From: Hysterium pulicare CBS 123377
Taxonomy: Eukaryota > Ascomycota > Dothideomycetes > Hysteriales > Hysteriaceae
NCBI GenBank assembly: GCA_000467715.1
Contig: AJFK01000116.1
Coordinates: 1-64,000 of the forward strand
Reading direction: 5' to 3'
DNA length: 64,000 bases
Below are positions 1-64,000 of this stretch, piece by piece (the first letter of the stretch is position 1; every line of letters starts with the position of its first letter). Position numbers and translations under genes: made by a program. The notes below the pieces were generated by a model. It saw only the letters and a list, made by a program, of their open reading frames with translations, ran no database searches and was not told the origin of the DNA.

Positions 1-1
1 G

Positions 2-526
2 AGCACTTCATCCACCTTGACCACTCTCTCGGAGGATGAAATTGAGAGTCTGGCTCCCTTTGCTAAGAGGGGACGAGGCAGCTATGCTACTATAACCACC
101 CCTTCAGACGATGAAGTCCCTAGCCTTGTAGCCTCCTCCATCAACACACCTGCCACACTTGAATCTAGACTCTCAACCCCGAATCCGACTTCGAAACCAA
201 AGCTCAAACTCCGCTTCTCTCTCGGAGGCTACAAATCCACCAAGAAGTCCAAATCCAGAGCCACCAAGTCTCTGAACATCGAGAAAGAGAACTCTATCAC
301 GATCCAGCGCGATGAAGACATTGTCATGTTTGATCAGGAGTCGCAGGATTTAGCGGCGTCTATGTTCAATGATCATGAAGATGGAGGGTGGCGTCCTGGT
401 TCGGAGAACAAGAAACGGAAGCGAGAGGTTCAGATTGTGGATTTGAGATCGGGTGAGGATGAGGATTCTTCCTTCGTTGCGAAGGGATTGAAGAAGAGGA
501 AGGTGGGCCGAGATGGGAAGACTTGA
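2..526 (+). CDS. C-terminal part of an unidentified basic nuclear protein
   Basis: The frame is open from the left edge of the window to a TGA at 524-526, so the 5' part lies outside and no start codon can be assigned. The visible ~174 residues are low-complexity and probably disordered: Ser/Thr/Pro-rich at first, then a Lys-rich stretch (KPKLKLRF, KSTKKSKSR), an acidic patch, and two C-terminal clusters resembling nuclear localisation signals (KKRKRE and KKRKVGR). This suggests the tail of a chromatin or transcription protein, but I recognise no domain and assign no function. It reads away from the gene-poor stretch that follows. That it is coding is fairly safe given the long frame and charge patterning; its identity is unknown. 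Confidence 0.65.
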   Translation, partial: STSSTLTTLSEDEIESLAPFAKRGRGSYATITTPSDDEVPSLVASSINTPATLESRLSTPNPTSKPKLKLRFSLGGYKSTKKSKSRATKSLNIEKENSITIQRDEDIVMFDQESQDLAASMFNDHEDGGWRPGSENKKRKREVQIVDLRSGEDEDSSFVAKGLKKRKVGRDGKT

Positions 527-1710
527 GATCAGATCAAAGATCCCTTGATCGACTAGGAATGTGTCGGTGTTGCAAGTCAGATTGGCGGTATTGGAGATGG
601 ATGAAGGTGGTCAACGTGCTGTGTTCAAACGACGGGAACGCATTTTACGACATTATTGACGACCGTCCCTGTCTTGTTCGAGGACTTTTGTCAACACCTA
701 CGGCGCGCTAGGGACTTCCTACATAGCCGGCGTCTACATTATGTCTTTCCTGCATATTGTTCACAGAATATGTGAACCCATCTCACACATCATAGCATGT
801 ACTGAGCGCATCTTCGCTGGTACGCGAGTGCTATATAGCCTTTTGTTGGCTATGGATAGGCATGCACTCTGGAATAGGGCTTTGTAACATATTTAGCTAG
901 CTTGTAGCCCAACAATACATCAGAATAAAAATTCAATACATCAGAATTATATTGTCGAATCGTTAGCATGTGAGGAATGCTTATAGAAACAAACATTTTC
1001 AGTCACTCTATGGTGACCTACGTCTCTGCAATCTTTGGTGATATTAGTGTGCATAGGCTCGTCGAAGGGACCTCAAGAGACTGAGGTTCCAGGCGTCGTC
1101 GAGTGGAGTCGTGTATGGAGCATGGCAGGATTCAAAAGGGATAGAGTCAAGGATATCAAAGACCACTACTAAGGTGGTCATTGATTGAGTCTATACTCTC
1201 CCTGAGTTACTATATGGCCGCGGGCTATGAGTGGCGAACAGAGTAGTCGGAGTCCCCAAATCGTGATCGAGTGATGATAGCATGATGCAAAGCAGACGGC
1301 CTAATTTGATGTACACCAAGTAAGAGAAGCTGCAAAACTAAGGCAAGGGATGGTCGTTCAAAGTAGAAAATAGTGCCAACATTATATTTTCGTCAGCGTG
1401 GTAATATAGCACTTTGACGTCGATATTAGCATGAACCAAGGTCATACGCGACAAGTGAGGATGTTAGTTATTGGACTTTAGGTAATAGCTGGGACGCCAC
1501 ATTGTCCTTAGTGAAACGTTGTGGCGTTTTCCCTTATTATAGTTGGGTTTTAGCTTTGACCATGGACAACGCGGTTTCCTGAGCCCATTCGCCCGGGAAA
1601 AGGAATATGCCGTGAAATGTTATATGGAACGGTTATGCCGGAAATCCAAATATCTTATGTGTCTTGGAACTTGGGTTGGGGCTTTGGCCATTTTGTGAAC
1701 GAAGGATGTT

Positions 1711-1820
1711 TGACATGGTGAAGCGAAGGTTGCGATATTGGGATACCCCGGGGATTTGGGATTTGGTAGGTTTGGACCATTGCTAGTGATGATATATATT
1801 GACATGGTGAAGCGAAAGTC
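1711..1820. repeat. Short imperfect direct repeat (two copies 89 bp apart)
   Basis: The 20-mer starting tgacatggtgaagcgaa occurs at 1711 and again at 1800, differing at one position in its last bases. The bases that follow each copy (a gatattggga-like and a gacattggtt-like stretch) stay partly alike, so the duplicated unit is probably a diverged tandem duplication of roughly 90 bp. Confidence 0.55.
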
Positions 1821-2151
1821 AGGACATTGGTTTGGGATGATCCTAGGTTCAAAGGGTAGTTATTGATGCTGTCGCCGTTTTGCTTTGCAGGCTCTCAATG
1901 AGACGGCGGGAAGAAGGATGATGCCTGAAAAACTGGAGGCGTGAAGAGACGTTGATAGGAGTGAACTGAGGATTTGTAATTATTAAAGAAAGGTGGAAAG
2001 ATTGAGTTACACTTGGCGCGAGGTTTATGCGGTTCTAGTGACGTGCAACGCTTCATACCTCATTAAAATGTGTGGAGTCGTGAGTCTGGGATCTGGAGTT
2101 GAATCGGTGCGCTTGAGGATTCCATTATGTGAAGGGATGTTGATGAACGGC

Positions 2152-2172
2152 TGGATGGATGGATGGATGGAT
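2152..2172. repeat. GGAT tetranucleotide microsatellite
   Basis: About five perfect units of tgga/ggat lie in gene-free DNA. They fall inside short spurious ORFs on both strands. No function is suggested. Confidence 0.85.
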
Positions 2173-4880
2173 TGTGTTTAATCATGGGTTGGAAGTGAGA
2201 TCGCTTGAGCTTGTAAGGTATTGAGATCAATTGAATCGGAGATTTTGTTTTAAGCATGGGACCTTGATGGCGCCTTCCGTACTGAGAGGTAAGTTGGAGT
2301 GGCGATCTGTGCAAGGAAGGTGTAGATGGTTTTGCTTGAGATCGAGATGGTAACTGAGTCCTTGATATCCACTGGTTGGTCGGGTCAAATTCAGATTTGC
2401 ACACCTCGAAGAGTAAAGAAGAATGCTAAAGTGAATGGCTTTAATAAATTCGACTAAGAAATTACTCGTCTTGCTGTTAATGCTTTTCCACAGTGGATGT
2501 TATGAACTCGTAACATTACGACCTGCGTCTTCTCTAAAGCTTTACTCGGTCTGCTTCTGCTTAGGTAAACCCTAAGAATGCGACTATCTTCGAAACTGTT
2601 TACAGAGTCCCAACTGTACGTGTAGACACATAGCAAGAATTTGGTAGAAGCGAGTACACTCAATGAGACCCACAGGAGCTGCGCAAACGTATTCCAATAC
2701 AGCCTTTGACGTACTATTAGCATGCAGACACCTTCATATGTGGTATTTGGGCCGTGGGACGAGTATTGATTATGCTGAAGCTGACGTAGAAATGCAATGT
2801 GATAGAGGTGACAGCGTTATAGTTGAAACGGCATGCCGGGACAGATTCCTACTGGATCTTCTTCTATCACCAACGTCCAGTTAAGTGGATCAGGTCGAGA
2901 TTGTTCTCCACTGTGTCCAAGGATTTGGTGTCGTGTCCGATGCGGGACGAGCCCTGCAAAGATCGAGATGCCACGACAACCAAAGGCTTTTTAAACTTTG
3001 AAGAACCGAGATGATGATGTATTCGTCGTATTGATTTGCGCCAAAAAAGCAAAGGAAAAAAAAGGAAGAATGTCACCAATGATTGTGGCTCGCTGCGGCA
3101 AACGGAAAGCGTTGAAGAAGGGCCGGCTCGTAGAATGGTGTCGCGGGGCTTTGACTCTTCTCGGAAGAAGTACTTGAGGTCGGTAAAAGCGTTAGGCCGA
3201 GTTTTCTGTTTCAGTAGTAGTGTTCCTGGTGAGCACGGAAAATTGATGAAACGAGTCATCTGCCTGGGCCTGGGATTTATCGAAACCGCGTTTTCGGTCG
3301 AGGGGTGGGGCGGGACATGGGACGGGTGATTGTGGGACTTGGGATTCAGCATTAGCAAAACCCGTTATCGTGAACTTTCGCGACGCGCCTATATGTCTGA
3401 TAGGTTGCGCGTCGGTTCAAGGCATTCCCAGTCGCGCGTACCATCATTCCATCTGTACATTACTGCTCCGCCATCAATCAAGGTGGAGGAATCATGGGCT
3501 TGCTTAGTAGTGAAACAGTGGAGAAATGTGATGGGAGAATCCCATATCAACACTACCCTGCCTAGCACGTTCATTCTCCCAGCATCAAATGCGGGCTTGA
3601 CTTCCGCATTTTGTGCACTTGGCTCCGCGGACCCAGGAGTGGGCTTTTGCTGAGGTGAGCAAAAGAGTCTGGATTTCCAACGGCGTGATCGAAACCGTGC
3701 GTGGTGGAGACGACTGTTTGATCGGTGGCAGGGTGTGTGTTTGATTGTCCCGTTCAATGCACGGTTCGGCTCTTAAATGAGGAGCCGGGAGGTTGGAATC
3801 TTAACGTCTCGAATATGGAGTATATGCTACTGTGACATAGAGAAAGCGGGGCTGAAAAATAGTATCGCAAATATAGGGAGTATCTGCATTGTGATTAACG
3901 TATGCTTGAGCCTCTAGTGCTGGTAGTAGCTAAGATGAAGGCAGTATATCCCAGTAGTAGCCGGCTGTTCCACTTTGAAGAGATGAACCATACTTGCTTT
4001 AGAGCATTACACAGACATTGGATGACTCGAGTAGGCGGCTTGAACACCTAAGCAAGTAGATTGTGGTTGTGACGCTTATGCGTGATTGAGCTTGGGGTGA
4101 AGCTTGGATGATACTCTATAACACAGTAGTTTAAGCTTCACAAAAGTATAAGTGGCGTTGAATATGATGAGTTGGCAAACAGCTAGCAGAAGTAGGACTG
4201 CTGAAAGGGTTTGAATATGAACGTATCATCATCAAAGTGGTGCTGTAGCTTAGAAGTGTTCAAGAAGGAGGCGAAACGACATGTATTTACCTTCTAGCTA
4301 ATAGAAAGCCGAAGTTGAAGTAGAGGAATCTGGGCCAGGGGTCTTGCTCCGGGCTATCTGATCTCAAGTCCCTGAAGCCATGTGAGTGGCGAGAATGATC
4401 AATTTCAGATTCCACGTGGTGTTCCACCTGGTTGGATGGCTAAAGAGCTGAAGGCTTGATTCGTGAAACTGTGGTGATCTTCGAGAACCGAGTTTTCTAG
4501 AAGACGTGGAAAGACGGGTGTTCGTAGTCTGACAACAAATCCATTGATTACCTAGGTAGTAGTAATATTGCCTATAGGCGATAACATTAGCGATAACTAA
4601 TCAGACAAGAATGTATGAGGAACTGCACCATGAAGGAGGAGCAGGTGCGGTAGATTGATTACTAATTGTTAGATTCGTTGTCAGAAACACCCGGAAAAAC
4701 GACGGAGAGAATCCATCATGCGCTTTGATTGACGAACCCTCTCAAACATGAAACAGGACCAAATCCAGTGCGCAGTGCAAAGGGTAAAATAGCTATCTGC
4801 TTCGTCGATCTGGCGACTCGAAATCTGCAGAAAGATGTCATCAGGCCGCCTGTGTTACACCAAGTGTTTCTTCCCTTCTT

Positions 4881-6818
4881 CCCTGCATGAATTGCGCGAG
4901 CCCAAGCCCTTGTCTGTCAAGTGCTTCACAGCCTAATTGCTGCGTTGGGAGGCACAGCAATGGGCGGGGAATCCTGTCGCCCAGGTGGATGGAATGCTTC
5001 TCTCACCACCACAGGGACATGCTGGCTCAGAGTCGCACAATAACAGCCGCCACAAGGAAAGACAGTCGGGCTTCCAGAAGCCGTCGAATTGGCAGTCGAC
5101 GAGGTACAGGGCTGGAGTGGATTGCCAGCTCATCCGCAATTGTCAGGCCATGAAGGTTACAGTCAATCTGCAACCATGCCCCGAGAAGTATCTCAGGTGC
5201 TCGAGAAGGTCATTACGAAAGAATATGAGTTGCTATAGAGGCTTGTGGAGATGAAAGAATATCAGAATGTCGGAGACAGGGCCTGATTTCGGGCAGGACG
5301 ACGGTGTCCTTGACAAGGACGACACTATTCCTCCGTCTGCAAATTGGCCATGGCTCGCCGGGCAGCAGGGAAACCCTTTGGTGCATCTTGTAATAACATT
5401 CATGCCTCGAGAAAAAGGCGTTGGTTGTGGACAGCTTGGGAGGAGGAAGGCTTGCATCTCTCTCACGTAAGGTCGCCTCATGGAACCCGACAACGCGCAG
5501 CGGGACCAACACCACACTCACGGCCCACCATGCCATGGCAGGGTTCCCAACTCCACGGCCCATGTTGGTCGATTGCATGCGCTACATAGATGAACTGCAA
5601 TCAAGCCGGGCAACATGATCCGCAGCCCGTAACCACTCCCAACTTCAGGATGAGCTCGACAAGGTGGCGAGGAGAAAGATGCATCAACGGGCAGCCAGGC
5701 AGGTGGAGATATTGGCCATGTTGATGGGCTGTCCGTCGAGCTTCATATTATACTTTTCGACATTTGGATCATGGCTTCCCAAACGACCGACGTCAACTTG
5801 CGGCTGTAGTTGCCCCGCGGAGCACTTCGGCCATGGTGACGATTGTGGATGGCGGGAGGACAGAAAGGTTCAGACGGCGTTCTCCTGGCTTGCATATCGA
5901 CTCTCGCTGGGGTTTAGCTTCATGTCGCTTTCAATCAGACGGCCCACAGTCTGCCGCATGCTCAGTCTTTGGTGGTGCTTCGCCAGCTTTGACTGTCTCG
6001 ACCAAGCGGCCTCTAAACAGTGGGTTTTTGCCAGAGACGAAGCTTGCCTTGTTGCTCGGCCGTTGGCGCCATACGGCCACCGCCAGAATAATGCTCGCCT
6101 TCGTGCATTTATGAAGCCCCCTGGGACTTCGTGGCAAACACCACTCCCCCCTCAATTATTGTGCCCCCGTCCCCTCTCGCACACCGTCCCCAGAATACAC
6201 AGGCCTTCCACAGCTATATCACATTTGAGGCTTTTGCCTGCCGATTGATCGCAGCGCTGTGGCGGACGCAGGTTGGCCCAAATGCCTGCAGCACTCCTGT
6301 CTGGCGTTGACTAGAATCCGAACTTCTGCCGCCCGAATTGTATAGGTTCTGCGGCCCGTGAGTGTTGTGGGCTTTCGGAGACCCTAACCACACAACCGGG
6401 TCGTCTGTGTCCGGATTATATACATCGCCATTGCCGCCGCCTCCTCCCACGCTTGAGACCTGAGACCTGAGACCCGAGACCCGTCTCCAAGACTATCGGT
6501 GGGATTGAAACGACGACTGGTCGTCAGCGCTGGCACCGTCCCTCCCGACCACGGCTTTAACTATCGCCAGCTGCCTAGTTGCCCAGATATCTGCATTTAC
6601 CATTCTGTCGGTCGTCCCAGGTTTCGCTGCTGTCTCAGCCCAAGAATACTTCCCTGGATTATTTTTCCACCGCCTGCATGTGCTGACCATTGGCGAATCC
6701 ACGCGCCTGTTCCTTCGATATATTTTGGGATTTGGTTTGGTCCATTGCTTTTTATTCCGATCGAGCGTTCAGATCTGCCACACAGACCGACTTCAATCGT
6801 TTTACCACCTCCATCAAC
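4881..6818. other. GC-richer gene-free stretch, probable long 5' leader or promoter
   Basis: This ~1.9 kb lies directly upstream of the Cys-rich protein gene and is more GC-rich than the DNA to its left. It contains several overlapping ORFs up to 194 codons on both strands, but their translations are rich in Trp, Cys, His, Arg and Pro in a random-looking way and match no family I know. A short imperfect tandem repeat of gagacctgagac/gagacccgagac sits at about 6451-6480. A long 5' leader, a distal promoter or a decayed gene are all possible. Confidence 0.4.
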
Positions 6819-7966
6819 ATGAGCGACCCGGCACCAGGAGCGCCGGATAACGGGGCAGACCGCCGCAGAAGCCTCGGAAAATATGTGAAGAGAATGAGCA
6901 GTGTATTCAGAAGAGGAAGTTCGAGCAAAACGTCTGCTCCATCCTCTCCGACGACCGCGGCAATACCACCCACTCCCGCACCAACATCTGAAGCGCAACC
7001 TACCACTACTCCAAGGTATGTTCCCCGAGTGGAATATCATTGTTTACAAAAGCCTAACAAGTTGCAGTCCTGCTCCAGCGACAACCTCATCGGCACAAGG
7101 CCAATATAATAGAAGCGCACTCCAACAAGAGCGTGCCCGTGCATTATTCGCCAAATATGGATTAACGCTGGAGTCACATGAGTGGATCACTACTCCACCC
7201 AATGCCACAAACGTGCAAAGAGTTGAGAAACCAATTCGAATGCGAGTGCATCGATCATGTCATCGATGCGGGACTACCTACGGGGTGGACAAAGTTTGCA
7301 CCAAGTGCGAGCACAAACGGTGCAAAAAGTGTCCTCGCTATCCCAGGAAAAAGACGCCAGGTGAGAAAGGCAAAGAGAAAGAAGGGGATGTGAAACCGAA
7401 AAGGAAAGGACCTCAGCTTACGATCAAATCAAAGTCCGGAGGAGAACTAGTCTACCAGCCCGTTAAGCAAAGGATAAAACGCACCTGCCATAAATGCAAC
7501 ACCCCTTTCATACATCCGACGGCGGCTACCTGTGATAAATGTCAACATCCACGTTGCACGAAGTGTCCGAGAGAGCCATCGAAGCTGAAGAAGTGGCCCG
7601 AAGGCTATCCAGGGGATGCAGAGCCCGAAGACGATACAGAAGTCGAGGAACGTGGGCCGAATAGAGCAAAACGAACGTGGAGGAAACCAAGGCAAAGGAT
7701 TAGGTGGGAATGTGAGCAATGTCAAACATTATTCAAGGAGGGAACCCCAATGTGCACGAATTGCGGTCACGAAAGATGTGATACGTGCACGAGAAAACCG
7801 TGAGTAATTTTCTACACATGGAGCTATGTTCACAACGACCTAATCTCTATGCAGTATCAAAAAAGTGAAGAAAGAGAAAGAATTCGATCCCGAAGTCGTG
7901 AGGGCAGTAGAAGAGAAATTGGCCGCGTTCAGAATCGAAGAGCATCCTCCAGCCCCAGCTACCTGA
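6819..7966 (+). CDS. Protein with three tandem Cys-rich zinc-ribbon-like units
   Basis: Three exons (6819-7015, 7068-7799, 7855-7966) with GTATGT and GTGAGT donors and CAG acceptors join in frame to 346 residues. The N-terminal ~90 residues are Ser/Pro/Thr-rich and disordered. Then come three copies of a unit of about 35 residues separated by basic or acidic linkers. Each has the pattern CxxC, 10-12 residues, CxxC, then xxxRCxxCxR (for example CHRC...CTKCEHKRCKKC, CHKC...CDKCQHPRCTKC, CEQC...CTNCGHERCDTC). That gives six cysteines per unit, enough to bind zinc. Each unit is preceded by a basic R-I/V-x-R stretch, and the tail is charged. I believe proteins with this pattern are widespread as hypothetical proteins in filamentous ascomycetes, with no function known to me. 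It stands alone in a gene-poor region. The gene model is strong; zinc binding is inferred. Confidence 0.85.
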
Positions 7967-10900
7967 CATTCGACCCGCCTGCCGACGAGCCGTACTTTTA
8001 CGCCCTTTACAAACGACTGACGACGAACTACTTTGATTTTTTGACGAGCGAGGGAAAACCCGTGGTTTTTCTACATATTCATTTCTTTTTCAGCGTTCAA
8101 TACACAGCATAGGACGTTTGAGGTATCATGGGAATTATGGGAATTTGATATGGGCTTTTGGAGGCACTTTGAGGGACCTGCGTTATGGACCCCTTACCTA
8201 CAACAGATCTATCTGGAGACGTCTTTCTAGCTCCCGCAAGGAAGCGGCAATACTTCGCCAACCTTTTGCCCCTTCCGACTCGCATTCTCGTGACGCTCTT
8301 CTTACTGACCAGCCTGCATCCTAACACCACTTACTCTAGCAGCGGCATCACTCCACAAATACTCCATAATTTCATGCATCGCAGGAACACGTCGACCATC
8401 CACCATTACACAACTGCATTGCATTGTACAACAGAAAAGTGTCAGACCCGCATGGTTCCACGCGACTCTGGGCCACCCAACAAGTGGGTTCTTGGGATAC
8501 CCTTTTTTTTTCTCCGACCGCCACGCCGTGCAACGTAGCAGGCTGTTTCTCATACGATGTGGTGTGAGTGGTGGTACAACACAGCACCATAGGAGCACTT
8601 TTGTCTCACTCAGGCAAGCTTATTTTCAATGTAGATCTGGTGGTGTGAAGTGCAAAAGTCGTGACGGGTACCTAGATCTTCGATCTGATTTACAGTCGGA
8701 TGATGCGTGCAGCTGGGACAGGAGAATCCCGGGAAGCCGTGACTTGACAATTTTTTACAATGCCCTTGGATGCAGGCTTCCTGCGTGCATGCCCACCTGA
8801 TGCCTCACCTCCAATCGAAGGGCAAACGCCGCCTTAAACACGGCAGTCAGCAGGGTGTTTCAGCACAACATGCCGAAATACATGAATTCGTACTCGCTCC
8901 GAGAGCAAGCCACAATTTCATCTCCCTTACAGCGGATCAAGGCATATGTCAGGCTGTCATCCAGGAATCCCCGTATCCAAAGGATCGGAACAGGTCAGCA
9001 TAAGGGAAAAGCGCCCAATTCTGGTTTGAGGATTTGGGATTTGGGACACGCACACCGCCCTGCCAGCCCGCCCAACAACCAGGTCGGGACCACTTCGCAG
9101 CAGCAGAGTCAATGCGAATGGCAGGCATTGCCCTGATCCAGAAGTTCGAGATTTGGCGCTACTTGGGACGAGGTCGAATTCGCAAATTTCTTTTTCGTAC
9201 CTCTCGGTGGGCATTGCTCACTAGTAAAAGGCCCTACCCGCTTGCCGCGAAGGATGCTGCCGTCCTCTCACAGTTCTTTTTGGGCATCTATTTTAGCCTT
9301 TTCATTGTCGGATGGCGGGGCCCTGCTATTATTGACAGCGGTATGGAGACAAACGGCCGAGTGTTTGTGCGACATCGCTTGCAGCAGCAGTACGTACCAC
9401 GCACTGATTATCAATATTTGGTTATGCTGGGCCATGGTCCAGATTACGCCTTCTCCTCAAGAGCCGCTCGCCAACAGTGGCCCTCAGCCCTGTCGATCCA
9501 GAGGTGAAGATCTTTTCTTTTCTCACCTCCCTCTGCCAATCTTCACCTCCACGTCCACTACATCTCTGCCGCGTGCAGAGAGGCTTTGGCTTGCAGGTGA
9601 AGACGCCGACTTGCAAATGCTTCGCCGAGAACGAAAAAGCTCAGCTTCAAGAGACAACAACAACGCTGAGATATTCGATCTACGAAACATTTCACAATCG
9701 AATTAAATGCCGTCATCTTATAGGACGCAATTTCGCAAAACTTTCCCAGGCTGCCAACAGGGAGTCATCTCAAATCCAAACTCTTCAATCAGATCCTGAT
9801 GCCGGCCTCGGTAAACTGGGCATCGCTTAGATTTTTGCACAGTCCTACACCGCAGCGGCGCCATATCCACCGTTCCTAGAAATTAAGAGAGTGATGACGA
9901 TTTCGAATCGATGTTCCGGCATTGGGGGTGGATAAAATGCCAAATGGGAGCTGTCATCACACTTTCTTGCAGCCTTCCAGGAAATCTTCCGTTTGACGTG
10001 TTGTTGTCCCACGCAGCAGCCCGTGATTTGTGACAACAGCAACGGCGAACCCCAGCCCCTCGATCCCCGGACCCTTCGCATGCAAATGGGCCGGGGTCTT
10101 CACAAACTCTATTGCTCCTCCGCACCCCTCGCTTGGATCGGCCTCTCCGTGGTTGGCTTCCAATGGCATGGGGAGGGAACCGGCTCCCACTGCCCCGGTC
10201 TGTGTGATTAGCTGGCCGTCAGCATTCAATACACCTGAGCATAACCATCTTTGCCTGCAGGATCCCGATGGCAATGTGGTCACGATGATTACGAAATGTG
10301 CTCCACGGCCGCAGCGATCGCGCCGTGCGGGAGGGAAGGAAAGCAGAGGCGGGCCGTTGAGAGCCTTCTGGAGCCGCGCGATAAGTCAACGTTAGTGGGA
10401 GAAGCAAACATATGCAGATTCCAGGTCCACAATATCGATTCCGCCGAACCCGGCCTGTGGGCGTCTCGCTAAATTGCCTAGTCGACTCTAGGGTTTACGG
10501 TTTACCGAGTACGTCAACTAGTGGTGGAGGTGCATAATTGCTTTTCCGCTATTTTTTGCATCGGCATTGGGAGCCGCTGTCATCTCGCAAAGAGCCGAGC
10601 TCCTTGTTTCGAAATCGGCATCCCGAAGATATGGTAAGGACCGAAGGTTTGTTGTGTTCAGATGTCTCAGAAATCTGGCACATTCGTTCCTCGTATTGTG
10701 AGGTTGACGAAACAAAAAGGAGGTATGGATCTACGTCTTTTCCCACATGGCCGCAATTGAAGGCTCCACCGCATGGCGCAACTCGGCCATTCGAATCGAT
10801 TGCAGTTCAATTGCTGATTTCGGAAAGGTAAGCAGCCTTCAGCTTCATATTCTTGCGTAACGTTTCGCAAATCTGCACGTCTCCTTGCCTCGTGGTGATC

Positions 10901-13900
10901 TATTTGCCTCCTCCACGTGCAAGTGAGGACCACCGGTTTCCGCAAGCTGCCTCCCGTCGCTGAGCGCTAACAACTACCTTCAGGTAGGTTCTCACTCACC
11001 GTTTTGAGTTTAGGAAGATCTTCAGTCGACGTTGAATTCCCAAGAGCATGCCGAGTCATGGCTACTTTTGGACCGAGGGTACCACAAGCGTTGCGCAAGC
11101 CACCAATTCTTTCCCTTAAACATTGTTCAAGTCCATCGCAAACTTTCCGTTGACAATGAGAAGATCCAGATCTTCAGGTTCCGGACTACTGCCAGTAACA
11201 GTCGCGCAAGGAACGAGTTGTTGAGCAATAGGTCAACGGCAAGCACTTGTCAACCCATTCTCGACGTGCAGGACAAGGTTTCACCAATTTCTGCCCAAGC
11301 TCCACCGACATGCAGAAGGCTCAACGAGTCCCCAAAGTCAAAATTCCCTGATCCTTTTCCCCCTCGTGGCCGCACAAGCCTCGAATAGGTCGATCGCCGT
11401 TGCAAAAGTGCGCAGTCCGGGGATCGTGAAGATCAAATGCTGGAATTGCGTATAATGCGGAGAAAGTGATCGGCAGGAGATCTGCATTCCATCCCAGTCA
11501 AGCACGTTTTGGTGAGAGGGGTTTTGCGGTATGATTGACGTCTTGACAGGACTTGACCTGGTCGGCACACGTGGGAATAAATCCTGTGGTGGCGAGTTCT
11601 AAGTTTGTTGCACAACGAATGGCGTAGGCGCTTTTTGGTCTGCCCGACGGCTTGCTTGATGATATGCAGCCCGAACACCACGAAGGATGCGACGATAGCG
11701 ATGAAATTGGGCTAGACCTGCTCGAAGATGCACGACTGCTGTGCCACCACATGAAAAATTGGAGGCTAGATGATCCAGCGCGGAGATTGTGCTTTGAAGG
11801 GCGCTCTAAAGGATGACCAGAATGAGGATCATTGCATGGTGAATGTGCAGTCAAGTCACCAGAATCACCTTCATGACTCGGTTCTCCCGAAGATCGCACT
11901 TCCAGAATAGGAAGTAAGATGTATGCAAGGAGCTTCACACATCCTCCGATGTTGAGACTGGGCTGCGCATTAACCTCGTGACGACTCTTCTTGCTGTCCA
12001 CGTACTCGATTTGACCTTGGTAACGTGGATTTAGAGAAATATCTAGCCGTCAGCGGACCTCGAAATCTTTATACGCATAGCACACTGCTGTTCAATAGGC
12101 AGGAGTAATAGAGCAGGAATTCAACAAAGTATCGCACCCATTATGCTCTCATAGATAGAGAGCGTAGACTTCCAACGTCCTTGGGCTTTAGGTAAAAAAG
12201 TTCATTAGTTTCGCTGTGGAGAAACACAACCTCTAGCTTCATGGCGCTTCAAGCTCACAATCTCATTTCCTCAAATACCTTCTTTCTCGACCTCAAGTAC
12301 ACAACTGTATTCCTATCCTGCGTCAACTTTTCTACCTCTTTCCCCACAAACTACACCTATCAACACGTCCCGCGTCAAATTCGCATCTGCAAGAGCCAAG
12401 AACTCCCCAATCCACGGCTTTAGTGTCCCATCATCACGGCATCGCCTCTCTAAACCCAAACCCAAAAGCACTGACTACATCACGGCCCGGATAAGCGCAG
12501 CACTCCGACGGCATCCCCAAGTTCCAGATCCGAATTGCTCATGTGATGGCCTTGCCGGCTGAATACAAGCAGCTGCATTAGTCCCGACCAGCCACGCAAA
12601 CCTATCAGAACACTCGTAACAAGGGCCAAGCACCTATTCTGATACAGAATCTTTTAAGTGGTATGCTATGACTGGATCCATGACACCGGAGGTAGGTTTC
12701 ATCACCGCGAAGGAGGAGGGGTCATTTGAATAGGAGGTGGACATTTGATATTATGTTGGATACATCAGGCTCTGAGCAGTCATGTCTCAGCAAACAATGT
12801 AGCAAATCCCGTAGAAATTTATAATGGTAGTCAATCACTAGCCTCTAGAAGGTTACGGGCTTTAGAATTTCAACTCGTTTTAGTATAGTCTCTTCCAAAC
12901 CGTTGTCGGCGATTGTATGAAGGATATTCACCGCGGTGGATACTAAACGATGTCCCGCCGTTGAGTTCCTTCTTGCTGAAGAGGAGAGAGAGGGCAAAGT
13001 CGGCGTAGTTGGGTTCGAATTCAATTGGTCGTGCTAGACGTTGAGGCAAGCGATCGTACCTTTCCAAAGCCCTGTCCTAACTTTCTAATGTCTAAAGTCA
13101 TTGTATTCTTGAATTTAATCCACACGTGAAGAACAAAGAACTAAAAAGTGTCGAGTAGGCCTTCAATCCATGGCCGCAATGGGATCGTTACGCAGGAGAA
13201 TTTTACTGCCTCAGGAATATTTGATGCCAAGACCTTCCTAATCGGGTAACAAAAGAGAAAAGTATTGATTCCAGAGGCAAAGGGCCAGTTTTCGAGGTGC
13301 GAGGGTTGATCGACGTTAGCGCGAGTCTTGGCAGGAGGTGAAGATGGTGAAGGAAGTGAAGGAGCGGTACTTGTTCCGCGTTCTCGCAGGATGGATCTGG
13401 AGATATAGTCTTCCCAAGTATGTATACTCCTGTCAAGTTATTGGAGACCCTTGGTGTACCTCTCGTGGGATGAATGCTTTGTCATAGTAGTAGAAGTAGA
13501 AATGAGGAAGTAGAATAGAGCATTAGCATTCGCAATTTAGACGCCTGCACATGAGAAGCGTACATCCTCCACAACTACTTACTCTGAACTTTCTTGAGTT
13601 CAGGTTTCCGTCAGCAACTCCCAATCAAAATTAATTAAACTTAGCTGAAGTCAAAAATTTTGGATTATGATACATATTCTACATCAGCGAGACGAATCTC
13701 TTTCTCTAGGTCTGCCGACTTAATTCTAGAGTGTCTATATCCAAAAAGATCCAAAGTACAAGTAAGTTGAAACGCCGTCCAATTCCTTATGCAAGATAGC
13801 AGGAAAGCGCCGCTCAATGCAACCCTAAAGTCTAAAAAGAAGGGAAATAAAGCCATCTACCCTCTTACAAGTCTCCCATCCCATACACATACAGAAAGAG

Positions 13901-13965
13901 CTGGGTGGTTCATCTCTTCTCTCCTTCAATACATGTACAGCAGAGTTTTACAAAAGTTACATGGG
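7967..13965. other. Six-kilobase gene-poor stretch
   Basis: No convincing gene was found between the Cys-rich protein gene and the 3' end of RPO41. ORFs of up to ~167 codons occur on both strands at 8.1-11.7 kb, but they overlap in several frames and match no family I know. Small features are a T-run near 8500-8510 and a gagggttta-like pair near 10490. The segment at 12.2-13.9 kb has only very short ORFs. A multi-exon gene with tiny exons or a long non-coding RNA could be missed by eye. Confidence 0.5.
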
Positions 13966-16900
13966 TCATGAAAAGAAATAAGTACTGTCCTTCAACTTGG
14001 TGACGTCGAAGTCACCCTTCTTAGGTACAGGTGGGAAGGTGAGTGGGAGCCAGATTTGGATTTTGCGGGCAGTTGTGGCTTTGCTGCGTTTCTTTTCCAC
14101 TGTGTCGACGGCGTCGGTTTTAACTTCCGATTCCGCTTCGACTTCGACATCGGCGTCCATTAGGCCCTCCTCCTCGACAGCTTCTTCAACGTCAACTCCT
14201 GCCTCGAGGTCCACTTCGTTGTTGGCCTTCGCATCCATCTCAGCGTTAGACGCCTCGATTGTGACATCTTCCTTGCCTTCCAGCTCGGCACCGAAAACCT
14301 TTTCTTGGAGCTCCCTCGCTTTGCGAGACGATCCCTGTTCTCCCAACAATGTAGGATTCGTATCCGGCACAACTGCCATTGGCTCTTTTGCTTCCTCATA
14401 GATCGAACAGGGCGTGATCATCTCTTCGCCTTTCTTTCGCTCTTCGGGGTCCTCGGACTTCAAAAGACGCTGCCGATCCGCCTCCATGACCAGCTCCTCC
14501 ATGCTTGCAGCCTTGTTGTCGAGTTTCGACCCTTTGTAGGCGAATTCCTTGCGGCGCCACTTCATTATCTGGTGCGCGGCAGGGCTTTGGGGATGGAGGG
14601 ATGCGCGGTACATGGATCCAGCGTATCTAGCTTCAAATTCCGCGCGAAGACGACCGATGATGTCTTCAGAGTGCATGCGCACAAAGGAGTCACGGAGGAT
14701 GTCATTTAGAAGTGGGATATCGGCGGCGTGAGTCCAGAAAGAGTCGTGAACGGACGCGAAAGTCAGACCCATTTCGTCGCACTTTAGGGCTGACAGGATC
14801 ATGTGCGTCGCATCGAGGGAGTGGATGAAGTTTGGTGGGAAAGCTTGTAGTTGCTTACGCTTAGACACCGCGTCGGACGAATGCGGTTGGTTGATATTGA
14901 TGGTTTGGAGGCAAGTTCTGACGCCGATCGGTTTGCTGCTACGGTAGGGTTGAACGACAGGCATCTTCAGTGGCGTCGTCCATATGACACTGGATTTGAA
15001 TCTCATGATATCCTCTGCGTACTTCGCTTTGCGGGTCTTCTCAGCCAGTTTTGATGGTTTAGGAGGCCTGAACTTTGAGTCGTAAATTTGTTGCTCATGG
15101 TTGCCGAGGAACTTCTGAGCTTTCTGGATCTGCTCTGCGGTGATTGAAGTAGTGATCCTTTCTGCGCATTGACCGAGCCAGAACTGGATTTCGTGGGCGC
15201 CGTTGAAGATTTTGGATAAGGCTTTGAAGATCTTCGCGGCGGTATAGGAAGCCAATGCGGTCAGAGAGATGCTTTCGGTCTTTTCGAAACTGGGAAACAT
15301 GTCCTTGAATACGCCCAAGACCTGCAATTTAGCACCAATGAAAGTCACGCCATAGACGTTTGTCATAACAGTACGCTTAACTACTTTCCTGGTAATTTTG
15401 CCATCGAGGAACAGGCCATACTTATGCCCCTGTTTTGCATCTTCGGCGACATCAGCTTTAACCAGTTCGGCAACACCGGTATAAATATCCTGAGGACGGT
15501 CTGCAGGCTCCAAATTTACCTGACTTGCACCAGCCTTGTCACCACCCAGCGCAGCGTAATGCTGAAGTCCATTGCACGTACCATCTTGGTGAACTGGCAG
15601 ATGGGAGACATATCGAGTAGGGTCTGGAGAGTCCAGGGCGGCTTTCAGCTCCACACAGCATGATAGGCACTGCCATGGATCTTCCGCGTTCGCCCACCAT
15701 CGATTGCCTGTGAGAGGATTTGTGGCCGAGTCGTATATTTCATGGATATTTTCCATGGTAAATTCTTCCCTCTCTTTCAGGCTGGCTTTATCAAACCCAT
15801 AAAGATTGGCGAGGTGGACCTTCAGCCAGCGTAAACCAACATTGCCCAACTCTTTCCCTCTCGCGAATCTCAAAAGACTTCGTGCAATGTCTGCACCAAT
15901 GTGATTGAGAGTGGGCGGAATTGGGTACGCTCTGCCCCGAAAATCCAGGCTGTGAGGATAATAGAACTTATCGTTCAGGTAAGCTCGAGCAACTTCCAGC
16001 TGGAAATTTTGGAAGCATCTCTGAGAATGCAGTCCGCTTTTCTCGTTGTCGATTTGCGCAACCTTCTTCAGCCATTTCTGCCGCTCTTGCCATTCTGCAT
16101 CTGCCGGGGGCTCTGGTGGACGTTCCAGATCGATCTTCGCGGGAATTAGTCCGGCAAGGCCTTCACCAGCATTCCAAGCTTGAAGCATGGCTCGAAAAAC
16201 ATCTTGATTAATTTGCCATGGTGTCTTACCCAGTACGTCAAGTCCCGCAAAAACTTTGTCCATATCTCCCCTCTCGGTTGCGGATATGGCGTAAGCTCTC
16301 TGAGACTCATCGCCGGATTTCGTCCGGACTACAGGTTCGGCAACCCTGTAATAGCCACCGTCCTTGAAGCCACTCCACGGCTTTGGTTCAACCAGCATGG
16401 GAAGGCGAAAAAGATGAATGCCAGTAACAGGTTCTTGCTTTATCCTCGCTGAAAGCTCGTAATGCGGCACTAAAAATCCTATTTTCTTACCCTGGAGATA
16501 ACCTTGAGTTCGTGACCATGCTGGCTGCTTGCTGGTCAGGGTCTTTCCGGTCTTGGGATCCTCACGGGTTACAGTGATAGTCGCCGATCGAAGCATTTTG
16601 TCGAGCAGAACAGCGCCGATCCTTGTCTTGATGTGGAGTGGCAGCTCATGATCATGGTTCTGCTCAAGCTGTGATACCGGTATTGACTTGGAAGATTGGG
16701 GTTTGTCGAATTTGAACTGTCCTTTACTTAATTTACCGAGCAGCTTTTGCCGTGCAAAAGCCCGCTGGAACCGAGCAGGCGAAGAATATTTGGATTGGGT
16801 CCTCGAATTAATCTCCATCTCAATCAAAGCTCCCAGTTGAGTAGCTACTTTTGAAACCCTCGTCCCACTACTGGCAGTATTGTTGTCACGGGTATCTCCA

Positions 16901-18318
16901 GCGTATGTATGTAGTAAGCATTGGATTGTCAGGGCAGAGAGTTTTTCCGGAGTAGACAATTCCATGTATGGGCCATAGAAATGGCGTTCATCCGGTTGAT
17001 TGGAACGAGATGGACTTGTCAGGACAGCTTTGACTTCCTTCATTTCCTTCCGGACCAGAGGCAGCAAATTTGAATACCACTGCCACATCAGCGCCTCCAT
17101 GGGCTTGGTTTTCAGAATACCATGAATGCCAATGTCCTGTAATTTCGCATCTTCCGCCCTCCACCGCTCGATAGAAACATCGAGTGCATTTTCTTCCATT
17201 TGTATCTGCCGCATGTATCTGTATAGATGGTCTTTTTCTTCTGGAGTACCTTCCGATTCATGAGGATAGGCAACTGTCTTTAACGGATCGAACGTTGATA
17301 ATGCTTCTTGCAGCGTCTTCAATCCTAATCCCTTCTGAGGAACAGGCTGTACCTTCAGAGACGGATCTGCAACCAATCCCTTTCCGATAGCGATTGCACG
17401 TCCAGCAGGCGTGCTTATGGGTATATCCATGTCTTCTACGACTGAGGGGTCTTCGAAATCATCCGGCTGAAACCTTATCAAGTCTTCTATTTCGGAGTTG
17501 GTGAATTCATCAGACGCCATGACTTCCTCGAATACAGACGCATCAAGATTTTTCGCGAAGTCAAGATATTTCTGGACCGTTTTTTCTTTCCGTCCACCTG
17601 TAAGCAAAGCCAAGGATGCTCGAATCATAATGACCAGACTTTGAGCATCTGGCTCAACAGCCTTGCCGACCATTTCTTTGTGAAACCAGTCTTCTAGACT
17701 TCCCAAGACCTTTGTCCTATCAGTACTCGAAGTAGCGTCCCTCGGAGCAGTCTCAAATAACGCCTGCATGTAAACGTTATGAGCGGCCACAACTTCCAGA
17801 GCCGCTGGATTGTACAGGTCGGTTAATCGTTGAACAATTGCGGCCGCTCTGTCCATCCGTCCCACTCTTAAACAAGCATGGAGATTCTGATGTAGTTCTG
17901 CGGGATCTCCGCCTATTCCGAACTGGAATTTAGCTCGAGGGGGAGCTGTGGCCAAGGAGTTGTGTATTATTAGGGGGCGAGTCGAATCCCACGAGGGTAG
18001 ACTGCTCATAGACGGATGGGTTGGGGGTTGAGAGGACCATGGTTGGGGCAGATTGAGACCCTCGAATGGAATATTATCGTATTGTGAAGGAAGGACATCG
18101 GCGGAGGTGGCTAGGGTTCGACTGGTGTTCCGGGGCGAAAGAGGTCGAGGAAGCTTTTGTCTCCTGGACTCAGGAGACTGGCCTGCCGAGACCGTTTGGG
18201 TGGCCGACCATCTCAGCTGGGCTGGACAAAGCCATGGTAAAGCCAATTGCTCGAGGACAGGCGCTGACTTCTGGAATGCATCTCGCCGTAGTCTTCGTCG
18301 TGCCACTCGCACGAGCAT
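13966..18318 (-). CDS. RPO41: Mitochondrial DNA-directed RNA polymerase
   Basis: A single uninterrupted exon encodes 1450 residues. It transcribes the mitochondrial genome and supplies primers for its replication. The start at 18318 (MLVRVARRRLRRD) gives an Arg-rich, acid-poor mitochondrial presequence; the frame is open 64 codons further upstream but lacks a better leader. The N-terminal half (residues ~150-650) is the extended domain typical of fungal mtRNAPs. The T7-like catalytic core is complete: DFRGRAYP near residue 791, motif A with the catalytic Asp in HQDGTCNGLQ near 909, motif B with KRTVMTNVYG near 979, and motif C with the second catalytic Asp in VHDSFWTHA near 1188. An acidic low-complexity insertion of about 100 residues (roughly 1300-1415) precedes the conserved C-terminal end PLTFPPVPKKGDFD...FFS. 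Identification is secure. Confidence 0.97.
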   Translation of the reverse strand: MLVRVARRRLRRDAFQKSAPVLEQLALPWLCPAQLRWSATQTVSAGQSPESRRQKLPRPLSPRNTSRTLATSADVLPSQYDNIPFEGLNLPQPWSSQPPTHPSMSSLPSWDSTRPLIIHNSLATAPPRAKFQFGIGGDPAELHQNLHACLRVGRMDRAAAIVQRLTDLYNPAALEVVAAHNVYMQALFETAPRDATSSTDRTKVLGSLEDWFHKEMVGKAVEPDAQSLVIMIRASLALLTGGRKEKTVQKYLDFAKNLDASVFEEVMASDEFTNSEIEDLIRFQPDDFEDPSVVEDMDIPISTPAGRAIAIGKGLVADPSLKVQPVPQKGLGLKTLQEALSTFDPLKTVAYPHESEGTPEEKDHLYRYMRQIQMEENALDVSIERWRAEDAKLQDIGIHGILKTKPMEALMWQWYSNLLPLVRKEMKEVKAVLTSPSRSNQPDERHFYGPYMELSTPEKLSALTIQCLLHTYAGDTRDNNTASSGTRVSKVATQLGALIEMEINSRTQSKYSSPARFQRAFARQKLLGKLSKGQFKFDKPQSSKSIPVSQLEQNHDHELPLHIKTRIGAVLLDKMLRSATITVTREDPKTGKTLTSKQPAWSRTQGYLQGKKIGFLVPHYELSARIKQEPVTGIHLFRLPMLVEPKPWSGFKDGGYYRVAEPVVRTKSGDESQRAYAISATERGDMDKVFAGLDVLGKTPWQINQDVFRAMLQAWNAGEGLAGLIPAKIDLERPPEPPADAEWQERQKWLKKVAQIDNEKSGLHSQRCFQNFQLEVARAYLNDKFYYPHSLDFRGRAYPIPPTLNHIGADIARSLLRFARGKELGNVGLRWLKVHLANLYGFDKASLKEREEFTMENIHEIYDSATNPLTGNRWWANAEDPWQCLSCCVELKAALDSPDPTRYVSHLPVHQDGTCNGLQHYAALGGDKAGASQVNLEPADRPQDIYTGVAELVKADVAEDAKQGHKYGLFLDGKITRKVVKRTVMTNVYGVTFIGAKLQVLGVFKDMFPSFEKTESISLTALASYTAAKIFKALSKIFNGAHEIQFWLGQCAERITTSITAEQIQKAQKFLGNHEQQIYDSKFRPPKPSKLAEKTRKAKYAEDIMRFKSSVIWTTPLKMPVVQPYRSSKPIGVRTCLQTININQPHSSDAVSKRKQLQAFPPNFIHSLDATHMILSALKCDEMGLTFASVHDSFWTHAADIPLLNDILRDSFVRMHSEDIIGRLRAEFEARYAGSMYRASLHPQSPAAHQIMKWRRKEFAYKGSKLDNKAASMEELVMEADRQRLLKSEDPEERKKGEEMITPCSIYEEAKEPMAVVPDTNPTLLGEQGSSRKARELQEKVFGAELEGKEDVTIEASNAEMDAKANNEVDLEAGVDVEEAVEEEGLMDADVEVEAESEVKTDAVDTVEKKRSKATTARKIQIWLPLTFPPVPKKGDFDVTKLKDSTYFFS

Positions 18319-18611
18319 CTCGAAAAGGGATTGAACGGCTGTCAAGATTTGACAAGTTATCAAATCGAAAGGACGAAGCTTCAAAAGAAAGGAAGGAATG
18401 AAATTGCAACAAAAGCGCACAAAAAACGGGATGGGCTGGATCGCTGGACGCGAGTGAAGACTTCTTGTAGAGCTCGCGAAAAATGTAAAGTCATGAAGAC
18501 CCCTGTGCACGGACTGGCCTTGGCGAGCACGTGATATTTTTCAGAAGCCTCGCGAACTTTATAACCCGCCACGATAGGTATCATTATTCGTCATATCACA
18601 CTCTCTTAGGT

Positions 18612-18835
18612 GTATAAGTTTGGAGGGTACCTATTCATTTCATACTTTTCCAAATAACCTTACGGATGGCAACTGGCTATAGTGCCTTTTCCAGAGTCCG
18701 AATTGTCGTTGTAGGCTGATGGCAAGGCCGTTGGCAGCATCCTCCGAATACGACGAATTATGACACCACGTGTGCCCCTTTCCGGCATTGTGACAATTCC
18801 TCTTTTAAGATGCGCATTTTCTCTGCCATTCTCTC
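18612..18835. repeat. Diverged direct repeat, copy A
   Basis: A ~220 bp segment that aligns with 19172-19395. Shared landmarks in the same order are aaataacc, ggcaactggct, gtaggc, acgacgaatta, a gcaccc/acaccac block and a cattctctct/cattcctct end. Divergence is substantial, roughly a third by eye, with small indels. It lies just upstream (in the opposite orientation) of the RPO41 start and is followed by sequence with no clear coding potential. Confidence 0.75.
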
Positions 18836-19171
18836 TTCAATCGATATCCACTAGTGAGATAATGAAGAAGCAATCGACCTCAGATGCTCTGAAGCCAGAA
18901 GGCGACATTCTTCCCACGGCAGATATGCATCACAGCTTCATTGCTACGTGAAAGTGCATCCACTAACTATTCAAATTGATTTGCTGTCACCATATGTTCT
19001 TCAGACAGGCCAAAATTGGTACGCCATATAACAGCACTCGTCAAGGACGCCTGCGAACCGGTTCCGAATAAGTCATTGGCTCTTACTCTGATCACTGTAC
19101 TCGCTCTCAAGTTGTTCTCATAGTAGGTCCACAGCGGGTGTCCATATTCGTCGTACTGTGAACACCCGTGG

Positions 19172-19395
19172 CTGTACAGGTCCAGAAGGTATCTATTCCA
19201 TATAATACCATCTAAATAACCCTAAGGGTGGCAACTGGCTTTTAAGCCTTGTACACAGTCTAAATCGGCTCTGTAGGCGAGTGCTAAAGCAGGTGGTAGA
19301 AACGGACCCACCATTTGAGAACGACGAATTACGGCACCCCTTGTGGTCCGACTTAGTGGGCATCTTTTCATTTGCACTCTATTCTTCCCCATTCC
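19172..19395. repeat. Diverged direct repeat, copy B
   Basis: The second copy of the 18612-18835 segment. Its right end runs straight into the erythromycin-esterase-like pseudogene. The repeat is therefore most simply read as the old upstream or promoter segment of that gene, duplicated in tandem with a ~560 bp period. A non-coding repeat captured by the gene is an alternative. Confidence 0.75.
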
Positions 19396-19797
19396 TCTAG
19401 CCATGAAACGTCAGTGTTCTATTGTGCCCGTGCCACCATCACACAACGCCTGATCCAAGAGCACGGCTTCAACATCATCGCTATCGAAGGAGACTGGCCA
19501 GAATGCAACAGCATCGATCGTTATGTATGCCAACACCCCAATCCGTCTCGCGAAGGTAGTTACGAGCGCGTCATGCACGGCACTGCCAGTCCATCATTCC
19601 TTCTGGATGTGCGGAAGGGCTGAGTCCTTGAGGCATGGGCAAAACCGCGACTGGAGAGGTCCATTGGCGTGATCTATCGACTAAGTACGGAGTGCTACAG
19701 TCACTACGCCAAATACAACTTGCCGAAATCAGTTTGATGGGTTTACCTGGTTCGGTCGGGCCACCGTGGTGAAAGCATTCGGGGTTGCGTAGCCTAA
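19396..19797 (+). pseudogene. Decayed erythromycin-esterase-family protein gene
   Basis: Translations match this family in pieces. At 19396-19520 the frame gives a SHETSVFY-like remnant of the SHGTSEFY motif, then ITQRLIQEHGFNIIAIEGDWP and IDRYV, which is the conserved N-terminal core with its Glu and Asp. At 19625-19735 comes KPRLERSIGVIYRLSTE...SHYAKYNLPK, a C-terminal block. After a frame change comes QFDGFTWFGRATVV, the usual following segment. The family is ordinarily about 400-450 residues, so everything between the N-terminal core and the C-terminal block is missing (a large internal deletion), and there are also in-frame stops and at least one frameshift. There is no start codon with a plausible leader. 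In fungi these enzymes are of uncertain substrate; the macrolide-esterase name comes from bacterial members. It is dead as a gene. Confidence 0.8.
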
Positions 19798-20372
19798 GGA
19801 AGCGATTGCCAGAGGAAAGACCTATCCATTTGGACTCTGCTTCCCGACTGAAAAATATTTTGATTGACGAAGTGTGATTTTAAGTAAGCAGAAATGTGTA
19901 CTATACCGAAGCAGTTTTGTCTTACAATGAGCGATAGAATTCCGAACAAGCTCATATCTCAACTGACCCCAATCTCGCCGTCTCCGACAACCTGACCTTC
20001 TCTCCACCCCTCCAAATCCTGAGCCACCATGCCGGTGAGCTGACGCTCCAGCTCTTCGCCCACATCTCCCCCACCGTACCCCCTCCAGAGGCTTCCTCCA
20101 GAGGCTTCCTCCGCCTCCGCTCCCATCACCAATCCAGGTTATTCACATGCCGTGAACCAATATCTTAACTTGATTTCGACTGTACATCGCCGGTCTCTTT
20201 GCAAATCAGACAGCACTCGGCCATCGATTCCATGAGCTGAATTCCCTTCAGTGACCGTTGTGCATCCACATCACAAAGCCCATCATTCACTATCTTCGCA
20301 TTTCCCAAACCCTATTTCAAATATTTTCACCCATTTCCCCCCAACCTACCCCTCTACAGAGCCCATTCAAAC
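19798..20372. other. Intergenic, nothing recognised
   Basis: A short stretch between the pseudogene and the next possible gene. At 20080-20112 there is a small tandem duplication (ccagaggcttcctc twice). The last ~150 bases are pyrimidine-rich on the + strand, as is common upstream of fungal genes. Confidence 0.5.
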
Positions 20373-20756
20373 ATGCCCTCTCCAAGCACCACTACCGCAA
20401 CTGCTACTCGCATCCCTGAACCCACTCCCACACCAAAAGAGAACCCAGCAGCAGGAGCAGTTCCACCCAACCACTTCACAATGATGACAACTACCAACCA
20501 ACCAACTCTCAACAAATCTGACCAAACCCAATCGCCACAACTTTCCCCACCACCGACTACTCCTAAAACCGCTTTCTCAAAAGCCCGCAAAGTCTCTCTC
20601 AAAGCGGTTTTCCATCAAGTCGCAGCCGCGCATAGCGAGGCTGAGCAGACGGCATACCTCGAGCTTTCAAGAGTGGTGTATCCGAACCTGGAAATCGACT
20701 TGTTCAACCCAGCTACCAGCAATAGCGGTAGCGAAAAGGCCGGTAGCGGGAAGTGA
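20373..20756 (+). CDS. Possible small hypothetical protein, 127 residues
   Basis: A single ATG-initiated frame of 127 codons. The first ~75 residues are Pro/Thr-rich and disordered. Then there is a basic, helix-forming stretch (SKARKVSLKAVFHQVAAAHSEAEQ) that breaks off into a hydrophobic YLELSRVVYPNLEIDLF segment and a Gly/Ser tail. The ordered part looks more protein-like than the antisense frame. A pyrimidine-rich leader precedes it. I recognise no family. It could be a real lineage-specific gene or a chance ORF. Confidence 0.4.
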   Translation: MPSPSTTTATATRIPEPTPTPKENPAAGAVPPNHFTMMTTTNQPTLNKSDQTQSPQLSPPPTTPKTAFSKARKVSLKAVFHQVAAAHSEAEQTAYLELSRVVYPNLEIDLFNPATSNSGSEKAGSGK

Positions 20757-21542
20757 GAAGAAAGGCGTAGGGATGACGATGAGAGTGATTAGTGCAGACG
20801 GGAAGCCATTGATGACTGAATAGGAGATAGATAGGAAAGGGGCTAAGGTGTGCTGAATAAAGTTTTGTGGACCCTTCATGACTCCAGCCTGACGTGTTTG
20901 GACCTGAGAAGTAGCACACCCGAACAGACTTCTTGGAAATGGATACGTACATACGCTCTAGGAATTCGATAGGTGGCTATACCTAATAAACATGTCCATT
21001 AAACCACGCTTGAAATCAATAAACAGCTGAAACGTGTGATAGAATAGGATAGTTGAGCAAAGAAAAAATCCCACACCCACATCCGAAAAACCATCCTTCC
21101 ACGAAAAACAACCAATATTCCCACGCCCCGATCTTAAATCATAGCATCCACCAAAAATGACTTCACTCCCCATCATCTATCCCAAACGAACTTATCAACT
21201 ACCTCATTCTTCGCGAAGAGGCGACAAATAATGACTTCTTATCAAAGCCAAGACCCTCCATCTCAACATCCTCACGTCACGCGCGACCATCAAAACCACG
21301 GTAAGGCAACGAGGAAGCTTTTTGCTAAAACTCACAAGCGAATTTCGCACACTGTCCTTACACATATACACCTCCCTCTCTCTCTCTCTCTTCCTTCCTG
21401 CCTTTCTTTCTCCATCACTCTCGATTTCGCAACTCATCACTCTTTTCGTCTTAACTTTCCCATCGCATCGTATCGCATTTTGCATCTTTCTCACACTCCC
21501 TGAACACAGCCCGTTCTAATTTCCCTTTTCGCTCACTTAAAA
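20757..21542. other. Intergenic with CT-rich promoter tract
   Basis: From about 21340 to 21540 the + strand is strongly pyrimidine-rich, with a TC microsatellite at about 21370-21390 followed by CTT-rich sequence. This is typical of fungal core promoters and 5' leaders and sits immediately before the ATG at 21543. A short upstream ATG frame (21231-21503) lies within it and may be leader only. Confidence 0.5.
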
Positions 21543-22994
21543 ATGTCTCGTCACCCCGTCCCCTCCTCCTCCCAACTTCCCTCAGACACCCGCTCCGTCC
21601 ACTTCTCCACCCCTTCACCCGTCTCCTCCGCCTCTCTCATCGACCCGACAACCGAGGGCACCGCAGTAGAGAAGAAGCGCGGAATGACGGCTGATCCGAA
21701 TGTCGATGAAAACGATACCTCGCGAACAGGTACGAAGCGAAAGCGATGCACGACTCCCATGGAAACCGGGAAAACAAACGACGACGTTACTCCCAACTCT
21801 CCCCAAGCCCAAACACCCGCCAGCCAAATCTTCCCCTCATCACCTCCAACACCAGACCAGCGAGACAAGGCAAAATCTCTACACGAAACCCATCCCCCAG
21901 TCCCACCCGAATTCGCCCACCTAATCGACCACCCCACAACCATAAACCGCAACCGCTCCGCCAACGAACGCTCCGCAATAGCCCACCTCCCACCCAACTA
22001 CCGCACCTTCACCGCCTACCACCTCCCCACACCGCCCCCCAACACGCCCTTCGCCGAATGGTCCGAATCGCTGACGACGACTCTCGACGCCGCCGCAGAC
22101 GCGGCAGCGCGCTCTGAAACGCCTCTCGACGGAACGCTGGCGCGACATGCGGCGTTCGTGGCGGAGAGAGAGAAGGCGACGAAGGAGGAGACGCTGAGGC
22201 GGCGGAAAGAGACGTTGCGGGATCTGGAGGGGAGGCAGAGGAGCGCCATGTTGCGGATTGAAGAGGAAGAGGAGATACGGCGCGCGGAGCCACTGTGGCA
22301 GGCGAAGTACTCTCGGGAGACCTACCACAACCGCACGAGACCTGAGGCGGAAGATGGACATGAAGTCGCGGAGAAGCCCATTGCAGAGCTGCGCAGGAGC
22401 GGGGCTGTCAGGAGAAGAGGAAGCAATGGCGATCGGCCTCGCGTCTCCCCGGGGGAGCGCGTCTCTCCGGGCGAAAGCGCCTGTAGCTCGGGCGAGAAAT
22501 TGGAGAGGGTCGAGGATAGGGAGTATATCAACCAAGACGTGCAACGGCTGGAGAGGAGCAGTCGATACGATACCCCAACCGCCTCTCCTCTCTACAAGAA
22601 CGCGCACACTCCCAACGTTTCCAGGACTTCCCTTCTACCCACCACCACCACGGCTGTCAACGAGTCCTCGGTCCCAGGAAGAAGTGAAGCAGCGGGTCGA
22701 GTTCGATCGGGAGAGCCGCGCATCCGAGAAGTCAAGCGTGGGAGTCCGAGGCTTTGTCCTGAGATCACGAATGTGAATGAGAGTGGGAGTAGTCTTCGGA
22801 TTAGCCATGAGGCGGAGGAAGTGAAGGCTGAGTCGCAGAACGGTGCTGAGAACAGTGCCGACGACGCTGTGGAGGAGAAAGACAAGAGTTGGATTAAGAG
22901 ATCTTGGAAGAAATTAAAGAGGATAGTATGTTTTGGGAAGTCCAAGAAACGTATGCCGAAGTCGTACATTGACTTGCCGGGAGGGGAGTCGTAG
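21543..22994 (+). CDS. Unidentified disordered protein with a central charged coiled-coil
   Basis: One exon of 483 residues; the ATG sits in a good fungal context (aaaaatgtc) after a CT-rich leader. Residues 1-130 are Ser/Thr/Pro-rich and disordered. Residues ~130-185 form a more conserved-looking block (LPPNYRTFTAYHLPTPPPNTPF, AEWSESL). Residues ~195-250 are a strongly charged helix, probably a coiled coil (REKATKEETLRRRKETLRDL...RIEEEEEIRRAEPLW). A second disordered Ser/Arg-rich region follows, and the C-terminus is short and very basic (WIKRSWKKLKRIVCFGKSKKR), possibly membrane- or nucleic-acid-binding. Codon third positions are GC-rich through the middle, supporting coding. I recognise no family. 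Confidence 0.7.
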   Translation: MSRHPVPSSSQLPSDTRSVHFSTPSPVSSASLIDPTTEGTAVEKKRGMTADPNVDENDTSRTGTKRKRCTTPMETGKTNDDVTPNSPQAQTPASQIFPSSPPTPDQRDKAKSLHETHPPVPPEFAHLIDHPTTINRNRSANERSAIAHLPPNYRTFTAYHLPTPPPNTPFAEWSESLTTTLDAAADAAARSETPLDGTLARHAAFVAEREKATKEETLRRRKETLRDLEGRQRSAMLRIEEEEEIRRAEPLWQAKYSRETYHNRTRPEAEDGHEVAEKPIAELRRSGAVRRRGSNGDRPRVSPGERVSPGESACSSGEKLERVEDREYINQDVQRLERSSRYDTPTASPLYKNAHTPNVSRTSLLPTTTTAVNESSVPGRSEAAGRVRSGEPRIREVKRGSPRLCPEITNVNESGSSLRISHEAEEVKAESQNGAENSADDAVEEKDKSWIKRSWKKLKRIVCFGKSKKRMPKSYIDLPGGES

Positions 22995-23333
22995 GTGAGG
23001 GGAAAGGGGGTGCATAGGTATATGTTTGGGCGTGTCGCACGATGTAATTCTTGAAATTGAACTTGCAGTAGATACGGCGTTAGCTTTCTATAACGTATAA
23101 TCAGTGCGCTGAGATTACAAAACATACCGCCCATAGTTTGATCCAAACCATCCAAAGAGGTATCTCATGCCATCGTAGTTACCGAAATTCCCAGGCATGT
23201 CCTACCAGCGCCATGAATACCTCTAGCTCCTCCAAAGCCTGGAGCCTAAAATTGCTACCTTAGATCCAAAGCATATAGACAAGGACTTAAACAACAATGT
23301 CCCCAACACAATCCATTACCCGCCACAATCATA

Positions 23334-26281
23334 TCATTGATACCACTCATTTTCGTTATACGACCCAATAGCACCACCATACCCATTCAGTCCATTCAAT
23401 CCGTTTACACCGTTCACACCATTCATACCATTAGTATTCCCATTCATAGGGGAAGCCGTAAACCCATTGCCTGGGCTTCCAATATTACTCTGCGTCGAAG
23501 CATTCAGCCAAGCCAGATCCGATTCCGTCAAGTTCCAGTTATCAAAGCCCATAGCAAGCTGCGATTGATCGTGCAACCACCAATCCTGCCCTTCGCGAAT
23601 GAGTTGGTCGACACCGCCAAAGAGCTGCGAGGGGGAGGCGCCAGCGGAGTTGTTCGTTGAGTCGAAGGATTCGCGGGCGGTTCGGCTTGAGGGAGTGGTA
23701 ACGTTCTCGGAAGGATGGCGCTGATGACGAGGGAAGGAAATCGAGCTCGCATCGTTCGGCGGCAATGATCGATTTTCTGAAACACGACGTAGGACATCCG
23801 AGTTGAGTGAGGAGATTGGAACACCTTGTTCTCGGAAAAAGGTCGTGGCCGAATTAGGCACGACCGTCACGGAGTAGGGAGGACGAGAGGCAGGTGTTTG
23901 TTGTTGATCTTGAACTGCTTCAAGTTGGTTGGTCGATGTTTTAGAAGCGTTGATGTCGCCGTATGAGCCGAACCACTTCGTGTCGGTACGGCCAAGAACT
24001 GTAGCCGCTTCTTCTGGGAGTTCAACTTTCCACTTCTTGGCAAGAACACTGAGGATACCTAGGGTTCTTCGAGCGCAGAGCCACCCTTCCGCGATCTCCT
24101 CTAGGTGCTTTACCCCGTGAATGATATCTCTTCGCGCGTTCTTGTCCGGCAAATTCAGCAGGTGTATGGTACAAGCAGAATGTGCTATGTATACGGCGAT
24201 GTTGCAGATCTGTCGTAACCCATGGGAACGCTTATATAATCGAAGTAGCTTAGATATCATAGCAGCCGCTTGTGTGCATAGCTTTCGTGGCGATACATGT
24301 GCTGGGAGGGGAGAGGTAGCTTGGTTATATTTCAAGAAAGGCCTGAACAGATGAATGTAGAGGAGTTGGAAAAACATGCTAGATCATATAGTTAGCCACA
24401 AGCCCTCAGTGCAGATAGAATTTCGACTCACTGCATCACAAGCATGCTAGGCAAACCGCCTTCCTTCGGTTCTAATTCCTTGGGGAGATCCCTTCTCCAC
24501 GACTCTAATCTTTGGTGAATCTCGCTGAGTTTTTTGAGTTCGGCTTGCTTCCCTTTAGCTTTGTCCATATCGATCGGATTGTAAAAGGCTGTCATGAGGT
24601 CACTGCTGATCTCGCACAGGCGGGAAATTTGTCGTGCCACCTAAGTAACAGTCAGTAGCTATGCGTGGAAGCCTGATACACAATTAAGGTTAGGTGATGG
24701 TATCCACTTACAGTTCGTGTTCTTGACGGTTGTGCATGCGCTTGACTAAAGCCGGAGTCTGTGTACGCAGACCATATATCGGCTTCTTCGACAGGAAATA
24801 CTTCAAATTTGGGCACTGTGATTATTGAGGTGGGTAGTTGTGGGAGACGGCCGAGATAATTTGACCAGCACCTATCGAGGCTGTCAGTAAGTCCTCGATT
24901 GGATGGGACCTTGTGGCGCCGGCAGTAGAAAGAATTGGGGACGTAATGAAAGGAATAAGGTCGCTAACTTATCAAACAAGAAACATCCCCAGAATGTAAT
25001 CCTCCGAGCATCTTCCTCGGTCTCGTCGAGCGTGCCTTTCTCATGGGCAATGCCACCAGAATCCAAATTCAAACCAAGATCACAAGCCATTCGGAAACTC
25101 ATACCACTGTATACCCAACCTTTAGCTTCTCGGCCACAGCCTGCTTCTCGTACAGACATGAGTGCCAGGGCCTGAACTGTTTCAAGTTGTCAACATTCCG
25201 ATGATCCAATTGGATCAAGGAAACATACCCGTTGTCATCTTGGGAACCTCATGTAAGTCCCCCTCTAATATCAGTCTCTTCGCCTCCTTGAAGAAGTGAT
25301 CTCCCGCCGTAGCAGAGTCCTCTTTCACGGCCCTTGACCCCGGCCATGACGTGAAATGACAACCTAAAGCAAGCATCGCATTGACCAACAGCGGAGTACA
25401 ATATTCGACCTTCCGTCTCGAACCCGGGGGTGGTTTTCCTAATAAGAAGTCTCGGTAAAAGAGGCTTTTCGAGAGCGTAGTGAAGAAGGTATAATGCCAA
25501 CAAAAATACATGTTCATAAGGTGTAAAATGAGTTCTGGGTCTGAGGTCACGGTCGTCCAAGATGTGATGGGGTCGTCCTGTTGTAGGTATTGTTCATTGT
25601 TCGATAGAGATACAGGGGTACCTGCGCGGTCTGATGCTGCGCCCAGATATATCAGATTTGATGTACCTCCAATGTAGCGTGTTGAGCCATCTTCTAGCAT
25701 CAGCTCTCCCATCTTTCCCGACAGATGTGATTCGAAAGTCGGAGTTGGATGCGCCGCCAAGGGCGACATAGGCTCATCCTCTTCCTCCTCCCCATTTTCC
25801 CTTGCGATTATGTTCTCAGCCACGGTATCAAGGCTCTCGCATGTCCGAATCTGTTGCACGAGGCCCAAGACCTCGTCTTCGGGGTAGTTCAATATGGCTT
25901 GTACAAGGGTCTGGAGGGTCGAGTTCCGGGTTTTCAAGTTATCGATATCCTTCTTGTAGACGCCCTTCCTTCGATGGTCCGAGTTCGGATCGTACACGCA
26001 TTCGGTATTGTACACGGCGGCGCAAGCGGAACACGAGGGCGTGGAGCCATCACACTGCAGCTCTATTAGTGCCTATGATGTCGATGCTATGGCAGTGGTG
26101 AATTGAGGCGGATGATGCTCACCTTGGACTTGCGCTTCCTGCAGGGGACACATGCACTAGAGATACACCTTCGCTTCTTCATGCCATCGTCGACACTGTC
26201 CTTCTTCGACTTCCTCCGTGCCTTCGGAGTTCCCTCGGCGGGTGCATCGTGGTGGGCTTCGGTTTTCAGGGCCGTGTCCAT
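23334..26281 (-). CDS. nirA-type Zn2Cys6 transcription factor
   Basis: Six exons (26123-26281, 25229-26054, 24969-25176, 24712-24871, 24432-24640, 23334-24378) join in frame to 868 residues. A basic N-terminus precedes a Zn2Cys6 binuclear cluster at residues 44-72 with exact spacing (C44, C47, C54, C61, C64, C72); the first intron splits it after CRKRKSK. A linker and dimerisation stretch follows (DPNSDHRRKGVYKKDIDNLKT), then the fungal_trans domain with hallmarks TTVQALALMS, ITFWGCFLFDK joined to CWSNYLGRLPQL, and MFFQLLYIHLFRPFL. The tail is Asn/Gly/Met-rich with NGVNG/NGLNG repeats. The DNA-binding and linker region resembles proteins commonly annotated as NirA-like, but NirA itself need not be the orthologue: no nitrate-assimilation genes are nearby. 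One donor is the less common GTTAGC. The start could lie further upstream if there is a 5' exon. Confidence 0.9.
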
Positions 26282-27268
26282 GCCCGCGGAGGTGAGTGGA
26301 GGGGCAGTCTACAGCAGCGCAGGGTCAGATGGAGAAGGGCGGAGCGTCTGTCAGTCGAGAATGGCGTGTTCGACCGTAGACATGCTGACGATGAATGTCT
26401 GCATCTGCAGCTGCAAGGGCTCCTGTGTAGGTGGTAGAGATGGATGGCTTGGTCCGCTGCGATGATTGGGTGGTGGCGGGCTCTTATCGCGCGATGGACG
26501 AGCAGCGGAGAATACTTCTATGGCGCGAGACAGCAGCAAAGGCAGAAAAATGTGACTGGGGCATGGGGCCTAGCAGACCAGTCGCTTTTCCACATTCCAT
26601 TTGACGGCTAGAAAACTGAGCAGAGGTTGGCCCCCGGTGAGAGTGCAAATGCCTAGTACTTTTACCACATCTGGTCCAGCCCATTTGACCTCTGCGACGA
26701 TTGGGAAAAGCCGTAGAATGTATCATCCCGATCGCAATACTGAGCTCTGCGCCACTCGACCAGGCACGCTTGCCGCCGAGTCCTGTGTCCAACATCTCAT
26801 TGCTCCGAATGCCATATTCGAGCATCTGAAAGGCGTTTCTTGTCCTGGCCAATCACGCAAGATGGATTAGCCTGGAATTTTGCTGACATATCGGATTTCA
26901 CCCCACACTACTACCCCACATCTGCACCATCGCTGAAGCAGAAAACTTTTATTGGAATTGACTGTCTCCGTGAAAATAAGTATCCCTATACTCAGCCATG
27001 GAAAAGTGAGGAAGGGGAAAAAGCATATGCCGAAAGATAGTCTGAGACCATTGCCAGTTGAAAAGCAAAGCTCCTGAATAACAGCCAATCCATCCATCCA
27101 TTGGCCAAAGCAGTGTCCCAAAGAAAATACCATATCGCCACCCTTTAGATCTGAGCAGAGGGAAAGAAGAAAAGAAGACCAGTGCTGTCTGCAAAGCCCA
27201 AACGCCGTGTCCTTGAACCGTATAATCAAAATGCCATGGAGACTCCTCCTTGTAGATAGTCCGCAGAC
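26282..27268. other. Intergenic between the Zn2Cys6 gene and the SNF2 gene
   Basis: This holds the upstream region of the Zn2Cys6 gene (- strand) and the 3' flank of the SNF2 gene. ORFs of up to 122 codons appear on both strands but overlap and look random. A possible acceptor (CTGTAG) lies ~30 bases before the regulator's ATG on its strand, so a 5' UTR intron is possible. Confidence 0.45.
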
Positions 27269-30200
27269 TCACGGCTCATCCGCGTAGTTCTCGTCGTCAG
27301 GCATCGCCGTGAACCCGCCACGCATATTCTGTGGTGGATCTTCGACAAGAATAAAGGGCTGTCCGTCTTCCGTCTCTGCAAGCGGACCGAAGAGGCGCAA
27401 CAGGTCCCTGATACTCATCCTGCGACTGCATTAGCTCTGGCATAGGAAAATAGGGGTCAAGAGGCCCATACCTCTGCTTGAACCTAGTCCCATCATCCTC
27501 CATAACCTCGTCAATTTCCTTTTGCTTCTTCTCTTGCATCTTGATCAATTTCTCATCAACCGTGTTCTTCACGCAGAGACGAGTCATGAATGTCGTATCT
27601 GCCTGGCCGATACGGTATACACGACAAAAGGCCTGCTGCTCCGTTGCGTGATTCCACCAAGGATCAATCACAATGACGCGTGAGGCCATGGTCAAGTTAA
27701 GCCCGAGGCCTCCGCATCTGAGTGAAGCTAATAGGATCCTCGTGTCATCGTTCTCGGCAAACCGCTCGATTGCCTTATCGCGAGAGCTGAAGCTCATTTT
27801 ACCATGATACTACAATTTGTCAGTTATTTCCCTTTCGTATATGTGGAGTGTCAGGTCAAGGAGAACTCACATCCTCGCATACCCATCCTTCTTCATGACA
27901 CATCTTGTTCAGGATACGGATCATAGCTAGAAACTGAGTATAGATGATGATTTTGACGTCGGGAGTTTCTTCCAACCAATTCAAGATCTGTGCTTTGATT
28001 GCCAGCGTCTTTGCACTGGGGAGTACAGGGCCATCCAGCTGAATCCAATTTTCATCGAGATCCTCTCGGTCCAGTCTGTTCCTGGCCTTTTGCCTCTGTT
28101 TCTGCTTCTTCCGCCGGGTCTGGCTACTGGTTTCTGATCCCTGTGAGTCCTCTAGATCGTCGTGTTCATCTTCGCAAGGATGACTATAGGTGTACGTCCT
28201 GCCACACAACTTGCATGAGGCATGTTCCCTATCGCTTTCAGCGGCATTCATTGACAAATCCTCAATGCATTTATGACAATAGATATGATGGCATGAGGTA
28301 ATCCAGGGCTCGACTGGAGGGGTTTTATCGCAATATCCGCATTTAGTCTTCTTCTTGATGTCCTCCCAGGTCTCACCTGTAGTGATAGTCTTGAGGTACT
28401 GACCGAAATCGTAGGTTTTCCCGAATGTTTGACCGTCGTTTGTTCGGCCTGCGTGCTGGTCTTCGATGTCAGCCACTTCATCCGACGGAACCAGGCCTAT
28501 ATCTTCCGCAGAGGGTCCTGTAATGGGCTCTTCATCATCCTGGTACTGTTCAGCCGTAGTGTCGTGAGACTCGGAGCCGCCTCTAGAGCTCTTGAGCTTT
28601 TTCTTAGCTACCTCAGCGAGCTGCTTACGGATAGCGATGATTTGGCGACCACGGGCCGAGTCTGTTGTGGTAGTTTCCCTCTCAGTGATTTCGCGGATTC
28701 TCTCCACATCCTCCTGCTCGAGCAGATCTTTCATGACGAATTGAAGCATGAGGATGTGTGCAGCCATTTGGCGGAGTCTCAATAGCAGTCTATCAGCGGA
28801 GTGGTTAGCTCTTGGAACTCGGTATCAAATAGCAACACTTACACCATGACATTGCTGTATGATTTGTCCAACTCGCCTCGAGCAGAGTACTCGTTGATTT
28901 TTCGGACGAAACGATTGTGAACGATGTCGTAGATACTTCTCTCCACGTCGTTAAATCCACACCAATGAACCATAGCAGTGGCCTTCGGAAGTATGAGTAT
29001 CGGCAGTCCGAACATGATGTCCTTGTGCGTTCGCCGAATCATGAACTGGTTTAGACGCACAAGCAGTCGTTCAGCTGCCTCCGGACTGGTGCCGCAATAA
29101 TTGTGCTTGAAGATCCTGAAGCTTCCAGTGTAAGGAACACCTATGAATTTGAAGTATGGATAGAGCTCCGTAAGAGTGTTAAGAACGGGCGTGCCACTCA
29201 AGGCCCACTTGTGCTTCGCCATCAGGCCTCGACAGGCAATAGAGGTGCGGCTGAGATGATTCTTGATAATCTGAGCTTCATCCAGGACAACACGGTGAAA
29301 TATCATCCTGTGCAAAACACCTCTGTGTTCCTCAAACATCTTTGCCCACCAAGCCTGCTTCTCTTGTACGGTCAGTAGTGTAGCTGGAGGCTTAGTTTTT
29401 GGATACGACCGCATAACTTCGTTGTACGTCGTGAGGATCACGTCGTGTTGCTGAAGAATAGTGTAGTCGATGTTTGACTGAATCCTTGAGCCTGAAGAGT
29501 ACCTGATGATGCTCAAACCGGGTTTGGTATCTGTGTGCTTAATGATTTCTTTTTCCCACTGAGAGAGGAGAACTGGACTCGCAACTAGTAAAGTGGCTCG
29601 GATTGGTTCGTGTTTCGAAGGTCTGCCATTGACTATGTTCGCCAACATCATGAGCGTCTTGCCCAAGCCCATTTGATCAGCTACCAAGCCTCCACGAGGT
29701 TCCTCTTCTGCATTCTCTCTCCGACGCATGAACGCGCTGCCAAGGAGCTGATACGGCTTTAAAGATGTCTGCATTCCTTTAACGAGCCACAAGCCATTAT
29801 CGGCTTTGACACTTCCGCGGCCAGTAAAATCTTTGGTAGCAGCCAGTAGAACAGCTACGTCTGTCTTCGCGGATTTCTGATGTTCCAAAGGAACGCTGGC
29901 AATTAGTTCCTTTAATGCTTGGTCCTTTCGAGCAGCCGCAAACGTAGGTTGATCTACCGTATTGTTGTCCACAGCTTGATCGTGGAATACGTTACTCGTG
30001 AAGAGAGAGCCGATGTCAAGCAAACTTCTTTCTTTCTTCCTAGATCCACGACCCTTCTTGACACCTTTAGCACGTGATTTTCCGGAGGCTTTGGGTTTAG
30101 CGGTCTTGCCTCCCTTCGTCTTACTCGCTTTGGGTTTTGCTGCCTTTTCTTTCCCCTTTGCGCTTGGTTGTGCCCGTTCAGACCGTCTCTTCTTGCTCTG

Positions 30201-31448
30201 TGGCATGTCTTCATCAGCTTCGAAGCCAACTCTCATGCTCTGCCTCAGAGCTTCATTCAAGCTCATTGACTTCGGCGTCTTTGTAGGGAGCATTGCCCGG
30301 GCGCGCTTTCTGGTCGATTGCACATCGGAATCCAACGAGTCTTCCTCTTCCTCTTCCTCTTCCTCGCCAAAGGCATTGGTGCGACGCAGGTTAGGAGTGT
30401 AAGCGTGAACGTCTTCTCCTTGCTCTTCTTCGAGATCGTCGCCGTGGAAAATAACAGGCTGAGCAGTATGTCCCCCATCCTCGGCTGCTTCCTCCCTTGC
30501 CCTACGTTTGTCTTGCTCATACTTCTTCTTTCGGGCGTCTTCCGCGCTCTGGATTTTCATCCACTCAATATCTTCGGAGAAATTGAGTTTCTTATTTTGC
30601 ATCTTAATATTGTCGAACTTCTTCTTGTGCTCCTTGAACTTAGCAAGAGCCTGTTCGTGCGCTCTCTCATCAGCGTCTTGCGCCTCAGAATTACCATTCT
30701 GCGCGGCGTCGGCTGGAGTTGACGCTTGAGCGCCATAGGATCTTGAGGGCTTTTGGGTCTTTTGCAATTTTTGCAGCTTTCTGAGTTTGTCCAACATGCT
30801 TGCGCCAGGATGGGTTTTCCGGGTCGGCTTCGGAACACTTTCGCCCGATTCATCCAATGGGGTACCGGTTTCGCCGGTTGTCAAGACGCGAATTAGCTGT
30901 TCATCAGATCTTGGATGCCCGATTTCAGGATGGTTATTACGATGGCTTGACGGCCCATTCATCATCATAGCATCATACTGCATGACAGGACTGTTGACGA
31001 CTGGCGTAGGAAAATAGACTGGAGGTTGCTGGGCTTGTGGAGCCTGAGGAACCTCGGTATCAAAGGTAAAGTTTGGAGAATAATCCTTAACAAAGAGAGA
31101 CGAAGAGTCCTCATATTGACCGCCATTTTGGTCGTAAGAGACATCGACGCCGTTATAAGTGGTATCAGTTCCGTCAACTTCCATAGGATCGTGTCCAAAA
31201 AACTCCGCGATTCCATTGATTGCGTCATCGCTAGTCTCCCGATGCTGGTCAGTGCTCTTGGAGTCATCAAAGTCGTTGAACATCGAAGAGCTTTCTGCAA
31301 TTGGAGTTTCTCCGTTGCCATGAACAGTGTCATTCTGGAATTCGTTGAAGTCGATGTCTTGGTTATGGTCTGGCAATCTCTGAGTGCCTAAGAGATCATT
31401 CATGTCACTGTCGACTTGGGCACTGGGATCCGGCTCGGGTGAAGACAT
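27269..31448 (-). CDS. SNF2-family DNA translocase with an embedded RING finger
   Basis: Four exons (28843-31448, 27871-28789, 27472-27809, 27269-27425) give 1339 residues. Residues 1-540 are acidic and disordered with basic nuclear-signal patches. The ATPase shows motif I DQMGLGKT near 588, motif II DEAQ near 721 and a C-terminal lobe ending in QQAFCRVYRIGQ near 1234. A C3HC4 RING (CGYC...CHHIYCHKCIE...CKLC) near 1017-1066 sits between the two lobes, the architecture of the Rad5/Rad16/ULS1 group, so a ubiquitin- or SUMO-linked role in replication stress or chromatin is likely. I see no HIRAN domain, which argues against Rad5 itself. The last intron was placed because the frame after it gives RMSIRDLLRLFG and then FILVED, the usual C-terminal ending, whereas reading through does not. 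Family is secure, orthology is not. Confidence 0.93.
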
Positions 31449-33987
31449 GTTCGCTGTAAAGTTTGGATCAAACCACGTCCAGCGATGAATGATCGTTAAC
31501 TAACCAAACCAGTTAGTAAAGTTTAGCGGCAACAGCAAGAAAGGCCAGGAGAAACGGAGGATGCGGGAGGCGTGGGGACATATGATTATGGTGGAATGCA
31601 ATGTAGATGCAGTCAAGAGGGTAAAATGGTTGGATGAAGTAAGAAAAGAGTAAGGGGGCACGAGGGAGATGTGATAGAGGAGTGAACTCAAGGGTTGGAG
31701 AGGACGGCGAGGAGAGGTCCAGATGATCTACGAAGTGAACTTATGTGGTGGGTAAAGGAGAAAAAGATAGCATTGCACATAGGAACTCATCGAAGTGCTC
31801 ACCGTTGCAGATGCTGACCTATAGTGAAGACAGTATCTGTGTGATGTTGTTAGGGACGGATGGGCTGATGTGAAGAGCTTGAAGATAAGGAGGAGGTGTT
31901 GACTTGAGTGTTAAAGCTCAATGAAGCAAAAGTATGAAGTAGTGACGGCGATATGTCGTAGATAGAGGAGGGAAAGAAGAAGAGTTTGGGAGAGACGTAC
32001 CGTAGGTGTCTTCTTGTTGCATGTAGAGATTGAAACGTGTATGATGTAACTCGAAGAAAGTCTCCAGCGGGCGAGTGTAGTAGAAGGATACTACGAGAAA
32101 AGCGTAGTTTGAGAGAAGCGGTAGCCAATGCCTCAGACTGAAAGTCGTGTTGATGTAGTAGAGGGTAGGAAGACTTGAAAAGGTAATACTGGAAGGAGAA
32201 CGTGGTGAGAAATAGATGTGGAGGCGCTGGGCTAGGAGTGGCTCAAGGTAAGAGAGAAGTCTCTTAAGAGCAACCGAGTGAAGAAGTAAGTATGGAGGGA
32301 AAAGGTCGGGGCAATGATGGGTGAGGGTGTTGGAATGGCTGTGTTGTGAAGTAAGTGCAGAGAGGAGATTCTCATCCCAACCACTTATTGAAAAGTGACA
32401 GATTTCCCACTAGAGAAAGTTAGGTGAAAAGGCGTCGTTGAAGGATGCCGAATGGAGAGGATCTGTCCCCGAAAGCCTTTTAGAATTGCTAGCTTCCGTT
32501 TGATGGTGGAAGTAAAGTGAAGAGGTACCGGTGGGGAGTGAAGATGTTGCAAACCTTGTTTCCAGAGACCAATCTCAAGGGTGATAGAAAGCGACTGTTT
32601 CTTATAGTAGACGATGATGAGGCGTAAACGAGTTGGAAAGAGAGTGTGGATGGGAAGTTTCGTCCCCAACTGAAAGGTGAAGAAGACCTATGTTTGATGG
32701 AGACGATGTTAACTTTAGGAGTATTGGGAACGATATATGCATGAATGGTGGAAAACGCCCAGCTAGGAGAAAGATAGGTAAGGGCACCTCTTAACGGGCG
32801 AGAAATGTGGGAATGTTCGAAACTTTTGCGGCTTCTGTTGGTAGACTATGCGGCTCCGTACAGTGCAACGATATCCTAAAGGGAAGGTCAGGTTCGCAAA
32901 ACGATTTTGTTCACTGTCATTGCCGATCTCTAAAGGCACTGCCGAAGATGAGACTTGGGTCATGTCCTTTAACTTTGAAGATGTATCATGTGTCATGTCA
33001 AGCGACCTGAAAATGTCCACCCTCCATGACAAACTTTTCCAGAAGAATCTTGCAGTGATAGGCATCTCATAAGATGATAGATATAGCCGAGCCGCCTTGG
33101 AGATTTCGAGAGACAGGTATCAGGAGCTCCATTGTCCGAATACGTCCTGGGTAACTCGTCTCCAGCTGGGCACAAAGAGATGGGTATCTCCAGGCAAATT
33201 ATTCCACGTCGTCGGACATAGCAAGCTGTGGAAAAGGCCTCGTCAACGCTATTAGGAAAGGGACGGCTGATTGACGACCTCTGTCTAACAAGAGACAGTT
33301 GGAATCCCACTGCATATTCACCGCCGCAGAGTTGCGACCGACCAGCCACTGACCCAGGTAGCAAAGCACCTAAGGTCCGTAGAAAGTCGTTCAGAACTAT
33401 TACCTACACATATGTGTTGGAATCTTCGCCATGCTTCTTCAATGGATTAGCCAAGCAACAAATGCATTCTTTCTGAGTTCTTACCTGACATACAAGTTTC
33501 TGCTCGCAGATTCAGGAGCTGATCTGCTACTAAAGGGTGAGTTGTAGGTTAAGCAGATGGCAGGTCGTCGGCTTTTGCTCAGGCCCTGGCTTTCGGCTAA
33601 ACCCCGGATGGGCCCCTATAAGCTAATCCACGAGTCCAATTCATACTGTTCATGAAGAATAAATAAACATTGAGGATTATAATACCACGCTAAACTGATC
33701 ACTCCGGCAATTTCGCTATGGTTGAGAAAAGCTCACGGGATACATATACAGTAAGAAAAATGCCCTTGGAAAACCCAAACCTGACTAGTAAAACAACCCT
33801 CCCGAAACGAATGGCAGAGCAACCTTTCAAGCCTTTTGCTTTTGAAATTCACTGTACTACAAGGGTATCTGGAAAAACACCATCGTGATAGAGTATCCAG
33901 TTGCCCGGAGGATTGAATAGAATCTTTACCTAGAACGCCAGACTTCGAAGTCATGAGAGGTAGAAAGGAAAATTTTGGGAGCCACTT
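31449..33987. other. Long intergenic stretch with a C-poor, purine-rich + strand
   Basis: About 2.5 kb between the SNF2 start and the 3' end of the Ca2+/H+ exchanger. From ~31550 to ~32800 the + strand is markedly C-poor and rich in G and A (C is about 9% in five 60-base lines counted), so the strand reading into the SNF2 gene is CT-rich. This fits a long 5' leader or promoter. From 32.9 to 33.5 kb the composition is normal and ORFs up to 123 codons occur without recognisable homology. No gene is called. Confidence 0.55.
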
Positions 33988-35927
33988 TTACATGGGACAC
34001 CTAGGGTCAGAGTTTGTTTTAGGATAGAACCACCCAGCAACTGCGATGATGAGGTAAGATGCCATGAGAAGCACACCCTCGAGCCAATCTAGTCGAAATC
34101 AGTGAGAAGTTGGATAAAGGAGGCGAGATGTACTTACGAGACTTTCCATCTTGGATTAGATAGTTCACTAACAAGACAGCAACGAACAGAACTGCGATCT
34201 GGAAGGTGTCGAAGTAGAGGGTCATGCAGTCTTTGTCGAGGATCCAACCCAGAACGACAGTGAAAGGTAGAACGAGAAGAGCAATCTGCATGCTGGATCC
34301 GACGGCAACACCAATGGCCAAATCCATCTTATCTTTGCATGCGACTGTGACGGCTGTTGCGTGCTCGGCCGCGTTCCCCACAATGGGAAGGAGAATGAGA
34401 CCAACGAAAACAGTAGAGATAGCACCGCTAGACGTGATCTCGTTGATACTTGAGACTAAGAACTCAGAGCAGAAGGCGACCATGGTGGTTGAGAGTCCAA
34501 GAGTAACGAGAGCGCCAATAATGGAAAGTTGAGGTTCTTCAACCTCGTCGTCCTCGGCTTCTTGATCGAGATCACGTAGAAGAGTATTTTCATTCACTCT
34601 TCCGCCAGCCGCAGCCGCGGTGCCAGCGCCAATCTGTGCAATACCCTTGTTTGCTTCGCCCTCTTTGATCTTGGACGATTTTCTTTTTGCAACCTTCTGA
34701 CTCGGCGTATTGTACATATCGGCGTGGGATTTCAGCTGGAAGATTAGATAACAGCCATAGACGATCAGCAGGATCACAGCTGTTCCACGCGAGAGCTCCT
34801 GGTTCAGGTTACCAGTGGTATTTTCCTGGGCTGAGTGAGGTCAGCATCTGCATGGAATAGTTCATGGTATGGTCTTACCGGAGAGCATCGAATGAAATAC
34901 GGTTGGGATAATTAGACTGCCGATGCAGAGAGCTAGTAAACTAGCGGCTGTTTGCGCAACGGTTACATTGAAGAATTGTTCAACTCGGTTAATGCCTCCG
35001 AAGAAGAAGCACATGCCCAAGACGAGCAACAGATTCGAAAGCATACTACCAATCAATGATGTCTTGACGATAGTAATCTCATTTTTGACGAGGGCTTGGA
35101 CGCTGACAATCAATTCGACTGCATTTCTACAAAAGGTGTTAGCTTTACTGGAAGTCTGAACATTGTGATACCGGAGAGGCATGTGCATACCCAAAGGAGG
35201 CATTCAAAAGACCACCTAGCGTTTCACCAACGCGCAGAGCAAGTTCTTCGGTAGCGTAACTAAGCATGGCCGCCAGTGGAATGATTGCTATGAAGTTCAC
35301 AACGAAGATAGCAGTACCATTGAGTTTGAGATAATTGACTACGAAGCCAATGGGAACGGCGATAAGGAGGATGTTGATCCATGAACCAAACAGAACGGCT
35401 TTTATCTGATGAGCGACTGGGATCTTGCGCTTCAAGGCAGCCTTCTGCCTGTCTGTTTTCGATGTCTTGTCGGAATCGACGCGGTCCAGTTCGCTTTCAT
35501 CGTTTTCGGTGTTCTTTCGTAGGATATTCTTGAACTTCAGGCGCTCTCGCATGCCATGGTGATTTTCAGCGACTGCAGTATCGCTAGTGCCGGTAGACTC
35601 CTTCTCCATAGACCTTGGGGTATTTTCCGAGTCATCGCCAAAGGCATTTGGGGCCTTCTCAGTTGTGGCAGAGGTCGGTGGCGCGGTGCCAGCGTGTGTT
35701 GGGCTTGGGAATTCTCGTTCAGCCTGTCTACTCTCCGCTCTCCGATCCTCTTCTATAGTGGGGTGAATGTGAGTGTCTGAGAGCGTTCTGGGAACTTGAT
35801 TCTCTACGTCGGAGGGCGTAGCCTCTCGAGACCTTGTCCTTGCGAAAGGGTTGTAATTAGGAGTGCCATCATCAGTGGTCCAGGCCGCGCGACGGGCTTT
35901 TGTACGTATAGCATCTATATTCGCCAT
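33988..35927 (-). CDS. VCX1: Vacuolar Ca2+/H+ exchanger (CaCA family, CAX type)
   Basis: Four exons (35191-35927, 34879-35126, 34138-34830, 33988-34088) give 592 residues. The protein exports cytosolic Ca2+ into the vacuole in exchange for protons. A long hydrophilic N-terminus (~165 residues, Ser/Glu/Arg-rich, likely regulatory) precedes about eleven membrane segments. The two ion-binding alpha repeats are plain: the first contains [16 protein letters not shown] with its Asn and Glu, interrupted by intron 1 just before the Asn; the second contains [21 protein letters not shown]. An acidic, hydrophilic loop ([15 protein letters not shown]) separates the halves. The last exon encodes [23 protein letters not shown], completing the final helix. 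The tandem alpha repeats make the family certain; VCX1 orthology rather than a paralogue is likely but unproven. Confidence 0.93.
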
Positions 35928-38900
35928 TGGAAGTCAATAGGTTGAAATGCGCAAAGCCAACTCTCCTTAGAAGAGTTGAATTTCGGTGTTCGGGGAACAC
36001 ATACGCATGTCGAAGTGATGGAATGCCGGTCGTCGTCGTCAGGCCAACTCCGTCGTTTTGAACCCGCAATAACGACTTTAATCGGGTACCACAATTGATA
36101 GCTTGCAGCAGGCAATCGATTAAATGTTTGGTAGAAGGCTCGCTTGTGATGTATGCCGGTGGGTCGTTGTCCAAACAAAAGTTGGGGGCCAGAATATGGT
36201 AGGGCAGATGGCTTTCTTGTATTGACTAAACAGAGCCTTGTCGCGATCCGGTGAATCGAAAGCAACAGGGCCAACAAGGCTACGAAGTGTTTGCAAAAAG
36301 GTTGCCTAAATTAAAAACAGCAGGACGAGGCCTTGCAGAAGAGTAGAAGTTCAGAAAAGATAAAGAAGTAGAGGGAGGACAAGGAGGAGATTATGGTCGC
36401 TGCGCCACGACTATGGGTAGGGTTCTGCGCGTTTGAAGGCTGATCCAGGGACCCGTTGGTGGAAAAGTGGAGCTGGAGATGCACCAGCCACAGTACGCAG
36501 GCGGCAATATTATGGTAATGGTTGAGAAAGGATGGGATTCCCCAGATACGGCGTTGATCGTTTGGGGGTGAATTGTTGTGGTGAAAGCGTTATTTGTCCA
36601 CATACGCGGTGAGTATTGGCCAACGTCACAGATTTCAAGCGGCGTTGGCATTCCTCTTGGCAAAAATCAGGTAATTCGCATCTCCTTTCAACAAAAGGCC
36701 TCTTTCCGTCTTGGCGATGCGCTTCGTATGCTTCATCCACTGCTAAGATTGGTGTCATTGGCCGGTGTCCAGGGGTCCTCCGCATCATCACGCACCCATC
36801 TCCCAAGGTCCCTTCTGGCCCCGACTATCCAGCACTCAACTGTGGCGCCACGACTTTCAACTCTCGGCGCCGTTTCATGATGAAAGAAACCTGTGCCTAA
36901 AAGAACATCGCATACGTCTACCTGACGTTTTCTGTCTTTCTCCGGCGATATTACCGTCATGTATGGGGCCGTATAGGGCTGTCTCAAATTCTTACGGGCC
37001 CAGAGTACTGTAATTCATAATCGCGCGCTAATGTGTGAAAGTCGGCCTGAAATCATCGGCACACGCCGGTACATGTTCACATGGCTGGAATACGTGTAAC
37101 TACGCCTCTGAAGCGGTGGAAGACGCAGCTGAGTTCGACTCGCACCATACGAACGGCTTCCCGGTTGACCTATCGCAGCTCTGAGGCGTACCACGTCACT
37201 ACGCAAGATTACTTTATCAGTATCCTATTCTTGGCTTCTACTAGGGTCTTCAAATTCAAAATAGACATAGGAAGCTTTTCAAAGCAAGGCAGAACAAATT
37301 AATATTGTTGGACTTTAGGAATCATCTCACGAACAGCTGCGATGCACGGCACACGAGTAGGAAGTGCTCATTTGCCAAGAGAGATATTCTTCTTTTAGCC
37401 CATTTTCAGCTTAGCATCGATGTCTGTGGCTACCTACCTACCTAGGTATCCGTAAGACCGCAATTCACCCTTTTCGCTCGACTTACCCGCATAGACTTAG
37501 CTTGTCTCTCGGAAACTATGCGAGGAGCTGAACAATGACTCTGGGCCAGAAAATCATCTCAAGGGAACTCCAGTCAAAGAGTACTCAGCCATGACTTGCA
37601 GGTGATGCAGCAGCGCAGCTAAGAACCAACAGCATCCGGCTTACCCCGTTTTCTGCGATTATATCTATTCTCAGTTTGGCTTTCTCAACCCTTGCATAGC
37701 TTCCAACTTCAAGCCTTTCTTGTTTTTGGCAGCATGCTGCGCAAGAGAAGAAGGTGTACCCTACTTACGCACGTAGATCTTATACCTGCGCGCTGCTTTC
37801 CCAAATAGGACAATTCATCGCAAGTTGGTTCTTCATTTAGTCAATTTTCATCTCCTTGTTCAGCCTATGAAAGTATCCGTTGGCAGTCAATCGTTTTCAA
37901 ACACTACAGCGAGAGCTTCAGCGGCCTTAAAAGTATGCAAGGACCTATGCGCTGAAGTTGCACGAGTTCAGGACCTGCCAACCTAGGATATCCCAAACAA
38001 GACACACTTCTCTTAAGACTTAGTCTGCCCCTTGAGATGCACCGCCACCGTCCTCAGGTGCCACGGTTTATTCCCAGGAAACGGCGCTCGCCAATTGAGG
38101 GGAGCCGTCACGAACCTTGGGTACGACTCAACTGGCACAAACCTTGAGAACCGCAAACTGGCATGGCACGCCCGATTCCAATGGGACGAAGGCTCAGGAA
38201 TCCTGTACAGATGTTGCCATGGGAGGATGGAGACTCAACCCCCAACAATCTAGCCTCTCTGATTGCTATCACGAAGCGGAACACATCACGTCCCCTCACC
38301 ATCGTTTCATTCTTGGATTAACCCCCTTTCTAGTTTAAAGACCACTTCCATAAGTCCTGCCCTCTACTAAGAACGTCAGCAATCAGGCAGGAGCATCTCC
38401 AACCCAATACAGGCCACAGCGTAGGAGACCGAATCCCGTTGACATCGCAACTAACAACAACCATATACCGAAATCACTTGTCAATCAACGACATAGCAGA
38501 CAATGGACTTGCATGAGATACCATCCTTCCTGCTTGGTATCACACGGAGGCGTAAAGCCATTGTCCACCAAAACATCATAATGGGGAGCGCAACACTACT
38601 ACTACGACTCTTCCTAGTGGCCTCCCAAGTTCCAGTTGTGTAGTTGAGGGAGGAGAACATTCGCCAAAGTTGAAAGGAACACGAACTTATTCCACCCGGA
38701 TGATTCAATCCATTTGTTGGATCGGATTGAACTAGGCTAGATTCACCCACCTCTAGTACAACTTAACTCTCCATTAATCGAGATGTAGAGATGGCATAAT
38801 AATTATCCAATCTATTACAAGGAAGGCACATGGGTTGGTATTTCTAGGATGGGAGCTCTTATTATCATTTAGCTTTGTTCTCATATGACAAGACAAAGTT

Positions 38901-39135
38901 GATTTATTTTTGCTAGTTAGGATTGTGATACTGTATGGTGAAGACAGGAGAATAATACTACAAGCCGTCCTGGAAAGACTATTGAACTCCCTCCACAGAA
39001 AGACCAATCACGCCATACACAGCCAATCCCTTCGCAAATCCATAGCAAGCCTCCATAATTCCATCATATCCCGCCCATGCATGCCAAATAATACCACTAA
39101 CATCCCATTATCCCCTTGAAGAGACCCGAACCCGT
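35928..39135. other. Gene-free stretch of 3.2 kb
   Basis: The 35.9-36.4 kb part is the leader and promoter of the exchanger; it is purine-rich on + and hence CT-rich for the gene. Beyond it, ORFs to ~100 codons at 36.5-37.3 kb and ~73 codons at 38.0-38.3 kb overlap on both strands and match nothing I know. An ACCTAGGT palindrome preceded by tacctacct lies at 37440-37447. From 38.7 kb onward the DNA is AT-richer and is probably the 3' flank of the SNA-like gene. Confidence 0.5.
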
Positions 39136-39718
39136 TCAAGGCCCTTGAACTTTATTATCGCCCTTGATCACATCCGCATAGGTAGGCGGAGCATCCTGGC
39201 CCCCGTTCGCCTGACTCGAACCACCAGCCTGCTGCTGCGGTTGCTGGGGCTGCTGCCCATTCGGCTTCGGTTGTGTAGGGGCATAAAACGAATTCGTCGT
39301 TCCACTCTGCTGACCAGGAAACTGTCCACCAGTAGGCTGATTGCCCCCCAACGTGCCGTATCCACCCTGCTGTTGCTGTCGCCTCCCACCGTGAGGCGCC
39401 GGTTGTTGCGAAACGTAGTAATAAGTGACGGTGGCCTCGCCGTCCTGATTCACGGCTTCGTATTCATAGGGATCCGGGTACTTGAGGATGATGTACCAGG
39501 CGTGGAGGAGACCGGGCAGGAAGCCGAGACAGCAGAGGGCGAGGTTTATAAGGGAGTCGGCGCCGCATATTCCGCGTTTTACCCAGACTGTGAGAAACGT
39601 TAGCTTAGGGATGCATGGAAGGGTGTTGATGAGTCTACTACGGTGCGGGGAGCTACGTACCGCCGATGGGAGGGAAGAGGACGGAAAGAAGCATCAGAAA
39701 ACAGTCTGTGCCGCACAT
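39136..39718 (-). CDS. SNA3/SNA4-like UPF0057 membrane protein with PPxY tail
   Basis: Two exons (39661-39718, 39136-39587) give 169 residues. The first ~60 are a UPF0057/PMP3 domain with two membrane helices (FLMLLSVLFPPIGVWV and the ICGADSLINLALCCLGFLPGLLHAWYII region). Yeast PMP3 stops there (55 residues). Here a hydrophilic tail of ~105 residues follows, rich in Gln, Gly and Pro and carrying PPTY near its end, a PPxY motif of the kind that binds the WW domains of NEDD4-type ubiquitin ligases (Rsp5). That layout matches yeast SNA3/SNA4, which are sorted to the vacuole through PPxY, so a role as a cargo or Rsp5 adaptor at endosomes is inferred. The start ATG at 39718 directly precedes CGTDCFL, as expected for the family. 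Confidence 0.93.
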
Positions 39719-40119
39719 CTTGTCGGTGATGTTTGGGAAATGCCTTGAAGTTGCTGTGTGCGTAGGCGTGTTGTGTTGATGGTGAAGTGTTGAGACTGTG
39801 ATGGTGAAAGGCTGCAAGTGTGCTCTTCGAAGCTTCGGGAATGATACGGGTTGTCGTAGTCTTCACGTGGCAAGTGGGGCTGGTGGTGAGGCTATGCATC
39901 GTAGGCATCATCTTTTCTTCACTACCTACCTAGGTACCATGAATTACCTAGGTAAGCTCCGGAATATTCAAGTTCTCCGGGGCATGTGAATATAACCTTT
40001 GGAATGGGTTTTATGATCCAACCTCTGTAGTGTGGTACGTGGTATCGCTGACGCCACTGTGGCCTATGGAAATAAATATTGATAGTTGATGACAGCGCAA
40101 AGATGCTATTGCTGTGATT
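39719..40119. other. Intergenic with two ACCTAGGT palindromes
   Basis: This 400 bp stretch holds the promoter of the SNA-like gene and the 3' flank of the dehydrogenase gene. Two ACCTAGGT palindromes (39928-39935 and 39946-39953) lie 18 bp apart, the first preceded by an extra tacct unit. Confidence 0.6.
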
Positions 40120-41399
40120 CTATTCCTTCCCGCCAAGATACCTATATACAACCGAAAAATCCCTTCCTTTGCAATTAAGGTCTGCTTCAACCTCGTCGTA
40201 TATTTGCCTTGCATGCTCACCGAGAGCGATTTTGATACCTGCCTCCTTAGCAGCCTTGATCGCGAGCTTGAGATCCTTATTCGCTAGAGCAACACCAAAG
40301 CCACCTTCGTACCCTTTACTGGCTGGTGAGCCCTCAATAACGCCGGGAACTGGATTGTTCACTTCGCTAGGCCAGCATTTGCCAGTGCTAATGTTGATCA
40401 TACCCGCTAGAGCTTTAGGATCGAGACCCCATTGAATGCCCATGTTCATGGCCTCGGCGGTAGCAACGTTGTTCAAAGCCAAAAGATAATTGTTGGCCAA
40501 CTTGCCGTGAAGTCCAGAGCCCTGCTCGCCAAGGTGCAATACTCGCCGACCCATCAATGAAAGAATTTCGGTTGCGCGCTCGACGACTTCAGGTGCAGCG
40601 CCAATCATAAAGGTCAAAGTACCAGCTTGCGCGCCGACTACACCACCAGACATTGGAGCATCGATAAATTTGCCTTGACCGGACGACTGGGTCGCATGGG
40701 CGACCGATTGTGAGGTCATAGGATCAATGGTTGAGCAGTCAATAAAGAGTCTTTCCTTGGCAGTACCATCGACCAAAAGACTTGGCGGTTCAATCATTTG
40801 CTTGTACACGCCCGAAACATGATGCGGCTCTGGTAACACGGTGATGATGGTTTCCTGGTGATCGGTGAGTTGCGTCCAACGAATTTATGAGAAGGCTTCC
40901 ACTTGGGGAAAAGGGGATAGTTCAGAGGATTGGCTTTGATGAAATTGTGAAATCAGGATAAGAGTTACAGAATGTAACCCCCAACTTAGATCATTGATAG
41001 AACATACTCATCACAAAAAGACTGGAGAATAGAAAGGAAAGGATCACATACTGCTTTTTCGGCTACCTCTCGAACGTTATCCGCGATCCTTACACCCTCA
41101 GGGTTTTCTTTAAGAAAAGTCTTCGTGGCCTCCTTGTTGACATCTTGGATGATCAATGTGTCGTCAATAGGTAATTTGGCCCTTAGGTTCCTTGCCATGG
41201 GAAAGCCTACGAGCAACGTGAGTATGAGCACTGTGTCATGTGAGCTATCAACTTAATACGCACCCATACGACCAAGACCGATAAAACCCCATGTAGCTTG
41301 TAGATTCCGAGAGTTGGAGAAGCATCGTCTTGAGCTTTGCCTCACTGCAACCGGACTTATCCGCCTTAAGGGCGAGGCGATCGCTGAGGCTGCCCGCAT
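40120..41399 (-). CDS. 3-hydroxyisobutyrate dehydrogenase, mitochondrial
   Basis: Three exons (41264-41399, 41052-41206, 40120-40854) give 341 residues. The enzyme oxidises 3-hydroxyisobutyrate to methylmalonate semialdehyde with NAD+ in valine breakdown. Residues 1-40 form a typical presequence (MRAASAIASPLRRISPVAVR, basic and without acids). The Rossmann motif GLGRMGFPMARNL follows, split by intron 1 after GRM. Then come FIDCSTIDP, the substrate-binding DAPMSGGVVGAQAGTL, and the catalytic Lys in GKLANNYLLAL. The C-terminus ends FSVVYRYLGGKE, close to the family norm. The second intron, 197 nt, is unusually long for this window; both flanks splice in phase 0. Identification is secure, although related beta-hydroxyacid dehydrogenases share the fold. 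Confidence 0.93.
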
Positions 41400-42156
41400 C
41401 GTGTTGCTTAGAGAATCAAAGATTGTGAGAAGCGAAGAAGATAAGCAAAGAGGTTAAGCTCTGCTGCAGATGCACAAGGGTATGGTTAGAATGCTCCAAA
41501 GGATCTCCGCAAGTTGGTTCATCCAAGAACCGAGGTCGCGCGGGTCCGCTCAAAGAGCCTCCCACGCTTCCCATGGAATGGAAGACTTTACCGCCAATTG
41601 CTCCATCCGATGCTATCCTCTATGGAGACAATGATGCAGGAAAAAGAACAGGGGGATCGGCTAGAAAGTTCCCTCATGCAGCATGGAGAAGTTTTGAGAA
41701 GTGTGCGCATTCTCCCGAAGTTGGGACTAGTGCTCGCTCGGAAATATTTTTCCCCCGAGGCGCACGTGAGTGATTGCCGTGACTGGGATTATCAAAACGT
41801 AACTTGGGTGTGATGAGAGATCAAGAAGATATGATAAGTATTAGTAGACTGAGATGTACGTGCCAGACATAGTGTCCGAAGTGGATATAAACATTCGAGC
41901 TCAAAGCACGTCGCTTGGAAAGGCTAGAACAAAGCAGATATTCTTGTCCTGGCTACTGGTCGCATATACAAGGAAGGCTTTCTAAGATTTTGAGTAGGTC
42001 GAGATGCTGATCCTGTAGCCAGCAGATGAGGATTCATATGTATCCGAATTCCCCGTCTATGATGGCAGTAAAACGCCGCCGCTATGCATAAAAACCCAAG
42101 ACCTTGCCCTATATCTCCATGCACTTGAAATGTCATGCCGAAAACTCGAAATGAAA
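41400..42156. other. Intergenic between the dehydrogenase and RPC37
   Basis: About 750 bp: upstream region of the dehydrogenase gene and downstream flank of RPC37. Short overlapping ORFs up to 99 codons on both strands look random. Nothing further is recognised. Confidence 0.5.
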
Positions 42157-43285
42157 TTACACCTGCTCATTGCCCCTATCTTCATCAACATCCATGCGAT
42201 CGTCTGCGGGAAGCCCACGCCGTACTTCGTCGGCTGGATTGTCAGACTCGTCAGATACATCGATAGCATGCATTTGTCTTTTCGTCAAAGGTTTCTTCTT
42301 GCCAGTTTTATCGCTGGATGGGGCACTAACAGCTTCCAGGTACTGCTCGTTGTTCATGGAAGAGTGTAGTTTAGGGACTGCTGTGGTATCCTGAACGAAC
42401 AATTTCTCCGCGTACGCAGCATATGCTTCGTTGGTCTATGAGTTTTAGTAAACGCCCTCCCAGATTGAGCGTATCTATGCTACTTACATCTTCATCATAG
42501 TACCTAAGCTTCGTCCATTTCTCTTCATAAGTATTTAAAAGGAAGGCCTTTGTGCTTGCTGTCTGTGGGCTCTCAGCATTTCCTCTCTTGATTTGCATCT
42601 GTACTGCACGTGGTCCCGCCGTTTTTGTAGGGTCCGCCGCTTCCTTCTCCCGTTTACGTGTCAGGGCATCCAGTTGAGCGGTGGCATCAAGATGACTGAA
42701 TTGTGTGCGCATCTGAACGATACCGTCGAGTTTTGTGAGGTGAAGTTGCCCACCGCGAAAGGTTCCGATCATATAATTTGAATTTCCGCCCTCATCCTTT
42801 ATGATCTGACCCCCTAGAGTCTGCTTGTTCAAAACATGCCCCTTCTCATTGGCATCTTCAAAGTTTCGAAGGTACTCGTCAACGTTGTCATAGCTGTCAC
42901 CACCAGGCGCTGAGGGATTCGGAGGTTGTCCAGGTCGGACACCATGAGCTCGCGGTACGTTGACCTGCTCGAATCCAGATGAAACGCCGTATGCCCTTTG
43001 GCCTTGTCCTTTTGTCATTCGAAGTGCCTCACCCCATCTCACACCCATTGGCCTGTTGTAGTGCGATCGAGTATTCATCGGAACATCTACCTCCACGAAG
43101 CCAGAACGCTCTTTAACACGCATTTCCAAGGGTTGACTTCGAGTATTGTGGGTATACGGGTGATCTGGTGCGCGGTTCAAATATTGTAGCAAGTAGACCT
43201 GTTCTTGTAGTTCGGGGGTGATGAAGACATCGTACTCCGCAACGACTGGATCATCGTCTTCGACATCTACTGCTACGGCTGTCAT
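42157..43285 (-). CDS. RPC37: DNA-directed RNA polymerase III subunit RPC5/Rpc37
   Basis: Two exons (42488-43285, 42157-42435) give 358 residues. The subunit pairs with Rpc53 in the TFIIF-like module of RNA polymerase III, used in promoter opening, termination and reinitiation. The N-terminus has the expected DDDPVVAEYDVFIT entry and then LQEQVYLLQYLNRAP, the start of the RPC5 (Sin-like) domain; the dimerisation region continues to about residue 180. Further conserved blocks are YMIGTFRGGQLHLTKLDGIVQMRTQF and the helical STKAFLLNTYEEKWTKLRYYDED. After the intron comes a charged tail ending in acidic repeats. It is divergent from DDB1 across 270 bp. The start is the first ATG in frame and directly precedes the conserved segment. 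Confidence 0.9.
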
Positions 43286-43555
43286 CGTGTTTGATTAGCA
43301 AGGGTGTTGGAAGAAAACCGCAAGGTTTGAAAGCTCAGCATATGGGAGTGTCATCTTACGAGCCATTGTGGTGGTTGGAAGTTCTAAGTTCTGAATCGTT
43401 TTGGGAAAAAGTTAAAAAGTGCCCCACGTTTGCTACGCGATGCTCGCGTTCCGGCTTTAATGACGTGAATACCTCCGAATAACCTTCAACTACCTATGCA
43501 CTCGCATCCGTAACACTGGATTGTTGATAAGCTGTAAGCAACTTCTACAATCAAG
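43286..43555. promoter_or_regulatory. Shared divergent promoter of RPC37 and DDB1
   Basis: Only 270 bp separate the two start codons, so the promoters must overlap or be shared. I see no canonical TATA box close to either gene. Co-regulation of a polymerase III subunit with a ubiquitin-ligase subunit is possible but not shown. Confidence 0.6.
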
Positions 43556-46500
43556 ATGGCCTACATAGCTCCGATCCACAGGCCGAGCAGCATCCGCCAT
43601 GCTCTTAAGTTGAACTTCCTAGCTCCAGACGATGACTGCCTTGTCGTAGCGTAAGCAAAGGATGAATGTAGAAGAGCTTCGATGTTGTAAACCACTAATT
43701 CTCCGACAGAAAAGCCAATCGACTCGAGTTCTATACCCACAGCTCCGATGGATTGTCCCTCCAACACTCGAAGGCCATTTATGGCAAGGTGACGATGTTG
43801 CAGAAGCTACGCCCTGCTACCTCTCCGACCGACCACCTCTTTGTGGGGACGGATAGATTTATGTATTTCACATTATCATGGGATTCTGAAACCAAACAGC
43901 TTCAGACTGAAAAGACGTTTGAGAGTGTAACCGACAAGGCTGCTCGGGAATCGCAGACTGGAGAGAGATGCCATATCGACCCCTCGGGAAGGTTCATGAC
44001 ACTGGAGGTCTACGAGGGAATAATAACCGTCATACCGCTCGTTCAAAGGGGAAAGAAGAGGAAGCAAGAGCCAGATATAGCACATTTGGGAGAGCCAGTA
44101 CCTACACGAATTACAGAGATGTTCGTCCGCTCATCGGCCTTCCTACAACCGAGAGATCCCCAGATAGACAAACCAAGGCTGGCACTGATCTATGAAGATT
44201 CACATACAACTGTTCGATTGAAATTCAGGGAATTGGCCTTCTCTGCCGGTGGTGGAAGCGGGGATGGAGTCGATCTCGACGACGCACCAAATGTGGAACA
44301 TCCAGAGTTAGATCTGGGGGCCAGCCATTTAATACCGATCATGCAGCCAACGTGTTCGTAACAATTTTTTTCCACCTAAATTTGCCAGAACTAACAGCTC
44401 CTAGATGGCCTTCTGATCCTGGGAGAAACATCGATATCTTATTATAACGATGCTACTAAAGAAATGAACGTGCAGCCCCTAGAGGAGGCCACCATATTCG
44501 TTGCTTGGGAACGAATAGATGGTCAACGATTTGTGCTAGCTGATGATTATGGCCAGTTGTACCTGCTTATGCTGGTCGTTGACAACAACCAGCAGGTACA
44601 AGACTGGAAACTGGACATAATTGGTCAGACCTCTCGAGCATCAGTGCTTGTGTATTTAGACGCAGGCTACATCTTCGTTGGATCACATCAAGGCGACTCT
44701 CAGGTCATCAGAATCACTGAAAGATCCATGGATATTATACAAACCTTTGCCAATATTGCCCCGATTCTTGATTTCACAATAATGGATATGGGGAATAGAT
44801 CTGGAGAAGGGCAGAGCAACGAATACTCTTCAGGCCAGGCTCGAATCGTAACGGGCAGTGGTGCTTATCAAGATGGCAGTCTTCGAAGTGTGAGGAGTGG
44901 CGTAGGGCTCGAGGACCTAGGAGTTTTGGGCGAAATGGAACATATCTCTAACCTATTTAGTCTGAAATCAGATCCTTCCTCCGACTTCCTGGATACATTA
45001 CTGGTAACCTTCGTTAACGAGTCACGCATCTTCCGATTTGACGCTGGCGGAGAGGTTGAAGAGGTGGACGAATTTCAGGGTCTGTGTTTAACAGAATCCA
45101 CTCTTGTGGCATCGAATCTACCTCATGGTCGCTTATTGCAAGTCACCGCGTCACGTGTACTGATAACTGAGCTAGATGGTGGCATGGTGGTAGCTGAATG
45201 GTCACCATCGAATGGCCAGACCATCACTGCTGCATCTGCAAACGAAGTCAATGTCCTTGTCTCTCTCGGTGGAGTCAGTCTAGTTGTCTTGGGAATCGAT
45301 GATGGCATCAAAGTAATTAAAGAGAAGAGCTATGGTGCGGACAGTCAAGTCGCTTGCATCGCCCTTCCATCTAAATCAGATTCCATTTGTTTCGTTGGAT
45401 TCTGGCAGGATTCGGCCGTTTCAGTATGCTCGCTCAATACGCTCCAAAGCATCACAAACGTAAAAATACCCGATGGGTCTGTTCCGAGATCGTTACTTCT
45501 GACAAATATCTTTGCGGACCAATCTCCAACTCTTTTCGTGGCCATGGCGGATGGTAATGTTGTTACATTCAGCGTCAACCCTACTTCACACGAGTTGTCA
45601 GGCAAGAAGAGTATCATACTCGGGACACAACAAGCGAACTTTCGCGCGCTTCCCAGAGGCGATGGGCTCTTCAATGTGTTCGCGACATGCGAACATCCGA
45701 GCTTGATTTACGGCTCTGAAGGAAGACTAGTCTATTCTGCAGTCACAGCTGAGAAAGCAACCTCAGTCTGCTCCTTTGACTCCGAAGCCTATCCTGGTGC
45801 AGTAGCCATTGCAACATCTGAAGATCTCCGAATAGCACTTGTCGATACGGAGCGAACAACTCATGTGCAGACACTACTAGTGAATGAAACTGTCCGACGA
45901 ATAGCTTATTCACCAAACCTCAAGGCATTTGGGTTGGGAACCATCAAACGAGTGCTGAAAGGTGGAGCAGAGATTCTGCTAAGCCATTTCAAGCTGGCCG
46001 ACGAGATCCTTTTCAAGGAGCTAGATACATACCCGCTCAACGAGGACGAACTCGTGGAAAGTGTCATGCGCTGTGAGTTGGATGATGGTACTGGCTCGCT
46101 TGCCGAGCGATTCGTCGTGGGTACTGCGTATCTGGACCACGAACAAGCAGTCAATGAGAGAGGGCGCGTTCTTATCTTCGAAGTCACCGAGGATCGACTG
46201 CTAAAGCTAGTTACAGAGCTGTCCACAAAGGGCGGGTGCAGGTGTCTTGGAATGGTGGAAGGTAAGATTGTTGCCGCTCTCATCAAGACCGTAAGTTCTC
46301 TTCCACTTCTCCCTCTTGTCTCACATGCCTGACATTGTCCCTAGATCATCTTATACTCCTTTGACTATCCCACTCCGAGCAAACCATACCTCACCAAACT
46401 CGCCTCCTTCCGCTGCGCCACTGCTCCCATCGACCTTTCTATCAACGGCGACGTGATCGCCATAGCAGATCTCATGAAATCCGTCTCAGTCGTACAATTC

Positions 46501-47166
46501 ACCCGTGGCCAAGCTGGTCTCCCCGACAAAATCACCGAGGTCTCCCGTCACTTCCAGACTACATGGGGTACGGCTGTGGCCGAGGTCGCGGAGAATACGT
46601 ACCTAGAGAGTGACGCTGAGGGGAATTTGATGGTCTTATATAGAGATCCGAATGGTGTCACGGCTGATGATAGAAGGAGGCTAAATGTTACTTCGGAAAT
46701 GTTACTCGGCGAGATGGTGAATAGGATCCGCAGAATTGATGTCGCGACTGCGCCTGATGCTCCAGTTATTCCTCGAGCATTCTTGGCTACTGTAAGGACA
46801 TTCCCCTTCCCTCCCTCTCCAATCACCTGGGGCGCCCCAAAGGATATTTACTGACCCTTTCTATAGATTGAAGGCTCACTCTACCTCTTCGCCCTCATTG
46901 CTCCCGATAAACAAAATCTCCTCATCACGCTCCAATCTAATCTCGCGGAACTGGTTCGGAGTCCTGGAGATGTGCCTTTCAACAAGTACCGCGCGTTCAA
47001 GAACCAAGTTAGGGAAGCGGAAGAGCCGAATCGGTTCGTGGATGGCGATCTCGTCGAACGCTTCTTGGATTGCTCGGCTGAGGAGCAGGAAGAGGCGGTT
47101 AAGGGACTAGGTGTTGATGTCGAGGAAGTGAAGGGAATGGTGGAGGCTTTGAGGCGGCTGCATTGA
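43556..47166 (+). CDS. DDB1: DNA damage-binding protein 1 (CRL4 adaptor)
   Basis: Five exons (43556-43650, 43710-44353, 44405-46290, 46345-46791, 46867-47166) give 1123 residues, close to the family's ~1140. DDB1 links CUL4 to DCAF receptors; in Neurospora the homologue (dim-8) is also needed for heterochromatin and DNA methylation. The N-terminus (YIAPIHRPSSIRHALKLNFL, then ANRLEFYT) is the start of beta-propeller A. YGLLILGETSISYYND after intron 2, the long propeller B segment and IILYSFDYPTPSKPYLT after intron 3 follow in the expected order. The C-terminal domain ends with FVDGDLVERFLD and VEALRRLH, the normal end. Intron 2 uses an uncommon GTTCGT donor, chosen because it alone restores frame across to YGLLILGE. 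Identification is secure. Confidence 0.95.
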
Positions 47167-47502
47167 GGCGGTTATCGGGAAAAGGCGAGTAGATGGCAGT
47201 CTAAGTGGGCGTCCACCATGTGACTCGAAAGCGTTATTGCATTAGCTTGGGTTAATCACTATAGGTAGCATGATTCTAGTTATAGGACTAAATTAGGATA
47301 AAACTAATTTCTCTTCTACTATGCACTGTAGTTACTGTAGTGGCATTGTGAAGGTAGCGCTTAGGGACATCAACGTCGTTGCAGTCTCTTTACCGAGCTC
47401 AAAAGTGTTGACCAAATTAGATTTACACTAATAGGGGAGGCTTGGAGAGTTGCAGCTAAAGCCATTGTTGAAGGTTGGCATGATGGGTAATGGAACGGTA
47501 CC
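47167..47502. other. DDB1 3' flank, AT-rich
   Basis: Directly after the DDB1 stop the DNA becomes AT-richer. It holds the DDB1 3' UTR and terminator, though I see no clear poly(A) signal. Scattered short stretches resemble the following repeat, so the repeated tract may begin slightly earlier. Confidence 0.45.
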
Positions 47503-47950
47503 GTTATGCCGCATATCGCATTTGGGCTTTGGGAAATGCACTAAATACAGGTCACAGCCGGATGTGGAGTCCGGCAGTATACTTCTGTCTCCTCGCTACT
47601 TTAGAGAAGACCTTTAGAGTTTAGAAAAATCTAGGTTTACTTAAATCTCGATAGTGGTGAAGCGTTATGCTGCATATCACATTTGAGCTTGGGGAAACAT
47701 ACTGAAGGGAGGTCGCATCCGGACCGCGACTGCAGCAGTGGAAGCTGTTTAGATGGTGATATTCTAAGTTAGGTAAAGAGAGATTTTAGATAGAAAAAAA
47801 TTGAAAAAAATTGAAAAAAATTAGACTATATAATGAATAATGGTATTAAGCTGCACAGCACATTTAGACATTGGAGAGCAGGTTGAATAGAGGTGCCAGC
47901 CGGATGGAGAGCATGAGAGTAGATAACTCTAAGGAGGCACGTTCTAGAAA
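47503..47950. repeat. Three-copy diverged tandem repeat, ~160-180 bp unit
   Basis: Units begin near 47503, 47664 and 47843 with a shared head: gttatgccgcatatcgcattt, gttatgctgcatatcacattt and gtattaagctgcacagcacattt. Each head is followed, in order, by a gctttggga/gcttgggga/cattggaga block, a aggtcacagccgga/aggtcgcatccgga/ggtgccagccgga block, and an A-rich tail with ttagaaaa- or tagaaaa-like sequence. Spacing is 161 and 179 bp. Divergence between copies is about 30-40% by eye. No coding capacity or known element family is recognised. The copies lie between the 3' ends of DDB1 and the F-box-like gene. Confidence 0.75.
47793..47822. repeat. Ten-base A-rich minisatellite
   Basis: Three near-perfect copies of ttgaaaaaaa lie in the A-rich tail of the second ~170 bp unit. 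The other units have a less regular A-rich tail. Confidence 0.85.
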
Positions 47951-47953
47951 ATT

Positions 47954-47990
47954 AAGAAAAGAGAAAATATATATATCATCTCTTTTTCTT
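47954..47990. repeat. AT-rich imperfect inverted repeat
   Basis: aagaaaagag at 47954 pairs, apart from one extra A/T pair, with ctctttttctt at 47980, across a loop containing atatatatat. It lies at the right edge of the tandem repeat tract and could form a cruciform or hairpin. It may serve as a terminator-like structure or be chance in AT-rich DNA. Confidence 0.5.
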
Positions 47991-48168
47991 ATTATATCTA
48001 AGAGTATTAGAAGTAAAAATGAAGAGTGCACTTTTTATTCAGTATTCTTAGCTAGTTATAGGGTCAACGCTACCTCATTACTACCCTTTTCCCATCTACC
48101 TTATTCTCTACAATCTAGAATACACAAATCCTTTTTCCATCCCACTTCTATCGGCAACCACGAACTTA

Positions 48169-49749
48169 CTACTGCTGAGTCCAGCCATAGGGCTGCATAG
48201 GGCTGTAACCGCCCTGAGCGTAAGCATTGCCCATGGGCGCGAAGGTGCCCTGGATATAATTACCTTGGGAATACCCTTGCCCACTGGCAACAGGCCCCAA
48301 TCCAGGAGGGAGGACAGCTCGGACGGCTGGGCTTGCTTGGTAGGTAAAACTACCAATATGTCCGTATCCATAGTGACCTTGTTGCCAATTTCCGCGCCTC
48401 TGATTCTTGCCCCTCCGTCCTCCGCGCTTCTTCTGCTTGCCATTATGCTGAATGCTCGTGATATGCTCCAATGGATTCAACTGGTACCGCTCACGAGCCT
48501 CCTTGTGTAGTGGGTTCTCAGGCTGGAGATTAGAGCCCTGAAGGTGCTTGTAATGTGATGCCATTCGCTCAAGCATCTCGCCATCGACTGCTTCGGGCTG
48601 AACAAGATCATGCAAAGACATTGAAGATATCTGTGAATTGAGTGGAAGGCGGGGATGGCATTGGTAGAAATCCGGGTCGCCTGGAGTAAGCTTGCGTAAG
48701 TAGATTGAACACCAGAGGTCCTGCTCGGACTGAGGCATCTGCCATGACAGAGCACAGTCGTTTGGCAAGAGAGCCATGAACTCTCGCATGAAAGTGTGAA
48801 GGGGTGCGTGGTCCTCAAGTTCCTCCGTGAGAAGGCCCTCTGTTTCCTCGAACACAGGAACACCGGCCCTCACCATGTGGACGTTAACGCTCTCCAGAGT
48901 CGGAAGAAGACTGCCTAAGTGATATGACAGCAGTCCCGGTACGTTTGAGACTTCCACATCGTGATCAGCCATGATGACCAGACGTAGGCGGCGGGGAAAG
49001 TGATTGCGGGCCAGATCCATGAGGGCATTCTGGCCGTGGATCTGACGGCCGTGGCGGGTGTCAAAGACAACTGTGAAGACATTCTCCTCGTATAGAAAGC
49101 GGACAGCATCTTTATAGTTCTGACGACTGAGCTCGAGGACGCTGACACCCAGCGCAGGCTTCGGAAATGATATCAGAATGTTAGAGCCATCGTGCGAATT
49201 GACAACGATGGGCTCCGAAGAAACAAGGGCCTTCTTGTAGACGCTGTTGCGAACTTCTCCAGGCAGATCGTTGAAACGCAAGATGGTCCCGCATTGATGC
49301 CCAGTTGCACCAGGAATAAAGTCAAGGGCTTCGGCTCGGAGGTATGGGCTAGCACTGGCGATGTAGTGCCTAATGCGTTTTGGTCCACGAATGCCTTCCA
49401 TGGAGCCGGTCACAATATGTTCCTTCCGGCCTGGTACAAAGCTAGGTGAATCTGGCCAAAGGATGGAGGAGTTGGCTGCGACGCGCTCGTTAGTACCAAG
49501 TTGAAAGACGGGAGAGTCAGGGCGAAGAATACCTAAGCCAGCAGCAATATGTCCCTGGCGGCTAATTTGAGACTTAGGAGAGTATGGGTGGCCATCGAAA
49601 GTGTCGGACAGGGGGTGGCTCTCCCGACCGGGTTCAAATGAGGGTGATTCTGGACGTAGAATAGTAGTGGGAGTTAATGGAGGAGTTGGGTAGAACTGGT
49701 AAGCACCTGGAGCTGGTATGGCCCACATTGGACCAGCGGTGTAACTCAT
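48169..49749 (-). CDS. Unidentified protein with F-box/2EXR-like segment and Pro-rich repeats
   Basis: A single exon of 526 residues, taking the ATG at 49749 (MSYTAGPMWAIPAPG); the frame stays open upstream but has no better ATG. Residues ~30-150 contain four degenerate units of the type I-L-R-P-D/E-S-P-x-F-x-P-G (ILRPESPSFEPG, ILRPDSPVFQLG, ILWPDSPSFVPG, YLRAEALDFIPG). Near 155-180 comes RFNDLPGEVRNSVYKKAL, an LPxExRxxIY pattern typical of fungal F-box-like/2EXR domains, then SRQNYKDAVRFLYEENVFTVVFD, the usual continuation. Residues ~440-460 are very basic (KQKKRGGRRGKNQRR), followed by a Gly/Tyr/Gln-rich tail reminiscent of RNA-binding low-complexity sequence. Function is unknown; an adaptor in a Skp1-type ligase is one guess. 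Coding status is strong because of the long clean frame. Confidence 0.8.
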   Translation of the reverse strand: MSYTAGPMWAIPAPGAYQFYPTPPLTPTTILRPESPSFEPGRESHPLSDTFDGHPYSPKSQISRQGHIAAGLGILRPDSPVFQLGTNERVAANSSILWPDSPSFVPGRKEHIVTGSMEGIRGPKRIRHYIASASPYLRAEALDFIPGATGHQCGTILRFNDLPGEVRNSVYKKALVSSEPIVVNSHDGSNILISFPKPALGVSVLELSRQNYKDAVRFLYEENVFTVVFDTRHGRQIHGQNALMDLARNHFPRRLRLVIMADHDVEVSNVPGLLSYHLGSLLPTLESVNVHMVRAGVPVFEETEGLLTEELEDHAPLHTFMREFMALLPNDCALSWQMPQSEQDLWCSIYLRKLTPGDPDFYQCHPRLPLNSQISSMSLHDLVQPEAVDGEMLERMASHYKHLQGSNLQPENPLHKEARERYQLNPLEHITSIQHNGKQKKRGGRRGKNQRRGNWQQGHYGYGHIGSFTYQASPAVRAVLPPGLGPVASGQGYSQGNYIQGTFAPMGNAYAQGGYSPMQPYGWTQQ

Positions 49750-50715
49750 GGCGAGCTGTGTTCGTAGAGTTGGGAAACCAGATCGTGGATGTAAGAACAA
49801 TTCGTGTTGTGCGTGAACAGACAACAAGTCGCGGTGTGAGATGGTGGATGTTAGGTTGTTCGTGAGCGTGGTTTGTGTTGAAAACAAAGGGATGGGCGAA
49901 GGGAGCAACTGTGTTTGGGAATTTTTTTCAGTGAAACTGTAGAAACGAGACGAAATGGGTCAGCACGTCACTGAGAGAGTTTCGCCCGTGAGTTACCGTG
50001 CCGACGCGACTGGAAAAGAGTGAATGCTGTTCGGCTGCGTTCTTACCCCTTCCTCTACAATGCTGATGTAAGCGCGTCAACATTGAATACAAAGCAGATA
50101 GGCCACAAACCTTTTCCCAGAACAAAACTGATGGCCAAACAAGGCCGCAAACAGTTATTGAAGTGACGATAGCCCTGCGAGCGACTGAAGAATGCGGCAG
50201 ATAAGAAATCTCTGCGGTAGTGAAAAGGGTTGATAATCAATAGAGGAGCATGCAGATAGTAACGAGAAGCGGTCAGAAGTACAGATAAGACTAAAAGATC
50301 AGAAGTTAAAACTCCAGACAGGAGAGAGAGCTGACACGTAGTGAGAAGGAAGCAGTCACCGGAGAGATGAGGGCTTCCTGCACTGAAGAGACCGGTGGAC
50401 AGAGAATATGATCTTCAGAGTTTCTAGTCTGTAGTTCGTGGCTATTGAAAACCAGGTCTGCCCGTAGAGGTGTGGACGATATAAGTCCACATGGACTATG
50501 GGGGCTTCTTGGATTGTTTCGAGCTAGTTTGTTTCATAGGGCCTCCTAGAGAGTTGTGAAACATTGCAGCTCACATGGTAAAGCTGTGAACTTATAGAGG
50601 TGAGGAAGTATTGAATAATGGTTTGGATCTGTTGATGTTAGAGTGGTCGGAAATGTGATCGGAAATCAGGCGTCCAAATACCTAAACATATGTCTACACA
50701 ATGTACAGCATCCTA
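49750..50715. other. Leader or promoter region of the F-box-like gene and 3' flank of the EamA gene
   Basis: Nearly 1 kb without a convincing ORF. From ~50240 to 50440 the + strand is purine-rich (CT-rich for the - strand gene), again marking a fungal promoter or leader. No other structure is recognised. Confidence 0.5.
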
Positions 50716-51427
50716 TCATTTCAGCACCCCGTCCTCATCCCCAGCATATTTACTATCATCGTCCGCATCCTTGACGCTGTTTAACTCTAAACTCTCCCGC
50801 TCATCCCCGTCCTCGTCTCTGAACGAGTCCGTATGCGCAGCATCCGCCTCCAATAACGGCTCAATGCCAGTGGTAGCCTCAACACCAGCTTTGTTTCCCT
50901 CTTCTCTTCTCCCAATGATAACACTCCCAGCAACAAGCAGCGTAGCGCCTAACCACCACATTCCCGGCAAAGCCTCCGAAAAGATTAAGGCGCCCAGTAT
51001 GGCTGTAATCATGAAATTGGCGGAGGTGTTAATAACGCTAACGCGAACGGTTGAAGTAGCGAGAGTAAGCGCTCTAGTAAACAGTCCCCACATAATGGCG
51101 TTGAATATAAGGTTGAGGGCGAAAAAGAGCTGCAGTAAGTTAGAAGATTGACCGTTGTTGGGAGGTTACACCACATACACCGCGGATGAGGAATTCAACG
51201 ATTTTATTAGAAGGGCTGAGGTCTAGTCCTCTAGAGATTGTGCTTGCCCATGAGGTTGTGAGCTCCGTCGTAGTCCTGAGAAATATGTCCAGTCAGTGTC
51301 AAGGTCGAGACGATTGACGTTCAAGTGACTGAACTTACAGCTTGGCGAAGACTCCATTAAATGCGGCACATGCTCCACTTGCAATGGCCAGAATTAGCCA
51401 TATTGGCCTTGGTTTTGCATCCGCCAT
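50716..51427 (-). CDS. EamA/DMT-type membrane protein, TMEM42-like
   Basis: Three exons (51339-51427, 51179-51275, 50716-51129) give 199 residues. The N-terminus begins MADAKPRPIWLILAIASGACAAFNGVFAKL, the first helix of a drug/metabolite-transporter fold, followed by a short loop, LFFALNLIFNAIMWGLFTRAL, SVINTSANFMITAILGALIF and WWLGATLLVAGSVII, making four or five membrane segments: one EamA unit instead of the usual two. That size and motif set fit the TMEM42 family. The last ~55 residues are acidic and hydrophilic (DEDGDERESLEL). Substrate and location are unknown. Introns are 63 and 49 nt; donors GTAAGT and GTATGT keep frame. Confidence 0.88.
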
Positions 51428-52156
51428 GGGAAATCTGTGGAGTATCTGAATGATTCCAAGGGGGAGATCTTGTAGATGGGAGTTGAGGTTGCTCGCCAGA
51501 CATGGGAGGGAGAGACGCTTAACGCTTTTGGTCTAGCATCTTAGTGATGGTATACTCAACACAGAAGAAATATACCACACCAGCGAGTGGTTCAAGACTT
51601 GACTTTGTTCAGTCGCGTTTCTTTGTTCGTGCAATGCAACGTCTAGGACAGGGTATTGAACATTTGCAGGAAAGACCATGGCCAGTAATATTGGCATGGA
51701 ACATTACAGCACGTCAAATGACCGAAAGGTGAACAACGTCGCGTTCCTAAGTTGAGCTGGTTAGACTATCACTATACGCATTCGGTGGGAAGAGTGGGAA
51801 GCTCTTGGATGAACAGCCAACCGAGCACTGCACTTTTTTAAGACTTTGAGGGATTCATATAGCCCCAGCGCAGATCTAGAATACATGAACCCCATGAGAG
51901 CTCGATCACCAACAGAAACTCCGATCCCCATGCCATAAGAAACGCCTAGAGCAACCTCCCAGTAATCTAGTATCCGTGGAAAGATTGCCAAACTAGCCTA
52001 AACGCCATGTATCTATAATCATCAATGCGATCAGTCATAAGGTTGGACGATTAGAAAGATCTTTTGCGCAGGCATACGTCGCCGTGTTGGACTTTCGGAA
52101 CGATTCCAGTCTTAACCACACATATATGAAAGATCCTGTTCCAGAGACACATGTCT
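51428..52156. other. Intergenic, small ORFs only
   Basis: This contains the EamA promoter and the 3' flank of TFIIA gamma. A 76-codon ATG frame on - (51761-51991) starts with an almost protein-like stretch (DYWEVALGVSYGMGIGVSVGD) but matches nothing I know. A 62-codon frame on + (51544-51732) is equally unsupported. Confidence 0.4.
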
Positions 52157-52601
52157 CTAAACCTCGCCAGGACGCTTGGTGTTGCAGCTAACGATTTTTA
52201 CTGTATCTGCGTGTATCGAGTTCGTGTTGTCCAGTTTGAAGTTTATATCTTTGATAATGAACGTCCAGACTTCGTCGCAGAATCGGTATGTATCAAGATG
52301 GCCCTGTGAAGTAAGAAGGTGAGCAAGCGCAACGGATTAACAAGATGATCCGTTACAAGTGTACCTTGAAAGTTAACCGCGCTTTGACCTTATCCGCCAA
52401 TACCTCAGCAACCGCTTTGTCGAAGTTTGCGAGTATCTTCATGGCCAACTGAGGCTCAATCCGCTGGTCAGTGATGAGAGAATCAAGCGTGTCCGTGAGC
52501 GAACCGCCCAGGCTACAGAGTGTTAATACATGCTTTGTTCTTTGGAACGACAATCAGTACCTGCTTCGCCGGTAAAGCTCGTAGTACTTGGTATCCGCCA
52601 T
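52157..52601 (-). CDS. TOA2: Transcription initiation factor IIA small (gamma) subunit
   Basis: Three exons (52561-52601, 52365-52512, 52157-52303) give 111 residues, the usual size. With TOA1 it stabilises TBP on the promoter for RNA polymerase II. The N-terminal four-helix part is clear ([22 protein letters not shown], then [22 protein letters not shown]), as is the C-terminal beta-barrel ([22 protein letters not shown], then DINFKL and VKIVSCNTK). Introns fall after YRRS and LTFK; the first acceptor is TGTAG. The gene is divergent from VMA16 with 243 bp between ATGs. Identification is secure even though the short exons could easily be missed. Confidence 0.96.
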
Positions 52602-52844
52602 GACTGTTCAAGCGGTAGCAATCTTCAGACGTAGGAGTTGAAGGCGAAGCAGGTGGGTTGTCAGGTAGATGGTGGGTTGGTGAGTGGAAGTGGCGGTTGA
52701 GGTGTTGAGGCGTCCGCAGCTTACCTAACAACCTCCGCGCTAACGGCTTAATCCGCATCATCAGCTTCCGTCACTCACTGGGAGAAGCTTCAGAACCCAC
52801 CATCAATCCTCGCCATCAATCTTCTCTTCGGCCGTGCTACCAAG
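52602..52844. promoter_or_regulatory. Shared divergent promoter of TOA2 and VMA16
   Basis: A 243 bp gap separates the two start codons. The strand reading into TOA2 has a repeated acctgcttcgc/ccaccc stretch, and no TATA box is obvious. Both genes are essential housekeeping genes in yeast, so constitutive expression is expected. Confidence 0.6.
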
Positions 52845-53662
52845 ATGGTTCTCATATATGGAGCGAGTGGCTCGCTAGCTGCATTAACAGTCATTGGACT
52901 CTGTGAGTAGGAAGGAGGAGATTCGCAGGCAGCTACTGATTGCAACTTAGATATGCTTTTTAATGGGGAGGGCGAAGCTTTTAACGTGCGCACCATATTG
53001 TCCCCTCTCTTCCATACCTACTGAACATCCCTTCTTCAGGTCGGCCAATTCCTAGAGAGCGTGTCACCGTATATTTGGGCAGATATAGGGATAGGACTTT
53101 GCATAGGATTATCGGTTGTAGGAGCTGCATGGTACTGCTATCTTGACAGGATGCCTCAAAGCCAACTTACGCTGATTGAACCATCTTAGGGGTATATTCA
53201 CGACCGGTGTTTCCATCCTCGGCGGAGGTGTCAAGGCACCACGGATAAGAACAAAGAACCTCATCTCGATCATTTTCTGCGAAGTCGTTGCCATCTACGG
53301 CGTCATCATAGGCATCATTCTCTCATCCAAACTCGATTCCGTCTCCGATCCCGAATTACTATATTCCGCGCGTAGTTACTACACTGGATTCTCTCTATTC
53401 TGGGCTGGAATAACGGTGGGCATGTGCAACTTGATTTGCGGTGTGTCCGTGGGAATCAATGGAAGCAGTGCTGCCCTAGCAGATGCTGCAGATCCAACCC
53501 TGTACGAAACTGCTATACAACCCGCAAAGAACAAAGGCTAACCCGCTCGATTCTAGATTTGTCAAAATCCTCGTCGTCGAAATCTTTAGCTCCGTCCTGG
53601 GCTTGTTCGGACTCATTATTGGGCTACTGGTACAAGGCAATGCCCCGGTGTTCGGTGATTAA
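52845..53662 (+). CDS. VMA16: V-type H+-ATPase proteolipid subunit c''
   Basis: Five exons (52845-52902, 52951-52985, 53040-53131, 53190-53501, 53557-53662) give 200 residues. It is the c'' proteolipid in the V0 rotor that carries protons into vacuoles and other acidic compartments. Visible in order: a first helix [22 protein letters not shown]; then [42 protein letters not shown], the c''-type hairpin; then [20 protein letters not shown] with the proton-carrying Glu; then [48 protein letters not shown], with the second helix-borne Glu. The second exon is only 35 nt. A frame reading through the last intron gives a false end, so the spliced form (ADPTL joined to [10 protein letters not shown]) is preferred. 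Identification is secure. The 330 bp after it is 3' flank and leader, with nothing recognised. Confidence 0.96.
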
Positions 53663-53992
53663 GACTGGGTGTTCTCACTGAGTGTGAAATTTAAACCATG
53701 ACCGAATGTGTAGAAATTCGGGAGTTCAGGTAGATTCGATATGCAGGATAGTCAGTCGTGGAAGTTCGTACTTGAGCTGGAGTTGCAGCATTTGACAAAA
53801 CATATTTCCTAGTTTGTATATATGGGCCTTGTAGTATGCATGTATCATGAAGATATCGACAATTAATCCATATGAATATTTATGACTTTTCAATGTGTTA
53901 GGGCAAGTTCAAGAACTGTGGTCCAAGCTCACGTAGCATCACCAGGACCGCGTATCTCCGCAATCCCACCCTTTCTATTCCCTACCTACATC

Positions 53993-56446
53993 ATGAGCAA
54001 TAGCAAGCTAAAGGCCGCAATACTCATCATATCTGAGACTGCATCACAAGACCCATCATCAGATAAGTCCACGGCAATTCTTCAAGATGTCTTCGACAAT
54101 TTGGGCAAAGACCAATGGGATGTCTCGGTAAAGCAGATCGTTCCAGACAGCATCCTGGAGATCCAACAATTCGTCCAACGATGGACAGATCGGGAAGATG
54201 CAGTCAACCTAATCATTACCAGTGGTGGCACTGGTTTTGCGGTTAAGGACCAAACACCGGAGGTAAATCAATTAATATCAATCATCACTTAACTCTAGTA
54301 CATGGCTGATAGCAGGCCAAAAGGCAATATCGCCTCTTATACAAAGACAAGCGCCTGGATTAGTGTGAGCAATTTAACAAATCTTCAATGGTTCAACTCT
54401 TCACCGCTAATGCAAAAATGGTCTAGACATGGCATGCTTGCAGCCTCTTTATCCGTGACTCCATGTCAGCTTGGTTTCTCCCACATCGAAACCGTATGCT
54501 TACTAGCTTAGTTGCTCTTATGTCAAGACCAGTAGCTGGTGTTCGAAAGAAAACTCTTATCCTTACTTTACCTGGATCACCAAAAGGTGCTAAGGAAAAT
54601 TTGGAGGCAGTCTTGAAGTTGTTACCTCATGCTTGTATCCAAGCTGCAGGTGCTGATTCTCGTTCTATTCATGCCGGCGGAGTAAAGAAGCTTGAGGCTG
54701 ATGCTGGAGTCGCTTCCGGCTCTGCAATGGTCTTAGGCTCCAAATCAGAAGGTATTTAGTTGCTTCTCAACATTTTCTATGCTATGAAGCGCTGGAGAAT
54801 ATTCCTGTTGCTATATCTGAAACTTGGCATTGCTCAAATGTTCATGACTGAATTGATTTACAGCAGACGGCCACCACCACCATCATCATAGCCACGGACA
54901 TGGCCACGGCCACTCTCATGGTCATGGTAGCCATAATATTCCAAAGGCTCACACGAATCCCGAAGATCATCCCCAGTCAAATGACCCGAATGCCGGCCCA
55001 ACGCTCAGGTACCGGTCATCACCGTATCCGATGCTATCTGTGCCTGATGCATTGAAGTTGATCTCGGATAATACGCCTCTACCAAAAGTTCAGAATGTCG
55101 CCGTAGACATGGCTTTGGGTGGTTCTGTCCTAGCTGAAGACGTGAAAGCTACAGAGTCTGTTCCAGCATTTCGAGCAAGCATTGTTGACGGCTATGCGGT
55201 AAGCCAGGTCTTGTTCATCTCAAAAGGTCGGTTATCATAGCAAACGTGACACTGATATCCTTCCGACAGGTCAGAATACCCAAGGCTGGAAAGTTTGCAA
55301 AGGGCGTGTATCCTGTAGCTCTCGTCTCTCATGCACAAGCCAGTGATGTAGCAGAACTGCAGGAAGGCGAAATTGCGCGCATAACTACTGGAGCACCCCT
55401 GCCTCCGGGTGCCGATTCCGTCGTGATGGTGGAAGATACTGTCCTTAAATCGAAGACAGACGATGGCAAAGAAGAAAAAGAGGTCGAGATCCTTACTGAT
55501 GAGATCAAGGCGGGCGAGAATGTTCGTGAAGTTGGCAGCGATGTCCAAGCAGGTGACTTGATCATGAAGAAGGGAGAGGGTATCACCGTGGTTGGAGGAG
55601 AATTTGGATTACTAGCTTCTGTCGGCACTGCTGAAGTATCAATTTATAAGAGACCTGTAGTGGGTGTGCTCAGTACTGGAGACGAAATCATTCCACATGA
55701 TAGACCAGGCCCGTTGAAGTTGGGAGAGGTCCGAGATACGAATAGGCCAACACTGATCACCGCTGTTCGGAGCCACAGATTCCAAGCAGTTGATTTGGGA
55801 ATCGTTTCAGACAAGTAGGTTTGATTCAAAGCTCCTCATAGTAGCCTTACTAAAACATTGCAGACCTGGAGCTTTGGAGCAAACACTTCGAGATGCGCTT
55901 CGCAAGGTCGATGTTGTGATTACCAGTGGAGGCGTATCAATGGGCGAACTTGACCTCCTCAAACCTACAGTCGAGCGCTCGCTCGGTGGGACAATACATT
56001 TTGGACGAGTGAACATGAAGCCAGGAAAGCCGACGACCTTCGCTACAGTTCCTGTTAAGAATGACTCAGGTGAACGAGTGACAAAGACTATATTCTCTTT
56101 ACCAGGCAATCCAGCCTCAGCCGTAGTAACATTTCATCTCTTCGTTTTGCCGTCATTGCACCAAACATCTGGCATCAAGCCAGTTGGATTACCGAAAGTC
56201 AAAGTCACTCTAGAAGAAGATATTGGAATGGATCCTCAGCGGCCTGAATATCATCGCGCTTTGATCATCTCGAAAGAAGATGGCTTGTTATATGCTAGTA
56301 GTACTGGAGGTCAGCGAAGCTCACGAATTGGAAGCTTTAAAGGTGCAAATGCATTACTGTGCATGCCAGCTGGCAAAGGCTCGATGAAAAAGGGCGAACG
56401 GGTTGATGCATTACTGATGGGCAAGCTTGGAGAACTAGGAGATTGA
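53993..56446 (+). CDS. cnxE: Gephyrin-type molybdenum cofactor biosynthesis protein (MogA-MoeA fusion)
   Basis: Seven exons (53993-54262, 54324-54364, 54427-54464, 54512-54751, 54864-55198, 55270-55814, 55864-56446) give 683 residues. It adenylates molybdopterin and inserts molybdate, making the cofactor for nitrate reductase, sulphite oxidase and xanthine dehydrogenase. Residues 1-190 are the G domain (KAAILIISETAS, LIITSGGTGF, TPEAISPLIQRQAPGLV, LPGSPKGAKENLEA). A linker at ~197-245 is His-rich. The E domain follows: FRASIVDGYAV, GAPLPPGADSVVM, VGVLSTGDEI, VITSGGVSMGE, KPGKPTTFA and LPGNPASAVVTF, all near canonical. Exons 2 and 3 are only 41 and 38 nt. An upstream in-frame ATG at 53882 would add 37 residues without an obvious signal; 53993 gives the usual start. 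The acceptor of exon 5 is CAGCAG and could be used at either position. Confidence 0.95.
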
Positions 56447-57161
56447 AGTTGTGTTTGTGAATGATCTTCATTTTTACTCCATTAGATCCCTCAATCTTCA
56501 ATTGAAAGTAATAGTAACTCCTCTATATGTGTTGATTAACTATGATGATCGGCTTTGTATATTCCTGCTAGATGGTGTCGGATTTGCACGTGATGAGGAT
56601 GTTCATCGGGGTTTCAAACGTTCCAACTGCAAGCCACGCATTACGCGCTCCACTAGAATATCATGAACCAACAACAGCTCACTCGTTTCACTTTGCTCTT
56701 TCTGAAAGTCCTGCCAAGTCCCAAAGTGTATCACAAAAGCGCTTTACAAGGATAATAAGGTTCTTCGCCCCAACATGCGGCTATTACTCCTTCAAGTCCT
56801 CGAAATGGCGCGAGGTTTTCCCTTCGCATCGTATCAGTGAATCTCTATCAATGGAATCCGATGCACTCGCCCATATTTACAGGAGATGAAGGATATTATA
56901 AGGCTTAATCCGCGACACTTAGGATTGTAACTACCGATTCTTGAAGAAGCTTACGAACCTAGACAAGTCAGCGAAGGTCGATTCTTGGTCGCAAACATGG
57001 CGGTTTGGTATATGCATCATCTGCCTCACGATGGGGCCGTGTGATTTTGTTCTTTTCTTTTCCTTTAGTATTCAGTCTTCTGTCAAAGGTGAAGCATCGT
57101 CCCTCCCTCAGACAATCAATTCACGACTCTATTTCGGATATATTCCTAGCTCGATCCCTAA
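56447..57161. other. Intergenic, nothing recognised
   Basis: The 3' flank of the molybdenum-cofactor gene and leader of the membrane protein gene. ORFs up to 105 codons overlap at random. The last ~150 bases are CT-rich on +, consistent with a promoter. Confidence 0.5.
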
Positions 57162-58105
57162 ATGGCGAGGTTACTATATTCTCTGTTTCTACTATCTTCA
57201 TCCTTAGTAATCCGAACCTCAGCAGTGGATTGCTATTCCCTCCTCGGCGAAAAGCTGGACAGTACCTACGGACCATGCAAAACAAATGGCTCAGTAAGCG
57301 GCTGCTGCGCAATAAATCGGCCGCCAGGATCCACCGACGTATGCTTAGACAGCGGTCTATGTATGGCTACAAATGGCGGCTTCATGGGAACAATTTGGAT
57401 GGATGGATGTACGGACCCTACAGGTCAAGACCCAGCGTGTCCGCATTACTGTCCAGATGGTATGAACAATCTCGAGCATACTCGCGCACAGTGTACGAGA
57501 TATATTTAGATGGATGAGAGCTGATATGCTTCTTTCCCACAGCCTCTACAAACTGGTCCGGCTACAACGAAGTTCTAGCCTGGAACATTCAGACCTGCGA
57601 TACCGGTTCCTATTGCTGTAGACCGGTGAACGACGATGCGAACTGCTGCAACAATTCTACAGCACCCCATTTCAAAACCAATGCCATAGGCGCCTTCCTC
57701 TTCGAAACCTCCACGGCTGGGAACGCAGCTTCTTCTGCTCATTCGTCCTCCACCGCGTCGCCAAATGGGGCCGTAACGACAAGTCCGGTTTCGAGCCGGA
57801 CGACAGCGACAGCATCGGCGGATGGAGCTGGTGCTTCGCAGGCTAAGGCATCCGGCGACATGTCCTGTCCGAAAGATAGGAGCGCAGTAGTTGGAGGTGT
57901 GGTTGGTGGGATGTTGGGAGCGGTATGTCTTGCGCTGTTGGGTGCTTTGGCGTACGTGGTACGCAAAGAGAAGAGTAGGTTCCCGCAGGGTTATTTGCAT
58001 AAGAAGGATACCATGTGGGAGAGGAAAGGGGAAAATTTCTATATCTCTGAGGCGGATGGGAGGGAGCTGCCTAAGGAGCTGCCCGGGGGGTCTGCTTGGA
58101 GATAA
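57162..58105 (+). CDS. Single-pass membrane protein with Cys-rich ectodomain
   Basis: Two exons (57162-57459, 57543-58105) give 286 residues. A signal peptide (MARLLYSLFLLSSSLVIRTSA) leads into a Cys-rich ectodomain of about 150 residues with many paired cysteines (GPCKTNGSVSGCCAINR, CLDSGLCMA, CPHYCPDG, CDTGSYCCRP, CCNNST) and N-glycosylation sites. A Ser/Thr/Ala-rich, probably O-glycosylated stalk (~190-225) precedes a transmembrane helix (SAVVGGVVGGMLGAVCLALLGALAYVV) followed by a basic, then charged cytosolic tail of ~48 residues. This layout is common in fungal surface proteins that may sense the cell wall or environment, but I cannot name a function. Splice phases match (GATG|GTATGA, CACAG|CC). 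Confidence 0.85.
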
Positions 58106-58352
58106 TAGGGGTTGGACTGGTCTCAGGATATTGGGAGTGAGCGATTGAGATATAATGCGGACGTTCTAGGAATCTGATATGAGGACTCTCATCGCTCATC
58201 GCTCATCGCTTGATATCATTGGAAGATAGAAGTAAATGTATCATAATATTTGAAACTCACTCAACGCAAGGAAATAGCCTCTACACAGCATTTAGCTCAC
58301 TCTTTCCTATCGATTCATAGCCTATAATACCCAGTATAATTCCCCAGGTAAA

Positions 58353-61300
58353 CTACTCCTCCTCTCCCATATTCTCAAACAAGCCCCCCAATCTCTCATC
58401 AGCTTGAATCAAAACCTCCTTCTCCACTTCCCAATCCACCCCCTCTTCCACCTTCAAAACCGCCTCCAACATACCTACACACGTCCTCAATTCCTTCTTC
58501 ACCGCTTGCAGCTCCTCGCCCCCCTTCCCCTCTTCTTCCAAACACCTGATCCAACAAATCGATACCCCTCTCATCACCTCACCTCTATGAACACTTATCC
58601 TCGGCCACGCGTTTAGAATCACACTTTGCACACCCTTAGCTGCGGCTTCTAGTAGAGGGGGATATGCAGATCCCAAAGGCTCGGAAAGAATGTTTGAGAG
58701 GAGAGGGAGGAGATGTTGGAGGTGTTTTATACTATCTATACCCATAGTTTTGAGGAGAGATGGTAAGTGCGAGAGGATTGTTGTGGCGAGATGTGGGTAA
58801 TTGGAGGGCGCGTTGTAGGCGAGAGGGGATAGGATGCCGCGGCGGAGGAGGGCGTCGAGGAACTTTTCGCGGGGGCGGTTGGGATCTTCGGAGAGGTTGG
58901 CGTTGAGGGTAGATTTCTTGAGGGTGGAGGTTTTGGTGCTGGATGGTTGTGACGTAGGGGTAGTTGAAATAGGATACATTACATCGGCTAAGGCATTGAT
59001 TGCAGGGAATGTCTTGTCTAGTAATTCTATTGATTCTTTTTCTGGGGTTAAAGTGGGCAAGTAGGTGAGAAAGGGGAAAAGAGTTTCCTCGAAGAGTTTT
59101 CCCAGTCCTGTTCGTGCAAGAAGGGGAGGCGGTGTAGATTTGAGGAGGAGTGTGAAGAGTTCACAGCCTTTGGCTTTCCATGATGTGTCTATGTCGTCCA
59201 TCATTTTCAAAATAGGGGGAACAAGTAATCCCCAATTGGCCTCGATACCCTTCGCATCCAGAGTGACCAATACCCAGCGTAAAAGGTCTATCGCATCGCC
59301 TTGCTTAGGATCTTTCCACGGTTCGGCAGCGTCCTCGTTCGGAAATTTCGTTTTCTCTTCTCTTGTCAAGGCAGCTTTATGGCCCGCTGCCGTTAGACTT
59401 GGATGAGGATTTTTCTGCGAGGACGAAAAGAGAGGTCGGATGGTCAGCTGAAGGAAATGGCTAGCGAGACGGGCGGGAAGCTCACTGTTCTTTCCTTCCG
59501 ACTTGTCTCCCTCTTTTCCGTGCAATTCGGTGTGAGCTTTGACAGTCTGGACGACTTCGGTTGGGTCGGTAATGGTTGGGTTACTGAGCTGCCAGGCCAT
59601 GACTACGTCCAGGGCATCTTTCATCCAGGGGCCAGGACGTGTGGATAGAGCCTTCGCTAGTTCTGTACCGGTGATGATGGGTTTGAAGGAGTATGCTTCC
59701 AAGATATCGAGCTTGGTGAGGTGATTAAGAAAGATAGCGTAGGGCTCATAGACAGCTATACGGCATTAATAAGTGTTAAATCTGTGAACAAGCTCGACAC
59801 TTACATTCTTTTGATCTCGAACCAGCAGCGATCTCGTACAAGAGGTTGAACAAGACCTGGCTCCTCCACGACGCGCCCCAACGTCGAATTGCCATGCCTA
59901 GGACATCTCTAGCGGTTGCATCCTCGCCAGCTTGTTTCCGGTGAGGAAACTTGATCCTGGTGTAACATTCATCCTTGAGGTGCCGAATCTCTTCCGAGTT
60001 TTTAAGACTCAAAGTGATCACGTCGCAGACCTTGTTAGGTGCCTTAATTCCCTCCCGAGCCACCAGGAATGCAACATATGGAGGTTGCCTACCTACCTTT
60101 GGAGGTGGAGGAAGGGGGGCATCGGCCCATGGAATCATAGCTGCACAGATCCAGGCTAGATATTTCTCATCAGAACTGCGAGCCAGCGTCGTAGGTATGA
60201 TTGACAACGCTGGAGTGTCAAATGCAGACCCCAAGACTTCATACACACATGAGTATGCTGTTTTCAAGTAAGCTACATCTGGAGTGTAATCGATCTCTCG
60301 TGTGGGATCAGTGAAGATTGTTTCGTAGAGACCGATGCGGTCGATAAGTTCTAGCGCCATGTGAGGATCGGGTCCTTTGAGCATCTTTTCCAACTCGATG
60401 CCAACCCTTTCCCGGCTAATCTTGATTTTCAAGGCTTCTCTGATTTCTTCGTTCTTCATTGCTTTCTCTGTGTCAGGATGAATAGTATAGTTCAGCCGAC
60501 TGGCGAACCGAATCAAGCGTAGGATCCGGAGTGGGTCATCCTTGAAAGTTTGATATGGCTCCAGCGGTGTCCTTATAATCTGCAATCGCATGTCTTCGAA
60601 GCCTTGACCAGTAAAGTCTTCGATTTGTGAAGTTCCCAGGTTGTAGAACATGGCATTGACGGTAGCATCTCGGCGTAAAGCATCTTCCTCCGGCGTGCCA
60701 AATTCCATCTCTGGATTTCGACTGTCATCTTTGTACGTCTCTTTTCTGAGGTTGACCAGATCTATGTCAAGGCCAAGGAGCTTAGTGGTCGTTGTCTCTA
60801 GGTTTTTGGACTTCTCTGGGTTTGCCTCGATCTTGTGGAGATCCACTGGATCCACGCCGTATTTTTCCGAGTTGCCTGGCATCTCGAGATATTCTAGCAT
60901 TTTGAGGCCGAATTGGTATCCTGTCATCTTGTTGATTGCCACATCGATATCATGGCTACCAACACGGAGTAACTTGTCTCGAACCCATCCCCCAGTCCAG
61001 CGGAGCTCAATTTTAGCTTTTGATAGCGCATCGGGTACTTTTACTTCTGACTGAGGTGGCTCCGGAACGTTGGTATCATCAATGAAAGAAGCCACATCCA
61101 GCAACAGTTGGCGCAAAGTAGTCTCGGTCTCTGTGAGCTGCAGAGTTTTGGGATTCGAATTCGGCTCCACCGCCATGGCCTTGTACGGATGAATTATGGT
61201 TGGGGAATGCCTTTCAATCTTCTGCTTTTTCGTACTTCGTTCTTCATCTGAAGTAGAAGGAGATAGAGATTTTTTCGATGACATGCAGTGAGAAGACTTC

Positions 61301-61425
61301 AAAGGTATCACGCCTATCGAATAGCTCGAGACAAGTCGAGGCGGAATATTATAATAAATTGATCCACGTCGGAGAAGTGAAGAAAGAAAAACCGGTGAAA
61401 GAGAACGAAGACTCATAAATGGCAT
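58353..61425 (-). CDS. CCA1: CCA-adding tRNA nucleotidyltransferase fused to a TTI2-like protein
   Basis: Two exons (59805-61425, 58353-59755; 49 nt intron, GTAAGT/TATAG) give 1007 residues. Residues ~145-165 hold the class II nucleotidyltransferase core (GGWVRDKLLRVGSHDIDVAI, with the catalytic DxD), then RRDATVNAMFYN and, near 295, DPLRILRLIRFASRLNY. The C-terminal part of the enzyme continues across the intron (YEPYAIFLNHLTKLDILEAYSFKP, then LAKALSTRPGPWMKDALDVVMAWQLSNP) to about residue 612. Without stop or splice signal the frame runs on into a TTI2/DUF2454-like repeat protein (LPARLASHFLQLTIRPLF near 632; LLRWVLVTLDAKGIEANWGLL; RTGLGKLFEETLFPFLTYLP; YPPLLEAAAKGVQ; GVSICWIRCLEEEG). TTI2 acts with Tel2 and Tti1 to mature PIKK kinases; CCA1 completes tRNA 3' ends. 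Three in-frame ATGs at 61425, 61416 and 61284 allow a mitochondrial (Arg-rich MSLRSLSPVFLSSLLRRG) and a cytosolic form. The gene model is firm; joint function is unknown. Confidence 0.88.
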
Positions 61426-61429
61426 TCAT
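61349..61429 (-). promoter_or_regulatory. Upstream ORF overlapping the CCA1 start codons
   Basis: On the - strand an ATG at 61429 lies four bases upstream of the first CCA1 ATG and in another frame. It encodes 26 residues and stops at 61349-61351, past the ATGs at 61425 and 61416 but before the third in-frame ATG at 61284. Ribosomes translating it would bypass the presequence starts and might reinitiate at 61284. This is read from the sequence; its use is inferred, and it requires the transcript to start further upstream. Confidence 0.45.
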
Positions 61430-61781
61430 GTGAGCAACCTGTCAACCCCTGCAATCGCCCTCCCCCAATGTTTGTGGGAGGCAAACCGAGTGAAGGGAAA
61501 TCAGGCGTAGGATGCCGAAAAGAGAGGTTGTTGCAAGATGATGTTCCCATAGTATGCAGGAAATTAAATGAGGACGGCGTTTGCACCTCAGAGAAAGCCC
61601 AACGTCAGCCTCGGCGTATCGTCACCATCTTCCATCAATAAAACCTACAAATAAGTGCAATCCACCCATTAATACCGCCCAAACCACTCCGACGACTCCC
61701 TCGCTCACCTCAATCCATGAGCGCTCCCCCAGCATTTGTGCGCACACACCATTCTACCTGGGTCCCTCACCGGAGGCTCCC
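61426..61781. promoter_or_regulatory. Divergent promoter of CCA1-TTI2 and TRS85
   Basis: 356 bp separate the two start codons. On +, the half nearest TRS85 is CT-rich and has a ccctcgctcacctcaat stretch just before an out-of-frame ATG at ~61718. No TATA box is clear. Confidence 0.55.
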
Positions 61782-64000
61782 ATGACGCCTTCGCAAGATG
61801 TCTCTCCCTTCAAAGCGCCCCAGTACTCCGACTCGGATTCTCCGATAACATTACCCAAGCGGAGACAATCGCCTACCTCTTCGCTAGCGAGTCTGCCCTA
61901 CAGACGATCTAACACTTCTCTTTCCACGCTCTTCGCCTCGACTTCGACACTTCCGGCCGGATACTCAAGTTCTGGGACCGCAACACCAACAACGTCAGGA
62001 GTCCCAGGCTCAGTATTTTCTCCAGGGTCAAGACAAAATGGCACACAGTCGCCCGCGAATCCTCCGCTAGACAAGCCAGACGAACCTAGGAATCTTATTC
62101 TTCGCGCCTTCGTACCGCATGTGGCCGTACTCGCTTCCGCAGACACAGACGAGATAGTGCGGGCAAAAGGATTTGAAGGAGGACTATTACAACTTCTGCG
62201 ACCATTCGGAGAGTCTGTTCCGGGGAAAGTTACAATAAGAGATAGTGTTGGTGCAAGTAAAAGTTGGGAAGATTTCGGGGTACGGTTTACAGCCATAACC
62301 GATGGTCTCTACCCTAATGCACCCGTACGAAGAAGCACAGAGGCTCGACCAGAAACCGCAAACGGTCAGGATAGAGCAGCAAGGTTTTCGAGGAAAGGTG
62401 GAGATGTTGCACAGATCGAAGAGACAGTCGACCGGCATTTACAGTATTCGGAGTTCCAATCTCAGGATTTGGTTACGGACTATCTCAACCACAAGGATAT
62501 TGCCGCAAGGACGGAAGAATCGACATCACCATTCTATACCCTATATCTGCGAAGGTTGTTATCTGGTCTACCGATGCAACCTCATGAGACATTTGCACAC
62601 CCAGCGGCTTGTGTCATCGCAATCAGCTCTCGAAATCCCAATCCGATAGAAGAGTTACGACGGCTGTATAGCACTACGCATACGGGAGATTTGAGGCTAC
62701 CGCAATGGGTGAATAATGAGTTCCTTCGGTACTATGTTTTAATACACGATGAAGAGGATGGAGAAATTGCGAAGTCTAATTCCCTGTTTGAACAAATGAA
62801 ACGCCATTTCGGCTTACATTGTCACCTTCTAAGGTTAAAGAGTAACCAATGCATATCATCCGACGATGATAGTGTCCGGCTTCCGCTTTGCGAATGGATA
62901 TCTGCTTCGGAAGAATTGGCAGAGATCCAGAAACGAGGTATATTTTCCGAAGACCTTCTCCCCCCTCATGAGCAAGCGCTAAATATCTCAATAGAAACCG
63001 CAGACGAAATAGAAGATACCACACCCTATCTCTTTGATTCTGACATAACCGCTATTCGAACTTTTATCCGCGAGTTAGTCGCGCAATCAGTATTGCCTTT
63101 CATGGAGAGAAATGTAGCCACCTGGAACGAACAAATTCTCGCCCGACGACGAGGTATATCTGGCCGATTCATGTCTCTTTCTAAGCGATGGACCCCGTTT
63201 GGCTCCAACCGCAACTCTTCATCTCCTGCTACTAGCTCCTCCAGTTCGAATTATGACAGCTTACAAGGTTTCTACCGACCTGATGCCCCTGAAGCCCTCA
63301 TGCGTAAACTCGCCGACTACGCCTTCATGCTTCGCGACTTCAAACTCGCGTTCCAAACTTACGATATCCTCCGTACTGACTTTAACAACGACAAGGCCTG
63401 GCTGTATGCCGCGGGTGCAGCTGAGATGGCCAGCTTATCCGCGCTGATGAGTACCGGCCCCCTTTCCTCAAAAACAAGGTTAGACAACATAGATACCTGG
63501 CTCGAGACGGCTAGCTACGGCTATCTCACGCGCTCATCAGCACCCTACTACGCCCTGCGCACTCTGGCACTCGGCCTCGAACTCTTAAAACTCCGTGGTC
63601 CACCCGCCTCAAACGAGGCCGCGAAATGGGCTGGTAAAATCCTAGAACTAGGCATCGTTGGCAAAGTCGGCCAAGCGCTCTTCACAGAACGCGTGAGTGT
63701 GTGCTATACTGCGAAGCCAGCGGCCGGAAGAAAGGGCCTAGGATCTCGAAAACGAAAAGCTGCACTCTGGTCAGTCTTGGCCACAGAAGCTTGGTTAGAA
63801 ATCGATAAACCGCTCCAGGCGGAGAAGAATCTAGATAATGCTTGTCGGTTGTATGGAATCCAGCACAATGGGGCAAGGCTACCGTTTGAAGGAATGCAGG
63901 TCTTTGTCAACGGGTTGAGACAAACTATCCTGGAGCGGAGACTAGCAAACAGAGGATTTGATGACCAGGACGAGGGGGAGCAGGAAGGAGATGAAGGATT
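61782..64000 (+). CDS. TRS85: TRAPP III complex subunit Trs85/TRAPPC8, 5' part
   Basis: One open frame of 739 codons from the ATG at 61782 runs off the right edge, so the 3' part is missing. Trs85 is the specific subunit of TRAPPIII, which activates Ypt1/Rab1 in autophagy and secretory traffic. The N-terminus (MTPSQDVSPFKAPQYSDSDS) and ~100 residues after it are Ser/Pro/Thr-rich. Conserved blocks begin with RNLILRAFVPHVAVLASADTDEIVRAKGF, LLRPFGESVPGKVTIRDSVGASKSWEDFGVRF, and continue through YSEFQSQDLVTDYLNH, HPAACVIAISSRNPNPIEELRRLY, LPQWVNNEFLRYYVLIHDEEDG, ISGRFMSLSKRW, LRKLADYAFMLRDFKLAFQTYDILRTDF and YALRTLALGLELL, the order expected for the family. No intron is needed in the visible part. 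It is divergent from CCA1-TTI2. Confidence 0.93.
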   Translation, partial: MTPSQDVSPFKAPQYSDSDSPITLPKRRQSPTSSLASLPYRRSNTSLSTLFASTSTLPAGYSSSGTATPTTSGVPGSVFSPGSRQNGTQSPANPPLDKPDEPRNLILRAFVPHVAVLASADTDEIVRAKGFEGGLLQLLRPFGESVPGKVTIRDSVGASKSWEDFGVRFTAITDGLYPNAPVRRSTEARPETANGQDRAARFSRKGGDVAQIEETVDRHLQYSEFQSQDLVTDYLNHKDIAARTEESTSPFYTLYLRRLLSGLPMQPHETFAHPAACVIAISSRNPNPIEELRRLYSTTHTGDLRLPQWVNNEFLRYYVLIHDEEDGEIAKSNSLFEQMKRHFGLHCHLLRLKSNQCISSDDDSVRLPLCEWISASEELAEIQKRGIFSEDLLPPHEQALNISIETADEIEDTTPYLFDSDITAIRTFIRELVAQSVLPFMERNVATWNEQILARRRGISGRFMSLSKRWTPFGSNRNSSSPATSSSSSNYDSLQGFYRPDAPEALMRKLADYAFMLRDFKLAFQTYDILRTDFNNDKAWLYAAGAAEMASLSALMSTGPLSSKTRLDNIDTWLETASYGYLTRSSAPYYALRTLALGLELLKLRGPPASNEAAKWAGKILELGIVGKVGQALFTERVSVCYTAKPAAGRKGLGSRKRKAALWSVLATEAWLEIDKPLQAEKNLDNACRLYGIQHNGARLPFEGMQVFVNGLRQTILERRLANRGFDDQDEGEQEGDEG

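Follow-up and report, generated by a model that had tools for sequence, protein, structure and literature searches.

TTI2 forms the TTT complex together with Tti1 and Tel2; this complex is a co-chaperone of the PIKK kinases (TOR, ATM and ATR). The CCA-adding enzyme completes the 3' ends of tRNAs, and in yeast its gene CCA1 has several in-frame starts, from which mitochondrial and cytosolic forms are made. The closest solved enzymes are the e-type tRNA nucleotidyltransferases in PDB 9ns2 and 9ns4; the PDB entries name them only as cca1 and cca2, and we take them to be the Schizosaccharomyces pombe proteins. Their chains stop at 502 and 487 residues, respectively, with nothing long past the CCA tail. 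S. pombe divides the CC-adding and A-adding roles between two such enzymes (PMC7014341).

In Hysterium pulicare CBS 123377, we find a CCA-adding enzyme and TTI2 in one reading frame. Within the window, that is the whole stretch of 64,000 nucleotides that we analysed (positions 1 to 64,000 of contig AJFK01000116.1), one spliced frame holds the two conserved parts, a result that lies far beyond chance and that we regard as confirmed. The N-terminal half of the encoded protein aligns to cca1 and cca2 in single stretches. By contrast with those chains, which end shortly after the CCA tail, the protein then continues into TTI2. The features of the locus, all on the minus strand, are the following:

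58353-61425, minus strand: fused gene for a CCA-adding enzyme and TTI2, two exons joined across a 49-nt intron
59805..61425, minus strand: exon 1, residues 1-540 and the first base of codon 541, carrying the N-terminal extension of the CCA-adding enzyme, its catalytic head and its RNA-binding core
61285..61425, minus strand: candidate mitochondrial presequence, residues 1-47 (five K/R, no D/E)
59756..59804, minus strand: intron of 49 nt with donor GTAAGT and acceptor TATAG, crossed by the cca1 alignment
58353..59755, minus strand: exon 2, from the rest of codon 541 to the stop, covering the C-terminal tail of the CCA enzyme, a short linker and TTI2
59562..59755, minus strand: C-terminal tail of the enzyme half, whose alignment to the PDB chain of cca1 ends at residue 605
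59598..59600, minus strand: in-frame ATG inside the CCA part (M593; G at both -3 and +4), the possible start of a separate 415-residue TTI2
59493..59561, minus strand: junction, residues 606-628, an uninterrupted in-frame stretch that links the end of the cca1 alignment to the start of the Tti2 profile match
58671..59492, minus strand: TTI2 (Pfam PF10521), residues 629-902, profile positions 33-277 of 279

The joined coding sequence is 3024 nt long and encodes 1007 amino acids (112.9 kDa), with its sole stop at the end. Three observations make the splice a requirement. Without it, the exon-1 frame hits a stop at 59776 after 549 amino acids and the TTI2 half is lost; the 49 nt of the intron are not divisible by three; and one alignment to cca1, which pairs residues 134-605 of the spliced protein with chain residues 33-485 (E = 1.4e-83), runs straight through the splice. 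The same holds for cca2, to which residues 134-601 align in a single stretch (chain residues 33-472, E = 7.7e-79). When exon 1 is taken alone, the alignments to cca1 and cca2 reach only residues 450 and 461, and exon 2 alone matches just the last part of the two chains. The span from 58353 to 61425 and the two-exon frame, which the initial annotation had proposed from the letters alone, are thus correct: on the minus strand, a frame of 1007 amino acids is open across the intron. We also scored codon usage, after training on nine open frames elsewhere in the window, and compared all six frames in windows of 40 codons. Of the 49 codon windows along the gene, 45 score best in the annotated frame, the exceptions being those that start at residues 1, 21, 381 and 921.

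The enzyme half is complete, as had been claimed. Exon 1 contains both Pfam domains of the family, PolyA_pol at residues 142-285 (1.1e-21; 77.9 bits against a cut-off of 23) and PolyA_pol_RNAbd at residues 312-371 (2.9e-8; 33.8 bits against a cut-off of 22). Along this stretch lie the motifs GGWVRD at 145, DIDVA at 159, RRDATVN at 251 and DDPLR at 296, and we take the last three to be the catalytic DxD, RRDxxxN and DDxxR motifs of CCA-adding enzymes. By alignment, the tail encoded in exon 2 is complete as well, reaching residue 485 of the 502 in the cca1 chain. The loop YKDDSRNP at 231 fits Yxxx(x)SRxP, the flexible-loop consensus of fungal CCA-adding enzymes (PMC7014341). As judged from its sequence, nothing among the domains and motifs of this half points to a dead enzyme. 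The NCBIfam collection returned ten bacterial nucleotidyltransferase models for exon 1, each below its cut-off, and no matching model for exon 2.

Ahead of the catalytic head, the most amphipathic 18-mer of the candidate presequence lies at the 94th percentile of the protein, and two in-frame ATGs, M48 and M84, come after the presequence. In the two codon windows that cover residues 1-60, the coding frame is not the best of the six. Because the codon statistics show no preference for the coding frame here, translation may begin at M48 or M84 rather than at M1. By analogy with yeast CCA1, starts at M1 or M4 on the one hand and at M48 or M84 on the other may let a single gene provide both a mitochondrial and a nucleo-cytosolic form of the enzyme.

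In the second half of the protein, exon-2 residues 88-361 match the Pfam Tti2 profile at 2.2e-68 (231.3 bits against a cut-off of 25.2), and 105 further residues follow the match before the stop. The initial annotation had seen the whole conserved region of TTI2; this stands for profile positions 33 to 277 of 279 and fails for the first 32 positions, which find no match in the protein. Compared with the Tti2 of the Tel2-Tti1-Tti2 complex (PF10521), the domain is thus the same, but the fusion adds a complete CCA enzyme at the N-terminus and lacks a match to the beginning of the profile. The N-terminus of TTI2 may have been shortened or replaced. In the human protein, the N-terminal half of TTI2 (residues 1-193) binds TTI1 (PMC8278493); since it is the start of the profile that is unmatched, the fused TTI2 might be altered in its TTI1-binding region. 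Structural comparison added little detail to this half. A phmmer search with residues 621-1007 against the PDB returned no sequences at E up to 10. A single-sequence structure model of exon 2 was helical, but poor (pLDDT 46). With this poor model, Foldseek gave 833 matches at E up to 10, the best at 1.6e-3 and none at or below 0.001. The best 50 of the 833, obtained with a model of this low pLDDT, comprise armadillo, HEAT, TOG and designed repeat proteins, and none of these 50 is labelled TTI2.

The two halves lie very close together. The cca1 alignment ends at residue 605 and the Tti2 profile begins at 629, which leaves 23 hydrophilic residues (606-628; 69 nt) between them. The close spacing had been recognized from the start, and the earlier estimate of about 20 residues is refined here to 23. 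This distance leaves no room for an intergenic region, and two ordinary genes would have to overlap. The true spacer may be shorter than 23 residues, perhaps only a handful, because the cca1 chain runs 17 residues past its aligned end (485 of 502), tag residues possibly among them, and part of residues 606-628 is probably the counterpart of this unaligned C-terminal end. Between the CCA and TTI2 parts there is no stop, and the joined frame remains open to the final one, in agreement with the initial annotation. That annotation had also named an unnoticed frameshift near the junction as a danger to its reading; the codon statistics show no frame change across the join. The annotated frame scores best of six in all six 40-codon windows that overlap residues 581-680, with weak scores just past the join (0.08 bits per codon at 621-660 and 0.04 at 641-680). 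On the minus strand of 59480-59860, AATAAA, ATTAAA, AATATA, TATAAA and TATAA are all absent. Five similar patterns are also absent from 211 bases surrounding the end of the fusion gene itself, and the lack of polyadenylation and TATA-type patterns at the junction therefore carries little weight.

We consider it probable that the locus is a genuine in-frame gene fusion, in which one transcript gives a two-function protein of about 113 kDa whose halves mostly work independently. In this mechanism, one spliced transcript would be translated from end to end, with the N-terminal half acting as a CCA-adding tRNA nucleotidyltransferase and the C-terminal half as the TTI2 of the TTT complex. The intact fusion would be the main product, with both halves active and each keeping its own job. 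Such a gene probably arose when two neighbouring genes lost the stop and the spacer between them. A mitochondrial form of the protein would then carry TTI2 as a passenger.

The strongest rival to this reading is a free TTI2 that starts at M593. Here the products would overlap: the long transcript would give the fusion, and an internal promoter or initiation at M593 would give a free TTI2 of 415 amino acids. As the initial annotation had observed, the only nearby in-frame ATGs, M585 and M593, lie inside the CCA part. M593 (at 59600) has G at both -3 and +4, which makes its start context favourable, and no further in-frame ATG follows it until M725, within TTI2. A free TTI2 from this position would relieve the problem of a mitochondrial isoform that carries TTI2. 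However, M593 sits inside the conserved CCA tail and is perhaps kept for the enzyme. On a short transcript, the in-frame M585 and the out-of-frame ATGs at 59749 and 59617 could precede it. The two TATA forms examined, TATAAA and TATAA, are missing from the minus strand of 59480-59860, although promoters without TATA are common in fungi. On balance, we give overlapping products a small chance.

The number of copies in the genome bears on another reading. We searched the assembly (37.2 Mb in 596 contigs, possibly incomplete) with domain profiles, scoring the best candidates exon by exon. PolyA_pol and Tti2 each have one matching place in the assembly, in both cases the fusion gene, and among the candidates scored in the 37.2 Mb we did not find a second copy of either half. 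As a control, the same profiles were applied to 14 well-known prokaryote genomes, where PolyA_pol is present in 10 and Tti2, Tel2 and Tti1 are present in none. In the H. pulicare assembly, the Tel2 domain Telomere_reg-2 was found once (contig C183, 3.6e-39), as was the Tti1 domain TPR_TTI1_N (contig C11, 3.1e-77). The fusion is hence the only detected CCA-adding enzyme of the assembly. From these matches, the genome appears to encode a TTT complex, with the fusion as its only detected TTI2. Whereas S. pombe divides the work between two enzymes, we detected one here, and its loop has the consensus of fungal CCA-adding enzymes (PMC7014341). Separately, the Tti1 match (locus L004 1-2493, minus strand) has one TAG at its upstream edge, beside an open stretch of 831 residues that runs off the locus; this TAG probably belongs to an intron.

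That each protein is detected once, and that these two copies are joined one to one, would also be expected under functional coupling. We count this reading as a special case of the fusion and judge it improbable. In this case, the CCA enzyme would be held in the TTT/R2TP chaperone, and the status of tRNA 3' ends would be coordinated with the assembly of TOR, ATM and ATR. The enzyme as a built-in TTT subunit, with the maturation or repair of tRNA 3' ends and kinase assembly held at a fixed ratio and possibly sensing each other, and with a mitochondrial isoform that takes TTI2 along, seems to us just as doubtful. In human TTT, the N-terminus of TTI2 is predicted to meet the C-terminus of TTI1 and a RUVBL2 domain (PMC8278493, PMC10178989). 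An enzyme attached at the N-terminus of TTI2 would thus sit near the chaperone ring. Yet fusions of neighbouring genes could well persist without any coupling. Furthermore, PMC10178989 lists Tti2 of fission yeast among the TTT subunits, while the cca1 and cca2 chains in the PDB stop once the CCA tail is complete. Neighbouring genes that fused and kept independent functions would account for the sequence as well as coupling or a polyprotein, the two readings offered by the initial annotation, and would do so with fewer assumptions.

The polyprotein, in which the fusion is translated and then cut into two proteins, strikes us as a rather remote prospect. It would settle the apparent conflict between an enzyme needed in mitochondria and a TTI2 whose role is in the cytosol, and the linker between the halves (residues 606-628) is hydrophilic, but this linker is short. 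Least likely of all, and very improbable, is an assembly or sequencing error that deleted a stop and a start between two overlapping or very close genes: the junction sequence is known from one assembly only, but the codon score does not change frame across the join, the locus lies in the interior of a 119-kb contig, away from the contig end, and even with a stop imagined in place, the 69 nt between the conserved parts are too little for a noncoding terminator and a promoter.

If the fusion is expressed whole, as we prefer to read it, two housekeeping proteins of unrelated pathways would be tied one to one, and the gene would offer a simple test case for the functional coupling of fused housekeeping genes. 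The fused enzyme presumably must also reach mitochondria. The join itself would serve as a clean character for fungal phylogeny. It may also bring an annotation risk, in that the other half would seem absent if a pipeline named the gene after one half. The architecture joins two known families, and domain databases may already list it for some fungi. In the open-licence PMC literature, with supplements, databases and subscription papers outside the scope of the search, we found no paper that pairs Tti2 with a CCA enzyme. The main text of PMC7014341, on eukaryotic CCA enzymes, contains neither 'fusion' nor 'Tti2'. Scans of prokaryote and viral contigs with each half gave 12, 5, 29 and 8 pattern-matching stretches and no relatives by tblastn; because these collections are prokaryotic and viral only, the scans say nothing on how widely the fusion is spread.

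Several other frames share the window. Small frames at 57162-58105 (plus strand) run towards the fusion gene and end some 250 bp short of its stop; they encode a region rich in Ser, Thr and Ala and a hydrophobic segment that, by eye, resembles a transmembrane helix; the piece at 57626-58105 (plus strand) matches no Pfam family. At 13966-18510 (minus strand), a frame of 1514 amino acids contains the domains of a single-subunit RNA polymerase (RNA_pol, 3.5e-193; RPOL_N, 2.9e-82), presumably of the mitochondrial type. Finally, a DDB1-like frame lies at 44464-46332 (plus strand); it represents one exon region of its gene, and its best PDB match is DNA damage-binding protein 1 (1.9e-77).
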